A DNA stretch of 64,000 bases from Kyrpidia spormannii (GTDB lineage Bacteria; Bacillota; Bacilli; Kyrpidiales; Kyrpidiaceae). The notes beneath the pieces are model-generated. The model worked only from the letters and a program-made list of their open reading frames with translations. It was not told the origin of the DNA and ran no database searches. Location: the NCBI RefSeq assembly GCF_002804065.1, contig NZ_CP024955.1, forward strand, positions 496,001 to 560,000, given 5' to 3'. Shown piece by piece: positions 1 to 64,000 of this stretch (position 1 is the first letter of the stretch; each line of letters starts with the position of its first letter). The position numbers and the translations under genes were made by a program.

Positions 1-47
1 AGATATAGATGTATCACATCTGACCCCCTTTGATCTGATACAGTTGC

Positions 48-76
48 GAAGGTGTCTTGGGACGCCTTCTTTTTTT
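48..76 (+). terminator. Rho-independent terminator upstream of rapZ
   Basis: A 9-bp stem (48-56 with 61-69, one G-U pair) closes a TTGG loop and is followed by seven T residues. It probably ends a transcript entering from the left, so rapZ is likely to have its own promoter. Confidence 0.8.
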
Positions 77-184
77 GTGGAGAAAATGAACCCGGCCCTG
101 GATTTTTGGTATTAAGAATACTTCATTGTCTCTTCTTTTTGTGCCGTGATATGCTTATGGGTGAAGAGGTGGGGGGATGACGGC

Positions 185-1093
185 ATGGAGGAGGAACAGG
201 TGGAGAGAGATTTGCAGTTGGTCATCATCACGGGATTGTCCGGGGCCGGAAAGACCGTGGCGGTACAAAGTCTCGAAGACCTGGGGTATTTTTGCGTGGA
301 TAACCTGCCTCCGGCGCTGATCCCCAAGTTTGCGGAATTGATGCGCCAATCTGAAGGGAAGGTGTCCCGGTTGGCGCTGGTGTGCGACATCCGCGGCGGT
401 TCCTGGTTCTCGCATCTGCTGATGGCGCTGAAAGACCTGGAGGAACAATACGGAGTGCAGTACCGGATCCTGTTTCTCGAAGCCCGGGACGAGGTGCTCG
501 TGCGGCGGTACAAGGCGACCCGGCGACGGCATCCCTTGGCCCAGGGCAACCGGATTCTGGAAGGGATTGCAAAAGAACGCAGGCTCTTGGAGGAGATCCG
601 GGACCGGGCCGACTGGATCATCGATACCAGTCTTCTCAAGCCGGCGGAGCTGAAAGAGAAGATTGCGGCGCATTTTAGCGGGTCGGACATCAATCGGCTG
701 ACTTTGCATTTGGTGTCTTTCGGATTCAAGTATGGCGTACCCATCGATGCAGATCTCGTATTCGATGTTCGATTCCTTCCCAATCCGTATTATTTGGACG
801 CCCTTCGCCCTTTGACGGGTTTGGATCTCGACGTGTACGAGTATGTGATGAAATGGCCTGCGGCGAAGACCTTTTCCGACAAACTCACAGATATGCTGGA
901 CTTTCTGCTCCCCCAATACGTGAAAGAAGGGCGTAGCCAATTGGTGGTGGCGGTGGGGTGCACCGGTGGGCAACACCGGTCCGTGGCGATGGTGGAATTG
1001 TTGCGCCGACATTATCAAGCCCGGGAGAAGGTCCACGTGTACCACCGGGATATTCACCGGGATCTGGCGAAAGGCGCCGATGTGGATGGGTAA
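185..1093 (+). CDS. rapZ: RNase adapter / nucleotide-binding protein RapZ (YvcJ)
   Basis: P-loop protein of the RapZ/YvcJ family, 302 aa, close to the usual 285-300 aa. The Walker A motif GLSGAGKT lies at about residues 17-24, followed by the family-typical DNLPP and, near the C-terminus, GCTGGQHRSV. In Gram-negatives RapZ controls GlmS synthesis through small RNAs; in Bacillus YvcJ binds and hydrolyses nucleotides and affects competence. The ATG at 185 is preferred because a GGTGGGGGG stretch precedes it; an upstream in-frame start at 146 would add 13 residues with no better ribosome site. Its end overlaps yvcK by 8 bp, giving the conserved rapZ-yvcK-whiA order of Firmicutes. Confidence 0.95.
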   Translation: MEEEQVERDLQLVIITGLSGAGKTVAVQSLEDLGYFCVDNLPPALIPKFAELMRQSEGKVSRLALVCDIRGGSWFSHLLMALKDLEEQYGVQYRILFLEARDEVLVRRYKATRRRHPLAQGNRILEGIAKERRLLEEIRDRADWIIDTSLLKPAELKEKIAAHFSGSDINRLTLHLVSFGFKYGVPIDADLVFDVRFLPNPYYLDALRPLTGLDLDVYEYVMKWPAAKTFSDKLTDMLDFLLPQYVKEGRSQLVVAVGCTGGQHRSVAMVELLRRHYQAREKVHVYHRDIHRDLAKGADVDG

Positions 1094-2264
1094 GACGTGG
1101 TGGGCCTGGGGCTGGGGAGTAGCGGCCTTCGGGCTGGGGTTTGTTCTGGCGGCGGGGCGGGAACTGGGACCCGCGGGGGTCGAGCGGGCGGTGTTCGGGT
1201 GGTCGGCCCTGGTGTTTGGCGTTCTGGTGCTGATTCTAGGTGCGTGGTGGGAAAAGCGCCGGAACTGGCGGGAGCGGTTGGCTCCCCTGCACCGGCCCCG
1301 GGTGGTGGTGATCGGCGGCGGAACGGGTCAATCGGTGCTCCTCCGGGGGCTCAAGATGCACGAGGTGGAGTTGACCGCCGTGGTGACGGTGGCCGACGAC
1401 GGAGGGAGCTCCGGGAGGCTGCGCTCGGCTTTTGGGATGCCTCCCCCGGGGGATATACGCAATTGTCTCGTGGCGCTGGCCGACACGGAGCCGCTCATGG
1501 AACAGTTGTGGCAGCACCGCTTTCAGGGTGATGACGACGGCCTGGCCGGGCACAGCTTCGGCAATTTGTTTATCGCGGCGATGGCGGACGTGACCGGGGA
1601 TTTTGAGACGGCGGTCCGGGAGGCCAGCCGGGTACTCGCGGTGCGGGGTCGGGTGTTGCCAGCAGCCCGGCGGGCAGTGGTTCTTAAGGCGAGGTTGGAG
1701 GACGGTCGGGAGATCACCGGAGAGTCTCGGATTCCCGCCGCCGGGGGGCGAATTGTGCGGGTGGCCATCGCCCCTGCGGATGCCGAGGCGCCCGAAGAGG
1801 TGGTGGAGGCGATTGAGAAAGCCGATGTGGTGGTGCTGGGACCGGGGAGCCTGTATACCAGCATCATTCCGAATTTGCTCGTCCCGGAGGTCGCCCGGGC
1901 GATTCGCCGCAGCCGGGCCTGGAAAGTCTATGTGTGCAATGTGATGACCCAGCCCGGCGAGACGGACGGGTTCACAGCCTCCGATCATGTGAAAGCGATA
2001 TACGACCACATTGGATTTCCCTTTTTTGACTTTGCCGTAGTACACACAGCTCCCATTCCGGAGGAGGCCCTGCGCCGGTATCGGAACGAGGGGGCGCATC
2101 CCGTGGCGGCGGACGTCTCGGCCCTGGAGCGCATGGGTGTCCGGGTGATCACCGGGGATTTTCTCCGCCTGGACCGGTATGCGTGGCACGACGCCGAAAA
2201 AGTGAGCCGACGCATCGTGCAGTTGGCCAGGCGTGCCCGGAGGTCATGGCGGCGGCGCCGTTAA
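1086..2264 (+). CDS. yvcK: YvcK/CofD-like gluconeogenesis factor with N-terminal membrane segment
   Basis: CofD-like YvcK family protein, 392 aa. The core begins at about residue 70 with VVVIGGGTGQSVLLRGLK, followed by the conserved VTVADDGGSSGRLR and a DIRNCL motif. In Bacillus YvcK is a soluble protein of about 320 aa needed for growth on gluconeogenic carbon and for cell shape, and it binds UDP-sugars. This version carries an extra N-terminus of about 70 residues with two hydrophobic stretches (about residues 3-22 and 37-58), which suggests membrane anchoring. The start ATG overlaps the end of rapZ, implying translational coupling. The C-terminus is a short Arg-rich tail. Confidence 0.92.
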   Translation: MGKTWWAWGWGVAAFGLGFVLAAGRELGPAGVERAVFGWSALVFGVLVLILGAWWEKRRNWRERLAPLHRPRVVVIGGGTGQSVLLRGLKMHEVELTAVVTVADDGGSSGRLRSAFGMPPPGDIRNCLVALADTEPLMEQLWQHRFQGDDDGLAGHSFGNLFIAAMADVTGDFETAVREASRVLAVRGRVLPAARRAVVLKARLEDGREITGESRIPAAGGRIVRVAIAPADAEAPEEVVEAIEKADVVVLGPGSLYTSIIPNLLVPEVARAIRRSRAWKVYVCNVMTQPGETDGFTASDHVKAIYDHIGFPFFDFAVVHTAPIPEEALRRYRNEGAHPVAADVSALERMGVRVITGDFLRLDRYAWHDAEKVSRRIVQLARRARRSWRRRR

Positions 2265-2278
2265 AGGGGGGATCGGCC

Positions 2279-3214
2279 GTGTCTTTTGCGGCGGAGACGA
2301 AAAAAGAGCTGACCGGGGTGGTGAACAAACCGTGTTGCAAGCGGGCGGAGCTGTCCGCGCTCTTGCGGTTGAACGGCAGCCTTCACACGGTGGAGAATCG
2401 AGAGGTCCTGGACATTGCCACGGAAAATGCTGCCATCGCCCGGCGGATCTACCTGTTGCTGAAAGATGTCTTTCAGGTGCACGCAGAGGTCTTGGTCCGC
2501 AAGAAAATGCGGCTACGAAAAAATAATGTGTATCTGGTTCGAATCTCCAGGCGGGCAGAGGAAGTGCTCGAGTTTTTGGAGATCTCCCGGCGAGGGGAGA
2601 GCCTGGAAGGAGGAGTGCCGACGCGGCTTCTGGGTCGGGACTGTTGTCGCCGAGCGTATATGCGGGGGGCATTTTTGGCGGCGGGTTCGGTGAACAACCC
2701 CGAGGGCGCCTCGTATCATTTGGAGATCGCCCTCGGCGATGCGGAGTTGAGTAAAGGGTTTCTCCGACTTCTGGGGACTTATGATTTGGATGCCCGGGCG
2801 ATCCAACGCAAACGGGGTGAGATCGTTTATCTCAAAGAAGGGGAAAAGATCGTCGAATTTCTGAACCTCGTCGGGGCCCACCAAGCCCTGCTCCGCTTCG
2901 AGGACGTTCGCATCTTGAAGGACATGCGCAATCAAGTGAATCGACTCGTAAACTGCGAAACGGCGAATTTAAGCAAGACGGTTCAGGCGGCGGTGCGGCA
3001 GATCGAGAATATCCGCCTCTTAGAGCGCACCATCGGCTTGGACAACCTCCCGCCGAAACTCCGGGAGGTCGCCGAACTGCGCCTGCGCCACCCAGACATC
3101 AATCTGAAAGAGCTGGGGGCGTTGTTGGGTGGCGGGGTGACGAAATCCGGGGTGAATCATCGGTTGCGCAAACTGGACGAGTGGGCCAGGCGGGTGAGGG
3201 AGTCCGGAGGTTAG
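2279..3214 (+). CDS. whiA: WhiA sporulation/cell-division regulator
   Basis: WhiA family, 311 aa from the GTG at 2279, which follows an AAAGGGGGGA ribosome site. The N-terminal half has the degenerate LAGLIDADG-like homing-endonuclease fold (RRAYMRGAFLAAGSVNNPE at about residues 123-141). The C-terminal half has the helix-turn-helix (LRHPDINLKELGALL, then SGVNHRLRKL). In Streptomyces WhiA activates sporulation genes; in Bacillus it is a nucleoid-associated protein affecting division and chromosome segregation. It is the third gene of the rapZ-yvcK-whiA cluster. No crh gene follows, unlike in Bacillus subtilis. An ATG at 2246 is an alternative start. Confidence 0.93.
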   Translation: MSFAAETKKELTGVVNKPCCKRAELSALLRLNGSLHTVENREVLDIATENAAIARRIYLLLKDVFQVHAEVLVRKKMRLRKNNVYLVRISRRAEEVLEFLEISRRGESLEGGVPTRLLGRDCCRRAYMRGAFLAAGSVNNPEGASYHLEIALGDAELSKGFLRLLGTYDLDARAIQRKRGEIVYLKEGEKIVEFLNLVGAHQALLRFEDVRILKDMRNQVNRLVNCETANLSKTVQAAVRQIENIRLLERTIGLDNLPPKLREVAELRLRHPDINLKELGALLGGGVTKSGVNHRLRKLDEWARRVRESGG

Positions 3215-3222
3215 TCTCTTCC

Positions 3223-3945
3223 TCATGGACGGCCCGGGGGTGGGGTCGGGGAGGCTTGTTTGCCGTCGATTTCCAAAATCGCCGCCGTGACGAAGGTCCG
3301 GGTGATGTGAAGGGCCCGGCTTTGTTTCAGGAGGTCGGCGACACTGCGCGGCCCTCCGCCGGAGTCGGGGTCGGCGAGTTCTACGTAGTGGACCCGAGCG
3401 ATGGGTCCATAGGCCGGATGACCCGGTGCCCATTCGAAGATCCACCGCTGTCCGGGGATGTAGATGAGGCGGTTCTGTTTGCGGTCGACGCCCCGAATGC
3501 CGAGGTAGATCCGGTTGACGGCCAGGGGAGCGAGGCCCCCGTCCAAAAAGGCGACTTCGTTGCTGTCGTGCCAGGCCAGCACGGTGGGCCACAGCGTCCG
3601 GGTAGATGGGGGGACCACGGGAGTATGCACGACGTGTCCGGGGGTGTGAATGCGGCTGGCCCGGTTCAGAACGTCGGTCACGCTGCGGACGGCATCGGGC
3701 TGAAGGCCGGAGTGGAGTTCAAAATAATGCACAAAGCGAAGGGCGCTGTAGCCCGGCCGCCCCGGCAGGGCATCGAGGATGGGCCGATGGCCTTCGACGA
3801 GTTGGGGACGTCCTTCTGAACTCCAGCTTCGCACCGCGATATAAATTCCCGCCGGTGCCAGAGCGGTCGGCCCACCGGCGAGGAAGCGCACGGGCTTGCC
3901 GTTCCACCAACCTTCGCTGAGATCCCGGTCGTGTTCTTGAATCAT
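3223..3945 (-). CDS. Unknown protein made of two related halves
   Basis: I do not recognise this 240-aa protein with confidence. It has no clear signal peptide or membrane helix. Its two halves are visibly related: each contains an IYxxxR strand, then a proline-glycine segment (LPGRPGYS in the first, APGHPAYG in the second), then VHYxEL, then an RSVxDxL helix and a closing hydrophobic strand. The PGxPGYS pattern recalls small cupredoxin-like families of unknown function such as DUF7482, but that is only a resemblance. A good ribosome site (GGAGGC) precedes the ATG at 3945. It ends 8 bp from whiA, convergent with it, and is separate from the addBA genes. Confidence 0.7.
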   Translation of the reverse strand: MIQEHDRDLSEGWWNGKPVRFLAGGPTALAPAGIYIAVRSWSSEGRPQLVEGHRPILDALPGRPGYSALRFVHYFELHSGLQPDAVRSVTDVLNRASRIHTPGHVVHTPVVPPSTRTLWPTVLAWHDSNEVAFLDGGLAPLAVNRIYLGIRGVDRKQNRLIYIPGQRWIFEWAPGHPAYGPIARVHYVELADPDSGGGPRSVADLLKQSRALHITRTFVTAAILEIDGKQASPTPPPGRP

Positions 3946-4103
3946 GACGGATGCCTCCTTCCGCCGGGGTCACCTAGGCCAGTGTATGCAGGAGGGCGGA
4001 CTGGGTGTGCGCTGGCGGACAAAGATATGGGGGGCCGGGTTGGCAAAAGGCAGGGGGGCACCGGGACGTGTGAGAAAGAGCGGCCCAGAGGAGGGGTGAA
4101 TGG

Positions 4104-7100
4104 GTGAGTACGAGGAGGCAGATCGTGGCCGGTTCGCCCTTTGATCGGTCGGAGACAGCGCCCGGGGCCGGGGTCCTGTGGTTGGTCCCGGACGGGGCGG
4201 TGGCCCGGGCGGTCCGGGACCGGTGGCTAGAGGTCGCTGACAGCCTCGGCTCCGGTAGAGTGTGGACGTTGGAAGAAGCGGCGGCAAGTCTTCTTTCGGC
4301 CGCCGGAGAACGCTGGATTCCCATCTCCAGGGCCGTCCGAATGCGTCTGGTCGGCCGTGCCATGGCTCGGCTCGGGGCGCCCTGCGGAGGACCGGCGCTG
4401 GATCCCCTCGCTTGGCCGGGTGTCCGGCGCAGGGCGGCGAGGCTCATTCAGCGGCTGCGGGAAGCGGAAATCCCCCCGGAGATTTTGGAAGAGGCGGCGG
4501 AAGGATTGCCCCGGCGGGAGGCGGGCCGGGTGCGCTGGCTGGCCGGGCTGCTTCGGGCGGTGGTGGAGGCCCAGGGAATGCGCGGAGGGGCGGCGGACGA
4601 GGCGGAGATGTTGGGACGGGCGGCGGCTCTCCTCGGGGAGCGCCCCCTTCCGGAGTGGCTGCCCGGGGTGAGCCGGGTTGTTGTGTACGGATTTTCCAGG
4701 TTGAGTGCCGCGGCTGTCCGGTTTGTGGCTGCGATACGGGGCGTTGAGGCGGTGGAGGTCTGTCTTCCCCCTGTCGAGATCCCGGGGGTGCTCAGCGATA
4801 GCGGGCCTTTGGAACGGGGTGGATGGAGGCTTCTGACCCGCCAGGGTTTTACCATGCAACCAGGGGGCAATCTGTTGCCTCAAGGCGGTCGTCGCCCAGC
4901 GGCGGCAAGTCTTGCTTTTCCCGACGAAGCGAGCCAGTGGGCGGGAGTCGCAGGCTGGGTGGCGGATCGGCTGGCGGAGGGCCTTTTACCCCGGCGGATC
5001 GCCGTGGTCACCAGCCGGCCGCCGACGCCGGACTCGGCTTTGGTTCGGGCTTTGGCGGATCGGGGGATCTCCCTGGCCGAGCCGGTGGTACGCCCCGGAA
5101 CGGCGGCGCCGTTGATTCAATTTGTGCTCAGTTTATTGGAGTTGGCACAGGGGCTTTGGAGCCGGGCGGCGCTTTTTACCGTGGCGTCCGATGTGTACGC
5201 CCCGGACGGACGACCGCGGCACTGGGTGTTGGCCCGGAGGGCAGACCCACGCCTGGAACGCGCGGGGGCCGACGGGTGGATGGCCGGTGTCCGGAGAGCC
5301 CTGGAGGCGGAGACCGATCTTTTACCCGGGGAGCGTAGGGAACTGGAGGATGTTCTCACATGGCTCGCACAGTTGCGGGACCGGCTGGCGGCGATGCCGG
5401 AGAAGGGGTCGTTGTCCGAATGGGCGGACGCCCTGGAAGGCTTGCTGGAAGAGATGGAAGTAGAGCGGGCCCTGCGCCGTCGGGCGCGAGAAGCTGGATC
5501 GGAGGAATGGGAGGGGATACGCCAGGATCTAGAAGCTTATGCCGTGTTGCGGGCCATGCTGCGGGAGTGGCGGGAGACGGACAGTTGGGTGGGATGGCCG
5601 GGGAGGTGTACCCGGGGGGAATGGGCGCGTTGGTTGCGGGAAGAGCTGGAGGGTCGCCGGTTGATCGTTCGGCCGGGTCAAGAAGATGGGATCCGGGTGG
5701 TGTCTCCGGAGACGGCCTGGGTTTTGGATCTCGAAGCGGCGGTGGTTCCGGATGTGAACGAAGGGATCTGGCCTCCCCCGGAGCGGGAAGAAGGGTTTCC
5801 CGAATCCCTCTACGATGTACTGGAACGCCGGGGCTATGAATGGCCCCGGCCGGCAGAAGTGCGAACCCAACATGAAGAACACCTGTTGCGTCTCCTGGCA
5901 ACCCCGGGTATCCAGGTGGCTTTGACTTACATAGAAGCGGAAGGGAAGCTTCCGTCTCGGATTCTTGAGCAACTGTGGCGGAGTGGGCAATGTCTCCCCG
6001 GGGGTGGGCAAGAATTCGGCTCGGTCGCAGGGCTTCCCCAACAACCCGGAGATCCCAGGGAGGCCGGACCTCCCTTTGCCCATGTGGCCCAGTGGCGGGA
6101 GTGGGAGGCGCAGAGGGCGCTTGCCGCAGGTGCGCCAGAGATTTGGATGGACGCTCCTGCCGATCCGGTTGGCGATCCCCTGTCCGGACGGTGGCGAAGG
6201 CTCGCGGCCAAGGCGATGATCGAAAAACTTCGCGAAAGTCCGGAATTTTCCCCGTGGGAAGGCCGACTGTCCAGTGATTTTGCCCAGGCCGAGTTCGGCC
6301 AGCGCTTTTCCGAGGACCGGGTTTACAGCGTATCGATGTTCAACGATTACGGGACGTGCCCGTTTCGCTTTTTACTGCGGCGGGTCTGGAAGATCGAAGT
6401 GGAGAGGGGGGCCCGGGAACCTTTGGACGCGCTGGAGGCGGGCCTGCTGTATCACCGGGTGCTGAGCGGATTGTTTCGCGAAGTTCGGGATCTGGCAGAA
6501 GCAGGGGACGGGAACCTGTGGTTCGATATCGACCGGGTGCTGGGGCTGCTGGACCGACGGTGGGGGGAGGAAGTGCAGGCCCTGGAAGAGCGGTTGGGGT
6601 TGAAGGAATTCCCGACCTGGTCCCTCCAACGAGAACGGATGAGGAACCGAATTTGGAAGTGGGTCGCTTACGACTGGAGCCAGCGCCGGGGATCTGGCCT
6701 GCGGCCGAGGTATTTTGAATGGGCTTTCGGGGGCGAGGACGATTCGTCCGACCCGGCATCTTCTCCGACCCCCATGGCGGTGGAGGGGCTTTTGTTTCAG
6801 GGGCGAGTGGACCGGATTGACGCCGATGCCCAGGGCCGGTTCATCGTTTACGACTACAAACGGACCACCGGTGGCGGGCGGCATGGCAAAGCGGCCATCG
6901 CGAAAGGAATCGATGTGCAACTGCCCCTTTATATGGAAATTGTCCGCCAAGCGCTTTACCCGGATGGGGAACCCCTGGGTGCGGCGTATTATGGGATAGA
7001 GCGCCCGGATCGTCAAAAGGAAGGCCTCTGGCGTAAAGGGGCGGACCACGGCTTGGGCCCCCGCGTGGGCCTTGGGGACGAGGAGTGGCGGGCGTTGATC

Positions 7101-7289
7101 AATCAAGCCCTGGACTATATTCTGGAATATCACGGCCGGATGCGGGCAGGCGATTACCCGGTGGCTCCCGGGGCTTGTCTGGAGCGGAGTTGTGAATTCG
7201 GGCACGCATGCCGCAAACATGACGTCTTGCTGTTGCGAAAAGGTGTGGGGTCCAAAGGGGAGGATCAGAGCGGTGCTGAGGCCGACTGA
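4104..7289 (+). CDS. addB: AddB-like helicase-nuclease subunit
   Basis: Large (1061 aa) AddB/RexB-like subunit of a double-strand-break repair helicase-nuclease. The N-terminus is a weak UvrD-like inactive helicase region without a canonical Walker A. The C-terminal third is a RecB-type PD-(D/E)XK nuclease, with GRVDRID at about residue 900 and VYDYKR about 12 residues later. Four cysteines fit the iron-sulphur staple of this family: one in DYGTCPFRF at about 752 and three in the C-terminal CLERSCEFGHAC at about 1024-1035. It starts at GTG 4104 after a GAGGAGGGG stretch and overlaps addA by 17 bp. The partner defines the function: AddAB processes ends and loads RecA at Chi-like sites. Confidence 0.82.
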   Translation: MSTRRQIVAGSPFDRSETAPGAGVLWLVPDGAVARAVRDRWLEVADSLGSGRVWTLEEAAASLLSAAGERWIPISRAVRMRLVGRAMARLGAPCGGPALDPLAWPGVRRRAARLIQRLREAEIPPEILEEAAEGLPRREAGRVRWLAGLLRAVVEAQGMRGGAADEAEMLGRAAALLGERPLPEWLPGVSRVVVYGFSRLSAAAVRFVAAIRGVEAVEVCLPPVEIPGVLSDSGPLERGGWRLLTRQGFTMQPGGNLLPQGGRRPAAASLAFPDEASQWAGVAGWVADRLAEGLLPRRIAVVTSRPPTPDSALVRALADRGISLAEPVVRPGTAAPLIQFVLSLLELAQGLWSRAALFTVASDVYAPDGRPRHWVLARRADPRLERAGADGWMAGVRRALEAETDLLPGERRELEDVLTWLAQLRDRLAAMPEKGSLSEWADALEGLLEEMEVERALRRRAREAGSEEWEGIRQDLEAYAVLRAMLREWRETDSWVGWPGRCTRGEWARWLREELEGRRLIVRPGQEDGIRVVSPETAWVLDLEAAVVPDVNEGIWPPPEREEGFPESLYDVLERRGYEWPRPAEVRTQHEEHLLRLLATPGIQVALTYIEAEGKLPSRILEQLWRSGQCLPGGGQEFGSVAGLPQQPGDPREAGPPFAHVAQWREWEAQRALAAGAPEIWMDAPADPVGDPLSGRWRRLAAKAMIEKLRESPEFSPWEGRLSSDFAQAEFGQRFSEDRVYSVSMFNDYGTCPFRFLLRRVWKIEVERGAREPLDALEAGLLYHRVLSGLFREVRDLAEAGDGNLWFDIDRVLGLLDRRWGEEVQALEERLGLKEFPTWSLQRERMRNRIWKWVAYDWSQRRGSGLRPRYFEWAFGGEDDSSDPASSPTPMAVEGLLFQGRVDRIDADAQGRFIVYDYKRTTGGGRHGKAAIAKGIDVQLPLYMEIVRQALYPDGEPLGAAYYGIERPDRQKEGLWRKGADHGLGPRVGLGDEEWRALINQALDYILEYHGRMRAGDYPVAPGACLERSCEFGHACRKHDVLLLRKGVGSKGEDQSGAEAD

Positions 7290-10200
7290 AGATCAGTGGA
7301 AGGCGATTACAGCCCTCAGGTCCGATGTGGTGGTGACCGCTGGGGCGGGTTCCGGGAAGACCTGGGTGTTGACCGAGCGATATGCGGCCATGTTGAATGG
7401 GCGGCCTACCCTTCCTCCGCCCGAGGACACAGATGCGCCCATTCCGACCGGCGCGCCTTGCCGGCCGGGGGAGATCATCGCCATTACGTTTACCGAAGCG
7501 GCGGCGGCGGACATGCGGAGAAAAATCCGGGCCCGGCTGAGGCAGTTGATCGAAGCGGGGGAAACGAGGCTCTTGCCCTACGAAGAAGAGCTGGAAACCG
7601 CCCCGATTAGCACGATCCACAGCTACTGCGCGGCTCTGATCCGGCGGTATCCTTTTGAGGCCGGGGTGGACCCGGACTTCGTGGTGCTGGACGAGCCCGA
7701 GGCCCGGCGAATCCTCCGGGAATCGGCCCAGGAGGCCATCCTGGAGGCCTTGAAGGAAGAGGAGCCGGCGATTCGCACCGCCCTGCTCGTCTACGGGGAG
7801 ACAGGGGCGATGGACCTGGTCCTGCAACTGGGGACCACCTGGCGGGAGGAGGACCGAACCGGGGCTGAGGTGTGGGCGGTCTCCCGGGAATCCCTGGCCC
7901 GGGAAGCAAAGCGGTGGTTGCAGGTCCGGGAAGCCCTGCTCGATGCCGGACGGCGAATGGTGGAGGACGGACAAAAGGTGTCGTCCACCACGAAGGCTTA
8001 CGAGAAAATCATGAAGTTTGCGGCGAGTTGGCCGGAGATGGAGGAGGCCCTAGCTTCCTGGGACGGCCGGGTCACCGAAGACTGGGAGGAGCGGCTGCGC
8101 CGACTGGATAAAGAGATGTGGAGCGGTAACGCTCCCAAGGTCCTCGGCGATGCGGTGGCAGAGTGGAAGGCCGCGGTGAAAGCGGCGGCAGAAGCGGTCC
8201 AAGCGGCCGATCTCCCTGAGGTCACCGAGGGGCTGTGCCGGTTGTGGGATCGGGTCGCCCGGCGGTACGAAGAGAAAAAGGCCGGACACCGGGCTCTCGA
8301 TTACACAGATCTGCAACTGAGGGCGGTGCGGCTGCTGGAAGACTCTGAGGTGCGCCGCCACTGGATCGCTTCCTTGCGGTATGTGATGGTGGACGAGTTT
8401 CAGGATACGAACCGCCTTCAGGCCCGCCTGGTGGGACTCTTACTCGATGGCGGCGCGCGGCTGTTTGTCGTCGGGGATGGGAAACAGTCCATTTACCGGT
8501 TTCGTGGAGCCGATGTGTCTGTGTTCGTCGAAACCCGCCAGCAGGTGCAGGAAAAGGGTGGGGTCGCCGTGTCCCTTCGACACAACTTCCGTTCCCAGGG
8601 CCCCATCTTAGACTTTGTCAACCGCGTCCTCGGTCCGGTTATGGGTGAATCGGAGAACGGGGAAAACAACGCCGCCCCGCAATCCTCCAAAATCGAGTAC
8701 GAACCCCTCGTCCCGACCCGCGAGAAAATGGGGGGATCGGTCGAAATCGTGCACATCGATTCCGAAGGTTTGGCCGGTCGCCTGGTCGAAGCCACCGAGG
8801 CTGCTCGTTGGATCCGGCGTTTTATACAAAGCGGGGGTACCGTGGGGGACGAATCCGGTCCCCGTCCGGCCCGCTACGGTGACGTGGCCATGCTCCTCGC
8901 CGTCTCCACACACCTGCCCGTGTACGAACTCGCCCTTCAAGAGGCCGGGGTGCCGTACCGCATCGCCGGAAGCCGGAACTTTTTTCGCCGCCAGGAAGTC
9001 CGGGATCTCATCCAGGTTTTGCGGTGGGTGTACGATCCCGGTGATGAGGTCGCCATGATTGGAGCGCTGCGTTCGCCCTTGTTCGGCATGTCGGACGATG
9101 GGCTGACGATCATCGCCCTGGCCACGGGCCGAAGGAAAGAAAGTGGACTGCTGGCGTTCTCGGCGGATCCGCTCGGGTGGGTCGACGGAAGTCACAAACT
9201 TCCCCTTTCCCCATGGGATCGAAGGGCGGCGGAGGATGCGGCACGGCAGGTCGCCAAGTGGCGCCGACGGGCCGCCTGGGAATCGGCGGGGGCCCTGGTG
9301 GAGCGGATCGTGGATGAAACGGGGATCGTGCCGACTCTCCTGCAAACCTCAGGTGGCAGGCAAAAGGCGGAGAACGTGCGTCGTTTTATTGAAATGGCCT
9401 ACGAGAGGGAAGCTGAGGGACGGGTGTCCCTATCCGCTTTTCTTTCCTGGATTCAATGGCAAATCGAGGACGACACCGACGAGGAGGAAGCCCAGGTTGT
9501 CGACGGGGCCGATGCGGTGACGGTGATGACGGTCCACCAGTCCAAGGGTCTGGAGTTTCCCGTGGTGGTGCTACCGGATTTGGCCCGGCCTTTTCGCTCC
9601 CGGAGAGAGATGTGGTGCATGGACGAAGACGGGGCTTTGGCGGTTAAATGGCCCGGGGTCGGGGAGTACGCCGGCTTCGGGTGGTATGAGCGGGTGCGGG
9701 AAGAAGAGGCGCGCAAAGACCGGGAGGAGGAGATGCGCAAATTTTATGTGGCATTGACCCGGGCCCGGGATCACCTCGCCCTTTTTGGCACTCGAAAGCT
9801 GCCCTCCAAGGAAAAAGATCCGCTGACGGTGGACCAGGCCCGGAGTTGGTTTGATTGGCTGATCTGTTCCCTCGCTCAGGGCGACCTTTCGGGCGCCGAG
9901 GAGTTGGTTGGCCATGCAGGCGAAGGCGTGATCTGGACCCGGGTGGCAGCGCCGGATCCAATGGTCGGGTCCATAGACGCGGCCCGCCCGCAGCCCAAAA
10001 ACAGAGGCGTCAGCGAGGACCGGCCCGGCGAAGGCCCGGAGGTGATCGAATCCCTTGATTCCGGCGCACAGATGGCGGAGGGCCAGGCGAAAGGAGAGGC
10101 CGCCCGACTGGTCCACCACATTCTCACCCTGGGGGATGCCGAGGGGGGCTGGGATCGAGAGGATTTCGTGATCACGCCTGGCGGCGGGCCTCTCGGACGT

Positions 10201-11058
10201 CCGGAGATGGCCACCGTGTCCGCCAGCCGTTTGTTGGAGTATGATATCTGCCCCCGGCGCTACTACTATCACTGGGCTTTGCGCCTGCCCGCCCTCGATC
10301 AGGCCTTTGAAACGGCGAGTGGGGACGGAGTGCCAGGTGAACAGGAGATCCCTGACCCAGAGATGGGTGGGGATCAAGGGCCAGCGGAGATCGAGGGAGT
10401 CGGTTGGTCTCCTCTTCTCCGAGGTACGGTGGTTCACCGGGTGTGTGAGCGCTGGACCGGGGCGGAACCGATTCTGGACCGCTTGGACCAGGTGTTGGAG
10501 GAATTTCGTTTAATGGGCCCGCTCGGCCGCAGGGCTCGGGAAGAGGTGCGGGAGGAGTTGCTCCGTTACGCCGACGGGGAGTTGTCCAAACGGCTAAACC
10601 GGGCCCAGCGCGTGTGGAGTGAGTGGCCTTTCTACCTCCGGTTACAAGGAGCAGAACGGGTCTGGGACCTTCATGGGCAGGTGGACAAAATCTTTGTCGC
10701 CGACGGCCGCACGGTGGTGGTGGATTTTAAGACGAACCGCACGGCGCCGGACGGGGTGGGGGCCCTGGTGGATCATTATCGGCTTCAAGTCCAACTGTAC
10801 GCGTGGGCGGTGGGACGAAATCTCGCCCTTGTGGATGAGGCGTATCTGTACTTCACAGACCCGGGCGTACTCGCCCCGGTGCCGGTCGATCCCGAGAACG
10901 TGAGGGAAGCATTGGAACGCGTGGATGCTAGGCTCAATCATTTGTCGCGAGAATGGCGCATCGAAGCGTATCCTTTTACAGAGGACCTCTCGATGTGCCG
11001 GGTCTGTCCGTATCGGGCCATTTGTCCCGGGTTTGCCCGGGGCTCGGCCGGTGGCTGA
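7273..11058 (+). CDS. addA: AddA-like UvrD-family helicase-nuclease
   Basis: A 1261-aa helicase-nuclease of the AddA/RecB type. Superfamily 1 helicase motifs are clear: Walker A AGAGSGKT at about residues 22-29, DEFQDTN at about 373, then IYRFRGAD, and TVHQSKGLEFPVV further on. The C-terminal nuclease has GQVDKIF and VVDFKTN at about 1137-1155. The GTG at 7273 has a GGGGAGG ribosome site and overlaps the end of addB; a longer reading frame starting at 7192 lies inside addB and is not used. Unusually for AddA, the nuclease also carries a cysteine set (YDICPRR at about 993 and CRVCPYRAIC at 1242-1251) like an iron-sulphur staple. The 3' end overlaps comER tail to tail. Confidence 0.87.
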   Translation: MLRPTEDQWKAITALRSDVVVTAGAGSGKTWVLTERYAAMLNGRPTLPPPEDTDAPIPTGAPCRPGEIIAITFTEAAAADMRRKIRARLRQLIEAGETRLLPYEEELETAPISTIHSYCAALIRRYPFEAGVDPDFVVLDEPEARRILRESAQEAILEALKEEEPAIRTALLVYGETGAMDLVLQLGTTWREEDRTGAEVWAVSRESLAREAKRWLQVREALLDAGRRMVEDGQKVSSTTKAYEKIMKFAASWPEMEEALASWDGRVTEDWEERLRRLDKEMWSGNAPKVLGDAVAEWKAAVKAAAEAVQAADLPEVTEGLCRLWDRVARRYEEKKAGHRALDYTDLQLRAVRLLEDSEVRRHWIASLRYVMVDEFQDTNRLQARLVGLLLDGGARLFVVGDGKQSIYRFRGADVSVFVETRQQVQEKGGVAVSLRHNFRSQGPILDFVNRVLGPVMGESENGENNAAPQSSKIEYEPLVPTREKMGGSVEIVHIDSEGLAGRLVEATEAARWIRRFIQSGGTVGDESGPRPARYGDVAMLLAVSTHLPVYELALQEAGVPYRIAGSRNFFRRQEVRDLIQVLRWVYDPGDEVAMIGALRSPLFGMSDDGLTIIALATGRRKESGLLAFSADPLGWVDGSHKLPLSPWDRRAAEDAARQVAKWRRRAAWESAGALVERIVDETGIVPTLLQTSGGRQKAENVRRFIEMAYEREAEGRVSLSAFLSWIQWQIEDDTDEEEAQVVDGADAVTVMTVHQSKGLEFPVVVLPDLARPFRSRREMWCMDEDGALAVKWPGVGEYAGFGWYERVREEEARKDREEEMRKFYVALTRARDHLALFGTRKLPSKEKDPLTVDQARSWFDWLICSLAQGDLSGAEELVGHAGEGVIWTRVAAPDPMVGSIDAARPQPKNRGVSEDRPGEGPEVIESLDSGAQMAEGQAKGEAARLVHHILTLGDAEGGWDREDFVITPGGGPLGRPEMATVSASRLLEYDICPRRYYYHWALRLPALDQAFETASGDGVPGEQEIPDPEMGGDQGPAEIEGVGWSPLLRGTVVHRVCERWTGAEPILDRLDQVLEEFRLMGPLGRRAREEVREELLRYADGELSKRLNRAQRVWSEWPFYLRLQGAERVWDLHGQVDKIFVADGRTVVVDFKTNRTAPDGVGALVDHYRLQVQLYAWAVGRNLALVDEAYLYFTDPGVLAPVPVDPENVREALERVDARLNHLSREWRIEAYPFTEDLSMCRVCPYRAICPGFARGSAGG

Positions 11059-11833
11059 GATGGTGCGCTTGGGTGGCGGCGAACAGATCGCGGAATAGGG
11101 TGTCGGCACCGGGGTCGAGCACGGCGAGCCCAGCTTCGGTCACGCCGCCGGGGACCGAAACTCTCCGACGCACGTCTTCGGGGGTAATCCCGTTTTCAAA
11201 GAGGCGGGCGGTGGCACTCCATGTCAGTTGTAGCAGATGCTCGGCGTCACCGGCACCGATTCGGCCCGTGGCTGACGCTGCCCGGGCGAAGGCTTGAAGG
11301 ATGGCGGCGAAGAATGCCGGCCCGCAACTGGTGAGGTCTGCGTACACCCGAATCTGATCGTCGGTGACCGGTAAAGGGGTGCCGATGAAGGACAGGAGCC
11401 CGTCCACGCTCCGGCAGCTTTCCCGGTCCATCCGGGGTCCGTACTGGGTTAGGATTGCGCCGCCCCCTGCCAACTGGGTGATGCTGGGAATGATTTTTCC
11501 CACACGGGCCGGAACTCGGTGTTCGAGGCGCTCCACCTCAAACCCGCTGGCGGTGATCAGAAGGACGTGGTCCGGCGAGAGAAAGGGGCGAATTTGGTCG
11601 ATCACCGGGTCGAGATCTGGCGATTTAACGCAGATAAATAGGGTTTGTGACCGCTGGGCCACTTCCGCTGCCGTCGCCACCATGACCAGACTGGGAACCC
11701 GCCGGGCGAGGGCGGCAATTTTGTCCCGGCTGCGATTGCAAGCGACAAAGTCCGGGGGTTCGGGCAGTTTTGAAGACAACGCCTCGATCAACATGCTTCC
11801 GATGGTCCCGGTCCCGATACACCCAATGCGCAT
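10976..11833 (-). CDS. comER: ComER, pyrroline-5-carboxylate reductase-like protein
   Basis: A 285-aa ProC-fold protein with an N-terminal Rossmann glycine motif (IGCIGTGTIGSMLIEAL). The family-typical VKSPDLDPVI, TSCGPAFFAAILQAF and VPGGVTEAGLAVL segments follow. It fits ComER of Bacillus, encoded opposite the late competence comE genes, which is implicated in sporulation and biofilm control rather than proline synthesis. The ATG at 11833 follows GGGAGGG and is preferred over a TTG two codons upstream. The last 83 bp overlap the end of addA on the other strand. A true proline-biosynthetic ProC cannot be excluded from sequence alone. Confidence 0.8.
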   Translation of the reverse strand: MRIGCIGTGTIGSMLIEALSSKLPEPPDFVACNRSRDKIAALARRVPSLVMVATAAEVAQRSQTLFICVKSPDLDPVIDQIRPFLSPDHVLLITASGFEVERLEHRVPARVGKIIPSITQLAGGGAILTQYGPRMDRESCRSVDGLLSFIGTPLPVTDDQIRVYADLTSCGPAFFAAILQAFARAASATGRIGAGDAEHLLQLTWSATARLFENGITPEDVRRRVSVPGGVTEAGLAVLDPGADTLFRDLFAATQAHHLSHRPSPGQTRDKWPDTDRPGTSRGPL

Positions 11834-12007
11834 GACCAACCCTCCCAGAGATGCGTGGTCATTATTGAATTGTACGGCCTGCCGGGCAACAACATGCCGA
11901 TTTCCAGGGATTTTTGTCGAACCCGCGGCAGGAATGTTGCGCTATATCGCGAAATAGTTAAACTGTAAAGAAGGATTGAAGCGGGGATGAACAGGAGGTG
12001 AGGACGG

Positions 12008-13363
12008 ATGCAGATGGGGTTCGGACTGTGGCAGCAACAAACGCAAAAGTTGATCCTTACTCAAGAGTTGCGCCAAGCGATCGCAATTCTGCAATTGTCT
12101 TCCTTTGAGTTATCGCAATACTTACAACAAGAGATGGCCGAGAATCCGGTGATGGAATGGGAAGAGGCGGCCGGGGCTGAGGGATGGGGGGAATTTGACG
12201 CTTGGTTGCGGGAATCCGGTCCAGACCCGGGGCTGCTTCGCTCGATGCGCGAGTCGTATCGGGAGCCCCCGGCGGATGTGGCGGCCAGATCCGAGAATCT
12301 CGAAGACCATTTGATGGTTCAGTTGTCCGATCTCCGACTGAGCCCCTTAGAAAAACGGGTGCTGCGCTACGTCATCGGGAATATCGACGAACGCGGCTAT
12401 GTGTCCATGTCCAGCGCCGAGATGGCCGCACAGCTCGGGGTGGAGGAAGCGTTGGTCGAGCGGTGCCGCCGTCGGTTGCATGGCCTGGAGCCCCTGGGGA
12501 TCGGGGCGCTGGACCTGAGGGAATGTCTCAACATTCAGGCCCGGGAACGTTATCCCGACGAGCCTGGTCTGAAGGATCTGATCGATCATCACCTTCAGGA
12601 TGTGGCCGAGGGGCGTCAGTCGAGAATCGCCCAAGCTTTGCAGATCGACCTCCAAGAAGTACAGCGTCTGTCCGACCTTTTGAAAACTTTGGACCCGAAA
12701 CCCGGGAGGATGTTTTTTGGGGATCAGGTCCGGTTTGTGATTCCTGATGTGACCATTGAGCGGGTGGGCGGGGACTACGTGGTGATGGTACACGATCGGC
12801 TCACGCCGCATTTGCATATTAATCCCATCTATCGCCGGATCGCCTCAACCCAAGGGGCGGACCGGGAGGCGAAATCCTATCTGTCGAAAAAAATCCAATC
12901 GGCCATGTGGTTGATCCGCAGTTTGGAGCAGCGAAGACAGACGATTCTGCGGGTGACCGAAGCCATTGTGGAGCTGCAGAGGGACTTTTTCGACCGGGGA
13001 TTGGAGTACTTGCGCCCGATGACCCTGCGCCAGGTGGCGGAGCGGGTCGGGGTGCACGAATCCACCGTCAGCCGGGCCACCACGGGCAAATACGCCCAGA
13101 CGCCCCGGGGAGTATTGGAGTTAAAATATTTCTTTAGCTCAGGGGTTCAGACCCGAGGCGGAGAAGGGGCATCGGCGGAGAGCATCAAGGCGAAGATTCG
13201 CAAATGGATCCAGGAGGAGGATCGGTCAGACCCTCTGAGCGACCAGCGCCTGGCCGACCTTTTGCAGCAAGAGGGCATTCGGATCTCCCGCCGAACCGTG
13301 GCTAAATACCGCGAGGAACTCCGCATTGCCTCGTCAGCCCAGCGCCGGCGCCATGGTTCCTGA
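12008..13363 (+). CDS. rpoN: RNA polymerase sigma-54 factor (RpoN/SigL)
   Basis: Sigma-54, 451 aa. The glutamine- and leucine-rich activator region I fills residues 1-50, with LILTQELRQAIAILQLSSFEL. It is followed by an acidic linker, the core-binding domain, a helix-turn-helix (VGVHESTVSRATTGKYAQTP), and the RpoN box ISRRTVAKYREELRI near the C-terminus, which reads the -24 promoter element. An AGGAGGTGA site six bases upstream supports the ATG at 12008. Sigma-54 needs an AAA+ activator to open promoters; none is encoded in this window. It lies directly upstream of the cggR promoter and is transcribed in the same direction. Confidence 0.96.
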   Translation: MQMGFGLWQQQTQKLILTQELRQAIAILQLSSFELSQYLQQEMAENPVMEWEEAAGAEGWGEFDAWLRESGPDPGLLRSMRESYREPPADVAARSENLEDHLMVQLSDLRLSPLEKRVLRYVIGNIDERGYVSMSSAEMAAQLGVEEALVERCRRRLHGLEPLGIGALDLRECLNIQARERYPDEPGLKDLIDHHLQDVAEGRQSRIAQALQIDLQEVQRLSDLLKTLDPKPGRMFFGDQVRFVIPDVTIERVGGDYVVMVHDRLTPHLHINPIYRRIASTQGADREAKSYLSKKIQSAMWLIRSLEQRRQTILRVTEAIVELQRDFFDRGLEYLRPMTLRQVAERVGVHESTVSRATTGKYAQTPRGVLELKYFFSSGVQTRGGEGASAESIKAKIRKWIQEEDRSDPLSDQRLADLLQQEGIRISRRTVAKYREELRIASSAQRRRHGS

Positions 13364-13398
13364 GGCCCCCCAAAGGCCGGCGAGGGACCATTCCCCTC

Positions 13399-13427
13399 TT
13401 GCCGGCCGAAAGGGTCCTGCGTATACT
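13399..13427 (+). promoter_or_regulatory. Sigma-A promoter of the cggR-gapA operon
   Basis: TTGCCG at 13399-13404 and TATACT at 13422-13427 are separated by exactly 17 bp. The predicted start near 13434 lies about 47 bp before the CggR operator, so the repressor would act as a roadblock to elongation, as in Bacillus subtilis. Confidence 0.75.
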
Positions 13428-13480
13428 GGAGTAAAAGGAGGTTCCGCATGGAACGGAGCCGCCTCTTATTTAGCCCTGAT

Positions 13481-13519
13481 CGGGACAAAAAAAGTACATG
13501 CGGGACACATTATGTCCCG
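13481..13519 (+). promoter_or_regulatory. CggR operator
   Basis: Two direct CGGGAC boxes at 13481 and 13501 are spaced 20 bp apart, and the second begins a near-palindrome ending in GTCCCG at 13519. This closely matches the known CggR operator layout, two CGGGAC half-sites upstream of cggR. It lies between the promoter and the cggR start. Confidence 0.8.
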
Positions 13520-13539
13520 AAAGAAGGTGGGAGAGGCGA

Positions 13540-15752
<2,213 letters not shown>

Positions 15753-15957
15753 ACATCCCGGATGCTGGCGGTTAAAAGCCGGGAAGGGAGTTCCGTTTGA
15801 TTGCATTCCCGGGACGTAAACTGACCCGATGGGATGATGTGGGTCCAGTTCCGTCCCGCTGCAAAATCTGTTAGGATTAGAATGGTTGGATGAGGAGGAG
15901 GCGGCCCTTCTCCTCTTTGCATGTGCGGGAGAGCCTGTGAACGGAGGGAGATGGGGG
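15753..15957 (+). other. gapA-pgk intergenic spacer
   Basis: A 205-bp spacer without a gene, in an operon otherwise packed by 4-base overlaps. A GAGGAG/CTCCTC inverted repeat at about 15890-15915 is followed by TTT and may be a weak attenuator or RNA-processing hairpin. I see no convincing promoter. Confidence 0.35.
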
Positions 15958-17157
15958 ATGGACAAAGCAACGATTCGGGATGTGGAGGTTCAGGGAAAGC
16001 GCGTTTTTGTGCGGGTGGATTTTAACGTGCCCATCGAGGACGGCCGGGTGGTGGACGATGGCCGAATCCGCGCGGCTCTGCCCACGATTGAGTATCTCAT
16101 TCGGGGCGGAGCACGGTTGATCCTGGCGTCCCACCTGGGCCGCCCGAAAGGCCGGGTGGATGAGCGGTATCGGCTGGACCCGGTGGCCCGGCGCCTTCAG
16201 GAGCTTCTCGGCCGGCCCGTACATAAAGTGGATGCTGTGGTGGGACCGGAAGTGGAACAGGCGGCGGCGGGAATGGGTCCCGGAGATGTGCTGTTGTTGG
16301 AAAATGTTCGCTTTGAGCCCGGGGAGGAGAAAAATGATCCTGCCCTGGCCCGGGCTTGGGCGGGTTTGGCCGACCTGTACGTGAACGACGCCTTCGGGGC
16401 GGCCCACCGAGCCCATGCTTCTACGGCGGGGTTGGCGCAGTTTTTGCCGGCGGTGGCCGGGCTCTTGATGGAGCGGGAGTTGACCGTGCTCTCCCGGGCC
16501 CTCAGCCACCCGGAACACCCTTTTGCGGCGGTACTCGGTGGGGCTAAGGTGAGCGACAAGATCGGCGTGGTGGCCCGTCTTCTGGAAAAAGTGGACCGGC
16601 TCCTCATCGGGGGCGGAATGGCCAACACGTTTCTCGCCGCCCGGGGCTATCGCATGGGGAGTTCCTCCGTGGAGGAAGACCGCCTGGAGACCGCCCGGGA
16701 GACCTTGCGGACGGCGGAGGGCCGGGGGACAGCCCTTCTTTTGCCCGTGGATCTGGTGATCGCCGATCGCTTTTCCGCCGATGCCCAGCGCCGGACGGTG
16801 CGGGTGGAAGAGGGGGTTCCGGAGGGCTGGATGGCCCTGGACATCGGCCCGGAGACGGTTGAGCGTTGCCGGGCGATGCTGGCGGATGCCCACACGGTGA
16901 TCTGGAACGGGCCGATGGGGGTATTCGAGATGGAACCTTTTGCGGCCGGGACTTTGGCGGTGGCCCAGGCCATGGCCGGGGTGAAGGGCACCACCATCGT
17001 CGGCGGGGGAGATTCCGCCGCGGCAGTGACCAAAATGGGACTGGCAGACCGCATGACCCACGTGTCCACCGGGGGCGGGGCGTCGCTGGAATTTCTCGAA
17101 GGGCGCGTGCTGCCCGGGGTTGCGGCCCTTCTGGACCGGGAGGCGGTGCGGGGATGA
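15958..17157 (+). CDS. pgk: Phosphoglycerate kinase
   Basis: Phosphoglycerate kinase, 399 aa, near the usual 395. It shows the N-domain substrate signature [12 protein letters not shown], the SHLGRPKG loop, [15 protein letters not shown], and the C-domain nucleotide site with GGGDSAAAV near residue 350. It makes ATP from 1,3-bisphosphoglycerate. GGAGGG at 15943-15948 fixes the ATG at 15958. The stop overlaps the tpiA start as ATGA, so the two are translationally coupled. Confidence 0.97.
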
Positions 17158-17956
17158 ACGCGGCCCGGAAACCGCTTTTGGCGGCGAACTGGAAGATGAA
17201 CAAAACGCCCGAGGAGGCCCTGTCCTTTTGGCACGAGTTTTCGGGGCGGCTATCCGGGGAAACCGGGCGGGTGGAGGTGGTGATTTGTCCGCCTTACCCC
17301 GCTCTGCCCGCCCTGCAGGGGGCGGACCTCCGGGCCCGGGGGGTGTATTTGGGGGCCCAGAACGTTCACTGGGAGTCCCGGGGGGCGTTCACCGGAGAGG
17401 TGTCGCCCGGAATGCTCCGGGCCGTGGGGTGTTCCCACGTGATCGTGGGCCATTCCGAACGACGGGCCTATTTTGGCGAGTCGGACGAGGCGGTGAAGCG
17501 AAAGCTCCGGGCGGCGCTCGAAGAAGGGATGACGCCGATTCTCTGTGTCGGTGAGACGTTGGAACAGCGCACGGCGGGGCGGGCCGAAGAGGTGGTGGCC
17601 GCCCAGCTCACCGCCGCTTTAGAAGGACTTGACACCGGCCGGGCGGCCCGGGTGGTGGTGGCTTACGAGCCGGTGTGGGCGATCGGGACCGGGCGGTCCG
17701 CCGAGTCCCGGGATGCCGGGGAAATGGCGGCGGCGGTGAGGCGCCGGCTGCGGGAGTTGGCGGGTCCGGCGGCGGAGGAGATCCGGATTCTGTACGGGGG
17801 TAGCGTGGCCCCGGATAATTTTGCACAGTTTTTGGCGGAGGCCGAGGTGGACGGCGGGCTCGTGGGCACGGCGAGTTTGCGTCCAGAATCGTTTTTCGCC
17901 TTGGTGGCTTCGGCGGCGAAGGCCGCCACTGCCCAGGCGGGGGAAGGAGAGGCACA

Positions 17957-17960
<4 letters not shown>
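17154..17960 (+). CDS. tpiA: Triose-phosphate isomerase
   Basis: TIM-barrel isomerase, 268 aa, slightly longer than the usual 250 because of a C-terminal Ala-rich tail. It has the active-site Lys in AANWKMNK, the catalytic His in IVGHSERR, the catalytic Glu in [12 protein letters not shown], and the phosphate loop YGGSVAPDN. It interconverts dihydroxyacetone phosphate and glyceraldehyde-3-phosphate. Four-base overlaps with pgk upstream and gpmI downstream show tight operon packing. Confidence 0.97.
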
Positions 17961-20775
<2,815 letters not shown>

Positions 20776-20778
20776 TGG

Positions 20779-20808
20779 TTGTGCTCCTGGGCTCGTTCAT
20801 GATACGAT
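20779..20808 (+). promoter_or_regulatory. Possible secG promoter
   Basis: TTGTGC at 20779 and TACGAT at 20803 are spaced by 18 bp in the enolase-secG gap. This is a moderate sigma-A match and the only plausible one there. Confidence 0.45.
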
Positions 20809-20904
20809 GGATGTGGAATGATTGGGATGCCCGGGAAGTCTCGAAGGCGGGATGAAGGCCGGGGGTGACCTGGCAGGAAAGGATGAAAGGCGGGGGCGTG
20901 GCCC

Positions 20905-21147
20905 ATGTGGCTGGCGATTTTGAAGATCTTACTGGTGATTGTGAGCTTGGCCCTCATCGGGGTGGTTCTCATGCAATCCGGCCGGAGCGCTGGGTTGTCC
21001 GGAGCGATCGCCGGGGGCGCCGAGCAGCTGGTCGGGCGCAAAGCCAGGGGTATCGACGCTGTGTTGATGAAAGCGACGACGATATTGGGCACTGTATTTT
21101 TTATCGTGGCGCTCGTCGTTGCGTGGTTGATTGCCCGGGGATCTTGA
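20905..21147 (+). CDS. secG: Preprotein translocase subunit SecG
   Basis: An 80-aa protein with two hydrophobic helices (about residues 2-24 and 53-76) joined by a glycine-rich loop containing VLMQSGRSAGLSGAIAGGAEQL, the SecG signature. SecG helps SecYEG and SecA move proteins across the membrane. The order secG, carboxylesterase, rnr, smpB, ssrA is conserved in Bacillus and relatives. Confidence 0.93.
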   Translation: MWLAILKILLVIVSLALIGVVLMQSGRSAGLSGAIAGGAEQLVGRKARGIDAVLMKATTILGTVFFIVALVVAWLIARGS

Positions 21148-21227
21148 AAGGGAAGAGTTTCATAGGGGATGGGAAGAGAGCAGCCGTCCGCTCCGCGGGC
21201 GGCTTTGTCTTCGAGAGGAGGGTCGGG

Positions 21228-22001
21228 GTGAAGGAAGACCAGGAATTCACGGAGGCGTCGCCCGAGCCGTTTTTCTTCCCCGGGGGTTCAGTGGGGATTC
21301 TGCTGGTGCACGGGTTTACCGGTTCGCCTTCGGAAATGAGACCGATGGGTCAGTGGCTTGCCCAGCAGGGGTACACCGTGGCGGGGCCGCTGTTGGCGGG
21401 GCACGGCACGTCTCCCTTAGATATGGAACGAACAAGCTGGAGGGATTGGGTGGCCTCCGCCCGGGATGCAGCGAGAAAGTTGCGGGAACGGAGTTCCCGG
21501 ATCGTGGCGGCGGGCCTGTCTATGGGGGGTGCTTTGTCTTTGTATCTCGGGTCCGGGGTGGCGGGGGTTGTGGTGGATGCGGTGATCTCCATGTGTGCTC
21601 CTATCTATTTACAGGATCGGCGGGCGCACTTGGCCCGTTTTGTCGCGCCCATTCACCGGTTTCACCGGGACGGAAGTGCCGGGTATCCTCCGGAGATTCG
21701 ACGGTATCTCGCCGGTTATGACATCACGCCCACCCGATGTGTCGGCGAACTGATGACCCTGATCCGGCGGACCAAGCGATTGCTGCCCGGGGTGCGCGTC
21801 CCCACCTTGGTGCTTCAGGCCCGGCGGGATCGAACGGTGCGCCCGAAGTCCGCCCGGTATATTTATGCCCGGGTTGGCACGTCCGACAAAGCGTTGCTTT
21901 GGTACGAGCAGTCCGGCCATATTCTGACTGTCGACCGGGACCGGGAAGCGGTGTGGCGGGATGTGCTCGAATGGCTGAGGGGACACGATTTGGCGCCATG
22001 A
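21228..22001 (+). CDS. Alpha/beta-hydrolase, carboxylesterase Est type
   Basis: Serine hydrolase, 257 aa, of the Bacillus/Geobacillus carboxylesterase Est30 (YvaK) type. It has the oxyanion HGFTGSP at about residue 28, the nucleophile motif GLSMGG at about 96, a late Asp in QARRDRTV, and the His in EQSGHILT. It hydrolyses short-chain or monoacylglycerol esters; its physiological substrate is uncertain. A GAGGAGGG site precedes the GTG at 21228. It lies between secG and rnr, as in Bacillus. Confidence 0.9.
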   Translation: MKEDQEFTEASPEPFFFPGGSVGILLVHGFTGSPSEMRPMGQWLAQQGYTVAGPLLAGHGTSPLDMERTSWRDWVASARDAARKLRERSSRIVAAGLSMGGALSLYLGSGVAGVVVDAVISMCAPIYLQDRRAHLARFVAPIHRFHRDGSAGYPPEIRRYLAGYDITPTRCVGELMTLIRRTKRLLPGVRVPTLVLQARRDRTVRPKSARYIYARVGTSDKALLWYEQSGHILTVDRDREAVWRDVLEWLRGHDLAP

Positions 22002-22107
22002 TGACAAGGGAATGGGTTACAACTTGCAGCCAGCGCACATACTAGAACAACGAGTCGAGATCCGGGTGAGGCGTGGCGGGTCTGTCCCCCTCGGAGGGGA
22101 TGAGAGG

Positions 22108-24498
22108 GTGAATATGGAAGAACAGATTTTATCGCTGATGAGAGAATTATCATATAAGCCCATGGCGGCAGCGGAACTGCAGAGGGCTTTGCAGATACAA
22201 GAAGGTGAACAGGAGGCGTTTCTTGCGCTTTTGCAGCGCATGGAGGAGAACGGGCAGGTAGTCCGCACCCGAACCCATCGGTACGGCGTGCCTGAGCGGA
22301 TGAACCTTCTCGTCGGGCGGCTGCAGATGAAACAGCGGGGGTACGGTTTTGTGATCCCCGATCGACCGGGGATTCCGGACCTTTACGTGAGTTCCGGGGA
22401 TCTCGGGGGCGCGATGCACGGCGACCGCGTGGTGGCCCGGATTCACCAGCGGCACGGGGAACGGGCGGAGGGGGAGGTGATCCGGATCCTGGAGCGCGCC
22501 CTGCACACGGTGGTGGGAACGTTCCAATCGATGCGCTACTACGCCTTTGTTCGGCCGGACGATCGGCGAATTCCCGTGGACGTGTTTATTGCTCCGGACG
22601 ATTTCGGCGGGGCGAATGACGGGGACAAAGTGGTGGTGGAGATCACCGTCTATCCCGAAAGGGCCACCAGTTGCCAAGGGCGGGTCATAGAGGTGTTGGG
22701 GCGGCCGGGCGACCCCGGTGTGGACGTGCTGGCCGTGGTGCGCAAATATGAACTCCCCGAGGAATTTCCCGAGGATGTGTTGGCGGAGGCCGAACGGGTG
22801 CCGGAAACGGTTCAGGGCGAGGACCTTGTGGGACGGCGGGATCTCCGGGATCGCGCCATGGTGACCATCGACGGGGAGGACGCGAAGGATCTGGATGATG
22901 CTGTCTCCCTGGAACGGCTGCCGAACGGCAATTGGCTGCTCGGGGTGCATATCGCCGATGTCAGTTACTACGTCAAGGAAGGGTCGGCGTTGGACGAGGA
23001 GGCCTTCCGCCGGGGTTGCAGCGTATACCTGGTGGACCGGGTGATCCCTATGTTGCCGCCTCGGTTGTCAAACGGGATTTGCTCCTTGAATCCTCGGGTG
23101 GACCGGTTGGCCATGACCTGCGATATGGAGTGGACACCGGACCTGCGGCGGGTGCACCACGAGATCTACCCGAGCGTCATCCGGACCCGGGAGCGGATGA
23201 CCTACACGGCGGTGCGCCGCATCCTCGAGGAGGATCCGGAGCTGGCGGCGAGATATGAGCCGCTGGTTCCGATGTTTCGGCACATGCGGGATTTGGCGAT
23301 GGCGCTGAGAAAGCGGCGATTGGCCCGGGGGGCTGTGGATTTTCATTTTGACGAGACGAAGGTGATTCTGGACGAGTCCGGGAAGCCCGTGGACATCGTC
23401 CGGAAGCCCCAGACTGTCGCCGAGCAGATCATTGAAGAATTTATGCTGGCGGCGAACGAAACGGTGGCCGAACATTTTCAGCGGCTGGAGGTTCCCTTTT
23501 TGTACCGGGTGCACGAAGATCCGGACCCGGAGAAAATCGAGGGTTTTAAGGAGTTTATTTGGAACCTGGGGTATGTCCTGCGGACGAAGGGGGGGCGGGC
23601 GGAACCCCGGGCTCTGCAGGAGATCCTGGAGCAGGTGCGGGGCAAGCCCGAGGAGCGGGTGGTGAACACGATTCTGCTGCGCTCCATGCGCCAAGCCCGC
23701 TATTCCCACGAGGGTCTGGGCCACTTTGGACTGGCGGCAGAGTTTTACACCCATTTTACATCGCCGATCCGCCGCTATCCGGACTTGGTGATCCACCGGG
23801 TGATCCGGGAGTGGCTGCGGGAGGGCGGCCTGCCCCCGACGAAAGAGGCCCATTGGCGGGCGGAGATGCCGCGGATCGCCGATCAGTCGTCGGAGCGGGA
23901 GCGGGTGGCCGTCGATGCGGAGCGGGAGAGCCAGGATCTGAAAAAAGTGGAGTTCATGCTCGACAAGGTCGGAGAGACCTTTGAAGGGATCGTCAGCGGG
24001 GTCACCTCCTTCGGGCTGTTCGTCGAACTCGAAAACTCGGTGGAGGGACTGGTTCACATCAGCTATCTGACCGATGATTATTATCGGTTTGATGACCGGC
24101 AGTTCGCCCTGATCGGCGAGCGCACCGGGCGGAACTTTCGGATCGGGGATCGGGTGAAGGTCCTCGTGGCCGGGGCGGACAAAGAGGAGCGGACCATCGA
24201 TTTCCGGTTGGTGGAAGAATGGGGAGAAGGGCAGGCAGAAGATGCGGAGGCCGGGGCTGCGGTGTTCCGGCCGGCAGCGGGGAGCGGCGGACGCAGCCGC
24301 CGGAAGAAGAATGTGGCGGGAGCGGCTTCCGCGGCGGTCGGTAGAGCGGGGGCACGAAAATCGGCAGGCTCCGGTCGGAGCCGAGCCCGGGATCTGGTTC
24401 TCGTAGGCGAGGCGGTCACCCCGGGCAAAAAGAAGAAGAAAGACGGCGGGGCAAAAAAGGCGAAGGCGAAGGGAAAAAAGGGGCGGCGTCGCGGCTGA
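22108..24498 (+). CDS. rnr: Ribonuclease R
   Basis: 3'-5' exoribonuclease of the RNB family, 796 aa. It has an N-terminal winged helix, cold-shock domains, the catalytic RNB core with DGEDAKDLDDAVSLE (metal-binding Asp cluster) and HFGLAAEFYTHFTSPIRRYPD in two parts, an S1 domain (about residues 625-705), and a long Lys/Arg/Ala-rich tail. It degrades structured RNA and, with SmpB-tmRNA, faulty messages. The GTG at 22108 has GGAGGGG eight bases upstream; the ATG two codons later is the alternative. Its place beside smpB and ssrA fits a shared role in ribosome rescue. Confidence 0.96.
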   Translation: MNMEEQILSLMRELSYKPMAAAELQRALQIQEGEQEAFLALLQRMEENGQVVRTRTHRYGVPERMNLLVGRLQMKQRGYGFVIPDRPGIPDLYVSSGDLGGAMHGDRVVARIHQRHGERAEGEVIRILERALHTVVGTFQSMRYYAFVRPDDRRIPVDVFIAPDDFGGANDGDKVVVEITVYPERATSCQGRVIEVLGRPGDPGVDVLAVVRKYELPEEFPEDVLAEAERVPETVQGEDLVGRRDLRDRAMVTIDGEDAKDLDDAVSLERLPNGNWLLGVHIADVSYYVKEGSALDEEAFRRGCSVYLVDRVIPMLPPRLSNGICSLNPRVDRLAMTCDMEWTPDLRRVHHEIYPSVIRTRERMTYTAVRRILEEDPELAARYEPLVPMFRHMRDLAMALRKRRLARGAVDFHFDETKVILDESGKPVDIVRKPQTVAEQIIEEFMLAANETVAEHFQRLEVPFLYRVHEDPDPEKIEGFKEFIWNLGYVLRTKGGRAEPRALQEILEQVRGKPEERVVNTILLRSMRQARYSHEGLGHFGLAAEFYTHFTSPIRRYPDLVIHRVIREWLREGGLPPTKEAHWRAEMPRIADQSSERERVAVDAERESQDLKKVEFMLDKVGETFEGIVSGVTSFGLFVELENSVEGLVHISYLTDDYYRFDDRQFALIGERTGRNFRIGDRVKVLVAGADKEERTIDFRLVEEWGEGQAEDAEAGAAVFRPAAGSGGRSRRKKNVAGAASAAVGRAGARKSAGSGRSRARDLVLVGEAVTPGKKKKKDGGAKKAKAKGKKGRRRG

Positions 24499-24590
24499 GG
24501 CGGGACCGAGCCCGGGAATGGGCCGGGGCGTAACGGGGGGGTTGCCCCGGGCGGTTCCGGTCCCGACAGTGCCATATCGGCCGGTCCCCC

Positions 24591-24619
24591 TTGGCAGGGC
24601 CCTTGGATGCGGTTATCAT
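24591..24619 (+). promoter_or_regulatory. smpB promoter
   Basis: TTGGCA at 24591-24596 and TATCAT at 24614-24619 with a 17-bp spacer make a good sigma-A promoter 25 bp before the smpB start. Confidence 0.65.
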
Positions 24620-24644
24620 AATGGCGATACCCGGAGGGGATGAG

Positions 24645-25112
24645 GTGGGGAAAATGGCCGGGGAAAAAGTGGTGGCACAGAACCGCAAAGCGTACCATGA
24701 TTTTTTTATAGAAGACACCTTCGAGGCCGGGATTGTGCTCACCGGCACGGAGATCAAGGCGATCCGCCAGGGCCGGGCCAACCTGAAAGACAGCTACGCC
24801 CGGGTGGAGAACGGGGAAATATTTTTGCACAACATGCACATCAGCCCGTATGAGCAAGGGAACCGGTTTAACCACGACCCCCGGCGAACCCGGAAACTGC
24901 TTCTCCACAAAAGCGAGATTTTGCGGCTCCACGGCCAGAGCCGGGAACGGGGCTATTCGCTTATCCCGCTCCGGCTGTACCTGAAACACGGCCTGTGCAA
25001 GGTGGAGATCGGCCTGGCCAAAGGGAAAAAATTGTACGACAAGCGTCAGGACATGGCCAAACGGGACGCGGCCCGGGAGATCGAGCGGGCCTTTCGGGAA
25101 CGGCAGAAGTGA
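24645..25112 (+). CDS. smpB: SsrA-binding protein SmpB
   Basis: SmpB, about 155 aa, matching the family length. It has the signatures [21 protein letters not shown] in two parts, [18 protein letters not shown], and [18 protein letters not shown], and the basic C-terminal tail ([22 protein letters not shown]) that enters the mRNA channel. It binds tmRNA and brings it to stalled ribosomes. GTG 24645 follows GGAGGGG closely; ATG 24654 is an equally possible start. The tmRNA gene follows about 210 bp downstream. Confidence 0.96.
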
Positions 25113-25130
25113 AGGGGATTGGAAAAGTGT

Positions 25131-25159
25131 TTGATGTCCACGCCCCTTTTCTTTATGCT
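25131..25159 (+). promoter_or_regulatory. Possible ssrA promoter
   Basis: TTGATG at 25131 and TATGCT at 25154 with a 17-bp spacer. It sits about 160 bp upstream of mature tmRNA; a second A/T-rich candidate (GATAAAAT near 25168) follows. Either would give a precursor trimmed by RNase P. Confidence 0.4.
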
Positions 25160-25324
25160 CCAGCTGTGATAAAATAAAATACTGCTCCAGCCCTGTGCCG
25201 CCCTGTGGTTGGCCTATGACGGGCCGGTGGCATCGGGCAAACCGAGAATCTCAAGGATCTCGGGCACACCGCCCGGCGGGTGAAGGGCGCGGGAGCAGTG
25301 AGTGGAGTAATCCCAACCCAACAT

Positions 25325-25673
25325 GGGGGCGTATTGGTTTCGACGGGGACTGTTCGAACATCGGTGGCGGGTCGTGGGGCTGCGACCACGTACCAACGCG
25401 GGCGTACAAGAAACGCGAACAAAGAAGAACTCGCTCTGGCTGCTTAATGCCGGACGTTCACCGAGCGGGCGCCCGCACCGCTTGGATGGGCGCCAACCTC
25501 GCGGGCTGGTCGAAGGGCCTTTGCCTGTGGGCCTTCGATGAGATAATAGCAGGCTAGCCCGAAAGAGAGCGTGTCGTTTCGCGCTCTGACGGCGAACCTC
25601 AGTAAAACGACTACACCCGTAGAAGCCGGTGTAGCGAGGTTCTCGGACAGGGGTTCGACTCCCCTCGCCTCCA
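25325..25673 (+). ncRNA. ssrA: Transfer-messenger RNA (tmRNA)
   Basis: The 5' GGGGGCG (25325-25331) pairs with CGCCTCC (25666-25672) to form the tRNA-like acceptor stem. The 5' end continues as ATTGGTTTCGACGGGGA, a hallmark of tmRNA, and the T-arm GGTTCGACTCC is near the 3' end. The encoded proteolysis tag, ending at the TAA at 25445, reads ANKEELALAA if the resume codon is the GCG at 25415. The final CCA is not encoded. It acts with SmpB to free stalled ribosomes and mark the product for ClpXP. Confidence 0.95.
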
Positions 25674-25676
25674 AGA

Positions 25677-25698
25677 AAGTGCGAAGTTGTTCGCGCTT
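25677..25698 (+). terminator. Stem-loop after ssrA
   Basis: A 9-bp stem with one G-U pair (25677-25685 with 25690-25698) directly follows tmRNA. The T run after it is weak, so it may be a terminator or a processing stop. Confidence 0.5.
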
Positions 25699-25754
25699 TG
25701 TTGGAGACGCGGGGAGTTTTGTTTGCAGTTCCTCCTGATTTTCCGCGACTCGGC

Positions 25755-27317
25755 TTAAATGCGCCGCGGCCGTCCCGCCCAGTAGGGTTCCCGCAACAGG
25801 CGGCGCACCACCTTACCGACCGCGCTCTTGGGGAGATGGTCGACAAACTCGATCGAATGGGGGCGTTTATACCCGGCCAAATATTTTCGGCAATGCTCGA
25901 TCAGCGCCTCTTCGGTTGCGCTTTGCCCTTCTTTCAGCACCACAAATGCCTTTCCCACTTCGCCCCATTGATCGTGGGGAATGCCCACCACTGCGGCCTC
26001 CAACACTGCGGGATGCTTGTACAAAACTTCCTCGACTTCCCGGGGATAGATATTGAACCCGCCGCTGATAATCATGTCGGACTTTCGATCGACCAAATAG
26101 ACATATCCATCGGTATCGACGTACCCCATATCGCGGGTATGAACCCACCCGTCTTTGATCGTATCCGCGGTCAGTTCCGGTGCCTGGAAATAGCCGATCA
26201 TTTGCTGTGTCGAGCGGACCGCGATCTCGCCGATTTCGCCCGGGGGCACCGGTTTTCCTTGTTCATCAAGAATTTGCAGCTCGGTGACGGCGGTCGGCCT
26301 TCCACAAGAGAGTAGGATGTGTTCGGCCTGCGGGTCGGACAACGCGCGCTTGTGATCGTCGATGTCCAAGACCGTTAAAATCAGCGGGCATTCCGTTTGT
26401 CCATAATATTGAATAAATATATGTCCCCATAAGCTGATTGCCTTTTTTAACGTCTCGGACGGCATCGGCGAGGCACCGTAAATGATTTGACGAACCGAAG
26501 CAAAGGATACATCGGCCACGTTAGGGTGCGCCAAGAGCATGGTGATCATTGTCGGGACGAGGTTGAGCGTTGTCGGCCTAATGCGTTTGACCGCCTCAAG
26601 AAACTGCGCCGGCTTAAATCCGGGCAAAATCGCGTTGGTCGCACCGCGAATCCAGTGCGGTAAAACGAGGGTGCCGGATGCGTGGGTGAGCGGTGCGGCG
26701 TGCAGCATGATATCGCCGCGATCGATTCGGATAGCTGTTAAAATATTGGCGGTGATTGCGCTCCACGTGCCCTGGGTGTGCACCGCCGCCTTCAACTGTC
26801 CGGTTGTGCCCGACGTGTATTGAATCGTTACAGGGTCGGATTCAGACAGCTTCACGCTCGGTTCATCATCGGTATAACGCACCATTTCTGCTTGTGCCGC
26901 CAGCATCCAGTCCGCATTCGCCATACCCTCGATGAGGACCGGCCATCGGAGCGTCGGAACATGTTGCCGCAAGTGATCCGCCTGTTGAGTAAAATCTTCG
27001 GAAAAGATCAGCGCCTTCGCTTCGGTTTCCCGCACCATGTGTTCCAGCTCGCGGAGCGACAGCCGGGTATTGAGCGGAACCCGGACCAATCCGGACAGAA
27101 TCATCGCGAAATCAATCGCCACGCTGTGCGCCGAGTTGGCCAACAAGAATGCCACGCGATCGCCTTTTTGAAGTCCCAGATGAAGCAAGAAATTTGCCAA
27201 CCGGTTGGCGTAGCGGTACACTTCCGAAAATGTTAGTGACGTATCGCCGAACCTGACGGCATGTTCATTGGCAAAATAGACGGCTCCCCTGCGGATCAAT
27301 TCGCTCGCGATCATCAT
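25755..27317 (-). CDS. Acyl-CoA synthetase (AMP-forming)
   Basis: ANL-superfamily ligase, about 520 aa. It has the P-loop YTSGTTGQLK (the usual Pro before Lys is Leu here), the adenine motif YGQTEC, the hinge region DRKSDMIISGGFNIYPREVE, and the catalytic Lys in PKSAVGKVVRR near the C-terminus. It activates a carboxylic acid to an acyl-CoA through acyl-AMP; chain length cannot be told from sequence. The ATG at 27317 follows GAGGGA; starts at 27338 or GTG 27395 are possible. It lies 84 bp downstream of an enoyl-CoA hydratase in a MerR-regulated set, so fatty-acid or branched-chain acid breakdown is likely. Confidence 0.88.
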   Translation of the reverse strand: MMIASELIRRGAVYFANEHAVRFGDTSLTFSEVYRYANRLANFLLHLGLQKGDRVAFLLANSAHSVAIDFAMILSGLVRVPLNTRLSLRELEHMVRETEAKALIFSEDFTQQADHLRQHVPTLRWPVLIEGMANADWMLAAQAEMVRYTDDEPSVKLSESDPVTIQYTSGTTGQLKAAVHTQGTWSAITANILTAIRIDRGDIMLHAAPLTHASGTLVLPHWIRGATNAILPGFKPAQFLEAVKRIRPTTLNLVPTMITMLLAHPNVADVSFASVRQIIYGASPMPSETLKKAISLWGHIFIQYYGQTECPLILTVLDIDDHKRALSDPQAEHILLSCGRPTAVTELQILDEQGKPVPPGEIGEIAVRSTQQMIGYFQAPELTADTIKDGWVHTRDMGYVDTDGYVYLVDRKSDMIISGGFNIYPREVEEVLYKHPAVLEAAVVGIPHDQWGEVGKAFVVLKEGQSATEEALIEHCRKYLAGYKRPHSIEFVDHLPKSAVGKVVRRLLREPYWAGRPRRI

Positions 27318-27401
27318 TCCCTCGATCCCTCTCTCCATCGCGTTTTCCGATTCAACGTTTTGACGGTGAACTTTGCCGGTTACCAAGGTCGACACGGGCG
27401 T

Positions 27402-28190
27402 TCAGGTCCTGCGGGAATCCTTCCGCTTGCGCTGCCGAAATCGGTCGAGTCCTTCTCGCGTTTCCTCGCTGCGGACGTGCGGCATGCCGAGTTGGGTTTC
27501 GATGCGCAGACTTTCCTCAAGGGACAAACCCCAGCCTCGCAGTGCCGCCTGCTTGTCTGTCCGGAGCGAACCTTGCGGATAGGCGGCAATCTGTTCGGCC
27601 AGAGCAATCGCCCGGTCCTGCAGTTGATCCGGTTCGGTGATTTCGGTGACAAAACCCCAATCATATGCGGTCCGGGCGTCGATTCTTCGCCCGGTCAGCA
27701 TGAGGTCCATCGCACGCCCCCAGCCCAGGATGCGCGGCAATCGCTGCGTTCCCCCGTCGACCAGCGGCACATTCCATCGGCGCTCGAGTAACCCAAACTC
27801 GGCGTTGGACGATGCGATGCGGATGTCACACCAGGCCGCCATCTCCATACCGCCCGCAAAGCAGTAGCCGTTGATCGCGGCGATGGTCGGTTTGAACACG
27901 TCGGTGAGTCGGGTAAAGCCGAGATATCCTCGACCGCTGTACACGAAGTCGGGGTCATATTGATCTTCGGGTCCGAGCGTGTCCACCGCGGCCAAATCCG
28001 CGCCCGTGCTGAAAGCGGTGCCCGCCCCGGTGAGAATCGCCACCAACGCTGCCGGATCATCGCGGAACCGCGTCCAGGCCGCATAAAGTCCCTCCGCCGT
28101 TTCGCCGTCGATACAATTCAACTTTTCCGGGCGATTGATGGTGATGACCGCCACGGACCCCCGGTGTTCATACGTCACTTTATCCGTCAT
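27402..28190 (-). CDS. Enoyl-CoA hydratase/isomerase family protein
   Basis: Crotonase-fold protein, 262 aa. It shows the N-terminal VITINRPEKLNCIDGE, the first oxyanion-hole strand AFSTGADLAAV, the second in GYCFAGGMEMA, and the family stretch FGLLERRWNVPLVDGG with TGRRIDARTAYDWGFVTEI. It probably hydrates 2-enoyl-CoA, though crotonases vary in reaction. AAAGGAGTGGAG precedes the ATG at 28190. It overlaps the end of the merR gene by 11 bp, so it is co-transcribed with the regulator and the acyl-CoA synthetase. Confidence 0.88.
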   Translation of the reverse strand: MTDKVTYEHRGSVAVITINRPEKLNCIDGETAEGLYAAWTRFRDDPAALVAILTGAGTAFSTGADLAAVDTLGPEDQYDPDFVYSGRGYLGFTRLTDVFKPTIAAINGYCFAGGMEMAAWCDIRIASSNAEFGLLERRWNVPLVDGGTQRLPRILGWGRAMDLMLTGRRIDARTAYDWGFVTEITEPDQLQDRAIALAEQIAAYPQGSLRTDKQAALRGWGLSLEESLRIETQLGMPHVRSEETREGLDRFRQRKRKDSRRT

Positions 28191-28638
28191 GGGTCGGCTC
28201 CACTCCTTTGATGTTTTCGCTTCGGGTCGTTTCTTCCCGGTTCGTTTCGGCCGACAACTCCCCGTATTTTGTTTCAGCGGCATGAATGGCTTCGACCAGA
28301 TCGGCCTCCAACAATTTTAGCTCGGCGATGCGATGGCGCACCTCTTCCAGATGTTTGTAGGCATAACGCAACCCTTCTTCGTACTGGCGCTTTTCCGTCG
28401 GATCAATGTCGTAGAGTTGGATCAAAACGGCGATTTCCCGCAAGGAAAAGCCGAGCATCTTCCCGCGAAGGATCATTTTAAGCCTGGCCCGGTCGCGACG
28501 AGAATAGATGCGGTGGTTGCCGGCGGTGCGGCGGGGCTGAACAAGTCCGAGTTCCTCATAATACCGAATCGTTCTCGGACTGATCTGAAACTCCTGAACG
28601 AGGTCGGAAATTTGGTATTCTCGTGGTTCCGACGGCAC
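28180..28638 (-). CDS. MerR-family regulator, LiuR-like
   Basis: A 152-aa MerR regulator. The N-terminal winged helix has YQISDLVQEFQISPRTIRYY and EELGLVQPRRTAGNHRIY. A long helix follows (about residues 80-125), with no C-terminal cysteines for metal sensing. In context it is probably a regulator of the two acyl-CoA genes downstream, of the LiuR group that controls branched-chain or fatty-acid catabolism. A GTG start at 28638 follows GGGGGGAGGG. A LiuR-like palindrome lies in its own promoter. Confidence 0.85.
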   Translation of the reverse strand: MPSEPREYQISDLVQEFQISPRTIRYYEELGLVQPRRTAGNHRIYSRRDRARLKMILRGKMLGFSLREIAVLIQLYDIDPTEKRQYEEGLRYAYKHLEEVRHRIAELKLLEADLVEAIHAAETKYGELSAETNREETTRSENIKGVEPTHDG

Positions 28639-28675
28639 GCGTGTCCCTCCCCCCTTGCTTTTTGATCGTTTGCCG

Positions 28676-28706
28676 ATTATAGCGCAAATTAACGTTTCCG
28701 TAAAGT
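28676..28706 (-). promoter_or_regulatory. MerR-type promoter with LiuR-like operator
   Basis: On the minus strand a TATAAT (28681-28676) is preceded by the imperfect palindrome TTTACGGAAACGTTAA (28704-28689) in the spacer toward a weak ACTTTA -35. This is the normal MerR arrangement, and the palindrome resembles the LiuR consensus of TTTACG and its complement. Confidence 0.55.
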
Positions 28707-29149
28707 ATATAACGTCAAGATAATATTCAATACTCGTCTGTTTCGTATAATCATTCCGATTATCAGGCCGATGAATGCGCGATTATGATAAAATAAACGC
28801 ATAAAATACTTTTGATCGGTCAAGTTAAAAAGATGTTGGGTGCATCGGTCGACCGGGTTCGCACACGGGATTGCGAAGATGTGCGGAGCGCAAATCGAAG
28901 TCATCGCCGAGAAAGAACCGGGAGGCGCCCACAGCGATCTGGTCCCGGATCTTTTTCCATAGTGAAATCGTTTTCCGCGCGGTTACATGGAGCAGGAGGC
29001 GGCCGAACGGTTCGCAAACGGTTTCGGGAGTGGATGAAAGGTGCCGAAGACGCGGGGAAAGGCGAGCAGTTTCACGGTTTGTGGGGAAATGACTCGCGCG
29101 ATCCCGGCGGATGTAAGCGGCCGACTGGACGAAGGGAGCGCATGTGGTG
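28707..29149. other. Non-coding or decayed stretch
   Basis: No convincing gene. Short open frames on both strands show no family signature and look random. The sequence shifts from AT-rich near 28,710-28,820 to GC-rich toward 29,000. It leads into the deleted YlbF-like gene and may be debris of the same event. Confidence 0.4.
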
Positions 29150-29370
29150 ATGAATAATCTGTATGACTACGCCCATGGTCTGGCGAGAGCACTTCGGGAA
29201 AGCGAGTGGTACCGGAAACTGGAAGGAGCGCGGGATCGACTGCAGGCCGATCCCGAAGCCCGGCGGAATCGAGGTTTGCCGTCGTCATGGATGATATTCA
29301 GCGGATTCTTGCAGAGGCCGTGAAGCCGGTGTTTGACTTGCCGAGCCCGGAGAATGACGGCGGACGATGA
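29150..29370 (+). pseudogene. Deleted YlbF-like gene
   Basis: The start, MNNLYDYAHGLARALRESEW and about 20 more residues, matches the N-terminus of the intact YlbF-like gene at 62939-63313. After DPEARR the frame shifts. From about 29288 another frame matches the partner's C-terminus (VMDDIQRILAEAVKPVFDLP). About 60 internal codons are missing. It is a relic of a second copy and is unlikely to make a working protein. Confidence 0.75.
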
Positions 29371-29391
29371 TGAACTCGGATGAAGATGGAG

Positions 29392-30039
29392 TCATCGGCG
29401 GCGTCCCCTTTGATAAACCATGTTCCCGATCCCATAAAGGACAAGTGCAGCGGCAACGGCCGGCGGAAGATCCTGTTGCCCTCCCGGCACAGGAAGGCCG
29501 GCTTGGAGCCGCGTGTCGACCAATGGGTCCTGCAACATCGCACGCACTCCCAGTAACGCAACAAAACCGGCCGCAACGATTTGCAACAGGGGTATCTGTT
29601 GCATGGTTCTGGTGATGATGGGTAGAAACGACAGGAGCAGCAATAAACTTAAACCCGTTCCAATCGCGATGGTCGCTAAGTCTTTGGATATGAGTGCCAA
29701 TACCATCATGTTGTCGACGCTCAGGGCCAGGTCTGCCAGAACGACGGAAGAAAGAAGTTGCCACAAGGGCGGATCGCTTCCTCCCCGGGTGCCGGGGATA
29801 TGGGTCATTTTGCACGCGATGCCGAGAACCATGCCGCCCAACGCCAGTTGCAAGCCCGGAACTTGGGGTAACCGGTGCAGTCCGGCGATCAGCCCGGTCC
29901 GGACGGCCGTCAGTGTGAACGTCGATATGACGGCAATGGCGACGAGGTGCGGGGAGCGCCGGACAATCCCGGCGACGACGATGATGTTGTCCACGCTCAT
30001 GACAAGATTGACCATAAACACCTGCACAATGGTACGCAT
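29392..30039 (-). CDS. TerC-family membrane protein
   Basis: A 215-aa TerC/YjbE-type integral membrane protein with about six or seven helices. It has two copies of the family's acidic membrane motif, MSVDNIIVVAGIV near residue 13 and LSVDNMMVLALI near residue 107, which likely bind metal ions. Bacillus relatives are linked to manganese efflux and metalation of exported enzymes. It stands alone between a YlbF-like relic and IS debris; the last residues are basic. No neighbouring gene explains its role here. Confidence 0.85.
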   Translation of the reverse strand: MRTIVQVFMVNLVMSVDNIIVVAGIVRRSPHLVAIAVISTFTLTAVRTGLIAGLHRLPQVPGLQLALGGMVLGIACKMTHIPGTRGGSDPPLWQLLSSVVLADLALSVDNMMVLALISKDLATIAIGTGLSLLLLLSFLPIITRTMQQIPLLQIVAAGFVALLGVRAMLQDPLVDTRLQAGLPVPGGQQDLPPAVAAALVLYGIGNMVYQRGRRR

Positions 30040-30429
30040 ACCGGCCCACCCACGTCTAGTCGAGATTTTTCTGCACGCGGAACGGAATCAATCGTCGGGC
30101 TCCCGTTCCCATATGAACTTCGATAAAGGGTATGCGTATGTCAGTCCGATAAAGACCTTTCGTTCCGTGGGTCGTGATAAGATGGCGGTTCGTTCTTAAA
30201 CGTGGGCGGTGTCGGTAGGGCCGAACCGATGGGCCGGGCGGACAAGCGGTGATGTCGCCTTAGTCGGGTTTCCCGGGAACATGGAAGCGGTTCAAAAAAT
30301 GGAAAGCCGGTTCAGCAGGTCCCGCAAAGGGTCGATGATGGGTTGCGCCGGCAATTGCTCTCTGTCGGACGCGGTCTCGGCCGCCACCGTCAAAACGGAA
30401 CGATTGGTGTCGGAAGACTTCGGGTTTTC

Positions 30430-30492
30430 CGCAGGGACCGACACATCCGGCTGGACGAAGAGATCAAGAAGCGGATGCGCCCTTTTGAAGAG
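30430..30492 (+). pseudogene. IS110 transposase, 5' side fragment
   Basis: Immediately left of the IS21, one frame reads RLDEEIKKRMRPFEE, the coiled region before the IS110 transposase C-terminal domain. It continues exactly into the fragment right of the IS21. Sequence further upstream (30209-30430) is too decayed to assign. Confidence 0.65.
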
Positions 30493-30604
30493 TGTTGATC
30501 GTCAAGTAGAATTGACCCCGGTTTGGCACTGAATTTTGACCCCCCTCAGAAAACGGAAGTCATTGCTTGCCATGTCGTGTCGTCACTCAGGGTTCATCGT
30601 CGTC

Positions 30605-30757
30605 GGCCGTTGTCCCAACGGGCCGAGTGTATCGGCCCTGGCCGCTCCGTCAAGGGACGCTTCGCTCGCCCAAGGGCGCCCTTGACCTCGCGGCTGCGGG
30701 CCGATGGGGGGCCCTTAGGGGACAACGGCCACGTGTGCGTGTCGCACACGCACGGAC
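30605..30757. repeat. Palindrome-rich block inside IS21
   Basis: Between the IS left end and istB lie several nested inverted repeats: GGCCGTTGTCCC (30605-30616) with its exact complement at 30719-30730, a GTCAAGGG/CCCTTGAC pair, a GGGCCGA/TCGGCCC hairpin, and a GTGTGCG palindrome at about 30733-30753. Such structure is not needed for an IS21 and could be a structured RNA or transcription block. Confidence 0.55.
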
Positions 30758-30789
30758 AACATGGGGTACCAAGTCCGCCGGGCTGGTGA

Positions 30790-31548
30790 TTAGGCGGAGG
30801 CATCGGCCTTGAGCTTGTCCTTCATCCGGTAACTGTGACCCTGAATGTGAAAAATGTGACTGTGATGCACCAGACGATCAATGATGGCGGCAGAAGCAAT
30901 TGTATCGCCAAACACCTTGTCCCACTCGTCAAAAGGCATGTTGGTCGTCAGGATGATTGATCCCGTCTCATAGCGCTTGCTGACGAGCTGGAAAAAGAGG
31001 TTCGCCCGTTGCTTGTCCATGGGCATGTAGCCCAACTCGTCGATGATCAGCAGGTGGTAGCGGCTCAGCGACGCCAGCTTTTGGGGCGTGGAACGATCCG
31101 CTAAACTGGCATACAAGAGATCCGCCAGTTCAGAGGCGGTGAAAAACGCGACCCGGAGTCTGGCCGTGCACGCTTTGACCCCAAGGGCAATCGCTAAGTG
31201 CGTTTTTCCAACCCCTGGAGGACCTAGGAAAATAACGTTTTCTTTTCGGTGGATAAAGCCGAGTTCTCCCAATTCCCGAATCTCCGCGGCATGGAGCGAA
31301 GGTTGAAACGAGAAATCGAACTCCTCCAATGTACAGATCCGCGGGAATCGCGCCAGATGAATCTTCGTGGCAATGGACCGGTTGGTCTTCTGCAACACTT
31401 CCGCTTCCACGAGCCGCGTGAGAAAAGCTTGGTAAGTCAGCTTCATTTTCACCGCGTTCTCAATTTCCCGTTCCACCACCTCCCGCATATACGGCAGTTG
31501 GAGCGTTTTGAGATGTTGTTTCAGGGTCTCCATCGCATCTTCGGTCAC
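30790..31548 (-). CDS. istB: IS21 transposition helper ATPase IstB
   Basis: DnaA-like AAA+ ATPase, 252 aa. Walker A is GPPGVGKTHLAIALG at about residues 107-121, Walker B is LLIIDELGYMP at about 170, and ILTTNMPFDEW and DRLVHHSH follow, all standard for IstB. It helps IstA choose and activate target DNA. It lies 15 bp downstream of istA on the same strand. Confidence 0.95.
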   Translation of the reverse strand: MTEDAMETLKQHLKTLQLPYMREVVEREIENAVKMKLTYQAFLTRLVEAEVLQKTNRSIATKIHLARFPRICTLEEFDFSFQPSLHAAEIRELGELGFIHRKENVIFLGPPGVGKTHLAIALGVKACTARLRVAFFTASELADLLYASLADRSTPQKLASLSRYHLLIIDELGYMPMDKQRANLFFQLVSKRYETGSIILTTNMPFDEWDKVFGDTIASAAIIDRLVHHSHIFHIQGHSYRMKDKLKADASA

Positions 31549-31563
31549 GGGAACTCCCCCTTG

Positions 31564-33039
31564 TTAATGCAACAGTTGACTGTAGTAGGACAACGGGCGA
31601 ATGGTGTCGGCGCGCCGAGATAACGCCTGGACCTCGACGTTTCTCGAAGAGGCGGCCGGTTTTGTCGGGTAGTTGGCCAGCAGTTTCAACACGACCTTCT
31701 CGTCCGTGGCTCCGTAAGCCAAGGCCTCCTTCAGGGCCATTTCAATAGACTCGTCGCTATAGGTGCTGCGCATGTCCAGGATGCGGGCGGCATGGTACCG
31801 AGCGTTGTGGGCATACCGACGGGTGAGCCCTTGGTAGAATGCCGCACCGCTGGGAAACACCTCGCAGAATCGCTGACGAACCGAGACACGCTCCCGGTGA
31901 GGCGCCTGGTGTTCGGGCAGCGTGTGGATCGAGCCGGTGTCTCTCGATTTGACGTGCCGACACAAGAAGGTGCCGTCTGGGCCGTACATCTCGACATATG
32001 CCCCCCTGGGTTGCGTCACCCACACCTCCCGGCCGAGGTAGGAGGGCGGGACCGAGTATTCCACGTGATCGACGGAGATGTATCCGTCTCTGCTGACGCG
32101 GCGCAAGACGCGCACACTGTCGACATACCTGCGCTCGGGGAGGGGCCGTAAAGCCGCCCGGTCCGCCTCAAACCGCTCCAACGGGGTTTGTCCCAACCGG
32201 CGGTGCACCCGCTGATTCTCCGATTCGTCAAAGGACTTCCCTTGGGTAATGAGGTCCTCAAAGTCTTTGAACTCCGTCCCTTTGAGGAAATGCTGTTCCA
32301 GCATATAGAAGGCCCGTTCCACTTTCCCCTTCGTTTGGGCGCGGTACGGGGCGCATGCATACGGGTCCATCCGGTACAGTCCCATGACCTTGAGAAATTC
32401 CGGGTGGTACCGTACAGCTCCATCCGGCCGATGATCCACGACCATTTGACCGGCATTGTCGATCAGCACCCTCTCAGGCACACCGCCAAAGTGGCGAATC
32501 CCGCACTCCAGAGCTTCCAGGACCGTCTCCAGCGTTTGATTCAGCGCAAAGTGCGTGTATCGCATTCGACTATAACTGAGAATGTAACGGTACGCGTATA
32601 CCTTGACCTCCTTGCCTCCTATCTTTACTGAGTACTCCGACCAGTCGAACTGGGCTTGTTCACCTGGAGCCGTCTCCATCCGCTGAACCCGCACTTCGGT
32701 GTGCGGCTGTTCTTTCTTCAGCCGCTGCAGACACCGGTGAACCGCAGAAAGTGAACCTTGGTACCCCATCTTCTGCAACTCCGCATAGATTCGTGTTCCG
32801 ATCAATTGTTTTTCCACGTACATCTGTCGAATGTGCTCCAGGAATGGGTCTGTTGCCCGAGCCGACGGCTTCTTTCGCACATACTTGGGTGGATCGTCTC
32901 CCCGCAAGGCACGACGCACAGTGTTGCGCGAAATTCCCAGTTGCCGCGCAATCGCCTTAATACTGACACCGCGGGCATGGAGTGCTCGAATCGCAGTCCA
33001 ATCCTCGATAGAGATCAACCCTTTCTCCCCCGCTCCCAC
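31564..33039 (-). CDS. istA: IS21 transposase IstA
   Basis: Transposase, 491 aa. An N-terminal helix-turn-helix (GVSIKAIARQLGISRNTVRRAL) is followed by the integrase-type DDE core with QFDWSEYSVKIGGKEVKVYA, VLIDNAGQMVV and KGKVERAFYMLEQ. A C-terminal domain shared by IS21 transposases ends the protein. With IstB it moves the element by cut or copy of the TG..CA ends. The reading frame is complete. Confidence 0.95.
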   Translation of the reverse strand: MGAGEKGLISIEDWTAIRALHARGVSIKAIARQLGISRNTVRRALRGDDPPKYVRKKPSARATDPFLEHIRQMYVEKQLIGTRIYAELQKMGYQGSLSAVHRCLQRLKKEQPHTEVRVQRMETAPGEQAQFDWSEYSVKIGGKEVKVYAYRYILSYSRMRYTHFALNQTLETVLEALECGIRHFGGVPERVLIDNAGQMVVDHRPDGAVRYHPEFLKVMGLYRMDPYACAPYRAQTKGKVERAFYMLEQHFLKGTEFKDFEDLITQGKSFDESENQRVHRRLGQTPLERFEADRAALRPLPERRYVDSVRVLRRVSRDGYISVDHVEYSVPPSYLGREVWVTQPRGAYVEMYGPDGTFLCRHVKSRDTGSIHTLPEHQAPHRERVSVRQRFCEVFPSGAAFYQGLTRRYAHNARYHAARILDMRSTYSDESIEMALKEALAYGATDEKVVLKLLANYPTKPAASSRNVEVQALSRRADTIRPLSYYSQLLH

Positions 33040-33124
33040 TCAGATTAGTAGGAGCGTACCAGTCTATCTGGTGGGGGTCAATTTTCACTGACGATCTGGG
33101 GTCCATTTTCAGTGTATATCAACA

Positions 33125-33706
33125 GAAGAGGACCTGGAGCTGCTGGAAACCATCCCCGGTGTCGGTCGACGGACGGCAGAACAAGTTTTGGCGGAGATTG
33201 GGACGGATATGGACCAATTCCCGTCGGCCGCTCATTTATGCTCATGGGCAGGACTGGCTCCAGGGAACAACGAAAGTGCGGGGAAACGAAAGTCGGGCAA
33301 GACTCGTAAGGGGAACCAAAAACTTAGAGCTGCCCTGGTGGAGGCAGCCCGTACGGCGGCAAGGACAAAGGAAACGTATTTGGCTGCTCACTACCACCGC
33401 ATTGCCGCTCGACGAGGGAGCAATCGTGCAGCCGTTGCGGTCGCGCACAGCATCTTGACCATCGTGTACCACATGCTACGACGACGTCAGCCTTACAAGG
33501 AACTCGGCCCGACGTATTACGACAGCCTTGAAGGCGAAGTTTCTGAATTCCGCCACGAACCCGGCTCAGTTCCATCTGCCTTGTGGATGGGCGGTGGCTC
33601 GGGCCCTGGGAAATTCCAACGCGTGCGTGGCTCCTTCTTTTTCGGTAAGAGGCGTCGTTGTCTACACTCCTTAACTTCCTTCCATCTTCGCGGAAACGTG
33701 GAGTAA
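33125..33706 (+). pseudogene. IS110 transposase, C-terminal fragment
   Basis: Open frame continuing the IS110 transposase after the IS21 insertion: EEDLELLETIPGVGRRTAEQ, then the C-terminal transposase domain with WAGLAPGNNESAGKRKSGKT and RAALVEAARTAARTKETY. The first half (RuvC-like DEDD domain) is missing, so it is not functional. The open frame runs beyond the normal family end. Confidence 0.88.
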
Positions 33707-34555
33707 TTGAGGGATCGTTACGAACGAATATCCTTGGTTCCGCAAGTAGGAGATGATCCCGGGTAACGCTTCCACCGTGTTATCCAAGCGTTCTCCGCGG
33801 CCACCGGCGCAGTGTTCCAGAATGATTCCGCCAGGGGTGATTTCCTTTCGGACATAGTTCATGATCGTGGGGACCGGGGTGCCCGCCCAGTCGCGTGTGT
33901 CCACGCTCCAGTCGATGATTTTAAAGCCCATGCCGCCGATCGTCTGGACCAGAGCTGGCGTCAGTTCTCCATAGGGTGGGCGGAAGAGGTCCGGAGTATA
34001 GCCAACCAGCGAACGGAGCAAATCGTTCGTGCGTATCAGTTCTGACCGAATCTCAGCGATCGACAGTTTTGTAAAGTTGGGATGGTCCCAAGAGTGGTTG
34101 CCCACCGCATGCCCCTCGGCGATAATTCGCCGAACCATCTCGGGATGGGCTTGGGCCCGCTGGCCAACGATAAAGAAGGTGGCGTGAATCCCTTCCCGCC
34201 GCAAGATGTCCAGGATGCGGGTGGTATAGGTGACGTCAGGACCGTCGTCGAAGGTCAAAGCGGCTTGTTTTACATTCCTCGGACCGCGATAAAAGACGAT
34301 TTGCGGAAATTGGTCAGCCACTCGATGGCGGAGTTCCGGGGTGTCGATGCGGCCGGTTTTTTCCCACCCCCCTTGTAGATCGTGCGTGGTGGTCCGAACA
34401 GCGTGAGGGGCAGCGGCCCGGGGTGGGTTAGACGGCACTTGCGCTTGTGGTCGCGCGGGTAACGGTTGCGGGGGTGAAGACTCCCGAGGTGCCGGCCAAC
34501 ATCCGGTCACAAGCAGCGACAAAGATAGGGCTGCAGCGGCGCGCCACATAACCAT
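33671..34555 (-). CDS. Polysaccharide deacetylase, predicted lipoprotein
   Basis: A 294-aa NodB-domain protein. A signal peptide with lipobox LVTGC ends at about residue 19. A Pro-rich linker precedes the catalytic domain with ALTFDDGPD, the metal-binding NHSWDHPNF, RPPYGELTP, and a late LEHCAGG in the region where the family often has LLHD. It probably removes acetyl groups from peptidoglycan or another N-acetylglucosamine polymer outside the cell. An ATG at 34555 follows GGAGGGG. A second deacetylase lies just upstream on the same strand. Confidence 0.88.
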   Translation of the reverse strand: MVMWRAAAALSLSLLVTGCWPAPRESSPPQPLPARPQAQVPSNPPRAAAPHAVRTTTHDLQGGWEKTGRIDTPELRHRVADQFPQIVFYRGPRNVKQAALTFDDGPDVTYTTRILDILRREGIHATFFIVGQRAQAHPEMVRRIIAEGHAVGNHSWDHPNFTKLSIAEIRSELIRTNDLLRSLVGYTPDLFRPPYGELTPALVQTIGGMGFKIIDWSVDTRDWAGTPVPTIMNYVRKEITPGGIILEHCAGGRGERLDNTVEALPGIISYLRNQGYSFVTIPQLLHVSAKMEGS

Positions 34556-34685
34556 TTCAAGAAACCCCTCCCGCGAGCAATTTTGTACGTTGTTAAGTTT
34601 TCCGCTCCCGGTGACGGATATGTGAGGCGGTCAGAATAGAGGTTCCCCGGTCGGGGACTCAAGTCGAGTCAGGCCCGTCTGAATT

Positions 34686-35687
34686 TCACATGTTTGAACC
34701 CGTAGGTGTCAAAGTCGGCTGATCATAGTGACGCAGCACATTCAATAGGCCTTGAGCGCTGAGGGCCGGGGTTCCGGCGTTGATACGGTAAAGGAGGGTG
34801 TGATCGGGTGGGTTGATCCCCGGTTTGACGGTGAAAAAGAGTCGAATTCCCAAGGATCGTGCTACATTGAGCACAGTGTCATTGTAAGCCCCATATGGGA
34901 ACGCCAAAGCTTTGGGATGCGGGCCGAGTTCGCGTTCGAGGCGTTCCTCAGCCAGGGCAAGGTCACTGCGGATACGCGCTTCATACTCTTGTTGAGTCTC
35001 TTTCCTACCCTTTCCTGGTAAAAAAATTGCATTGGCGGCAGCCGGCTTTTGGTGTCCTGTTGCATCGACCATCGCTAAATAATGAAGATTGTACGTATGA
35101 TTGCAAAAGGTCATTCCGTCATGCTGCATCTTCCTCATCTCCAACCAAGTGAGGTGGGGGATGGCCTTGCGGTTCAGGTTTGGAGCATCTGTATCTTTTA
35201 CAATAATGAAATTTGTAGCTGGATAGTGGTGAGCTCGTAAGATCGGATAAGCGTACTTGTAAAAGCTTTCATAGCCATCGTCGAAAGTGATGACCACGGC
35301 ATTATCTGGAACCGGAGCGCCACTATCGGCAAAGGCGAGAAGCTTGTTCAGTCCGATGATGTGATAACCTGCCTGCTGAAGCGCGTTCATCTGGGCGGCG
35401 AAGCGCTCCGGGGAAATGGTGAATGCACCCTCATGCGGGTCGATGTGATGATACATGAGCACCAGGACGCGGTTGCGATAATGGTATCGGGACTTGCCGA
35501 GATAGTCAGACCGACGTATTGGTTCGTTGTCGGTGCTTGCCGCCGATAACGAAGGCGTGGTAGGGGTGATCAACACGTGATGCGGCTCACTCTGATGGAG
35601 AAATATAACGGCTACCAGCACGATCAAGGCGAGAAGAACGGCGAACACGAGCCCTGCGACACCATATGGGAGTATATGTTTGTTCAT
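34686..35687 (-). CDS. Polysaccharide deacetylase, membrane-anchored
   Basis: About 333 aa. One N-terminal membrane helix (about residues 8-29) precedes a NodB domain of the PgaB/IcaB type: VLMYHHIDP, VITFDDGYESFYKYAYPIL, the metal His pair in FCNHTYNLHYL, and LAFPYGAYND. It likely acts on the cell-wall or biofilm glycan side of the membrane. ATG 35687 is chosen; a TTG seven codons upstream is less likely. It is followed by another deacetylase, separated by about 130 bp with a small TCCCC/GGGGA hairpin. Confidence 0.87.
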   Translation of the reverse strand: MNKHILPYGVAGLVFAVLLALIVLVAVIFLHQSEPHHVLITPTTPSLSAASTDNEPIRRSDYLGKSRYHYRNRVLVLMYHHIDPHEGAFTISPERFAAQMNALQQAGYHIIGLNKLLAFADSGAPVPDNAVVITFDDGYESFYKYAYPILRAHHYPATNFIIVKDTDAPNLNRKAIPHLTWLEMRKMQHDGMTFCNHTYNLHYLAMVDATGHQKPAAANAIFLPGKGRKETQQEYEARIRSDLALAEERLERELGPHPKALAFPYGAYNDTVLNVARSLGIRLFFTVKPGINPPDHTLLYRINAGTPALSAQGLLNVLRHYDQPTLTPTGSNM

Positions 35688-35853
35688 GTCAATTCTCACG
35701 CCTCTCAATCGGGAATAAGGTTTTGATTTGTTTTCTCCGAATGTTGTTCCAACTCCATAATTCTATCTTTTATGCGTCTACCATACCACGAATCATCGCG
35801 GAAAAGAAATCATGAGGCCAATCCGGATGCTGTGAAAAAAGCGTTCACCGACG

Positions 35854-36011
35854 GCGGCGAACCGGTTGTACGGGGACTACGTCAATTGGTTGTGGGCATC
35901 CAGGTGGCGGAGGGGATTCCGCCGGAGGTGCGGAAATGGAGCTGTCCGCAGTGTGGGACGCGCCATCTCAGGGACGAGAACGCAGCCCTGAACGGGTTGG
36001 CGCAAGTGCTT
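35854..36011 (+). pseudogene. TnpB zinc-ribbon remnant
   Basis: The reading frame contains KWSCPQCGTRHLRDENAALN, the zinc-ribbon and third RuvC Asp region of IS200/IS605-type TnpB. Nothing upstream continues a TnpB core and only one Cys pair remains. It is a decayed fragment. Confidence 0.7.
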
Positions 36012-36171
36012 GAAAAGCTAGAGGTGCCCTGCTCGGGCCGTTTGGGAGGGCGGGATAATCAACGGCGATCAAACGGGGCAACCTGATCACACCGGCTTTT
36101 TTCGCAGCGTGCGGGCCGTGACAGGGTATAGCGAGGCCGCCCATGGATTCTCTTCCACCCCATTCATTATA

Positions 36172-36829
36172 GTGGTCCCAGGAAACTGAACAAGCGACAA
36201 GGGGCTGTTTAATGTGGCTGTAAGCGATTGGCATTCTCGGTACATTGTGAGCTGGCGACTGGAGCAGACCATGGACATTCAGTTTGTCCTAGCCGCCGCT
36301 TGATCGGCTCTCGAACAGGGGAAACCGGAGATCTGGAACAGCGACCAGGGAAGTCATTTCACCAGTCCACAGTACACGAATTTGCTGAAAGAGGCGGGTG
36401 TGCAAATCAGCATGGACGGCCGGAACAGGGCTGTGGATAACATCTTCACCGAGCGGTTCTGGCGGACGCTCAAGTACGAAGAGGTGTACACGAAAGAGTA
36501 CGCCAACCCCAGAGAGGCGAGGGAACCCATCAGAACATTCATTCACTATTACAATCATGAGCGGCCACATCAATCGCTGGGGTACCACACACCTGCCGAG
36601 ATTTATCTGAAGGGGGTGAGGACCGACCTATACGTCCTCAAGCCTCTACTGAACATATATATTGTGGAAAGGAGAGTGCTTAAAGACAAGGGGAAGCCGC
36701 TTCGCTCCTCCCCTCTGGCCTTTGGCCATTCACCCCTCCTGCTCCTCCAACAACGAGGGACCGGGTCGGTGGAGAGGCGAGGATATAGCTTAGCAACGCC
36801 GGAAATTTTGTCTTGACAACTGGGACCAC
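36172..36829 (+). mobile_element. Internally deleted IS3-family remnant
   Basis: The 10-bp inverted repeat GTGGTCCCAG at 36172-36181 and its complement at 36820-36829 delimit a 658-bp relic. It holds the C-terminal half of an IS3-type OrfB transposase: SDWHSRYIVSWRLEQT, a stop at about 36300, then IWNSDQGSHFTSPQYTNLL, DNIFTERFWRTLKYEEVY and YYNHERPHQSLGYHTPAE. OrfA and the OrfB N-terminus are gone. Confidence 0.85.
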
Positions 36830-36896
36830 CGTAGCGGCGCTTTGGCCGCTGGCCTCGAAGTGGGCAACGCGGTCGGAGCTGCCCCTTGATTTTACA

Positions 36897-38648
36897 CTAC
36901 ACCCTGAACACTTTTACCGACTGGTCCAGCCGCTGGATCGCCTCACCCATGGAAGCAGTGATCTGCCGCAACTGCTCCGATATCGCGCTGGCTTCCTGAC
37001 TCGACGCCGCCACTTCTTCTGTGGAAGCAACTGATTCTTCCGCTACAGCCGCAAGATCTTCCAGGGCCTCCCCAACCTGCCTCAGGTCGGTCTCTATTCC
37101 CGTCGCCGCTTCTCTCATTCCCGTCACCGACCGGTTCGTCTCGGCTGCTTTCTCTGCGATCTGCGGGAAAATATCGGCCGCATGTTCGATTCCACTGATG
37201 TAGTCCTGTAAGATGGCGGTTTCCTTCTCTACCTCATCCCTCAGCTTCCCCGCGCGCTCCTGCACATTTTCGACCATACCTCTTACCTGGCTCACAAACA
37301 AAGTCGTGTCTTCGGCCAGCCGACGCACTTCGTCCGCCACCACGGCGAACCCGCGTCCGTGCTCGCCAGCCCTGGAGGCCTCAATGGTGGCATTTAGCGC
37401 CAGCAGTTTGGTCTGGTCGGCTATCGCAGAGATAGCTCCGAGCACACGGCTAATTTCCTGCGCCACACTGTCGACATCGGCTGCCACCGCCCGCATCTGC
37501 CGGTTCGCTTCGGCCACCTGCCTGTTAGCCCGGGCAATTGTCTCCACTGTTTCGGACCCGCTCGCCGCCGCCATGGCACTATCTTCCGCAGCCGTGGCTA
37601 TTAAGGCGACCGTAGCTTTCAGGGATTCCATCCGACCTCTCACGCGCTCGGCGGCGCCCGCCGCTTCCTGTATATTCTTTGCCTGGTTGTTGTTCCCTTT
37701 CGCAACTTGGGAAACGGCCTCTGCCACTTCTTTGGAGACGCTACCAAGCTGGTCGGCTATGGTTTCCACTTGTCGGCCTAGCACAGAGGTATTCTCTTGC
37801 ACTTTCTTTACTTCTGTTGCGAGGGAGCCAAGTTTTGCGATAAAGACATTGAACCAGTAGGCTAACCTTCCGCTCTCATCCATGGAACCGATCGGCAGTC
37901 GGACCGTCAGATCAGCTTCTCCAGCGGCAGCGGCCCCAAGGCTTCGGTCGAGACCGCCTAGGGATTTGGCGAATCCTCGTATACCGACGAAGACGAACAA
38001 CGCCGATAGGACCACGCCTACAGCACCCCCGCTGGCGAGGAACAGAATATATCTCGGAACTTCCGCCAGGTACATGCCCGCCGCAACCGCCCGCGACACG
38101 GCTACAGAGCCGACAATTGCGACCATCGCCAGCAGTTGCGCCGAAATCCCCGTGCCTAACCGCAGCCACAGGGGAAACAGTTTCTCTGGAGACGCTGGCA
38201 CGGCTTTCGCAGAAAACTCGTGTTCAAAGATGAAAACCACCAGCACGTACAGGACCATCGTGATGGAAATGGTGACACCGATGCCTATGGTTTCAAGCAC
38301 CCAGAAATTGAGAGGAGTAGCCCATGCTTGTCCAGCAACAGCCAACACCCCCCCCACGGGAGCATAAAAAGCCATCCACAAGAGGTAATACAGCGGGAAA
38401 CGGTACAGAAGTCGATGCGCTTCCGTACTGTCGGCAGCTTCGAGTCGTCGCCACATGTAGTCAACCCACAAGCAGGAGCCCCCTACCATGAAGACGATCC
38501 ACATCAGAACCCGAGGCGCCTTGAAAACCGGAAGCAGTTGACCAGCGGGCACGGTCCCGGCGATGGCTGTAGCAAACACCAGCCACAGAAGCGGTGGCAG
38601 CAATCCGTTCAAAACAGTCAGAAAAATTGCTCTACTCTTGAGGGACAT
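36897..38648 (-). CDS. Methyl-accepting chemotaxis protein with multi-helix membrane sensor
   Basis: About 583 aa. Roughly six hydrophobic helices fill residues 10-260 without a large extracellular domain. A HAMP-like stretch and a long coiled-coil signalling domain follow. The hairpin tip has [20 protein letters not shown] and [20 protein letters not shown], the receptor contact for CheA/CheW. No C-terminal methyl-docking pentapeptide is seen. The lack of a sensor loop suggests it reads a membrane or internal cue. An upstream in-frame start at 38795 would add 49 residues. No che genes are in the window. Confidence 0.88.
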
Positions 38649-38795
38649 TTTCACGAGATAATACCACCCTTTCTTCAGCCATGGCCAACTGCTGAAAAAT
38701 CGAACATACGATTTCCTTAGAGCAGAAGTTTTTGATCGCGGTATGCCCTTTTTCCTCTCTCTTGAAATAGGAATCGTCCCCTGCCACACATTCAT

Positions 38796-39128
38796 TTGGC
38801 CATCTTGCCAAAACGCTTAGCTCATAAACAGAGCAGAGGTGCTCACCCCGAAAAAGTCGCCAAAACCCGACACAGCGAATGGCATAGCAATCCTTGCAGA
38901 CTCTGCCACCGAAAGGACACCTTCACAGGCAATCACTAGTCATATTCTGAGATTCCTCGGCTGAAGATAATTTTCGATTACTCTGTCCAATATCTCCCTA
39001 CGGTAGACATTTTTGCTCGGTAGTTTATCAAAAGGTGGACACAACACCTCCCCCGATTTTCGACGGGTCCATCGTGGCGTATTGACTCCTTGACTGAGCG
39101 ACGTTTTCACTATAGGATAAAATATCAA
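38796..39128. other. Intergenic region with divergent promoters
   Basis: No gene seen. A promoter for the plus-strand CZB gene is likely at 39093-39121 (TTGACT, 17 bp, TAGGAT). The minus-strand half upstream of the chemoreceptor contains a short GAGCA/TGCTC hairpin; I checked it for a c-di-GMP riboswitch and found none. Confidence 0.4.
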
Positions 39129-39687
39129 ATGGAACAAGGGGACGTATGGACTAATTTTCTACAACCACATATCGTTGCCAAACAATCGGTCCATGAAATC
39201 ACAGCCACCATCGAAGAGGTGCAACGCGAGGCTCGGATGGTCCGAGAGATCACCAACCGGGTCGTGAAGGAGCTCCATGCCCGGGTCGCTCATTCAGAAT
39301 ATGAGCGGACTGCAGGACAAACAGGTGGTGCGCATTGTCAAAACAGAGCATCTCTTGTGGAAATGGTGGTTGTACAACATGATGCTCGGCTATCACGTGG
39401 TCGATGAGAAACAACTCGTCGATCATCACCAATGCCGGTTGGGTAAGTGGTATGATCAGGCCCGGAATCGGGCGTCCCTCTCTTCTCTTGATTCTTTCCG
39501 GGCTATCGATGAACCGCACCAGCGGTTCCACCGACTGGCGGCGGAAATCTACCGGCTGATCCGGGCGGACAAACGGGCGGAAGCAGAAAAGCGCTTGTTT
39601 GAGCTCGAGCAAGCTTCTTATCAGCTTGTGGAAAATCTAGATCGTCTGTTGTCGGACTTGGAACGGGGCAACACCAGCGGTCGATAA
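39129..39687 (+). pseudogene. CZB-domain chemotaxis-type protein, frameshifted
   Basis: The first frame (from ATG 39129) gives a helical stretch with SVHEITATIEEVQREARMVR. The second frame, used from about 39290, gives a full chemoreceptor zinc-binding (CZB) domain: VKTEHLLWKWWLYNMMLGY, CRLGKWYDQA and a late H-x3-H (PHQRFHRLA). The two parts need a +1 shift near 39280-39300, so the gene is broken or there is a sequencing error. Beside the chemoreceptor gene it may have sensed zinc or oxidants. Confidence 0.72.
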
Positions 39688-39870
39688 GTTTCGGAACAAA
39701 AGGAGCCGATCTGCGGATGAGGGATAGGATCCGGTTCTTTTGGTTCTTCGGCCGCGTGTGGACCGGGTTTGCTGGTTTTTTTCTATTGCAGAAGTTCCTT
39801 CGCCGAGCTTCCAACGTCGTTTCCGCCTTCTAGATTACCGGGGCCATCTCCATCAATCCCTTCGGCCCCG

Positions 39871-40740
39871 TTAAATCTCTTTCAGAATATCGGCAACTTC
39901 TTGTCGGCTCAACCCCGTACCTTCTGCCACTTGGTCAACGGTCAGCCCCATCCGCAAAAGTCTTGTGGCCACCTCTTGTTTTGCTTGCCGTTCTCCTTCT
40001 TCTCTCCCTTCTTTCCTCCCTTCTTCCCTTCCTTCTGCCTTCGCCCCATGAATCTCCGCCTCGTAGGTCATTTTCCACTTCAGCCGCTGCTCGTACAGCC
40101 GCCGCGCTTCCTCGTCCTGACTGAGAAACTCCAGCGTCGTTTTCGCCTTTTTGATCGCCGGGTCCATCTCCGCCAACGCCTCCAGTTGCTCTCTGGATTT
40201 CGCCATAAAGAACAGCATCCAGCGCACCAACCGCCGTTCCAGGCCCACCGACTGTTCTTTCAGCTTCCGCAGTTCCACAAAATGAATCTCTGCCAGATCC
40301 GAAAAAAGAATTCCCGTCCGGTCTTCGCGCAGGTGAAACGTCGAGTGGTACTCTTCTGTGGGAATGCAGTTGAAATCCACAACATTGATCGTCACAGCTT
40401 TGTGCAGTTCCCAGTACCCGTGACCTTCGCTCAACTGACTCTCGAACAGTTTGGCCCAGTAGTACAAGGTACGTTTCTCAATATCCTGACGATTCCATAA
40501 CTGTACCTCCACATCGATAAGCATGCCCGATTCAGTCCGAGCCTTGACATCTAACACCGATTCTTTGTCCAGCAAGGTATCCTTGTGCAAGAACGGGTCC
40601 AGAATTTCTACATCGGCGACCAGCGGCTGGCCGGAATCTTCGAACACTGCGTTGAGAAAACTGACCAAGATGTCCTTGTTCTCTTCGGTGCCAAAAATTC
40701 GCTTAAAGACAAAATCGACCTTGGGACTGAGAAGTTCCAT
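39871..40740 (-). CDS. Rpn/PD-(D/E)XK nuclease family transposase-like protein
   Basis: A 289-aa member of the TIGR01784/PDDEXK_2 family. The N-terminal core starts LLSPKVDFVFKRIFGTEEN and carries the nuclease motif LDVKARTESGMLIDVEVQLW. The C-terminus is a Glu/Arg/Gly-rich repeat (EGREEGRKEGREEGE) before a helix-turn-helix-like end (VDQVAEGTGLSRQEVADILK). Relatives (Rpn) promote RecA-independent recombination and are often multi-copy. ATG 40740 follows GGGGAGTGA. It is a single gene with its own extended -10 promoter. Confidence 0.88.
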   Translation of the reverse strand: MELLSPKVDFVFKRIFGTEENKDILVSFLNAVFEDSGQPLVADVEILDPFLHKDTLLDKESVLDVKARTESGMLIDVEVQLWNRQDIEKRTLYYWAKLFESQLSEGHGYWELHKAVTINVVDFNCIPTEEYHSTFHLREDRTGILFSDLAEIHFVELRKLKEQSVGLERRLVRWMLFFMAKSREQLEALAEMDPAIKKAKTTLEFLSQDEEARRLYEQRLKWKMTYEAEIHGAKAEGREEGRKEGREEGERQAKQEVATRLLRMGLTVDQVAEGTGLSRQEVADILKEI

Positions 40741-40760
40741 TCGGTTCACTCCCCGGATTT

Positions 40761-40766
40761 ATTATA
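40761..40766 (-). promoter_or_regulatory. Extended -10 element for the Rpn-like gene
   Basis: TATAAT on the minus strand, preceded by TGG (an extended -10), lies 21 bp from the start codon. The -35 is poor (TGGCAA). Confidence 0.5.
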
Positions 40767-41053
40767 CCAGCGATCAACACTCCTTGCCAGTTGCGCCGGG
40801 TCATCACTGCCCCCACCGGTGTGATGTACCCGGCAAACAGGATCAGCCGAAGCTCGAATACACCGATTCGCAACAGGCACGATCCTACCCCCCACACAAA
40901 GCGTTCGACAGGCAATCCGCGCAGTCGCTGGGTGGTGGCGTGTAAACTTACGACAGGAACGGCCGATTGGGAAAAAAGAGAGCGGTTCTGGGTGGACCGC
41001 GGGGGCGAAGGGGAATTGCCTGGTTGTCGGCACCGCCACGATCCAGGAACGAA
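40767..41053. other. Region without a recognisable gene
   Basis: A minus-strand 70-codon frame (40703-40915) reads like a membrane segment (GVGSCLLRIGVFELRLILF) but lacks any family signature or ribosome site and overlaps the Rpn promoter. I see nothing else here. Confidence 0.3.
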
Positions 41054-41602
41054 GTGGGTTTGAAGACTCTGGAAAGGGGAAAAAAGGTGGTTTATTGGCT
41101 GCGCAAGAGTATCGTTGCTCGCGGGGCATTGACAGTATTGCGACTGTGGCTCGGGGTGGAATGGCTGTTGTCCTCTCTGGAGAAGATCGGCTCACCAGTA
41201 TGGACGGGAGGGAAAGCGGGTGTCGCGGTGGCTGGATTCCTGAAGAATGCATTGACGTTGACCAAGGGGGATCACCCGGAGGTTTAGAGTTGGTATGCGG
41301 CGTTCATTCGCGAGGTCGCTTTGCCGAACGCGGTCGCTCTTAGTTATCTCGTCGCCTGGGGGGAACTTTTGATTGGTATCGCACTGGTGCTCGGGTGTTT
41401 GACGACCTTTGCGGCACTCATGGGTGCGGTCATGAATATGGCTTTTTTGTTGGCTGGGACGAGCAGTACGAATCCCAATCTGTTGATTGGGGAGTTTCTT
41501 TTGTTGGTGGCCGGATGGAACGCCGGCGCCGTCGGCCTGGATTACTGGGTGATCCCGTGGTTGCGCCGACAATTCAGGCGCAAAGCATCGACCGAGACGT
41601 GA
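41054..41602 (+). pseudogene. DoxX/DoxD-like membrane protein with in-frame stop
   Basis: A single reading frame encodes a DoxX-type membrane protein: LTVLRLWLGVEWLLSSLEKI, then GDHPEV, a TAG at 41285-41287, then SWYAAFIREVALPNAVALSYLV and GTSSTNPNLLIGEFLL. In relatives the stop position is usually Gln before a WYA motif, so one C-to-T change explains it. About 180 codons would otherwise be intact, with four helices. DoxX proteins are quinone- or redox-linked membrane proteins. Confidence 0.78.
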
Positions 41603-41967
41603 GGAGAAAAGGTTGAACTATTGGCTCCGGGACAGGATATTCCGGTATACCCGTAGAAAGCCTGGAAGTGCGGTGCGGAATCATCACCAGCCGGGTCAAT
41701 GCGAAGCATACCAGGAGGGGGTGTTCGGCCCGCGGGTCGGAAGTCGTCCGGTGCAGCGAGAAGGGCCAGCCGAAGGGATACCGTCACGGTGAACCGTTGT
41801 TTGTCTGTCTGCATGGCGGGAAGAGAGGCAACGCCGACGGGTCTTCAAAACGGGAATCGGGTGTTCGGGAAAGGATTTTCGCCCGTTCCAACGGATATCT
41901 GCCTTCGATATTCATACACCCGCGCCGCCTCGGGTACCCCAGCGGACCCGGGGCGCCGAGGGCCGAT
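41603..41967. other. Convergent spacer between DoxX-like gene and jetD
   Basis: 365 bp with no supported gene; open frames here are antisense continuations. I see no strong terminator for either side. Confidence 0.4.
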
Positions 41968-43350
41968 CTATTCTCCGGAGATCGGGTGAAAGCCCGGAGC
42001 TTGCGGCGGCGTGGGGCGGTTCGCCGCCGGCCCGGGCGAGTGGCTCTCGAGGTCCGCGGCCAAACGTTCGAGGAGCTGCTCCTGAAAGACTTTTCGCCGA
42101 CGTGTCCTCATGGTCGGGATCAATTCCAGGTCCCACGGGATGGTGAGCCGACCCAGAGTCGCATCTTCATCCGGGGTGATGTCCGGCAGCCCCGGATGGT
42201 CCACCGACAAGTAGGTTTCCCGGTCCAACCGCCAGGGCCGAAATCGGGATCCGTACCGCTCCTTTAGAGCCAGGGCCATCTGAAGCCCTTGGGGATCGAA
42301 GTCGCCGCTGTACCAAATTTGCCCTTTCTCCGCCACTGCGTCGAGCAGTTTCAACGCCGCGGCGGAGGGTTGGCCGCTGGGACAAACCAGGGGCCGTGCA
42401 GGGACGCCGTCGTCCACCCGAATGCGCTCATACAACGAGGCGAAGACGGCGGGGTTTTCGACCACATGGACCTCCGAAACCGGCGGGATGTTTCTCACCT
42501 GTTCCAGGGTGAAGAGGGGCAGAGCGGCCGGAAGGTCGGAGAGGCCCGGCCAGCCGGCCACCCACACCACAGAACTGATGTCGTCCAGCCGGACGCCCGC
42601 CCGATCGTACAAGCGGCGCGTCCGTTCCGTGGGAGCGAGGATATCCGGCTCTCCTTCGGACTCCAGTTCTTCTTCCTGCGGGTCTTCGGCCCAGGCGACG
42701 AGTCCCCAGTAAAACACTCTCCCGGCCAGGCGATCCCGATCCAAGCCATGGGGATCGCCGGCGGTTTCCGCGGCGAGAACCGGCAGTCTCACCGGGCTGC
42801 CGAGGGGCACCCGCGACAACGCTCGAGCGGCCCACTCCCATTCCGGGCACCGCCCCGCGGCGCGAAACGTCTTGTAACATTCCAGAAAGGTCCGGTAGCC
42901 CGGTCCCCGGCCCCGACACAACCGGTCCACCCATCCCTCAAGCCATGGTCGGACGGCGGTCCCGCGCACCCAATCACAAAACCGGATCCACGCCTCCTGA
43001 TCCGCCGCCCGCTCCGCCGGGCGAAGGTGCAGGTCGCCGTACAAGAGCCGCAGACAGGTGACCAGATCGACGCCGAACCGGGTTTCTCGCAAAGCGCGAT
43101 CCAGATCGGCAAGCCGGAGGGAAACCTCTTCCCGGCCGTACAGGTTAGCCGCCAGCAGCGCCCCAATCGCCTCCCGTTCATCGGAAGCGAGACCGGTCAG
43201 GCGAATCCGTCCCGCCACCCGGCCCAATCGTTCGAATTTATCCCGGGCGGCGGACCACAGGCGGGCAAGCCCGGGCTGAACGAGATAGTTCCGCAACTGC
43301 TCACGCATCTCGGCCACTTGTGGCGGATCCGGGCGCGCATCGCCCATCAC
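41968..43350 (-). CDS. jetD: Wadjet nuclease subunit JetD (TIGR02679/DUF2399 type)
   Basis: A 460-aa protein whose C-terminal half has the Toprim-like nuclease region of DUF2399: LVCPSGQPSAAALKLL at about residues 320-335 and WYSGDFDPQGLQMAL at about 346-360, with the acidic GDFD typical of a metal-binding Toprim core. The N-terminal half resembles the arm region of TIGR02679. In Wadjet systems JetD cuts small circular DNA once the SMC-like motor has extruded it. It is the last gene; its start overlaps the jetC stop by 4 bp (ATGA). The family match is by motif and gene order. Confidence 0.86.
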   Translation of the reverse strand: MMGDARPDPPQVAEMREQLRNYLVQPGLARLWSAARDKFERLGRVAGRIRLTGLASDEREAIGALLAANLYGREEVSLRLADLDRALRETRFGVDLVTCLRLLYGDLHLRPAERAADQEAWIRFCDWVRGTAVRPWLEGWVDRLCRGRGPGYRTFLECYKTFRAAGRCPEWEWAARALSRVPLGSPVRLPVLAAETAGDPHGLDRDRLAGRVFYWGLVAWAEDPQEEELESEGEPDILAPTERTRRLYDRAGVRLDDISSVVWVAGWPGLSDLPAALPLFTLEQVRNIPPVSEVHVVENPAVFASLYERIRVDDGVPARPLVCPSGQPSAAALKLLDAVAEKGQIWYSGDFDPQGLQMALALKERYGSRFRPWRLDRETYLSVDHPGLPDITPDEDATLGRLTIPWDLELIPTMRTRRRKVFQEQLLERLAADLESHSPGPAANRPTPPQAPGFHPISGE

Positions 43351-46300
43351 GAACCCCTGCCTTCCGCGGTGGCGGCCGCTTCCAGCGCCCCCTGGTCCTC
43401 AACGGCCTCCCGGCGGCGCCCGTTCCACCGATAGGCGATGGTGGTCACATGGCGGGCGCTGCCCGGCCGCACGATCTCGTAAATCGCCAGGGACGGCACC
43501 GTGTCGTAACAGCCCCACAGGACTTGGCTCGTCATCATATAATCAAAATCCATCTCGGTGAGCAGTTGGAACATATCGCGCAGATTCTCATCGTCCACTC
43601 CGGCGAACGCTTCGTCCAGAGAGATGATCCGCGGGGCGTCGGGCCTCGAGTCCTTGTACCGGGAGTCGGCGGCGGCAAGCAGCGGGATGTACATGGACAT
43701 GGCTTTCTCGCCCCCGCTCATCACGTTGAACTGGGAGTCGGTGAGTTCCCGGCGGGGCGTGTCTCCTTTGCGAAAATAGAGCGTGAACGTGAACCACGTC
43801 CGGTAGTCGAGCAACTGCCCCATCATCCGCCGCAGGTTCGCCCCTTGCTCGGCTTCTTCTTTCGCCCAGTGAATGCGGGAGCGAAAATGGGCCACCATCC
43901 GTTCCAGCTCGTCGTCCCGCAACGTTTCCGGCGCCTTGCGCAACAGTTGCACCAGTTCTGCAGCATCCAGTTCCTGCTCGGTCTCCGCCCGCCGCGGCCT
44001 CCATTCCAAGGACAACACCAGGCCGCTGGACGTCCTGCGGGCGGCCATGAACCGGTTCATCTCCGCCACCCACGCTTGGGCGCGGTTGATTTTATCCCGA
44101 ATGGCGCGGCCGACACTGTGGATCAAAACCTGTTCATACAGCTCCCGCTCTTTTTCCTGAATCAAAAGCCGCTGCTGCTCCAGATCCGACGCCAGTTTCT
44201 CGCACAGGGCCCGCGGGGTTCGCCGCTGGGCGCGGTCCTGAACAGACTCAATAAAGTATCGGCCCAGCTCCTCGTCCAGGTGACAATCCAGCACATATTC
44301 CAAGAGGTCATTTTTCTCTTTGGAAAATACGTCCAGAAGCTTCATGGTCAAATTGTCCATGCGCCAGCCGGCGAATCGAGGCTTGTACCGTTTGACCAGG
44401 GCCTGTCCGAGGGAGATCCACGGCGTGAGGTCCTCCGGCTCTCCGGAATCCTCGGGAGTGCCCGCATGGTCATGCGGGCCTTCGGGAGTCTTGGCCGTGA
44501 TCGGCGAACCGACGGTTTCCAGCGCGGAAGCGTCGATTTCTCTTTCCAGATCCACCAGGCGCAGAGCCCATTCCCGGGCGAGTCGCATCGCCGCTTCCCG
44601 CGCGGCGCTTCGAGTCTGCGTCAACGCCTCTTTCCGATGTTCCCATTCGGTTTTGAGCGCGCCCCGGCGCTCGCCGCTTCCGCGCAGCTCCTCTTGGAGA
44701 GCCCGTTCCGTTTCCCGCCAGTGCATTCGCTCTTCCCGCAGCCGGGCGATTTGATCGTGCAGATCCAAAAGGCCCATTTCCTCCAGCAGCCCCCGCAGGG
44801 TGTCCCGCCGCTGTTCGAGATCCTGTCGGCGCCGGTGCAGATCGGACAGCGCCGCCTGTTCTTCTTCCAATCGGCGCCTCCCGGCGGTGATCTCCTCTTC
44901 CAGCCGAGCCAGTTCTCGGTGAATGCGTTCCGTCAATTGAATGACGCGCCGGGCGTCGATGCCGGCATGTTGATAATCGTTGAGTTGTCGCAACGCCTCT
45001 TCAAAATCTTCCTCCCGGCGCAACCGTTCCCAGGTCGCCGCCTGTTCCGCGAACGCCCGATGCGCCTCTCGCCGCGCCCGGTCCGCCTTTCGGTAGTCTT
45101 CATCCCGTGCCCGCTCCCACTGGGCAGCTCGGTCGAGAGCCCAGCGCGCGGTCTGCCGGGCCTGTGCCGCCGCCGACAAATCGGCTTCACCGGGGACCGC
45201 CGCCGCTTCGGACCGGGCGGATGCCAGGGCGGTTTCGAGCTGCTCCTCCTGCTCCAAGATCCGGGCGATGGTCTCTTCCCGGTTCGCGATCTCCAGGCGC
45301 AAACGTTCGATCTGTTCCAGGCGGGTTCTGCGGCGGGTGTCGTAACCGATCCATTCGGCGCGCTCTTTACCGGCCGCCTGACCTGTCAGAGGTCCGATCC
45401 GATAGGTCCCCGCCTCGCCCACCCAGACGTCCCCGTCCTGATTGTCCCCAATGAGGATCGTGCGCAGAACGTCGTCGACCTGCTCCGGTGTCAATCCGCT
45501 TTCATCGGGAGGGGTCGGTCGCAGGTAATCGGCCAGGGTGTATCCGAACAGCACCGGGCGAGGCGTCAAGAAGACATCCTCGTCTCCGGCCTCAAACGCG
45601 ACGCCCTCCGAGCTGATCCACGCATCCAAAAGGCCGGCCTGATCCAGCGCCGCCTCCAGAGCCGCCCTGGTCGGCTCGTCCACTTCGTCGCGAAATTCGC
45701 ACACCCGATAGAGAGGGGCTCCGGCCGCTGTTCCCCTCTCGACTGCCCTTTGTTGCCTCCGTTCCCGAGTCTCCTGCCTTGCTGGAGATCGCGGCGGTTC
45801 GGGCTCCCGGCGCTCCATCCACCCGGCCAGTTCGCTTTTGAGCTGATCGCGCTCATTTTCCACCAGTCGGCGTTCGTGGCGAAGTTGCAGAAGCTGCCCG
45901 CCGATGTTGCGTTCGGCATCGGCCAGAGCGGACCGAACCGGCGCCGTGATCTGTTCGTATGGCAACTCCGGGTAGCGGTCCAGATCGTGCAACATCGTCC
46001 GGAACATGTCGACAGAGAGCGGGAGGTGCGCAACGTGTTGAAACCACTCGTGCAAACGATCCCCCTGAATCCGAAGCGCTTCCTCCAATGCCGCTTCGGC
46101 GTCGCGCAGATCGCGTTCCCGGGCGTCCCGTTCCGCCCGGGCTTCGGACAGGCGGGCCTCCTCCTGCCGGGCCCGGGCTTCGGCCTCCCGGCGAGCAACC
46201 GCCAGTTGCATCATCGTTTGCAACCGTTTGCGGTGGGCATCCACGTCCCGGGTCCAATTGTGCCAATAAGACTCCTCCACCGGTGGGGGGTCTGCGGTGA

Positions 46301-47558
46301 GCCGGAGCAGGTGGACTTGGTGATCGCCGAATTCGCACCGGCTGGCCAAGTCGTTCATCCGCTCCAGGAGGCGGTTCAACTCTCGCCGGGAGCGGGCCAA
46401 TTCCTCCCGATTCTCCTCGGCGAGGCGGCTTCGTTTCTCCAAGTCTTGCTCAGTTTCCCGCCGCCGCCGGTCGAGGCGTTCCGCATCCCGCACAGCGTCT
46501 TTCAACTGGTCCTCCAGGGACGCCAACTCGCGATGTTTCTCCATGGCCTCGGAGTGTTCCAGGATGTCCAAACGGTTCTCCGCCTGCCGAACCCGCGCCT
46601 CCGCCTCTTCCACCTTGGCGGACACTTCTTGGTAATGGGTGTCTTCTGCGGCAAAATCCCGCTCGGCACGGTCGGCCGCGGCTCGGGATTCTTCAAAGGT
46701 GCGATATGCTTCCTGGACCCGGGATCCCGCTTCGTACAGGCGCAGCTCATTGTAGTCGTTGTACACGCTCTGCAGCCGCCGGGCGGCCACCAGTTGGCGC
46801 TCCAGTTCTTCCGCGCGGTCCGCGATCTCGTCCAGGTCCTCCAAGACCGACGAGAGCGGGTTCAACTCCTCCTCGGAAAGCGGGGGCAATGCCGAGTTTA
46901 AGATCTCGTACACCGCCGACGGCCGAAACTCTTTCGAGAGTTTCGGCGAGCGCAGCTGGATGAGAAGGTTGAGCAAATCGCGGAATCCCTCGGGGTCCGC
47001 ATAACCGAACAGCAGGCGGTTGACCAGTTGGCGATACTCGCCCTGCTCCCGCACCACCTGGCCGCCCGGCCCGATGGCCGCCTCGAGGCCCGCCCGGTCA
47101 AGCGGCAGCTTTTCCCCGTCTCGCTCATAGACGGCCCGGTCGTACAGAAAAAGATCCTCGCCGATCCGCCGGCCGTCGGTGACGGCAAATCCCCAGAATC
47201 CCACTTGGGGCTGGCCCCTGCGGGCCCGGAGTCCGATGCCGACGGTCAGGCACTGCTGCTTTTCCGGGTGAAAGAACTCCAGATAGGCGTAGCCGATGCG
47301 GTCGTGGATGTCGCTGTCCCCGTCCCCGAGCAGATAATATTCGATGCGTCTGTCCTTTGATCCGAAAGGGTCCAGCCGCGAAGGTCGTTTGTCCCCGTCC
47401 AACACCAGAGGGATAAACGTCTGCATGGTCACCGATTTTCCCGCGCCGTTCGGCCCGCGAAAAATGAGCCGCCCGTCGATGATCTGAAACGTCACGTCGT
47501 CGTAGTACCAGAAATTGAACAGCCCGGCTCGGTTCAGATGCCAGCGATGGGTATTCAT
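43347..47558 (-). CDS. jetC: Wadjet SMC-like ATPase JetC (TIGR02680 type)
   Basis: An SbcC/MukB-like ATPase of about 1403 aa. Walker A GPNGAGKS is near the N-terminus, then a hook of long coiled coils rich in Glu, Arg and Leu (about residues 230-480 and 790-1050). The ABC signature MSGGEKAMSMYIP is at about 1280, with Walker B in IISLDEAFAGVDDEN at about 1315. It is the DNA loop-extruding motor of the complex. ATG 47558 is favoured because GATGAGG lies nine bases upstream; an ATG at 47573 would overlap jetB. It sits third in the jetABCD order. Confidence 0.9.
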   Translation of the reverse strand: MNTHRWHLNRAGLFNFWYYDDVTFQIIDGRLIFRGPNGAGKSVTMQTFIPLVLDGDKRPSRLDPFGSKDRRIEYYLLGDGDSDIHDRIGYAYLEFFHPEKQQCLTVGIGLRARRGQPQVGFWGFAVTDGRRIGEDLFLYDRAVYERDGEKLPLDRAGLEAAIGPGGQVVREQGEYRQLVNRLLFGYADPEGFRDLLNLLIQLRSPKLSKEFRPSAVYEILNSALPPLSEEELNPLSSVLEDLDEIADRAEELERQLVAARRLQSVYNDYNELRLYEAGSRVQEAYRTFEESRAAADRAERDFAAEDTHYQEVSAKVEEAEARVRQAENRLDILEHSEAMEKHRELASLEDQLKDAVRDAERLDRRRRETEQDLEKRSRLAEENREELARSRRELNRLLERMNDLASRCEFGDHQVHLLRLTADPPPVEESYWHNWTRDVDAHRKRLQTMMQLAVARREAEARARQEEARLSEARAERDARERDLRDAEAALEEALRIQGDRLHEWFQHVAHLPLSVDMFRTMLHDLDRYPELPYEQITAPVRSALADAERNIGGQLLQLRHERRLVENERDQLKSELAGWMERREPEPPRSPARQETRERRQQRAVERGTAAGAPLYRVCEFRDEVDEPTRAALEAALDQAGLLDAWISSEGVAFEAGDEDVFLTPRPVLFGYTLADYLRPTPPDESGLTPEQVDDVLRTILIGDNQDGDVWVGEAGTYRIGPLTGQAAGKERAEWIGYDTRRRTRLEQIERLRLEIANREETIARILEQEEQLETALASARSEAAAVPGEADLSAAAQARQTARWALDRAAQWERARDEDYRKADRARREAHRAFAEQAATWERLRREEDFEEALRQLNDYQHAGIDARRVIQLTERIHRELARLEEEITAGRRRLEEEQAALSDLHRRRQDLEQRRDTLRGLLEEMGLLDLHDQIARLREERMHWRETERALQEELRGSGERRGALKTEWEHRKEALTQTRSAAREAAMRLAREWALRLVDLEREIDASALETVGSPITAKTPEGPHDHAGTPEDSGEPEDLTPWISLGQALVKRYKPRFAGWRMDNLTMKLLDVFSKEKNDLLEYVLDCHLDEELGRYFIESVQDRAQRRTPRALCEKLASDLEQQRLLIQEKERELYEQVLIHSVGRAIRDKINRAQAWVAEMNRFMAARRTSSGLVLSLEWRPRRAETEQELDAAELVQLLRKAPETLRDDELERMVAHFRSRIHWAKEEAEQGANLRRMMGQLLDYRTWFTFTLYFRKGDTPRRELTDSQFNVMSGGEKAMSMYIPLLAAADSRYKDSRPDAPRIISLDEAFAGVDDENLRDMFQLLTEMDFDYMMTSQVLWGCYDTVPSLAIYEIVRPGSARHVTTIAYRWNGRRREAVEDQGALEAAATAEGRGS

Positions 47559-47562
47559 TCGG

Positions 47563-48795
47563 CTACGCCTCATCCTTCCAATCGTCGTATTCGCCCTGCC
47601 ACAACAACAGGCCCGGATAGATCCGCACCGATGCCGTGTCGTCCCGAGCGCCGAGGTTCCACATCTCCAGGTGCTCGATCAATTCCTCGGCCAGCACGGC
47701 GCTGGTCTTTTCCCGGTGATCTTTTGTCCAGTAGGCGCCATGGCGGTCTTTGAGCCGCATCAACATCCCTTCCAGCTCCGACAGAGAAACCACCAGATTA
47801 CCCCGATCGTCCCGGTCGAAGGCACGGGGATCAGCCCCGATTCTCCGCCGCAGTTCCCCGGCCAGGGCCAGGGCCAGATCGGAGATGGCTGCCGAGGTGG
47901 GGAAGAGGGCCATCTCGCCTGTGAGCTCGGGCCAGGAGAGATATAGCCCTTCCCGAAAACGGCTTCCTTCCAGTCCCACGTGGGACAATTGCCGCAGGAT
48001 GAACGAGCGCTGGGTTTGGACGTACCGGCGCTCCTCTTCCTCCCATTGCCAATCGTACACGATCGGCTCCAGCAGGAGTCGGCGCAACACCCGGTGGCGC
48101 CGCCGAACCACGTCGGCCCCTTCTTCGTCCCCCACCTGTTCCAGGCGAGACTCTGCGAGCGTCTCGATGAGCGCGTCCACGCTCCCGGAGGCCGCGAGTT
48201 CCCTGGGGAATCGGCGCAGCACATAATGCGCGAGCGGAGAGGATTCGTACAGCACGTTGCTGTCCCCGCCTTCCCGGGCCCACTCCCACTCTTCCCCTTC
48301 GATGGCCACCAGCACCTGGAGCTGGCGCAGTTTCTTCAGCGCCGGAGCCATGGACTGGCGATGGTCGTACAACGTCCAGTCCACATGGATTTCGATGCCG
48401 AGCAGATGCTCCCGGATGGAATCCACCATTTCCGAAAGCAGGAATTGTTCCCCGTTGCCCTTCCCTTCGAGGTACCACAGGCCATAGGTAAAAAAGCCGT
48501 AGTCCCTGGAGCTCTGAAAGCCTTCGATGCCCATCCACGGCTGAAAAGACCCGGGAATTTTCTCTAACTTGGCCAGGTGCCGCGTCAAAATCAACCCGTA
48601 CCCGACGTGGTTGTAAAACCAGTCCCGCAGCGGCCCGTAGTGCATTTTGATCAGGCGGAAGACTTCCGGATCGTCGGCCTTGGTCACCCACGGGCGGTTG
48701 AGGAGCGCCTGGGCGGCGGTGCGGAACTCGTCAGTGCCGATCGTTTCGCCGCCCGACGGCTCCGTCGACGTGGAAGCTTGGTGAATGCGTTTCAT
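47563..48795 (-). CDS. jetB: Wadjet subunit JetB (TIGR02678/DUF2398 type)
   Basis: A 410-aa TIGR02678-type protein with the early RTAAQALLNRPWVTKADDPE and RHLAKLEKIPG, a central RRRHRVLRRLLLEPIVYDW segment, and YWTKDHREKTSAVLAEELI near the end. In Wadjet and MukBEF-like complexes the B subunit is the winged-helix (KITE/MukE-like) partner of the kleisin. Its start overlaps the jetA stop as ATGA and its stop lies just before jetC, so expression is coupled. Confidence 0.88.
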   Translation of the reverse strand: MKRIHQASTSTEPSGGETIGTDEFRTAAQALLNRPWVTKADDPEVFRLIKMHYGPLRDWFYNHVGYGLILTRHLAKLEKIPGSFQPWMGIEGFQSSRDYGFFTYGLWYLEGKGNGEQFLLSEMVDSIREHLLGIEIHVDWTLYDHRQSMAPALKKLRQLQVLVAIEGEEWEWAREGGDSNVLYESSPLAHYVLRRFPRELAASGSVDALIETLAESRLEQVGDEEGADVVRRRHRVLRRLLLEPIVYDWQWEEEERRYVQTQRSFILRQLSHVGLEGSRFREGLYLSWPELTGEMALFPTSAAISDLALALAGELRRRIGADPRAFDRDDRGNLVVSLSELEGMLMRLKDRHGAYWTKDHREKTSAVLAEELIEHLEMWNLGARDDTASVRIYPGLLLWQGEYDDWKDEA

Positions 48796-50294
48796 CGCGC
48801 CGTCACCTCTCGCACCCGGACGTGAAAATCCGGCAGGGACATCTCTCCGTCCTCAAACTGGAGGACCGTCCGCCGGCGATCCGGCGGGTCGGAGATGTGG
48901 ACCTCAAGGCCTTCGGGAGTATGGGCCGTCCTCGAGACGTTGGACAGGCACCGGCTGAGCCATTGCAGCAGCACCTGCCGGTGAAACGGGGTCAGCCTGT
49001 CCAACTCGCTCAGATCGAACTCCCCGAGTTCGAGGAACCGCGCCACCACTTCGGATTCGGCGGCCTTCCGGGCCAACACCAGGGCCCGGGTCTCGGCCTG
49101 TTCCCGCCGGGTATCGCGGACCGGCTCGGCGCTCCCCGCCCGGCGCCGGGCGCGGCTGCGCGATCCCAGTGCGCGGACCTGGGGCGGCTGATCCCACATG
49201 GACAGATCCCCGGCGTCGGAGATTCGCTGGGGTTCTCCTTGAAAATGATGGGCCCGGAACAAACCGAAGGCGTAGGCGGCGAGCTTGTCCGCTTCGGCCC
49301 GGGAGTCGATCCGGAAAAACCATTGCCCCAGATCGTCCAGCTCCTGTCGCCGACTGAGTCCCACCCGCCGGCGTTCCTGGATGGCCACGGCCATCCGTAC
49401 CACCCGGGCGATGGCATTTTTCGTTTCCCGCTCAAGATCGGCCACATCGCTCTCCTCGCGGTCCGTCCCGGTAAACCACTGGACGAACACCGCCCATTCT
49501 TCGCGGCGACGACAGAGCTGTTCTTCTTCGGTGAAAGATTCTTCCAGGGAAGGCATGAGCAGGTCCGCTTGAACCACGGCGTGCAGGAATTGCTCCCACC
49601 GATCGGGATCGGTGCGCCGGAGGATCCCCTCGATCTGGGGGGCGTATTTTTGCAATCCGACCATGAAATTTTGGAGATAGTGAGTGAGTCGGTCTTTGAA
49701 CGGCAGAAACTGTTCGGTGACCATCAGCTCTTCGGCCCGGCCGCTGTGCAGGCTGGCGAGGTAGTCCGAGGCGTTCTCCTGAAGGTTCCGGAAGGCCTCC
49801 TGGATATCGCGCCACAGGCGCCCCGCCTCATCCGGGGTGAACGCCGTGTCGCGTTCCACGACGGTGCGCAAGTAACCGGCCAGGCGCTCCAGCAGCGTCG
49901 GCTCCAGAGAACCGCCGTATCCCTGCAGATTCTCCAGCGCTTCCAGCATGCGTTCGATTTCCACCGCATACCGGGTCATTTGGTAGCGAAACCGCTTGCG
50001 CAAGTATTCTTCGATGGTCGCCGCCCGCCCTCCGTCGTGGCGCTTGGCGAGATTTTTCCACTCGGTCAAAACCTCCAGGTCCTGCCGGCACAACTCCAGG
50101 GTGTACTCCGACACCCGCCCGGTGGCTGAGACGGCCTCAAATACCTCTTCGGGTTTCAGCCAGTATTTCAGTTTTCGGTAATTGTCGTAAAAGAAGCGCA
50201 TGATCAGGCGGTACCGGGCCACGTTGTCGGCGTTGAGGTACTTGGTTTCCGGGACCGCACGTATGCGCGCATCGACCGGGGCGTTCGGATTCAC
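48792..50294 (-). CDS. jetA: Wadjet kleisin-like subunit JetA (TIGR02677/DUF2397 type)
   Basis: About 500 aa, of the TIGR02677 family. The N-terminus has PETKYLNADNVARYRLIMRF and LKPEEVFEAV (winged-helix part). The middle is helical, with KYAPQIEGILRR, and the C-terminus ends in a domain with FHRQVLLQWLSRCL. The kleisin bridges the SMC heads. AAAGGA eight bases upstream supports the GTG at 50294; an ATG at 50303 and a GTG at 50330 are alternatives. It is the first gene of the operon, and a TATAAT lies 56 bp upstream of the chosen start. Confidence 0.87.
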   Translation of the reverse strand: MNPNAPVDARIRAVPETKYLNADNVARYRLIMRFFYDNYRKLKYWLKPEEVFEAVSATGRVSEYTLELCRQDLEVLTEWKNLAKRHDGGRAATIEEYLRKRFRYQMTRYAVEIERMLEALENLQGYGGSLEPTLLERLAGYLRTVVERDTAFTPDEAGRLWRDIQEAFRNLQENASDYLASLHSGRAEELMVTEQFLPFKDRLTHYLQNFMVGLQKYAPQIEGILRRTDPDRWEQFLHAVVQADLLMPSLEESFTEEEQLCRRREEWAVFVQWFTGTDREESDVADLERETKNAIARVVRMAVAIQERRRVGLSRRQELDDLGQWFFRIDSRAEADKLAAYAFGLFRAHHFQGEPQRISDAGDLSMWDQPPQVRALGSRSRARRRAGSAEPVRDTRREQAETRALVLARKAAESEVVARFLELGEFDLSELDRLTPFHRQVLLQWLSRCLSNVSRTAHTPEGLEVHISDPPDRRRTVLQFEDGEMSLPDFHVRVREVTAR

Positions 50295-50342
50295 CGGCAA
50301 CATCCTTTCAGGGGTTTCATACAAACACACACGGGATTTTCA

Positions 50343-50355
50343 AAAACTTATTATA
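50343..50355 (-). promoter_or_regulatory. Probable -10 of the jetABCD operon
   Basis: The minus strand has GGGGTATAAT with the TATAAT at 50355-50350. The -35 region at a 16-18 bp distance is weak, so the promoter may need help or be poorly expressed. Confidence 0.45.
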
Positions 50356-50642
50356 CCCCAATTTGTAGGAAAGCAGGTGGTATCAGCAGCTGCCGGGATA
50401 TCTTATCAAAACTATCCAACAAACCGCCGTCGGCCTGACCTTTGTCTCCTTCCATCCGGAAGGGAGCCGCCCCCGGGGTGGGCGCGCTTCTCGGCGTGTG
50501 CTTCCTCCCGCATCCGACCGCCTAAGATCGGCAAGCCGGTCCCCGAAGAGAGAAGCTCAGGGCCATCCCGTACCACACGGGCACTCGCGAAAGGCAGGGG
50601 CGTGAATCCCTGTCCCGTCCAGGCGGTTAGCCTCCCGCGAGA

Positions 50643-50676
50643 CCAGAGGGGTATTTTGCCCTCAGGCAACCTCTGG
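50643..50676 (-). ncRNA. Hairpin at the tnpB 3' end, possible guide-RNA scaffold
   Basis: Nested stems CCAGAGG/CCTCTGG (50643-50649 with 50670-50676) and TTGCC/GGCAA (50656-50660 with 50665-50669) overlap the tnpB stop. TnpB guide RNAs (omega or re-RNA) are made from this place and extend past the element's end. It could also be a simple terminator. Confidence 0.4.
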
Positions 50677-52158
50677 CTTTGGGTCATCCCCTTTGCGGGG
50701 ATACACGAATGTCTTCGTCCATTTCCTGTACAGGTTCATCATCCCCACAAAATCCGCGTCCGCGCTGTACCGGTGGTTCGGGTTCTTGCATGTGAACCGT
50801 GAGCCGTTGCGTTCCCCGAGCACCTTGCAGTGCGGACAGGTCTGGGAAGTGTAGGCCGGGTTGCGCTCGACCGTCAGAATTCCCTCACGAAACGCCAAGT
50901 CCCGGACCCATTTCATGATCTGTCCGCGCAACCAATACGCCCGTTTGTGGTTCTTCCGACCGCTTTTGCTCATCCTCTCCTTGGGCGGCCGGTACCGGCG
51001 CAGGTGCTCGAACACGATCACCCTTGCGCCGTGCTCCATCGCGAATTGGACAATGGTTACGGCCGTCTGCTTGGCCGCGTTCTCGTCCAGGTTCCGGATC
51101 TTGTTCCACAAGTTCGCGTTGTCCTGGACGCCCGGCTGGAGCCGTCCGCTTTGCTCCCGCTTGCGGTGGATTGCCGTCAACAGCCGGTGCCGGCGATGGT
51201 TCAGGGCTCTGCCGTCCACGAACCTCGTGGCCGCCAGTTTTCCCTCCACAAACGCTCCCATCACCGCCAGCCTGCCCACGCCCAGGTCCACCGCAACCAC
51301 CGGCATCTGTGGGTCTGCCCGGCGCTGTTCCTCTGCCTTCCGGGGTTTGTCTACGGATTTCTCCATCGGGATGTGCAGCGCATACCGCACCCCGCCCGGA
51401 TACCGTTTATCCCGCTTCCCGTGCACCGTCAGGGATTTCGCCACCCATGTCCGGCCCCCTTTTTCTTCGCCGGAACCGGCCTGGCCCGTCTTTGAACGTT
51501 TCCTTTCCCGAGCGATGCGTTCTTTCTCCAGGGCGGACCCGGCGAGAAGCGATTCGGCCTGGGCATGAACCACCACCGGCAGCGACACCTTTTCCCACTT
51601 CTGCCCCGTGTGCAGTTTCAGGCTAATGAACGTATGCCGCTTTTTCTTCTGCGGGTTTAGGTCATACGCGGGGTGCTCGACCATCCCCGCATAAAACGTC
51701 ACCGGTTCGTTCGGTGCGCCGGGTCGTGGTTCCCGCCCGCGCTGGTCCGGTGCTGTTTCCTCCCAAGTTTTCAGGTGGCTCCACCAGGACCGCACCTTGC
51801 CAATCGCCTGGTTGATCGCCGCCCGCCGCAACTCCGTCGGCATTCCTCTGGCCGCCGGAACGTGTTCGTCGAGCGGCCACCCCGGGTTCGGGTGGGCTTT
51901 GGTCGCCAGGGTGTGAAACTCCGCAAAGGTCAGCAGTTCCTGGTTGGTGCGCGTTCGTTCTTTGACCGTCCCGTCCTTTTTTCGAACCTGGACCGGCTCG
52001 TCCAACACCTTCAGGTGCGCCGCGAAAAAGTCCATGTAAAAAGCGACCACTTGGTTATAGATATCCTTCGTCCGCTCCAGCGCCTCCGTCTTGCACCGAT
52101 GGACCTCCTTGTGAATCCCGATGCGGATCGCCCTGATGACAGTCGCCAGCGTCCTCAC
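50662..52158 (-). CDS. tnpB: TnpB RNA-guided nuclease of IS607 type
   Basis: TnpB, 498 aa. The RuvC-like core has VVAVDLGVGRLAVMG at about residue 288, VIVFEHLRRYRP at about 382, and the third acidic site in YSADADFVGMMNL at about 463. A zinc ribbon lies between them with CPHCKVLGERNGSRFTC. TnpB proteins cut DNA guided by an RNA from the element's end and help it persist. The GTG at 52158 follows GGGAG and lies inside the tnpA end. It looks complete and possibly active. Confidence 0.93.
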   Translation of the reverse strand: MRTLATVIRAIRIGIHKEVHRCKTEALERTKDIYNQVVAFYMDFFAAHLKVLDEPVQVRKKDGTVKERTRTNQELLTFAEFHTLATKAHPNPGWPLDEHVPAARGMPTELRRAAINQAIGKVRSWWSHLKTWEETAPDQRGREPRPGAPNEPVTFYAGMVEHPAYDLNPQKKKRHTFISLKLHTGQKWEKVSLPVVVHAQAESLLAGSALEKERIARERKRSKTGQAGSGEEKGGRTWVAKSLTVHGKRDKRYPGGVRYALHIPMEKSVDKPRKAEEQRRADPQMPVVAVDLGVGRLAVMGAFVEGKLAATRFVDGRALNHRRHRLLTAIHRKREQSGRLQPGVQDNANLWNKIRNLDENAAKQTAVTIVQFAMEHGARVIVFEHLRRYRPPKERMSKSGRKNHKRAYWLRGQIMKWVRDLAFREGILTVERNPAYTSQTCPHCKVLGERNGSRFTCKNPNHRYSADADFVGMMNLYRKWTKTFVYPRKGDDPKPEVA

Positions 52159-52777
52159 CTCCCATCTCGTTCATGGCTTTTTGGACCTTTTTCCGGAACT
52201 CCTGCGACCGCTTGCCGTACATCCGGGCTGAAAACACGGTGATGATCGTCAACAGATCCTCCACCAGCTCCTGCTGGGATGTCTTGGGCTCGGTCTTGTG
52301 AGTGGACTCGACCGTCACCCCGTGGCTCTCGAAAAACCGTTCCAGATACCGGTATCCGAACCGCGCCAGCCTGTCCGGGTATTCAATCAGTACCCGGTCG
52401 ATCTCCCCGTCTTCCGCAAGTTTGAGCAGGGCCGCCAGTTGTTTCCGGTTCTCGCCCACTCCCGACGCCTGTTCGGAAAACACCCGGACCACATCGTACC
52501 CGTGCTCTTCCGCATACCGCTCCAGCCGTTCCCGCTGCCGCTGGAGATTGCCGTCCGCCTTTTGCTTGGCCGAAGACACCCGGGCGTAGATCGCCGTCCG
52601 GTCCCCGGCCCGTTTCCCCAAAAGTCGCCTCACCTCCTCGACGTCGAACAACCTGTGGTTCCCCGGCGAACGAATGGAATGAATCTTTCCATCCCTGTCC
52701 CAGCGTCGGATCGTCTGCACGGTCAGTCCCAGCATTTTTGCCACTTTGCCGATGGGGAGATACTGTGTGTCTTTCAT
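52055..52777 (-). CDS. tnpA: IS607-family serine recombinase TnpA
   Basis: A 240-aa protein with an N-terminal MerR-like helix-turn-helix (LPIGKVAKMLGLTVQTIRRW) then a serine resolvase catalytic domain. The nucleophile is in IYARVSSAKQ at about residues 63-72, and IDRVLIEYPDRLARFGYRYL and ARMYGKRSQEFRKK follow. It catalyses insertion and excision of the element. Its 3' end overlaps tnpB. AT-rich DNA at 52778-52800 precedes the ATG and probably holds the promoter. Confidence 0.93.
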   Translation of the reverse strand: MKDTQYLPIGKVAKMLGLTVQTIRRWDRDGKIHSIRSPGNHRLFDVEEVRRLLGKRAGDRTAIYARVSSAKQKADGNLQRQRERLERYAEEHGYDVVRVFSEQASGVGENRKQLAALLKLAEDGEIDRVLIEYPDRLARFGYRYLERFFESHGVTVESTHKTEPKTSQQELVEDLLTIITVFSARMYGKRSQEFRKKVQKAMNEMGGEDAGDCHQGDPHRDSQGGPSVQDGGAGADEGYL

Positions 52778-52798
52778 GAATATATATTATTATAAAAT

Positions 52799-52978
52799 AT
52801 GGTCTATGCGGATATATTTTTAACCTCCGAGTCGGTTAAGACCATCGAAGACGAGAAAGAACGCGATCGGGAACAGGCGGAACGCTGGTACACCGGAGAG
52901 GCCATTGTGCGTGAATTGAGACGGTGGCAGGCGTTGCACGCGACGTTCACCGCGTTAAATCAAGGGTACTGTCATTAA
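52799..52978 (+). CDS. Short unknown open frame, possibly a gene remnant
   Basis: A 59-codon frame from ATG 52799 to TAA 52976-52978. It is charged and helical (SVKTIEDEKERDREQAERWY, then GEAIVRELRRWQALHATFT). Codon use and composition look protein-like. It starts exactly where the IS607 ends, so it may be the 3' part of a gene cut by the insertion. There is no ribosome site and no known family. Confidence 0.4.
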   Translation: MVYADIFLTSESVKTIEDEKERDREQAERWYTGEAIVRELRRWQALHATFTALNQGYCH

Positions 52979-53031
52979 ACCACCACAAACCACCACTTGA
53001 TCCGGTGCCGATGAATGAGCGTATGGAATAA

Positions 53032-53065
53032 TTGTGTGAGGGTAAGAATATCTTATACGGTAAGA
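53032..53065 (+). promoter_or_regulatory. Toxin-antitoxin promoter and operator
   Basis: TTGTGT at 53032 and TATACG at 53054 (16-bp spacer) overlap the inverted repeat TCTTA-N5-TAAGA at 53051-53065. GGTAAGA also recurs at 53041, 53059 and 53092. This fits autoregulation by the AbrB-type antitoxin. Confidence 0.5.
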
Positions 53066-53106
53066 CATAAGAGTCATGATTTACAATGAGGGAGGTAAGA
53101 CGTAAA

Positions 53107-53424
53107 ATGAAAGAGAAAGATAAATCTATACAGAAGGAGAGGGAGAAAAAAGTGTTGGCTACTAGGACAATTTCCAGCAAAGGGCAAGTTGTTATTCCGG
53201 CAGAAGTTCGACGACTGTTAAACATTGAGCCTGGGGATCAGGTGATTTTCTCTTTGAATGATTTTGGGGAGATTGTAATGAGAGCAAAAAAGCGGGAAAA
53301 ACTATCAGATTTGATTGGAATACTTCCTGCCAAGAAACGCGTTGATGGGGATTTTGAGGTTATTCGCAAAAAGGCCCGAAGGATCATGGCTGTCCGCAAG
53401 CATGCGTTAAGGGAGGATGAATAA
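53107..53424 (+). CDS. AbrB/SpoVT-type antitoxin (VapB-like)
   Basis: About 105 aa. A Lys/Glu-rich N-terminus is followed by a swapped-hairpin AbrB domain (TRTISSKGQVVIPAEVRRLL and EPGDQVIFSLNDFGEIV). The C-terminal tail (residues 70-105) likely wraps the toxin. ATG 53107 has GGAGGT ten bases upstream; an ATG at 53086 would include the ribosome site in the gene. It is followed immediately by a PIN toxin. The region is much more AT-rich than the neighbours, suggesting transfer. Confidence 0.85.
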   Translation: MKEKDKSIQKEREKKVLATRTISSKGQVVIPAEVRRLLNIEPGDQVIFSLNDFGEIVMRAKKREKLSDLIGILPAKKRVDGDFEVIRKKARRIMAVRKHALREDE

Positions 53425-53877
53425 TTGGCCGAGTGTTTTTGGATTGATACAAATTTGTTATTACGCCTTATAACGGAAGATCCAGAAGGAATGACCAAAG
53501 AAACATTGGAGCTGGTTTCGTTCGTTGATCGAGGCGCGATCAAACTAAGGGCTTCGTCTATGGTTGTTGCAGAATGTGTTTGGGTCTTGGAATCGGTCTA
53601 CGAACATAAACCTGGGGAAATCGCCAAAGCATTGCGCCGATACTTGACGAGTAATGTGATTGAGTTTGACGAAAAAGAAGTGGTAGAGGGCGCGTTAGAT
53701 GATTATGAACAGCATAATGTAGATTTTATCGATGCATACGTGGCGCGTAAGGCAAAATTCAGCACAACCCCTCGAATCATCACGTGGGATCGGGATTTCC
53801 GGCGCCTCGACATCGAATGGTTTAAACCGCCGGAAATTGTGAAAAGAGTTAAAGAAGCACAAGGTCAACGGGAATGA
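53425..53877 (+). CDS. PIN-domain toxin (VapC-like RNase)
   Basis: A 150-aa PIN protein. The first acidic residue is in FWIDTNLLLRLI, another is in VVAECVWVLESVYEH, and the C-terminal set is in VDFIDAYVARKA and IITWDRDFRRLD. These make the four-acid metal site of VapC-type RNases. It starts with TTG directly after the antitoxin stop, with GGGAGG eight bases upstream. It is probably inactive in complex with the antitoxin and toxic when released. Confidence 0.86.
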   Translation: MAECFWIDTNLLLRLITEDPEGMTKETLELVSFVDRGAIKLRASSMVVAECVWVLESVYEHKPGEIAKALRRYLTSNVIEFDEKEVVEGALDDYEQHNVDFIDAYVARKAKFSTTPRIITWDRDFRRLDIEWFKPPEIVKRVKEAQGQRE

Positions 53878-53953
53878 CGAGCCTGCTCACTTCCCTACGG
53901 GTATATAGTGATGCCCGGCACGTGCTCATATGTCTTAGAACGTGCTATCTTGA

Positions 53954-53995
53954 AAAACTAATATAATTAATTCAATATATACTATGGTTAGTTTT
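53954..53995 (+). promoter_or_regulatory. Likely promoter and TetR operator
   Basis: A perfect inverted repeat AAAACTAA (53954-53961) and TTAGTTTT (53988-53995) encloses a TATACT (53978-53983) just before the hydrolase-tetR genes. TetR operators are often such dyads, though this one is widely spaced. Confidence 0.4.
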
Positions 53996-54003
53996 AGGAG
54001 AGG

Positions 54004-54726
54004 GTGACACTGTTGAAGTTGACTCGATTCGGCCACTACGTGCAAATTACATTTTTCCCAGGTGTGTTTCCTGTGAATTGCTACCTCGTTCAAGAGGATG
54101 ACGGTGCAACGTTGATTGATGCTGCCCTTCCATCCAGCGCGAAGGCGATTCAACGTGCCGCTGCGACGTTTGGACTCCCCATCAGGCGAATCCTTCTGAC
54201 TCACGGTCATGCGGACCACATCGGGGCTTTGGACTCTCTGCACATGTTATTGCCGGATGCCGAGGTCATGATTTCGCGGCGGGACAGTCGACTGCTTGTC
54301 GGTGACACCAGTGTGGACCCCCAGGAATTCCAGACTAGGATCAGAGGCGGTATTACGCCTCGCACGACCCGGCCCACTCGGTATCTGGAGGAGGGGGACC
54401 GGATCGGCAGCCTGGAGGTCATTTCGTGTCCCGGGCACACGCCGGGTCATGTGGCGTTTTTCGATGTGCGCGATCGAACGCTTATTGCGGGAGATGCGTT
54501 TCAGACGCACGGTGGAATAGCGGTCTCCGGCGTCGTCCGTCCATTGTTTCCGTTTCCGGCACTTGCGACGTGGCACAAGCTGACAGCACTAGGAAGTGCA
54601 AGACGGCTGCGCGATTTACGTCCGTCACAGCTGGCGGTGGGACACGGGAAGGTATTGACCAATCCCCTGGAGGCCATGAATCGTGCCATCAACAAAGCGG
54701 AGGAAGTATTCAAGGGGGAGGTCTAA
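54004..54726 (+). CDS. Metallo-beta-lactamase-fold hydrolase
   Basis: A 240-aa MBL-fold protein. The zinc motif HGHADHIG is at about residues 67-74, then CPGHTPGHVAF, LIAGDAFQ and a late VGHGK. The Asp after the HxH pair and the spacing fit a glyoxalase II/YqgX-like hydrolase; the substrate is unknown. GTG 54004 follows GGAGAG closely; a TTG at 54013 is possible. It is one base from the tetR gene and so in one operon. Confidence 0.85.
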   Translation: MTLLKLTRFGHYVQITFFPGVFPVNCYLVQEDDGATLIDAALPSSAKAIQRAAATFGLPIRRILLTHGHADHIGALDSLHMLLPDAEVMISRRDSRLLVGDTSVDPQEFQTRIRGGITPRTTRPTRYLEEGDRIGSLEVISCPGHTPGHVAFFDVRDRTLIAGDAFQTHGGIAVSGVVRPLFPFPALATWHKLTALGSARRLRDLRPSQLAVGHGKVLTNPLEAMNRAINKAEEVFKGEV

Positions 54727-54727
54727 A

Positions 54728-55288
54728 ATGGCAAAAAAACCTCGGCTGGACAAGGTGATGATCACACAGGCCGCAGGAGAACTGGCGGACCAAATCGGCC
54801 TGGAGAAACTCACCTTGTCTGCCGTGGCAGATCATCTGAAGGTCCGAGCACCGTCTCTTTATAATCACATTGAAGGACTGGATGGGCTTCTTCGGGAGTT
54901 GTCCTTGCTTGGCATGAAGGAATTGAACAGACGCCTGGAACGGGCCGCCCTGGGAAAATCCCGGGCCGACGCGTTGGCTTCTATGCTGCTGGCGTATCGT
55001 GCGTTTGCGAAAGAGAGACCGGGTGTGTATACCGCCACGCTGCGTGCTCCAAAACAAGGCGATTCCGAGGTACAATCTGCTTCTCAAGCCATCATTGAAA
55101 CGGTGCTGACGGTGCTGAGGCCGTGTGCATTGAGCGACCAAGAGGCGATCCATGTCATTCGGGGCTTCCGTGCCATCGGTCACGGATTTGCCTCTCTTGA
55201 GCTGGAAGGCGGGTTCGGGATGGATTTGTCGACAGACGAAAGTTACCAACGACTGATTGCCATGTTTTTACGAAGTGTTTGCCCATAA
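54728..55288 (+). CDS. TetR/AcrR-family regulator
   Basis: A 186-aa TetR regulator. An N-terminal helix-turn-helix (LTLSAVADHLKVRAPSLYNH) is followed by a helical ligand domain with a C-terminal part (FRAIGHGFASLELEGGFGMD) like the WHG-type TetR group. It likely represses the adjoining hydrolase through the AAAACTAA dyad. It is convergent with the ugp operon 101 bp downstream. Confidence 0.87.
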   Translation: MAKKPRLDKVMITQAAGELADQIGLEKLTLSAVADHLKVRAPSLYNHIEGLDGLLRELSLLGMKELNRRLERAALGKSRADALASMLLAYRAFAKERPGVYTATLRAPKQGDSEVQSASQAIIETVLTVLRPCALSDQEAIHVIRGFRAIGHGFASLELEGGFGMDLSTDESYQRLIAMFLRSVCP

Positions 55289-55389
55289 CACCGTTCAATT
55301 TTGGGTTCGGCCGGGGCCGCCATCCCCGAACGATGTGAGTCCCGTCCGGGATGGCGAAGGGGTGACCACGGGGATGCCCTCGGGCGAGA

Positions 55390-56199
55390 CTATTTTAACC
55401 CCGACTGCATAAAACTGGAGATGATCTGGCGCTGGGCGACAAGATAGAGAAGAAGCGCTGGCAGGGTGGTCAGTGTCGCGGCCGCCATGAGCGGCCCCCA
55501 ATTGTTGCCACCTTCCATGCTCACGAACCCTTGAAGGCCGACGGTCAGGGTTTTCATCGGCGGGTCGGTCAAAACCACCAGCGGCCAGAGGTACTCGTTC
55601 CAGGTGTTCACAAATACCAAGATCACCAGTGCCACAATGGGCGATCGGATGACCGGCACCACCACTTGCCACAGCGTCCGCCAGGTCCCCGCCCCGTCCA
55701 CCCGGGCGGCTTCGAGCAGTTCCCGGGGAAAACCGAGCAGGTGCTGGCGAAGGAAAAACACCCCGAAAGCGTTGGCCAACTGAGGCGCCGCTGCCCCGAG
55801 GTACGTGTTGAGCCAGCCCAAGGAGGAGATCAACAAATAATTCGGAAGCAGGGTCACCTGGATCGGGATCATCATCGTCCCGATCACCAAATAAAACAGC
55901 AAATCCCTCCCCGGGAACCGAAACAGGCCGAACACATACGCCGCCAGGATGGCCGTGACCACCTGCCCAACCGTCACCAGCACCGCCACGATCAGGGTAT
56001 TTTTAAAATAAACCCCGAGCGGCGCCCCGGCGAAGGCCTCCACGTAATTCATCCATGTCGCCGGATGGGGGAGCCACCCGCCCCCGAATACTTGTTCCGG
56101 GGTTTTCAGGGACGTCGAAATCATCCACAGCAGTGGGAACAACAGCAGCAACGCGGACACCGCCGCCATCCCGTGCATCCACCAGGTCGACCGGCTCAT
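55390..56199 (-). CDS. ABC transporter permease, UgpE/MalG type
   Basis: A 269-aa permease with six helices. The cytoplasmic EAA loop is EAARVDGAGTWRTLWQVVVP. TSLKTPEQVFG follows the first helix, as in MalG-like proteins. It pairs with the permease upstream, whose stop it overlaps (ATGA), and with the binding protein at 58 kb. No ATPase gene is in the operon, so a shared MsmX-like ATPase is likely. GlpP in the same operon points to glycerol-3-phosphate or glycerophosphodiesters as substrate. Confidence 0.88.
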   Translation of the reverse strand: MSRSTWWMHGMAAVSALLLLFPLLWMISTSLKTPEQVFGGGWLPHPATWMNYVEAFAGAPLGVYFKNTLIVAVLVTVGQVVTAILAAYVFGLFRFPGRDLLFYLVIGTMMIPIQVTLLPNYLLISSLGWLNTYLGAAAPQLANAFGVFFLRQHLLGFPRELLEAARVDGAGTWRTLWQVVVPVIRSPIVALVILVFVNTWNEYLWPLVVLTDPPMKTLTVGLQGFVSMEGGNNWGPLMAAATLTTLPALLLYLVAQRQIISSFMQSGLK

Positions 56200-57137
56200 T
56201 CCTCCCTCAGCCTCCTGTCGATGACCCGGATTTGCCAGACCGCCAGCACCAAGAACGCGACGAACACCACTACGCTGGTGGCCGAAGCCATTCCGGTCCG
56301 GAAAAATTGAAAGCCTTGCTCCCAGATGAGGTACACGAGGTTGGTGCTGGCCTGGTTGGGCCCGCCCTGGGTCAGCATTTGAATGGGGACAAAAACATCC
56401 TGCACCGCTTCCAGGGCCGAGGTCAAAGTGACGAAGACGGTGGTGGGCATGAGCAGGGGCCAGGTGACCCGCCAGAAAATCTGCCAGCGGCCGGCACCAT
56501 CCACCCGGGCCGCCTCCACGTACTCCTGGGGGATATTTACAAGTCCTGCCAAATAGAGGATGAAGCTCAGGCCAAAGCCTTTCCAGGCTCCAACCGCCGA
56601 CAGGGCGACCACCACCCAGTGGGGATCCGACAACCACATGGGTCCCTGGATGCCGAAGACCTGCAGTAGCCCGTTCAAAACTCCGCCGATGGGGTTGAGG
56701 ATCCACAACCACAACAGCGAGGCCACCGCCGCCGACACCACCGCCGGCACAAACAGCACACCCCGGTAAACCCGGTGCCAGGGCCCGGTGATTTCCGCCA
56801 CGGCCCAGGCGGCAATCAGGGGCAGTGCCCCTTTGCCGAGGAGAATCCAAAACATGTATTGCAGGGTGTTCCATACGGCCAGCCGAAAATCCCGGCTTCC
56901 GAAGAGTTCCGCGTAATTGCGGCCGCCGATGTAGGTCTTGGCCGGACTGACCCGATTCCATTCGTACAAGGACAGAATCGCCGTCTGAACCAGGGGCCAG
57001 TATACGAATACGCCCAGAATCGCCAGCACCGGCAGTAAATAGGCGTAAGGCCCGAGTCCGGCGAGGGCGCGCCGACTCGCCCTCGCCTCCTTCCCGGACT
57101 CGGATGCGACGGGGGTATCCGCCAACACCCGCTCCAT
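56196..57137 (-). CDS. ABC transporter permease, UgpA/MalF type
   Basis: A 313-aa permease with about six helices after a cytoplasmic N-terminus. The EAA loop is EAARVDGAGRWQIFWRVTWP, and TQGGPNQASTNLVYLIW near the C-terminus is typical of the UgpA/MalF group. It forms the channel with the downstream permease. It starts 1 bp after the TIM-barrel gene ends, inside a tightly packed operon. Confidence 0.88.
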   Translation of the reverse strand: MERVLADTPVASESGKEARASRRALAGLGPYAYLLPVLAILGVFVYWPLVQTAILSLYEWNRVSPAKTYIGGRNYAELFGSRDFRLAVWNTLQYMFWILLGKGALPLIAAWAVAEITGPWHRVYRGVLFVPAVVSAAVASLLWLWILNPIGGVLNGLLQVFGIQGPMWLSDPHWVVVALSAVGAWKGFGLSFILYLAGLVNIPQEYVEAARVDGAGRWQIFWRVTWPLLMPTTVFVTLTSALEAVQDVFVPIQMLTQGGPNQASTNLVYLIWEQGFQFFRTGMASATSVVVFVAFLVLAVWQIRVIDRRLREE

Positions 57138-57138
57138 G

Positions 57139-57999
57139 TCAGATCCCCCCGGCCTTCGCCCGCTCCCTACCCGTGAGCCGAGCGACGTGGGAGCGGATCA
57201 CCTCGAGGTCCGTGTCCTCTCGATATTCGATCACCTGATGAACGGGACTGGGCAGGGCCCGGATCGCCCGCTCCACCTCCGCCCAGGGCAGGTGCCCGTG
57301 ACCGAGGGGCAGGTGCTCGTCCGCCGATCCGCCGTTGTCGTGGATGTGCACCGCCCGGACCCGGTCCCCCAGGGCGGCGAACAAACCGGGCAGGTCCCAC
57401 CCGTTGGCGAAGGCGTGGCCGATGTCGACGATGGCCCCGCAATAAGGGGAATAAAATTCTTCGATCAACGCCGCGAACTCGTTCTGGTCGAACAAAGCGG
57501 CGGGCCCCACCCCGGCGTTCTCCACCACCATGAGCACGCCTAGGCGCTCGGCCATTTTGCACAGCCGGGCCAAGTGCTCCCGGGCAAAAGACTGGGCCAG
57601 ATCCCGGTCGTAGGTGCGGGAGCCGTACCCGGGATGAATCACCACGTGGCCAGCGCCCAGTTCCGCCGCCGTGACCAGGGCGCCCACGTACTGGCGCTCG
57701 GCCAGGAGCCGTTGTTCCGGATAAAGGGGGTTCGCCAAATTGATCTCGAACACCGGCGCGTGGAGGGTGATGGGCAGATCTTCTCCGAGCAGGCTCTTAC
57801 GAATGTGTTGAATCGCCCCGCCGGGGTGCTGCCACACCTCGCCGTCCATGACGAGCTCCACCCCAGGCCACTCCCACTCCCGGGCGGTCTGGAGAATCTC
57901 GGTTAGCCCCTGGCCCAGCAAGGGCAGGGCGGACACGAACCACTGTCCCCGCTCGTCGGTTTTCCCGTTTTCTTCTCGTCGTTCCTGCATCTTATTCAC
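57139..57999 (-). CDS. Xylose-isomerase-like TIM-barrel protein (AP2 family)
   Basis: A 286-aa member of the AP-endonuclease-2/sugar phosphate isomerase-epimerase superfamily. Likely metal ligands are visible in HVVIHPGYGS, MVVENAG, AIVDIGHAFANG, VHIHDNGGSADEHLPLGHG and HQVIEYRE. Members act on sugars, sugar phosphates or phosphodiesters. In this GlpP-controlled operon it lies where a GlpQ-type phosphodiesterase might be expected, so a role in glycerophosphodiester breakdown is possible but not shown. GTG 57999 follows GAGGGGGG; ATG 57990 is an alternative. Confidence 0.8.
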   Translation of the reverse strand: MNKMQERREENGKTDERGQWFVSALPLLGQGLTEILQTAREWEWPGVELVMDGEVWQHPGGAIQHIRKSLLGEDLPITLHAPVFEINLANPLYPEQRLLAERQYVGALVTAAELGAGHVVIHPGYGSRTYDRDLAQSFAREHLARLCKMAERLGVLMVVENAGVGPAALFDQNEFAALIEEFYSPYCGAIVDIGHAFANGWDLPGLFAALGDRVRAVHIHDNGGSADEHLPLGHGHLPWAEVERAIRALPSPVHQVIEYREDTDLEVIRSHVARLTGRERAKAGGI

Positions 58000-58012
58000 C
58001 TCTGAACCCCCC

Positions 58013-59290
58013 TCACGGCTTTGGCAGAAGCGGAGTGATTCGATCTTTCGCCGACTGCAACGCTGACTGGGCATCATTTTTGCCGGCCAACACACTCATC
58101 CGGGCGTCCAAAAGGATTTTTTCTCCCTGCAGGCTGTTCGGACCAGGGATATTTTTCCACGGCACCGCCTCTTTGAGCTGTTCCACCGCCGGTTTCATCA
58201 GTGGCTGGGCTTGAAGCAGGGCCTGGGTGACGTCCTGGCCCCCGGCCGCCAACCGGGAGGGCAGGTAGCCCGTGCCCAGGGACCACGTTTTCAGGTTGTC
58301 GGGAGACTCGAGGAATTGGATAAACTCCATGGCCGCCTTTTGCTGGGCGGGATCTTTGGCGAACACCATGAGCACGTTACCGCCGGCCGGCACTTTCCGG
58401 GGTTTGTCCCCGAAGGTCGGGTAAAGGGCCGTGCGCAGATCGAAGGTCGCCTGCTTCTTCAGGCTGGCCAACTCCGCCACCGTGGCGATGTACATGGCCA
58501 ATTTTCCCGACAGAAACGCCTGCTGGGCTTCTTGATAGGTCACATTGGGCATGATCTTGTCTTTATTGACCATGTCGCCCCACATCTGAATCGCCTGAAC
58601 CGCCGGGGGATCGGTGAGTCCCAGGGTGCCGTCCGGATTCACGATGTGACCGCCGTTGGATTCGATCAGCGCTTGGGTCGACCAGTTATCCTCATTGCGG
58701 ATAAATGCCCCCCAGGCTCCGGTCTTGTCTTTGATCGTCTTCCCCATGGTCCGGACTTCATCCCAGGTCTTCGGGGGATTGGCGGGGTCGAGTCCGGCCT
58801 TCTTGAACAGGTCGGCGTTATAATAAATCACCGGATTGCTGATCGAGTAGGGAATGCCCTCGACTTTGCCTTTGACCTTGCCCAAATCGAGAATATTGCT
58901 CGGAAAATCGCTCAAAAACGTCGGATCGTCTTTGAACAGGTCCGCGATGGCGACGTGGGGAAAATTCCCCGCCGCATAGTCCAAATGGCTGTAGCTGATC
59001 TGGGACACCGCCGGGGGTTTGCCCGCCGCAATGGCCGATTGGAGGTTTTGCATGAGCCCGGCGTACATGTCGGGTTGAAAACGGTCCACCACCTGGACGT
59101 CCTTGTGGGTCTGGTTGAACTTCTGGACCAATTCCCGCACCGCCGGCCCGCCAAAGCTATCGGAATTCACGTGGTAATATTCGATGGTCACGGGTTGACT
59201 GCCGCCCGCCGGAGTTGATGTGGTACCTCCACAGCCCGCCAAGACCGTGGCCACCGCCAAAACCGCCGCCGCGATCCCCATCCGCTTCAT
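58013..59290 (-). CDS. Extracellular solute-binding lipoprotein, UgpB type
   Basis: A 425-aa family 1 solute-binding protein. A signal peptide with lipobox VLAGC is followed by TIEYYHVNSDSFGGPAVREL, and GIPYSISNPVIYYNADLFKK, AAGGQDVTQALLQAQ and other UgpB/MalE-like stretches come later. It probably captures glycerol-3-phosphate or a related ester outside the cell. The ATG at 59290 has AAGGAGCGG upstream and overlaps the glpP stop. Confidence 0.9.
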   Translation of the reverse strand: MKRMGIAAAVLAVATVLAGCGGTTSTPAGGSQPVTIEYYHVNSDSFGGPAVRELVQKFNQTHKDVQVVDRFQPDMYAGLMQNLQSAIAAGKPPAVSQISYSHLDYAAGNFPHVAIADLFKDDPTFLSDFPSNILDLGKVKGKVEGIPYSISNPVIYYNADLFKKAGLDPANPPKTWDEVRTMGKTIKDKTGAWGAFIRNEDNWSTQALIESNGGHIVNPDGTLGLTDPPAVQAIQMWGDMVNKDKIMPNVTYQEAQQAFLSGKLAMYIATVAELASLKKQATFDLRTALYPTFGDKPRKVPAGGNVLMVFAKDPAQQKAAMEFIQFLESPDNLKTWSLGTGYLPSRLAAGGQDVTQALLQAQPLMKPAVEQLKEAVPWKNIPGPNSLQGEKILLDARMSVLAGKNDAQSALQSAKDRITPLLPKP

Positions 59291-59904
59291 TCCGGATCCG
59301 CTCCTTTTTGTTGGATTGTCCGTACCTGGTCTTCCGTCCACCGCCACAACTCCGGCCGCCCCAGGGAAACCGCACGGGCTCCCGCCGCCAGAGCCTGTCC
59401 CACCTCATCCGGTGCCTGGATCAGCCCTCCGGCGATCACCGGAATGGACACCCGATCCACCACTTCTCGGATGACCCGGGGCATCAGGCCGGGCATGATC
59501 TCCACGGCGTCCGGGCGATTTTCCGCCAGGGTGCGCAGCCCCAACTCCAGGGCCGGCCGATCGATGAGAAACAGCCGCTGCACCGCCGCGAGACCCAGGC
59601 TCTTCGCCGCCCGAACCACCTGACTTTTTGTCGAGACGATCCCTGCCGGGCGAAGCGTTTCCGCCACGTATCGCAGTGCCGCTTTGTCCGGCGACAGGCC
59701 CTTGGCCATGTCCATGTGCAGAAAAACCCGTTTCCCGTGCCGGCGCAGCTGTTCCAAATACCCCGGCAGGGTGCACACATCCCCGATCAGCAGGAACACG
59801 TCTTCCACCGGCGTGGCCAAAGCCGTCTCAATCAAGGACTCTTCGTGTACCGAGAGAATGATCGAACCCCGGAACCGAAGCCGTTCCTCCGACTGCTTGT
59901 GCAT
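59287..59904 (-). CDS. glpP: Glycerol-3-phosphate responsive antiterminator GlpP
   Basis: A 205-aa GlpP family protein with a TIM-barrel-like fold: VFLHMDMAKGLSPDK, RPAGIVSTKSQVVRAAKSLG, AVQRLFLIDRPALE, EIMPGLMPRVIREV and PVIAGGLIQAPDEVGQAL. In Bacillus GlpP binds glycerol-3-phosphate and the leader RNA of glp genes, preventing termination. The ATG at 59904 follows GGGAGAGGGGG. A strong terminator lies in the leader upstream, so GlpP likely controls its own operon and the transporter. It is first in the operon. Confidence 0.93.
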   Translation of the reverse strand: MHKQSEERLRFRGSIILSVHEESLIETALATPVEDVFLLIGDVCTLPGYLEQLRRHGKRVFLHMDMAKGLSPDKAALRYVAETLRPAGIVSTKSQVVRAAKSLGLAAVQRLFLIDRPALELGLRTLAENRPDAVEIMPGLMPRVIREVVDRVSIPVIAGGLIQAPDEVGQALAAGARAVSLGRPELWRWTEDQVRTIQQKGADPE

Positions 59905-59945
59905 GATCGCCCCCTCTCCCGGCATCCTCCCGCCCCCCTCGAAAC

Positions 59946-59992
59946 AAAAATGGGCACACGACAATCCCTTCCGCGGGTGGTTGTCTTGTGCC
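59946..59992 (-). terminator. Leader terminator, likely GlpP target
   Basis: On the minus strand a 12-bp stem with one mismatch (59992-59981 with 59964-59953) is followed by a run of five T. It lies between the promoter side and glpP, the position of GlpP-controlled attenuators. Confidence 0.8.
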
Positions 59993-60140
59993 AGGCTTTC
60001 TCCTCGACTCCGCCTGCAAGCCGTCCTCTTGTCCCATGGTCTTTTCATTTGCTATCATGGCACGGGAATATGAATCCCCCGTGACTCGCAGGTAACGTTT
60101 CGGTCGATTTTGCGTAAAATCTTCTCAAGACCTACCAGCC

Positions 60141-60168
60141 TTGACATCGTGCTGGCTGGGTATACACT
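60141..60168 (+). promoter_or_regulatory. cadC-cadA promoter
   Basis: A perfect TTGACA at 60141-60146 with TACACT at 60163-60168 (16-bp spacer). The AT-rich dyad-like stretch at about 60170-60200 before cadC may be the CadC operator. Confidence 0.6.
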
Positions 60169-60217
60169 AACAATTAAACGTATGCTTGAATATGATATCG
60201 GGACGGAGGGGAGCGCG

Positions 60218-60655
60218 GTGGTAGACCGAAGGAATGGGTCAAAGGGTGTCGCGTTGCAGGACGATCTTGCGTCGTGGCGCCCGGCGGGAGGCCAGGGGAG
60301 TTGCGAGGTGTTCGGCTATGACCCGGAGAAGGTGCAGCGGCGCCGGCGAGAGCTGCACGTGACCGAAGGCATGGCCGATCTGTTCAAAGTGTTGGCGGAT
60401 GATACCCGCTTAAAACTCGTCTATGCCCTCTGTCGGGAAGATGAGTTGTGCGTGTGCGACGTGGCCACCATCCTGGGGATCACCAACGCCAATGCGTCCC
60501 ATCACCTGCGGTTGCTCTCACATATGGGCCTTGCCGCCAGTCGTCGGGAGGGCAAAATGGTCTTTTACCGCCTGCAAAGTCCCCATGTCCGCCACCTCCT
60601 TCAAGAAGTACTGCGGCTATATGGAAGGGGGGAGTCGGGTGGCTGTGCCGAATGA
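60218..60655 (+). CDS. cadC: CadC-type ArsR/SmtB metal-sensing repressor
   Basis: A 145-aa ArsR-family repressor. The DNA-binding helix carries the metal motif ELCVCDVATILGITNANASHH, which spans positions about 73-93. An N-terminal Cys is present (GSCEVFGYD), the alpha-3N ligand region of CadC. The second N-terminal Cys of Staphylococcus CadC (in TCEIFCYD) is Gly here. It likely releases its operator on binding cadmium, lead or zinc. GTG 60218 has GGAGGGG six bases upstream. It overlaps the cadA start. Confidence 0.88.
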   Translation: MVDRRNGSKGVALQDDLASWRPAGGQGSCEVFGYDPEKVQRRRRELHVTEGMADLFKVLADDTRLKLVYALCREDELCVCDVATILGITNANASHHLRLLSHMGLAASRREGKMVFYRLQSPHVRHLLQEVLRLYGRGESGGCAE

Positions 60656-62575
60656 CCGCCTGCAGGATCGAGCCCCCGGGGTCGCGGAGAAACCGGGCCA
60701 ATCCGGGAATAGCCCGGATCCGGTCCGGCCCCAGGAACATGTGTATCGGTTGGCGAATGTGAGCTGCGCCGATTGTGCCGCGAAATTTGAAGACAAAGTC
60801 AAACGAGCACCCGGGGTGCTGGATGCCCGGGTGCTCTTCGGATCCTCCCAATTGATCGTGGTCGGGCAACCACTGAGTGGAGTGAAGCCTTGGAGAACCA
60901 CGCCATGGACCGGGCCCGCCGCTCGATCCGCTCCCTGGCGGAGATGGCTCCCACCCGGGCGATGGTTCGCCGGGAGGGACGGGAAATGATTTTGCCCGTC
61001 GAGGCCATCCGGATCGGTGACGTGATGATCGTGCGGCCAGGGGAAAAAATTGCCCTGGACGGAAGGGTGATCCGGGGGCGCAGCGAGGTGAACGAGGCGG
61101 CCATTACCGGCGAGTCGCTCCCCTTGGCCAAAGAAGCTGGCGATCAGGTGTTTGCCGGGTCACTGAACCATTCGGGCGCCATCGAGGTCGAAGTGACCAC
61201 CCGGGCTGAGGACAGCACCCTGGCGAGGGTCATTGCCCTGGTGGAAAAAGCCGAGGCCGAGCGGGCCCCGACCCAGGAGTTTGTCAACCGTTTCGCCAGA
61301 GTTTACACACCGGCGGTTACGGTTCTGGCGGTGGGCATGGCCCTCATTCCGCCTCTCGTCTGGGGTGCGGCTTGGCAGCCGTCTATCTATGAAGCGTTGG
61401 CCCTGCTCATGGTGGCCTGTCCCTGTGCCCTGGTGGTTTCGACCCCGCTGGCGGTGGTGACGGCGATGGGCGTGGCGGCCCGAAACGGGGTGCTGATCAA
61501 GGGTGGCATTCATTTGGAAAATATCGGCCGTCTCCGGGCGATGGCCTTTGACAAGACGGGTACATTGACCCTGGGCGAGCCGGTGGTCACGGACGTGGTC
61601 GGACTCCAAAATATTACTGAAGAAGACATCCTCCGGGTGGCGGCGGGGATTGAGCGCTATTCGGAGCATCCGTTGGCCGGGGCGATCCTGCGCGCAGCCG
61701 CAGACCGCGGCCTCACTCCCGGGGAAGTGGAGGATTTTGAGAGCTTTCCCGGACGGGGGGCGCGAGGGACGGTGGGTGGCGCGGAGTATTGGATCGGTAG
61801 TCCCCCTTGGTTCAAGGAGCGCGGGGTGGACCTGGCGGCCGTGGACCATCGAATTCGGGGATTTCAGGAGGAGGGGAAAACGCTGGTGCTTCTCGGGCGA
61901 AGGGACACCGTGACCGCCTTGATTGCCCTGGCCGACCGGGTGCGGCCTTCGGCCCGGGAGGTGGTCGCGAACCTCAAAATGGCCGGGATCGGGCCCACGG
62001 TTCTGTTAACCGGCGACAATCAGGCGACTGCCCGGGCGATCGGCCGGACCGTGGGTGTGGACGAGGTGCGAGCAGGGTTGCTTCCCGAGGACAAGATCCG
62101 AGCCGTTTCCGAACTAAGGCAATGGTACGGTCGGGTGGGGATGGTGGGCGACGGGGTGAATGACGCCCCGGCCCTGGCTGCTGCCACCACCGGAATCGCC
62201 ATGGGGACTTCGGGGACCGATCTCGCACTGGAGGCCGCAGATGTCGCTTTGATGAACGACGATCTGTCGAAAGTTCCCTTCGCCGTCCACTTGGGTCGAG
62301 TCACCTTGCGGATCATTCAACAAAATATTTTCATCGCCCTTTTCATGAAGACTGCGGCTTTACTCCTCGCATTCCCCGGCTGGCTCACCTTGTGGCTCGC
62401 CATCGTCGGCGACATGGGCGCCACCCTTTTGGTTACCGCCAACTCCCTGCGCCTGTTGCGGGTTCGACCCTCAAGATGCAGGAGTTTTATCACGATTAGA
62501 CGGCGCAAACATATCAGTGCGAATCGTGTATCGCAGGGGCTCGCAACTGCTCACAAAAACATCAATAAAGATTGA
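60639..62575 (+). pseudogene. cadA: CadA-type heavy-metal P-ATPase with internal deletion
   Basis: One frame (from GTG 60639) gives an N-terminal heavy-metal domain with VSCADCAAKFEDKVKRAPG. A second frame, from about 60870, begins at EWSEALENHAMDRARRSIRS, after the point where membrane helices 1-4 should lie. It continues with TGES, CPCAL, the phosphorylation motif DKTGTLTL, the HP motif and GDGVNDAPAL. About 190 codons are missing and the frames differ. The C-terminus runs on for about 35 unusual residues after LRLLRVR. It is probably inactive as a pump. Confidence 0.85.
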
Positions 62576-62597
62576 TCCAAAAAATTCGCGCCGCAAA

Positions 62598-62886
62598 CCT
62601 CTTCCTTCGGGAAGAGGATAAGGCGCATCATTCGGACTTTTTCCTGCCGGATCAAAGACAGAGGAACGCTGCTTCTTTTGGCAAATATACGTTTGTTTTC
62701 TTGGTAGATTGGGTGTATCATAGAAACGTGACAATTCTCACGGAGATCGACGTGCCGGAGCCGGTTCATCCATCCGGGTCGGCGATCGGCATCGACCGGG
62801 GGATCGTGCATTTTGCGGGATTGTCGGACGGCACGTTTGTCGATGCGCCGGGGTGGTTCCGGCGGTACGAAACGAAATTGGCTTAG
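62598..62886 (+). pseudogene. TnpB fragment with nearby UUCG hairpin
   Basis: The frame ending at 62886 reads EIDVPEPVHPSGSAIGIDRG and DGTFVDAPGWFRRYETKLA, the first RuvC segment of IS200/IS605-type TnpB. No other TnpB parts follow. An 8-bp hairpin with a TTCG loop (62598-62617) upstream may be an element end. Confidence 0.72.
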
Positions 62887-62938
62887 CGGAACGCTCCAAT
62901 AGACCGTTCTGAGCTGACTGCAAGGGAGGTACCTGTTC

Positions 62939-63313
62939 GTGAATCCGTATGATTACGCACATGGGCTTGCGAGGGCGCTTCGGGAGAGTGAATGGTATCG
63001 GAACCTCAAAGAGGCCAAGGAACGATTGGAGGCCGATCCGGAAGCTTTGCGGATGGCCCATGATATCCGGCGCCGCACGTTAGAACTTCAACTCAAGTCG
63101 ATGGGCGGGCAAACGGTAACCACCGAAGAGCAGGAGCAGTTGCGCAAGCTCCAGGAGGTGGCTATGTTGCACTCCGTCGTTCGGGCGTATTTAGAGGCGG
63201 AGTCGAGATTATCTGTAGTCATGGACGATATTCAGCGGATTCTCGCTGAGGCGATTGCCCCTGTGGTTGACTTGCCCGGTAAAAGGGAGACAGAGACATC
63301 GGAGCATCGGTGA
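62939..63313 (+). CDS. YlbF/YmcA-family protein
   Basis: A 124-aa helical protein of the YlbF/YmcA (DUF964) family: NPYDYAHGLARALRESEWYR, a middle with RTLELQLKSMGGQ and a C-terminal VVMDDIQRILAEAIAP. In Bacillus YlbF and YmcA act with YaaT to guide RNase Y and affect competence, sporulation and biofilms. GTG 62939 has GGGAGG upstream. A deleted copy of the same gene lies at 29150-29370. Here it is next to IS debris, so it may be an accessory paralogue. Confidence 0.85.
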   Translation: MNPYDYAHGLARALRESEWYRNLKEAKERLEADPEALRMAHDIRRRTLELQLKSMGGQTVTTEEQEQLRKLQEVAMLHSVVRAYLEAESRLSVVMDDIQRILAEAIAPVVDLPGKRETETSEHR

Positions 63314-63422
63314 CGGGTCGCATGGCGGACCGGTGATCTCGGCCGACCGCACGTTTTGTATTTCTCCTTTTCTCTGGCGGTGTCTTCCGTCTCAGACGGT
63401 TGCCCTGCTTCTCTTTATTGTG

Positions 63423-63923
63423 GACGGCAATCTCCAGCGGCAACGGGAACGGCTGGAGCGGTACGCGGAAGAACGCGGGTACGATGTGGTCCGGGTGTTT
63501 TCCGAACAGGCGTCGGGGGTGGGCGAGAACCGGAAACAACTGGCGGCCCTGCTCAAACTCGCCGAAGACGGGGAGATCGACCGGGTACTGATTGAATACC
63601 CGGACAGGCTGGCGCGGTTCGGATACCGGTATCTGGAACGGTTTTTCGAGAGCCACGGGGTGACGGTCGAGTCCACTCACAAGACCGAGCCGAAGACATC
63701 CCAGCAGGAGCTGGTGGAGGATCTGTTGACGATCATCACCGTGTTTTCAGCCCGGATGTACGGCAAGCGGTCGCAGGAGTTCCGGAAAAAGATCGGGCAG
63801 GCCATGAAAGAGATGGGGGGTGAGGGCGCTGGCCGCGGTCATCAAGACGATCCGGATCGGGATTCACAGGGAGGTCCACCGGTGCAAGACGGAGGCGCTG
63901 GAGATGACCAAGGACATCTATAA
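63423..63923 (+). pseudogene. IS607 serine recombinase, 5'-truncated copy
   Basis: From DGNLQRQRERLERYAEERGY onward it is nearly identical to TnpA at 52055-52777 but lacks the N-terminal DNA-binding domain and the catalytic Ser segment IYARVSS. The upstream sequence is unrelated. It cannot be an active recombinase alone. Confidence 0.85.
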
Positions 63924-64000
63924 CCAGGTGATTGCGTTTTACATGGACTTTTTCACGGCCCATCTGAACGTGTTGGACGAGCCGGTTCAGGTTCGGAAGA
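63821..64000 (+). CDS. tnpB: TnpB, N-terminus only (runs off the window)
   Basis: The 5' part of a second IS607-type TnpB, GTG 63821. The 60 codons in the window (IRIGIHREVHRCKTEALEMT and on) match the other TnpB with few changes. Whether the rest is intact cannot be seen. It overlaps the truncated tnpA by 103 bp, as in the first copy. Confidence 0.85.

Follow-up and report, generated by a model that had tools for sequence, protein, structure and literature searches.

A glpP-headed importer operon with an AP2-superfamily protein as a candidate glycerophosphodiesterase

In the 64,000-nt stretch of DNA analysed here (the window), five tightly coupled genes on the minus strand (55390-59904) join glpP to a binding-protein gene, a gene for an AP2-superfamily protein and two permease genes (Table 1). 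The best reading of this operon is a GlpP-antiterminated importer whose AP2 protein would serve as a cytoplasmic glycerophosphodiesterase unrelated to GlpQ/UgpQ, a reading to which we assign a probability of roughly 60%. A sequence-only reading had suggested that the AP2 protein may be an unrecognised glycerophosphodiester or sugar-phosphate enzyme; a glycerophosphodiesterase is not proven but stands as the best hypothesis, because the protein carries a nine-position endonuclease IV-type metal site and recurs with glpP in other genomes.

By analogy with GlpP of B. subtilis, the leader terminator would halt transcription unless glycerol-3-phosphate (G3P)-charged GlpP binds a conserved leader element and permits read-through. 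The lipoprotein and the two permeases, with an ATPase presumably encoded elsewhere, would import a small phosphodiester as the probable substrate. The cytoplasmic AP2 protein would then use its endonuclease IV-type multi-metal site to hydrolyse the diester to G3P and an alcohol, and the released G3P would sustain GlpP-dependent expression.

Table 1. Operon genes and leader features in the window.
Feature	Position	Strand	Description
glpP	59287..59904	-	205 aa; G3P-responsive antiterminator; PF04309 193 bits (cut-off 27); start chosen in the analysis
SBP, UgpB-like solute-binding lipoprotein	58013..59290	-	425 aa; SBP_bac_8/SBP_bac_1
AP2-superfamily TIM barrel, proposed cytoplasmic glycerophosphodiester phosphodiesterase	57139..57990	-	283 aa; PF01261
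permA, UgpA-like permease	56196..57137	-	313 aa; PF00528 (BPD_transp_1)
permE, UgpE-like permease	55390..56199	-	269 aa; PF00528 (BPD_transp_1)
Conserved leader element	59992..60016	-	CAGGC...GCCTG; possible GlpP binding site / antiterminator hairpin
Intrinsic-terminator-like hairpin	59942..59992	-	GGCACA-A-GACAA ... UUGUC-G-UGUGCC then TTTTTGTTT; 37 nt before glpP

Operon architecture and leader

With the chosen starts, SBP overlaps glpP and permE overlaps permA by 4 nt each, and the gaps from SBP to AP2 and from AP2 to permA are 22 nt and 1 nt. A congener and a second genus of the family have the same genes in identical order and strand (AP2 identity 94% and 71%, respectively), so the five-gene arrangement is not a product of chance. 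The sequence-only reading had described glpP as the first gene, followed by coupled UgpB-like, AP2 and UgpA/UgpE-like genes, which the profiles, the overlaps and the two relatives confirm. The window operon contains no HAD gene; BLAST against two ABC ATPases revealed no ABC ATPase gene among the window ORFs of at least 150 aa, and a promoter search of the minus strand between 59700 and 60400 gave no sigma70-like candidate for the operon.

GlpP, whose solved relatives include 3kts and 1vkf, is the sole match in the genome. The last base of the leader element is common to the terminator stem, and the 30 nt running from the element into that stem are identical in two relatives (G001 and G003), a related genus among them, a conservation seen across three genomes including that of the window. 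A BLAST search with the leader found this place once per genome, the remaining matches having E-values of 0.15 or worse; by BLAST, the window's genome holds no second copy of the element, and AP2 loci from beyond the window's family yielded no similar elements. The terminator-like hairpin folds at -22.8 kcal/mol in a 62-nt stretch, and its upper stem in G003 has changed bases with the pairing kept. The hairpin and its T-run were seen in the glpP leaders of these three genomes; a simple terminator scan with a loop limit of 8 missed the hairpin, and the whole leader was not more stable than its shuffles (z -0.83). The clear family assignment of GlpP, together with the conserved element and the hairpin directly before glpP, supports the GlpP control that had been proposed for the operon. 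If the reading is right, the compact leader, consisting of the terminator and the conserved 30-nt element, would offer a model for studying RNA recognition by GlpP. Titles and abstract beginnings of open-access PMC papers yielded nothing describing GlpP with an ABC transporter or such a leader. A single match, lying upstream of the HAD gene of a related operon (L040), prompted a guess at a general GlpP RNA motif; this motif was dropped as near chance, as GACGTGGAGAAAGC occurred in 4 of 41 genomes and its reversed control in 2 of 41.

The AP2 protein and its metal site

The AP2 protein, an AP2/xylose-isomerase-like TIM barrel, matches PF01261 (AP_endonuc_2) with 111 bits as its only domain and has no PF03009 (GDPD) domain. 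It carries the full HHEDHHDHE set of nine endonuclease IV metal-ligand positions, defined after the ligands of E. coli Nfo. Of the 39 top relatives, 36 have the complete set, as do all four endonuclease IV controls, and it is absent in two epimerase-like proteins (L107 and L074). The metal positions of epimerases all belong to these nine. Mononuclear epimerases are not known to use H90, H132, D237 and H239 (numbered on the ORF window:57139-58029) in metal binding.

It is possible, even if rather unlikely, that the AP2 protein is instead an epimerase or isomerase of a sugar or polyol, or of its phosphate, that the importer takes up a sugar or polyol phosphate, and that GlpP reports a G3P-yielding product. 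Such genes often lie beside CUT1 transporters, and the epimerase metal positions all fall within the nine observed here. The AlphaFold models of the AP2 protein were poor from the single sequence (mean pLDDT 61.5) and modest with one relative added (69.7, pTM 0.75); fold comparison with Foldseek and VIA-align could not tell epimerases and endonuclease IV apart, and most of the matches were D-tagatose/D-allulose epimerases and UlaE. The top NCBIfam model is also an epimerase, fructoselysine 3-epimerase, with 49.4 bits, slightly above the CbiR model, but far below its equivalog cut-off of 305. Against an epimerase also speak the four residues without a known epimerase metal role, all retained in the 36 relatives, and the phosphate contacts kept in the binding protein (see below). 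The comparison with known inositol or tagatose enzymes by which the sequence-only reading proposed to judge its own claim gave a mixed answer: the fold is equally epimerase-like, but the metal site exceeds the epimerase subset.

No curated phosphodiesterase cut-off is reached by the window's protein. The nfo model gives 25.1 bits against a cut-off of 129.65, and the CbiR model (NF041277) gives 42.5 against 105; the latter model matches all 16 AP2 members and reaches 100.3 with a distant relative (L095). In the AP2 tree, the window's protein falls into a 24-row clade (support 99/99) with ten glpP-linked members, and a CbiR-like clade is its sister (81/85).

Binding protein, neighbourhoods and genome context

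The best PDB chain for the binding protein is E. coli UgpB (4aq4, 5.5e-32). UgpB (NF008211), UgpA and UgpE are the best NCBIfam models for SBP, permA and permE with 136, 125 and 168 bits, under their cut-offs of 411, 335 and 297, respectively, and UgpB is the only NCBIfam model that matches all ten linked binding proteins. The phosphate-contact positions of UgpB (Tyr, Ser, Ser, Tyr) are kept as Y76, S151, T270 (Thr for Ser) and Y342, and the Y/S/T/Y set is invariant in the ten linked proteins, which supports the phosphate-ester substrate proposed earlier. Among the glycerol-hydroxyl contacts, E66 is replaced by Tyr and R374 by Lys, and the third, Gly284, is kept. Part of the matching between the marine contact numbers and those of E. 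coli UgpB is our assumption. The list of phosphate and glycerol contacts, in marine numbering, is found in PMC12718374, according to which UgpB-like proteins also bind glycerol-1-phosphate (G1P).

The changed E66 and R374 contacts suggest a different non-phosphate moiety, and with the G1P binding, the CbiR model shared by all 16 members and the sister position of the CbiR-like clade they fit a phosphodiesterase acting on another diester. Such a diester could derive from cobamides, nucleotides, teichoic acids or archaeal lipids (e.g., a G1P ester), with G3P as one product or an indirect signal. We consider this explanation somewhat less probable than an epimerase, since the glpP, HAD-IIA and GlpA/GlpK-type genes that recur nearby speak for G3P, and cobamide genes accounted for none of the eight genes tested by profile.

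A survey of the class found 19 AP2 neighbourhoods, of which 17 were examined. In ten of the 17, glpP and the AP2 relative share a strand and lie less than 5 kb apart, a linkage of 5/12 once the profile seeds and their congeners are left out. The glpP-AP2-permease neighbourhood thus recurs elsewhere, and with two transporter types, UgpB-like and SBP_bac_6-like (tested in L032). Relatives' operons such as L008 and L036 include a UgpC gene, and genes of the HAD-IIA phosphatase, glycerol kinase or G3P dehydrogenase type lie near AP2 in relatives. In the second survey, covering more distant relatives, GlpA-like and DUF1667 genes share the strand of AP2 and lie less than 7 kb from it in 4 of 18 stretches (L095, L098, L099 and L102); L095 also has glpP and a transporter, and an FGGY kinase gene directly follows AP2 in L099. 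These neighbours favour the glycerophosphodiesterase reading, whereas the position of all four loci in the CbiR-like sister clade weakens it. An adjoining transporter is missing in 12 of these 18, five of them in the window's 24-row clade. A tblastn search of plasmids gave 41 records, each below 60% identity, and a scan of genome contigs gave one relative (L001).

The importer might carry G3P itself, with the AP2 protein as a phosphomonoesterase or accessory enzyme substituting for the missing HAD phosphatase. This agrees with the absence of a HAD gene from the window operon, with GlpK and GlpD-type DAO_C going undetected in the window's genome, with GDPD genes already present in two related operons, and with AP2-less ATPase-permease-HAD-glpP versions in 5 of 20 control stretches. 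However, AP2 lies between ATPase and HAD genes in five operons (L008, L030, L032, L033 and L034); because the AP2 and HAD-IIA-like genes are direct neighbours there, they are not simply interchangeable, and we regard this explanation as improbable.

The window's genome has its own Nfo (L106). It also has one GDPD gene elsewhere, and the related operons L035 and L040 hold both an AP2 and a GDPD gene, where an additional diesterase is not obviously needed; the suggestion that the AP2 protein stands in place of GlpQ is therefore correct only in part. Also counting against the glycerophosphodiesterase reading are the missing transporters, the fold that fits epimerases equally, the higher-scoring epimerase model, the undetected GlpK/GlpD, the changed E66/R374 contacts and the unreached cut-offs.

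At about even odds, we propose more broadly that the AP2 proteins form a new glycerophosphodiesterase family on the endonuclease IV/CbiR side of the superfamily. Its members would have been recruited to importers of two different types that are linked to glpP, and would easily be annotated as 'sugar phosphate isomerase/epimerase', and GlpP in the window's lineage would have become a dedicated, self-controlled sensor of this one operon. If so, an alternative to GlpQ/UgpQ without homology to them would be hidden among generically named sugar isomerase genes, which would alter the genome-based reading of phospholipid head group and organic phosphate use. Among open-access PMC papers, titles and abstract beginnings contained nothing describing an AP2/endonuclease IV-type glycerophosphodiesterase.

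Comparison with known systems

The best match to the AP2 protein, both by sequence and by VIA, is MJ1311 (PDB 3wqo), an uncharacterised D-tagatose 3-epimerase-like protein for which we found no function in database records and no paper. It keeps the nine positions, as read by eye from the alignment, and is archaeal, unlike the window's protein. Endonuclease IV, of a DNA-repair-type family, shares the fold and the nine metal-ligand positions, whereas the AP2 protein scores under the nfo cut-off, lies in a transport operon and belongs to a separate clade. CbiR, a cobamide-remodelling AP2-superfamily phosphodiesterase (PMC7733943), has conserved His/Asp/Glu residues in common with the AP2 protein, which differs in its score and in its glp rather than cobamide neighbourhood. 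The GlpP regulon of B. subtilis comprises glpFK, glpD and glpTQ according to PMC9604022 and likewise combines GlpP with a 5' UTR terminator, whereas here glpP itself heads the transport operon and BLAST finds one copy of the leader element in the genome. The E. coli-type ugpBAEC-ugpQ/GlpQ system resembles the window operon in its UgpB-like protein, its UgpA/UgpE-like permeases and a candidate diesterase gene within the operon. In the window, however, the operon is without UgpC, GlpP and a terminator-like leader are present, and the candidate diesterase belongs to the AP2 superfamily instead of GDPD.

Operon organization and leader

The sequence-only reading had described a set of coupled or almost touching genes comprising the glycerol-3-phosphate (G3P) sensor gene (glpP), a UgpB-like solute-binding lipoprotein (SBP), an AP2-type TIM-barrel protein (AP2) and UgpA/UgpE-like permeases (permA, permE); the coordinates confirm this and place all five genes, tightly coupled, on the minus strand. 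The five-gene operon is real and conserved within its family, with the same order in two relatives, a congener (94% for AP2) and another genus of the family (71% for AP2). BLAST with two ABC ATPases revealed no ABC ATPase among the window ORFs, and the ATPase of the transporter is therefore presumably encoded elsewhere; the genome is one contig of 3.35 Mb.

Features of the operon and of the remaining window
Feature	Position	Strand	Remark
glpP	59287-59904	minus	first gene of the five-gene operon
SBP	58013-59290	minus	4-nt overlap with glpP
AP2	57139-57990	minus	22-nt gap after SBP
permA	56196-57137	minus	1-nt gap after AP2
permE	55390-56199	minus	4-nt overlap with permA
ArsR gene, then heavy-metal P-type ATPase	60110-62575	plus	ATPase apparently broken; covers only residues 1-86 and 217-746 of a 748-aa ORF in the close relative G001, in two frames
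Recombinase/TnpB-like transposon pair	50662-52777	minus	named by eye
Second, partial recombinase copy	63255-63923	plus	long protein stretches common to both copies; named by eye
AbrB-like and PIN-like pair	53086-53877	plus	resembles a VapBC toxin-antitoxin module; named by eye
tmRNA gene	25325-25674	plus	

Upstream of glpP, 37 nt before the start codon, resides the hairpin GGCACA-A-GACAA / UUGUC-G-UGUGCC, followed by TTTTTGTTT. Three genomes, two of them with close sequences, share an identical 30-nt stretch that runs from CAGGC into this hairpin, and the upper stem differs in sequence between the window and the relative G003 with pairing retained. The targets of B. subtilis GlpP are described as terminators within 5' UTRs (PMC9604022). 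BLAST found no second comparable leader site in the same genome (next best E 0.28). As a caution, a simple scan of the leader region reported neither a terminator nor a minus-strand promoter, the whole leader was no more stable than its shuffles, and the comparison covers these three sequences.

Neighbourhoods of AP2 and glpP in other genomes

A four-protein AP2 profile (E≤1e-25) matched 19 of 398 genomes of the class, and 17 of these neighbourhoods were examined, leaving out G249 and G275. The glpP-AP2-permease neighbourhood that the sequence-only reading proposed to seek in other genomes recurs: a same-strand glpP lies within 5 kb of AP2 in 10 of the 17 (the window, L009, L007, L008, L030, L032, L033, L034, L039 with a weak match of 67 bits, and L040), or in 5 of 12 once the profile seeds (G000, G003, G038) and congeners (G001, G139) are removed. 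glpP is itself common in the class (291/398 genomes above the cut-off). An ABC-transporter gene adjoins AP2 in 15 of the 17, in G078 as an ATPase alone at a contig end; L038 and the fragmentary L042 have none. In Terrisporobacter, the glpP and AP2 halves reside on separate contigs (L043 and L001) and are likely linked. L032-L034 all retain glpP, AP2 and a HAD-IIA-like gene, the HAD identity being tested by Pfam for L008 only. The L032 binding protein is SBP_bac_6-like, with similar ones in L033-L035, and in L035 and L040 the operon with AP2 also includes a GlpQ/UgpQ-type (GDPD) gene.

As a control, we hand-picked 20 glpP stretches among the matches listed, mostly from multi-glpP genomes, three of which (G159, G204, G355) also carry AP2 elsewhere. 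They contain 21 glpP genes, L120 having none, and in none of the 20 does a relative of AP2 occur seven or fewer ORFs away from glpP. Glycerol kinase occurs in 12, a GDPD-like gene nearby in three (L124, L126, L131) and an AP2-less ATPase-permease-HAD-glpP operon, possibly a G3P uptake system, in five (L119, L122, L126, L128, L137). The pattern suggests that AP2 is an extra component joined to a glpP-transporter(-HAD) unit. An SBP_bac_6-like binding protein was seen in four of the five AP2-less operons.

In the phylum of G398, a search at the same threshold (E≤1e-25) matched 43 of 398 genomes, including the seed G398 and G592, by its coordinates seemingly the same assembly as G038. Among the best-scoring 18 of these 43 neighbourhoods, some on short contigs (e.g., L096, L097), ABC genes adjoin AP2 in six (L090, L091, L093, L094, L095, L103) and no adjacent transporter was found in 12, L097 having ABC genes 2 kb away. 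Only L095 contains glpP, followed by a Na/Pi cotransporter, an SBP_bac_6-type binding protein, two permeases, an ATPase, AP2, DAO+Fer2_BFD, Pyr_redox_2 and DUF1667. L099 shows AP2, an FGGY kinase, DAO+Fer2_BFD and, further on, DUF1667; in L098 and L102, too, GlpA-like and DUF1667 genes share the strand of AP2 and lie no more than 7 kb from it. These four loci belong to a sister clade resembling the cobamide phosphodiesterase CbiR (the L095 protein scores 100.3 against a cut-off of 105) and are thus only indirect evidence for the clade of the window protein. In L098 (5744-9233), a BadF/BadG-type ATPase/kinase gene sits between two AP2 relatives, of which one has lost several metal-ligand positions.

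Metal site, phylogeny and fold of AP2

Aligned to a solved endonuclease IV, AP2 keeps 9/9 metal-ligand positions of that enzyme, whose ligand residues we take to be those of E. coli Nfo. All nine are kept in 44 of 55 distinct relatives and controls, in 4/4 endonuclease IV controls and in 36 of the 39 highest rows, except L038 (one change), the fragment L042 and the second L098 copy.

The main rival explanation is that AP2 is an epimerase. The NCBIfam fructoselysine 3-epimerase model scores the window protein slightly higher than CbiR does (49.4 vs 42.5 bits) and matches 15 of 16 AP2 members; CbiR matches all 16 and one endonuclease IV model 12, and the window protein reaches no NCBIfam cut-off. 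The epimerase-like L107 and L074 are without the full nine-position set. A two-sequence AlphaFold model (pLDDT 69.7) compared by VIA best matched 3wqo (Z 21.9); numerous epimerases follow, and endonuclease IV also appears in the list. The modeled fold does not decide the function.

In a tree built from 53 of the 55 rows, without L042 and the second copy in L098, AP2 falls into a 24-row clade (99/99), and the endonuclease IV proteins form a separate group (100/99). The AP2 clade holds 10 glpP-linked, 8 ABC-only and 6 other rows, with labels assigned by hand and L001 scored as glpP-linked. The tree requires eight label changes for glpP linkage, which by this measure was not inherited in a single continuous line. 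L086-L089 and L092 are solitary AP2 genes within the clade, with transporter and glp genes unmatched nearby.

Predicted function and comparison with UgpB

The best explanation, to which we assign a probability of 0.58, is a GlpP-antiterminated importer with a predicted AP2-type glycerophosphodiesterase. The genome carries one GDPD gene elsewhere, and neither glycerol kinase (TIGR01311, E≤1e-30) nor the DAO_C domain of GlpD was detected in it; in this organism G3P might feed lipid synthesis or act as a phosphate source.

UgpB is the sole NCBIfam model matched by 10/10 linked binding proteins, below cut-off; among solved structures, SBP matches E. coli UgpB best. The four phosphate contacts of UgpB, placed with a marine-to-E. 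coli position correspondence that we in part presume, fall on Y76, S151, T270 and Y342, invariant in 10/10. Two glycerol contacts are altered in SBP (E66 to Tyr, R374 to Lys), suggesting that, beyond its phosphate, the ligand may not be the same as plain G3P. A 2025 study, which numbers the contacts after a marine UgpB, reports strict conservation of the two Tyr and the two Ser in UgpB and in GPC- and U3G-binding proteins, and no such conservation in glucose-binding proteins (PMC12718374).
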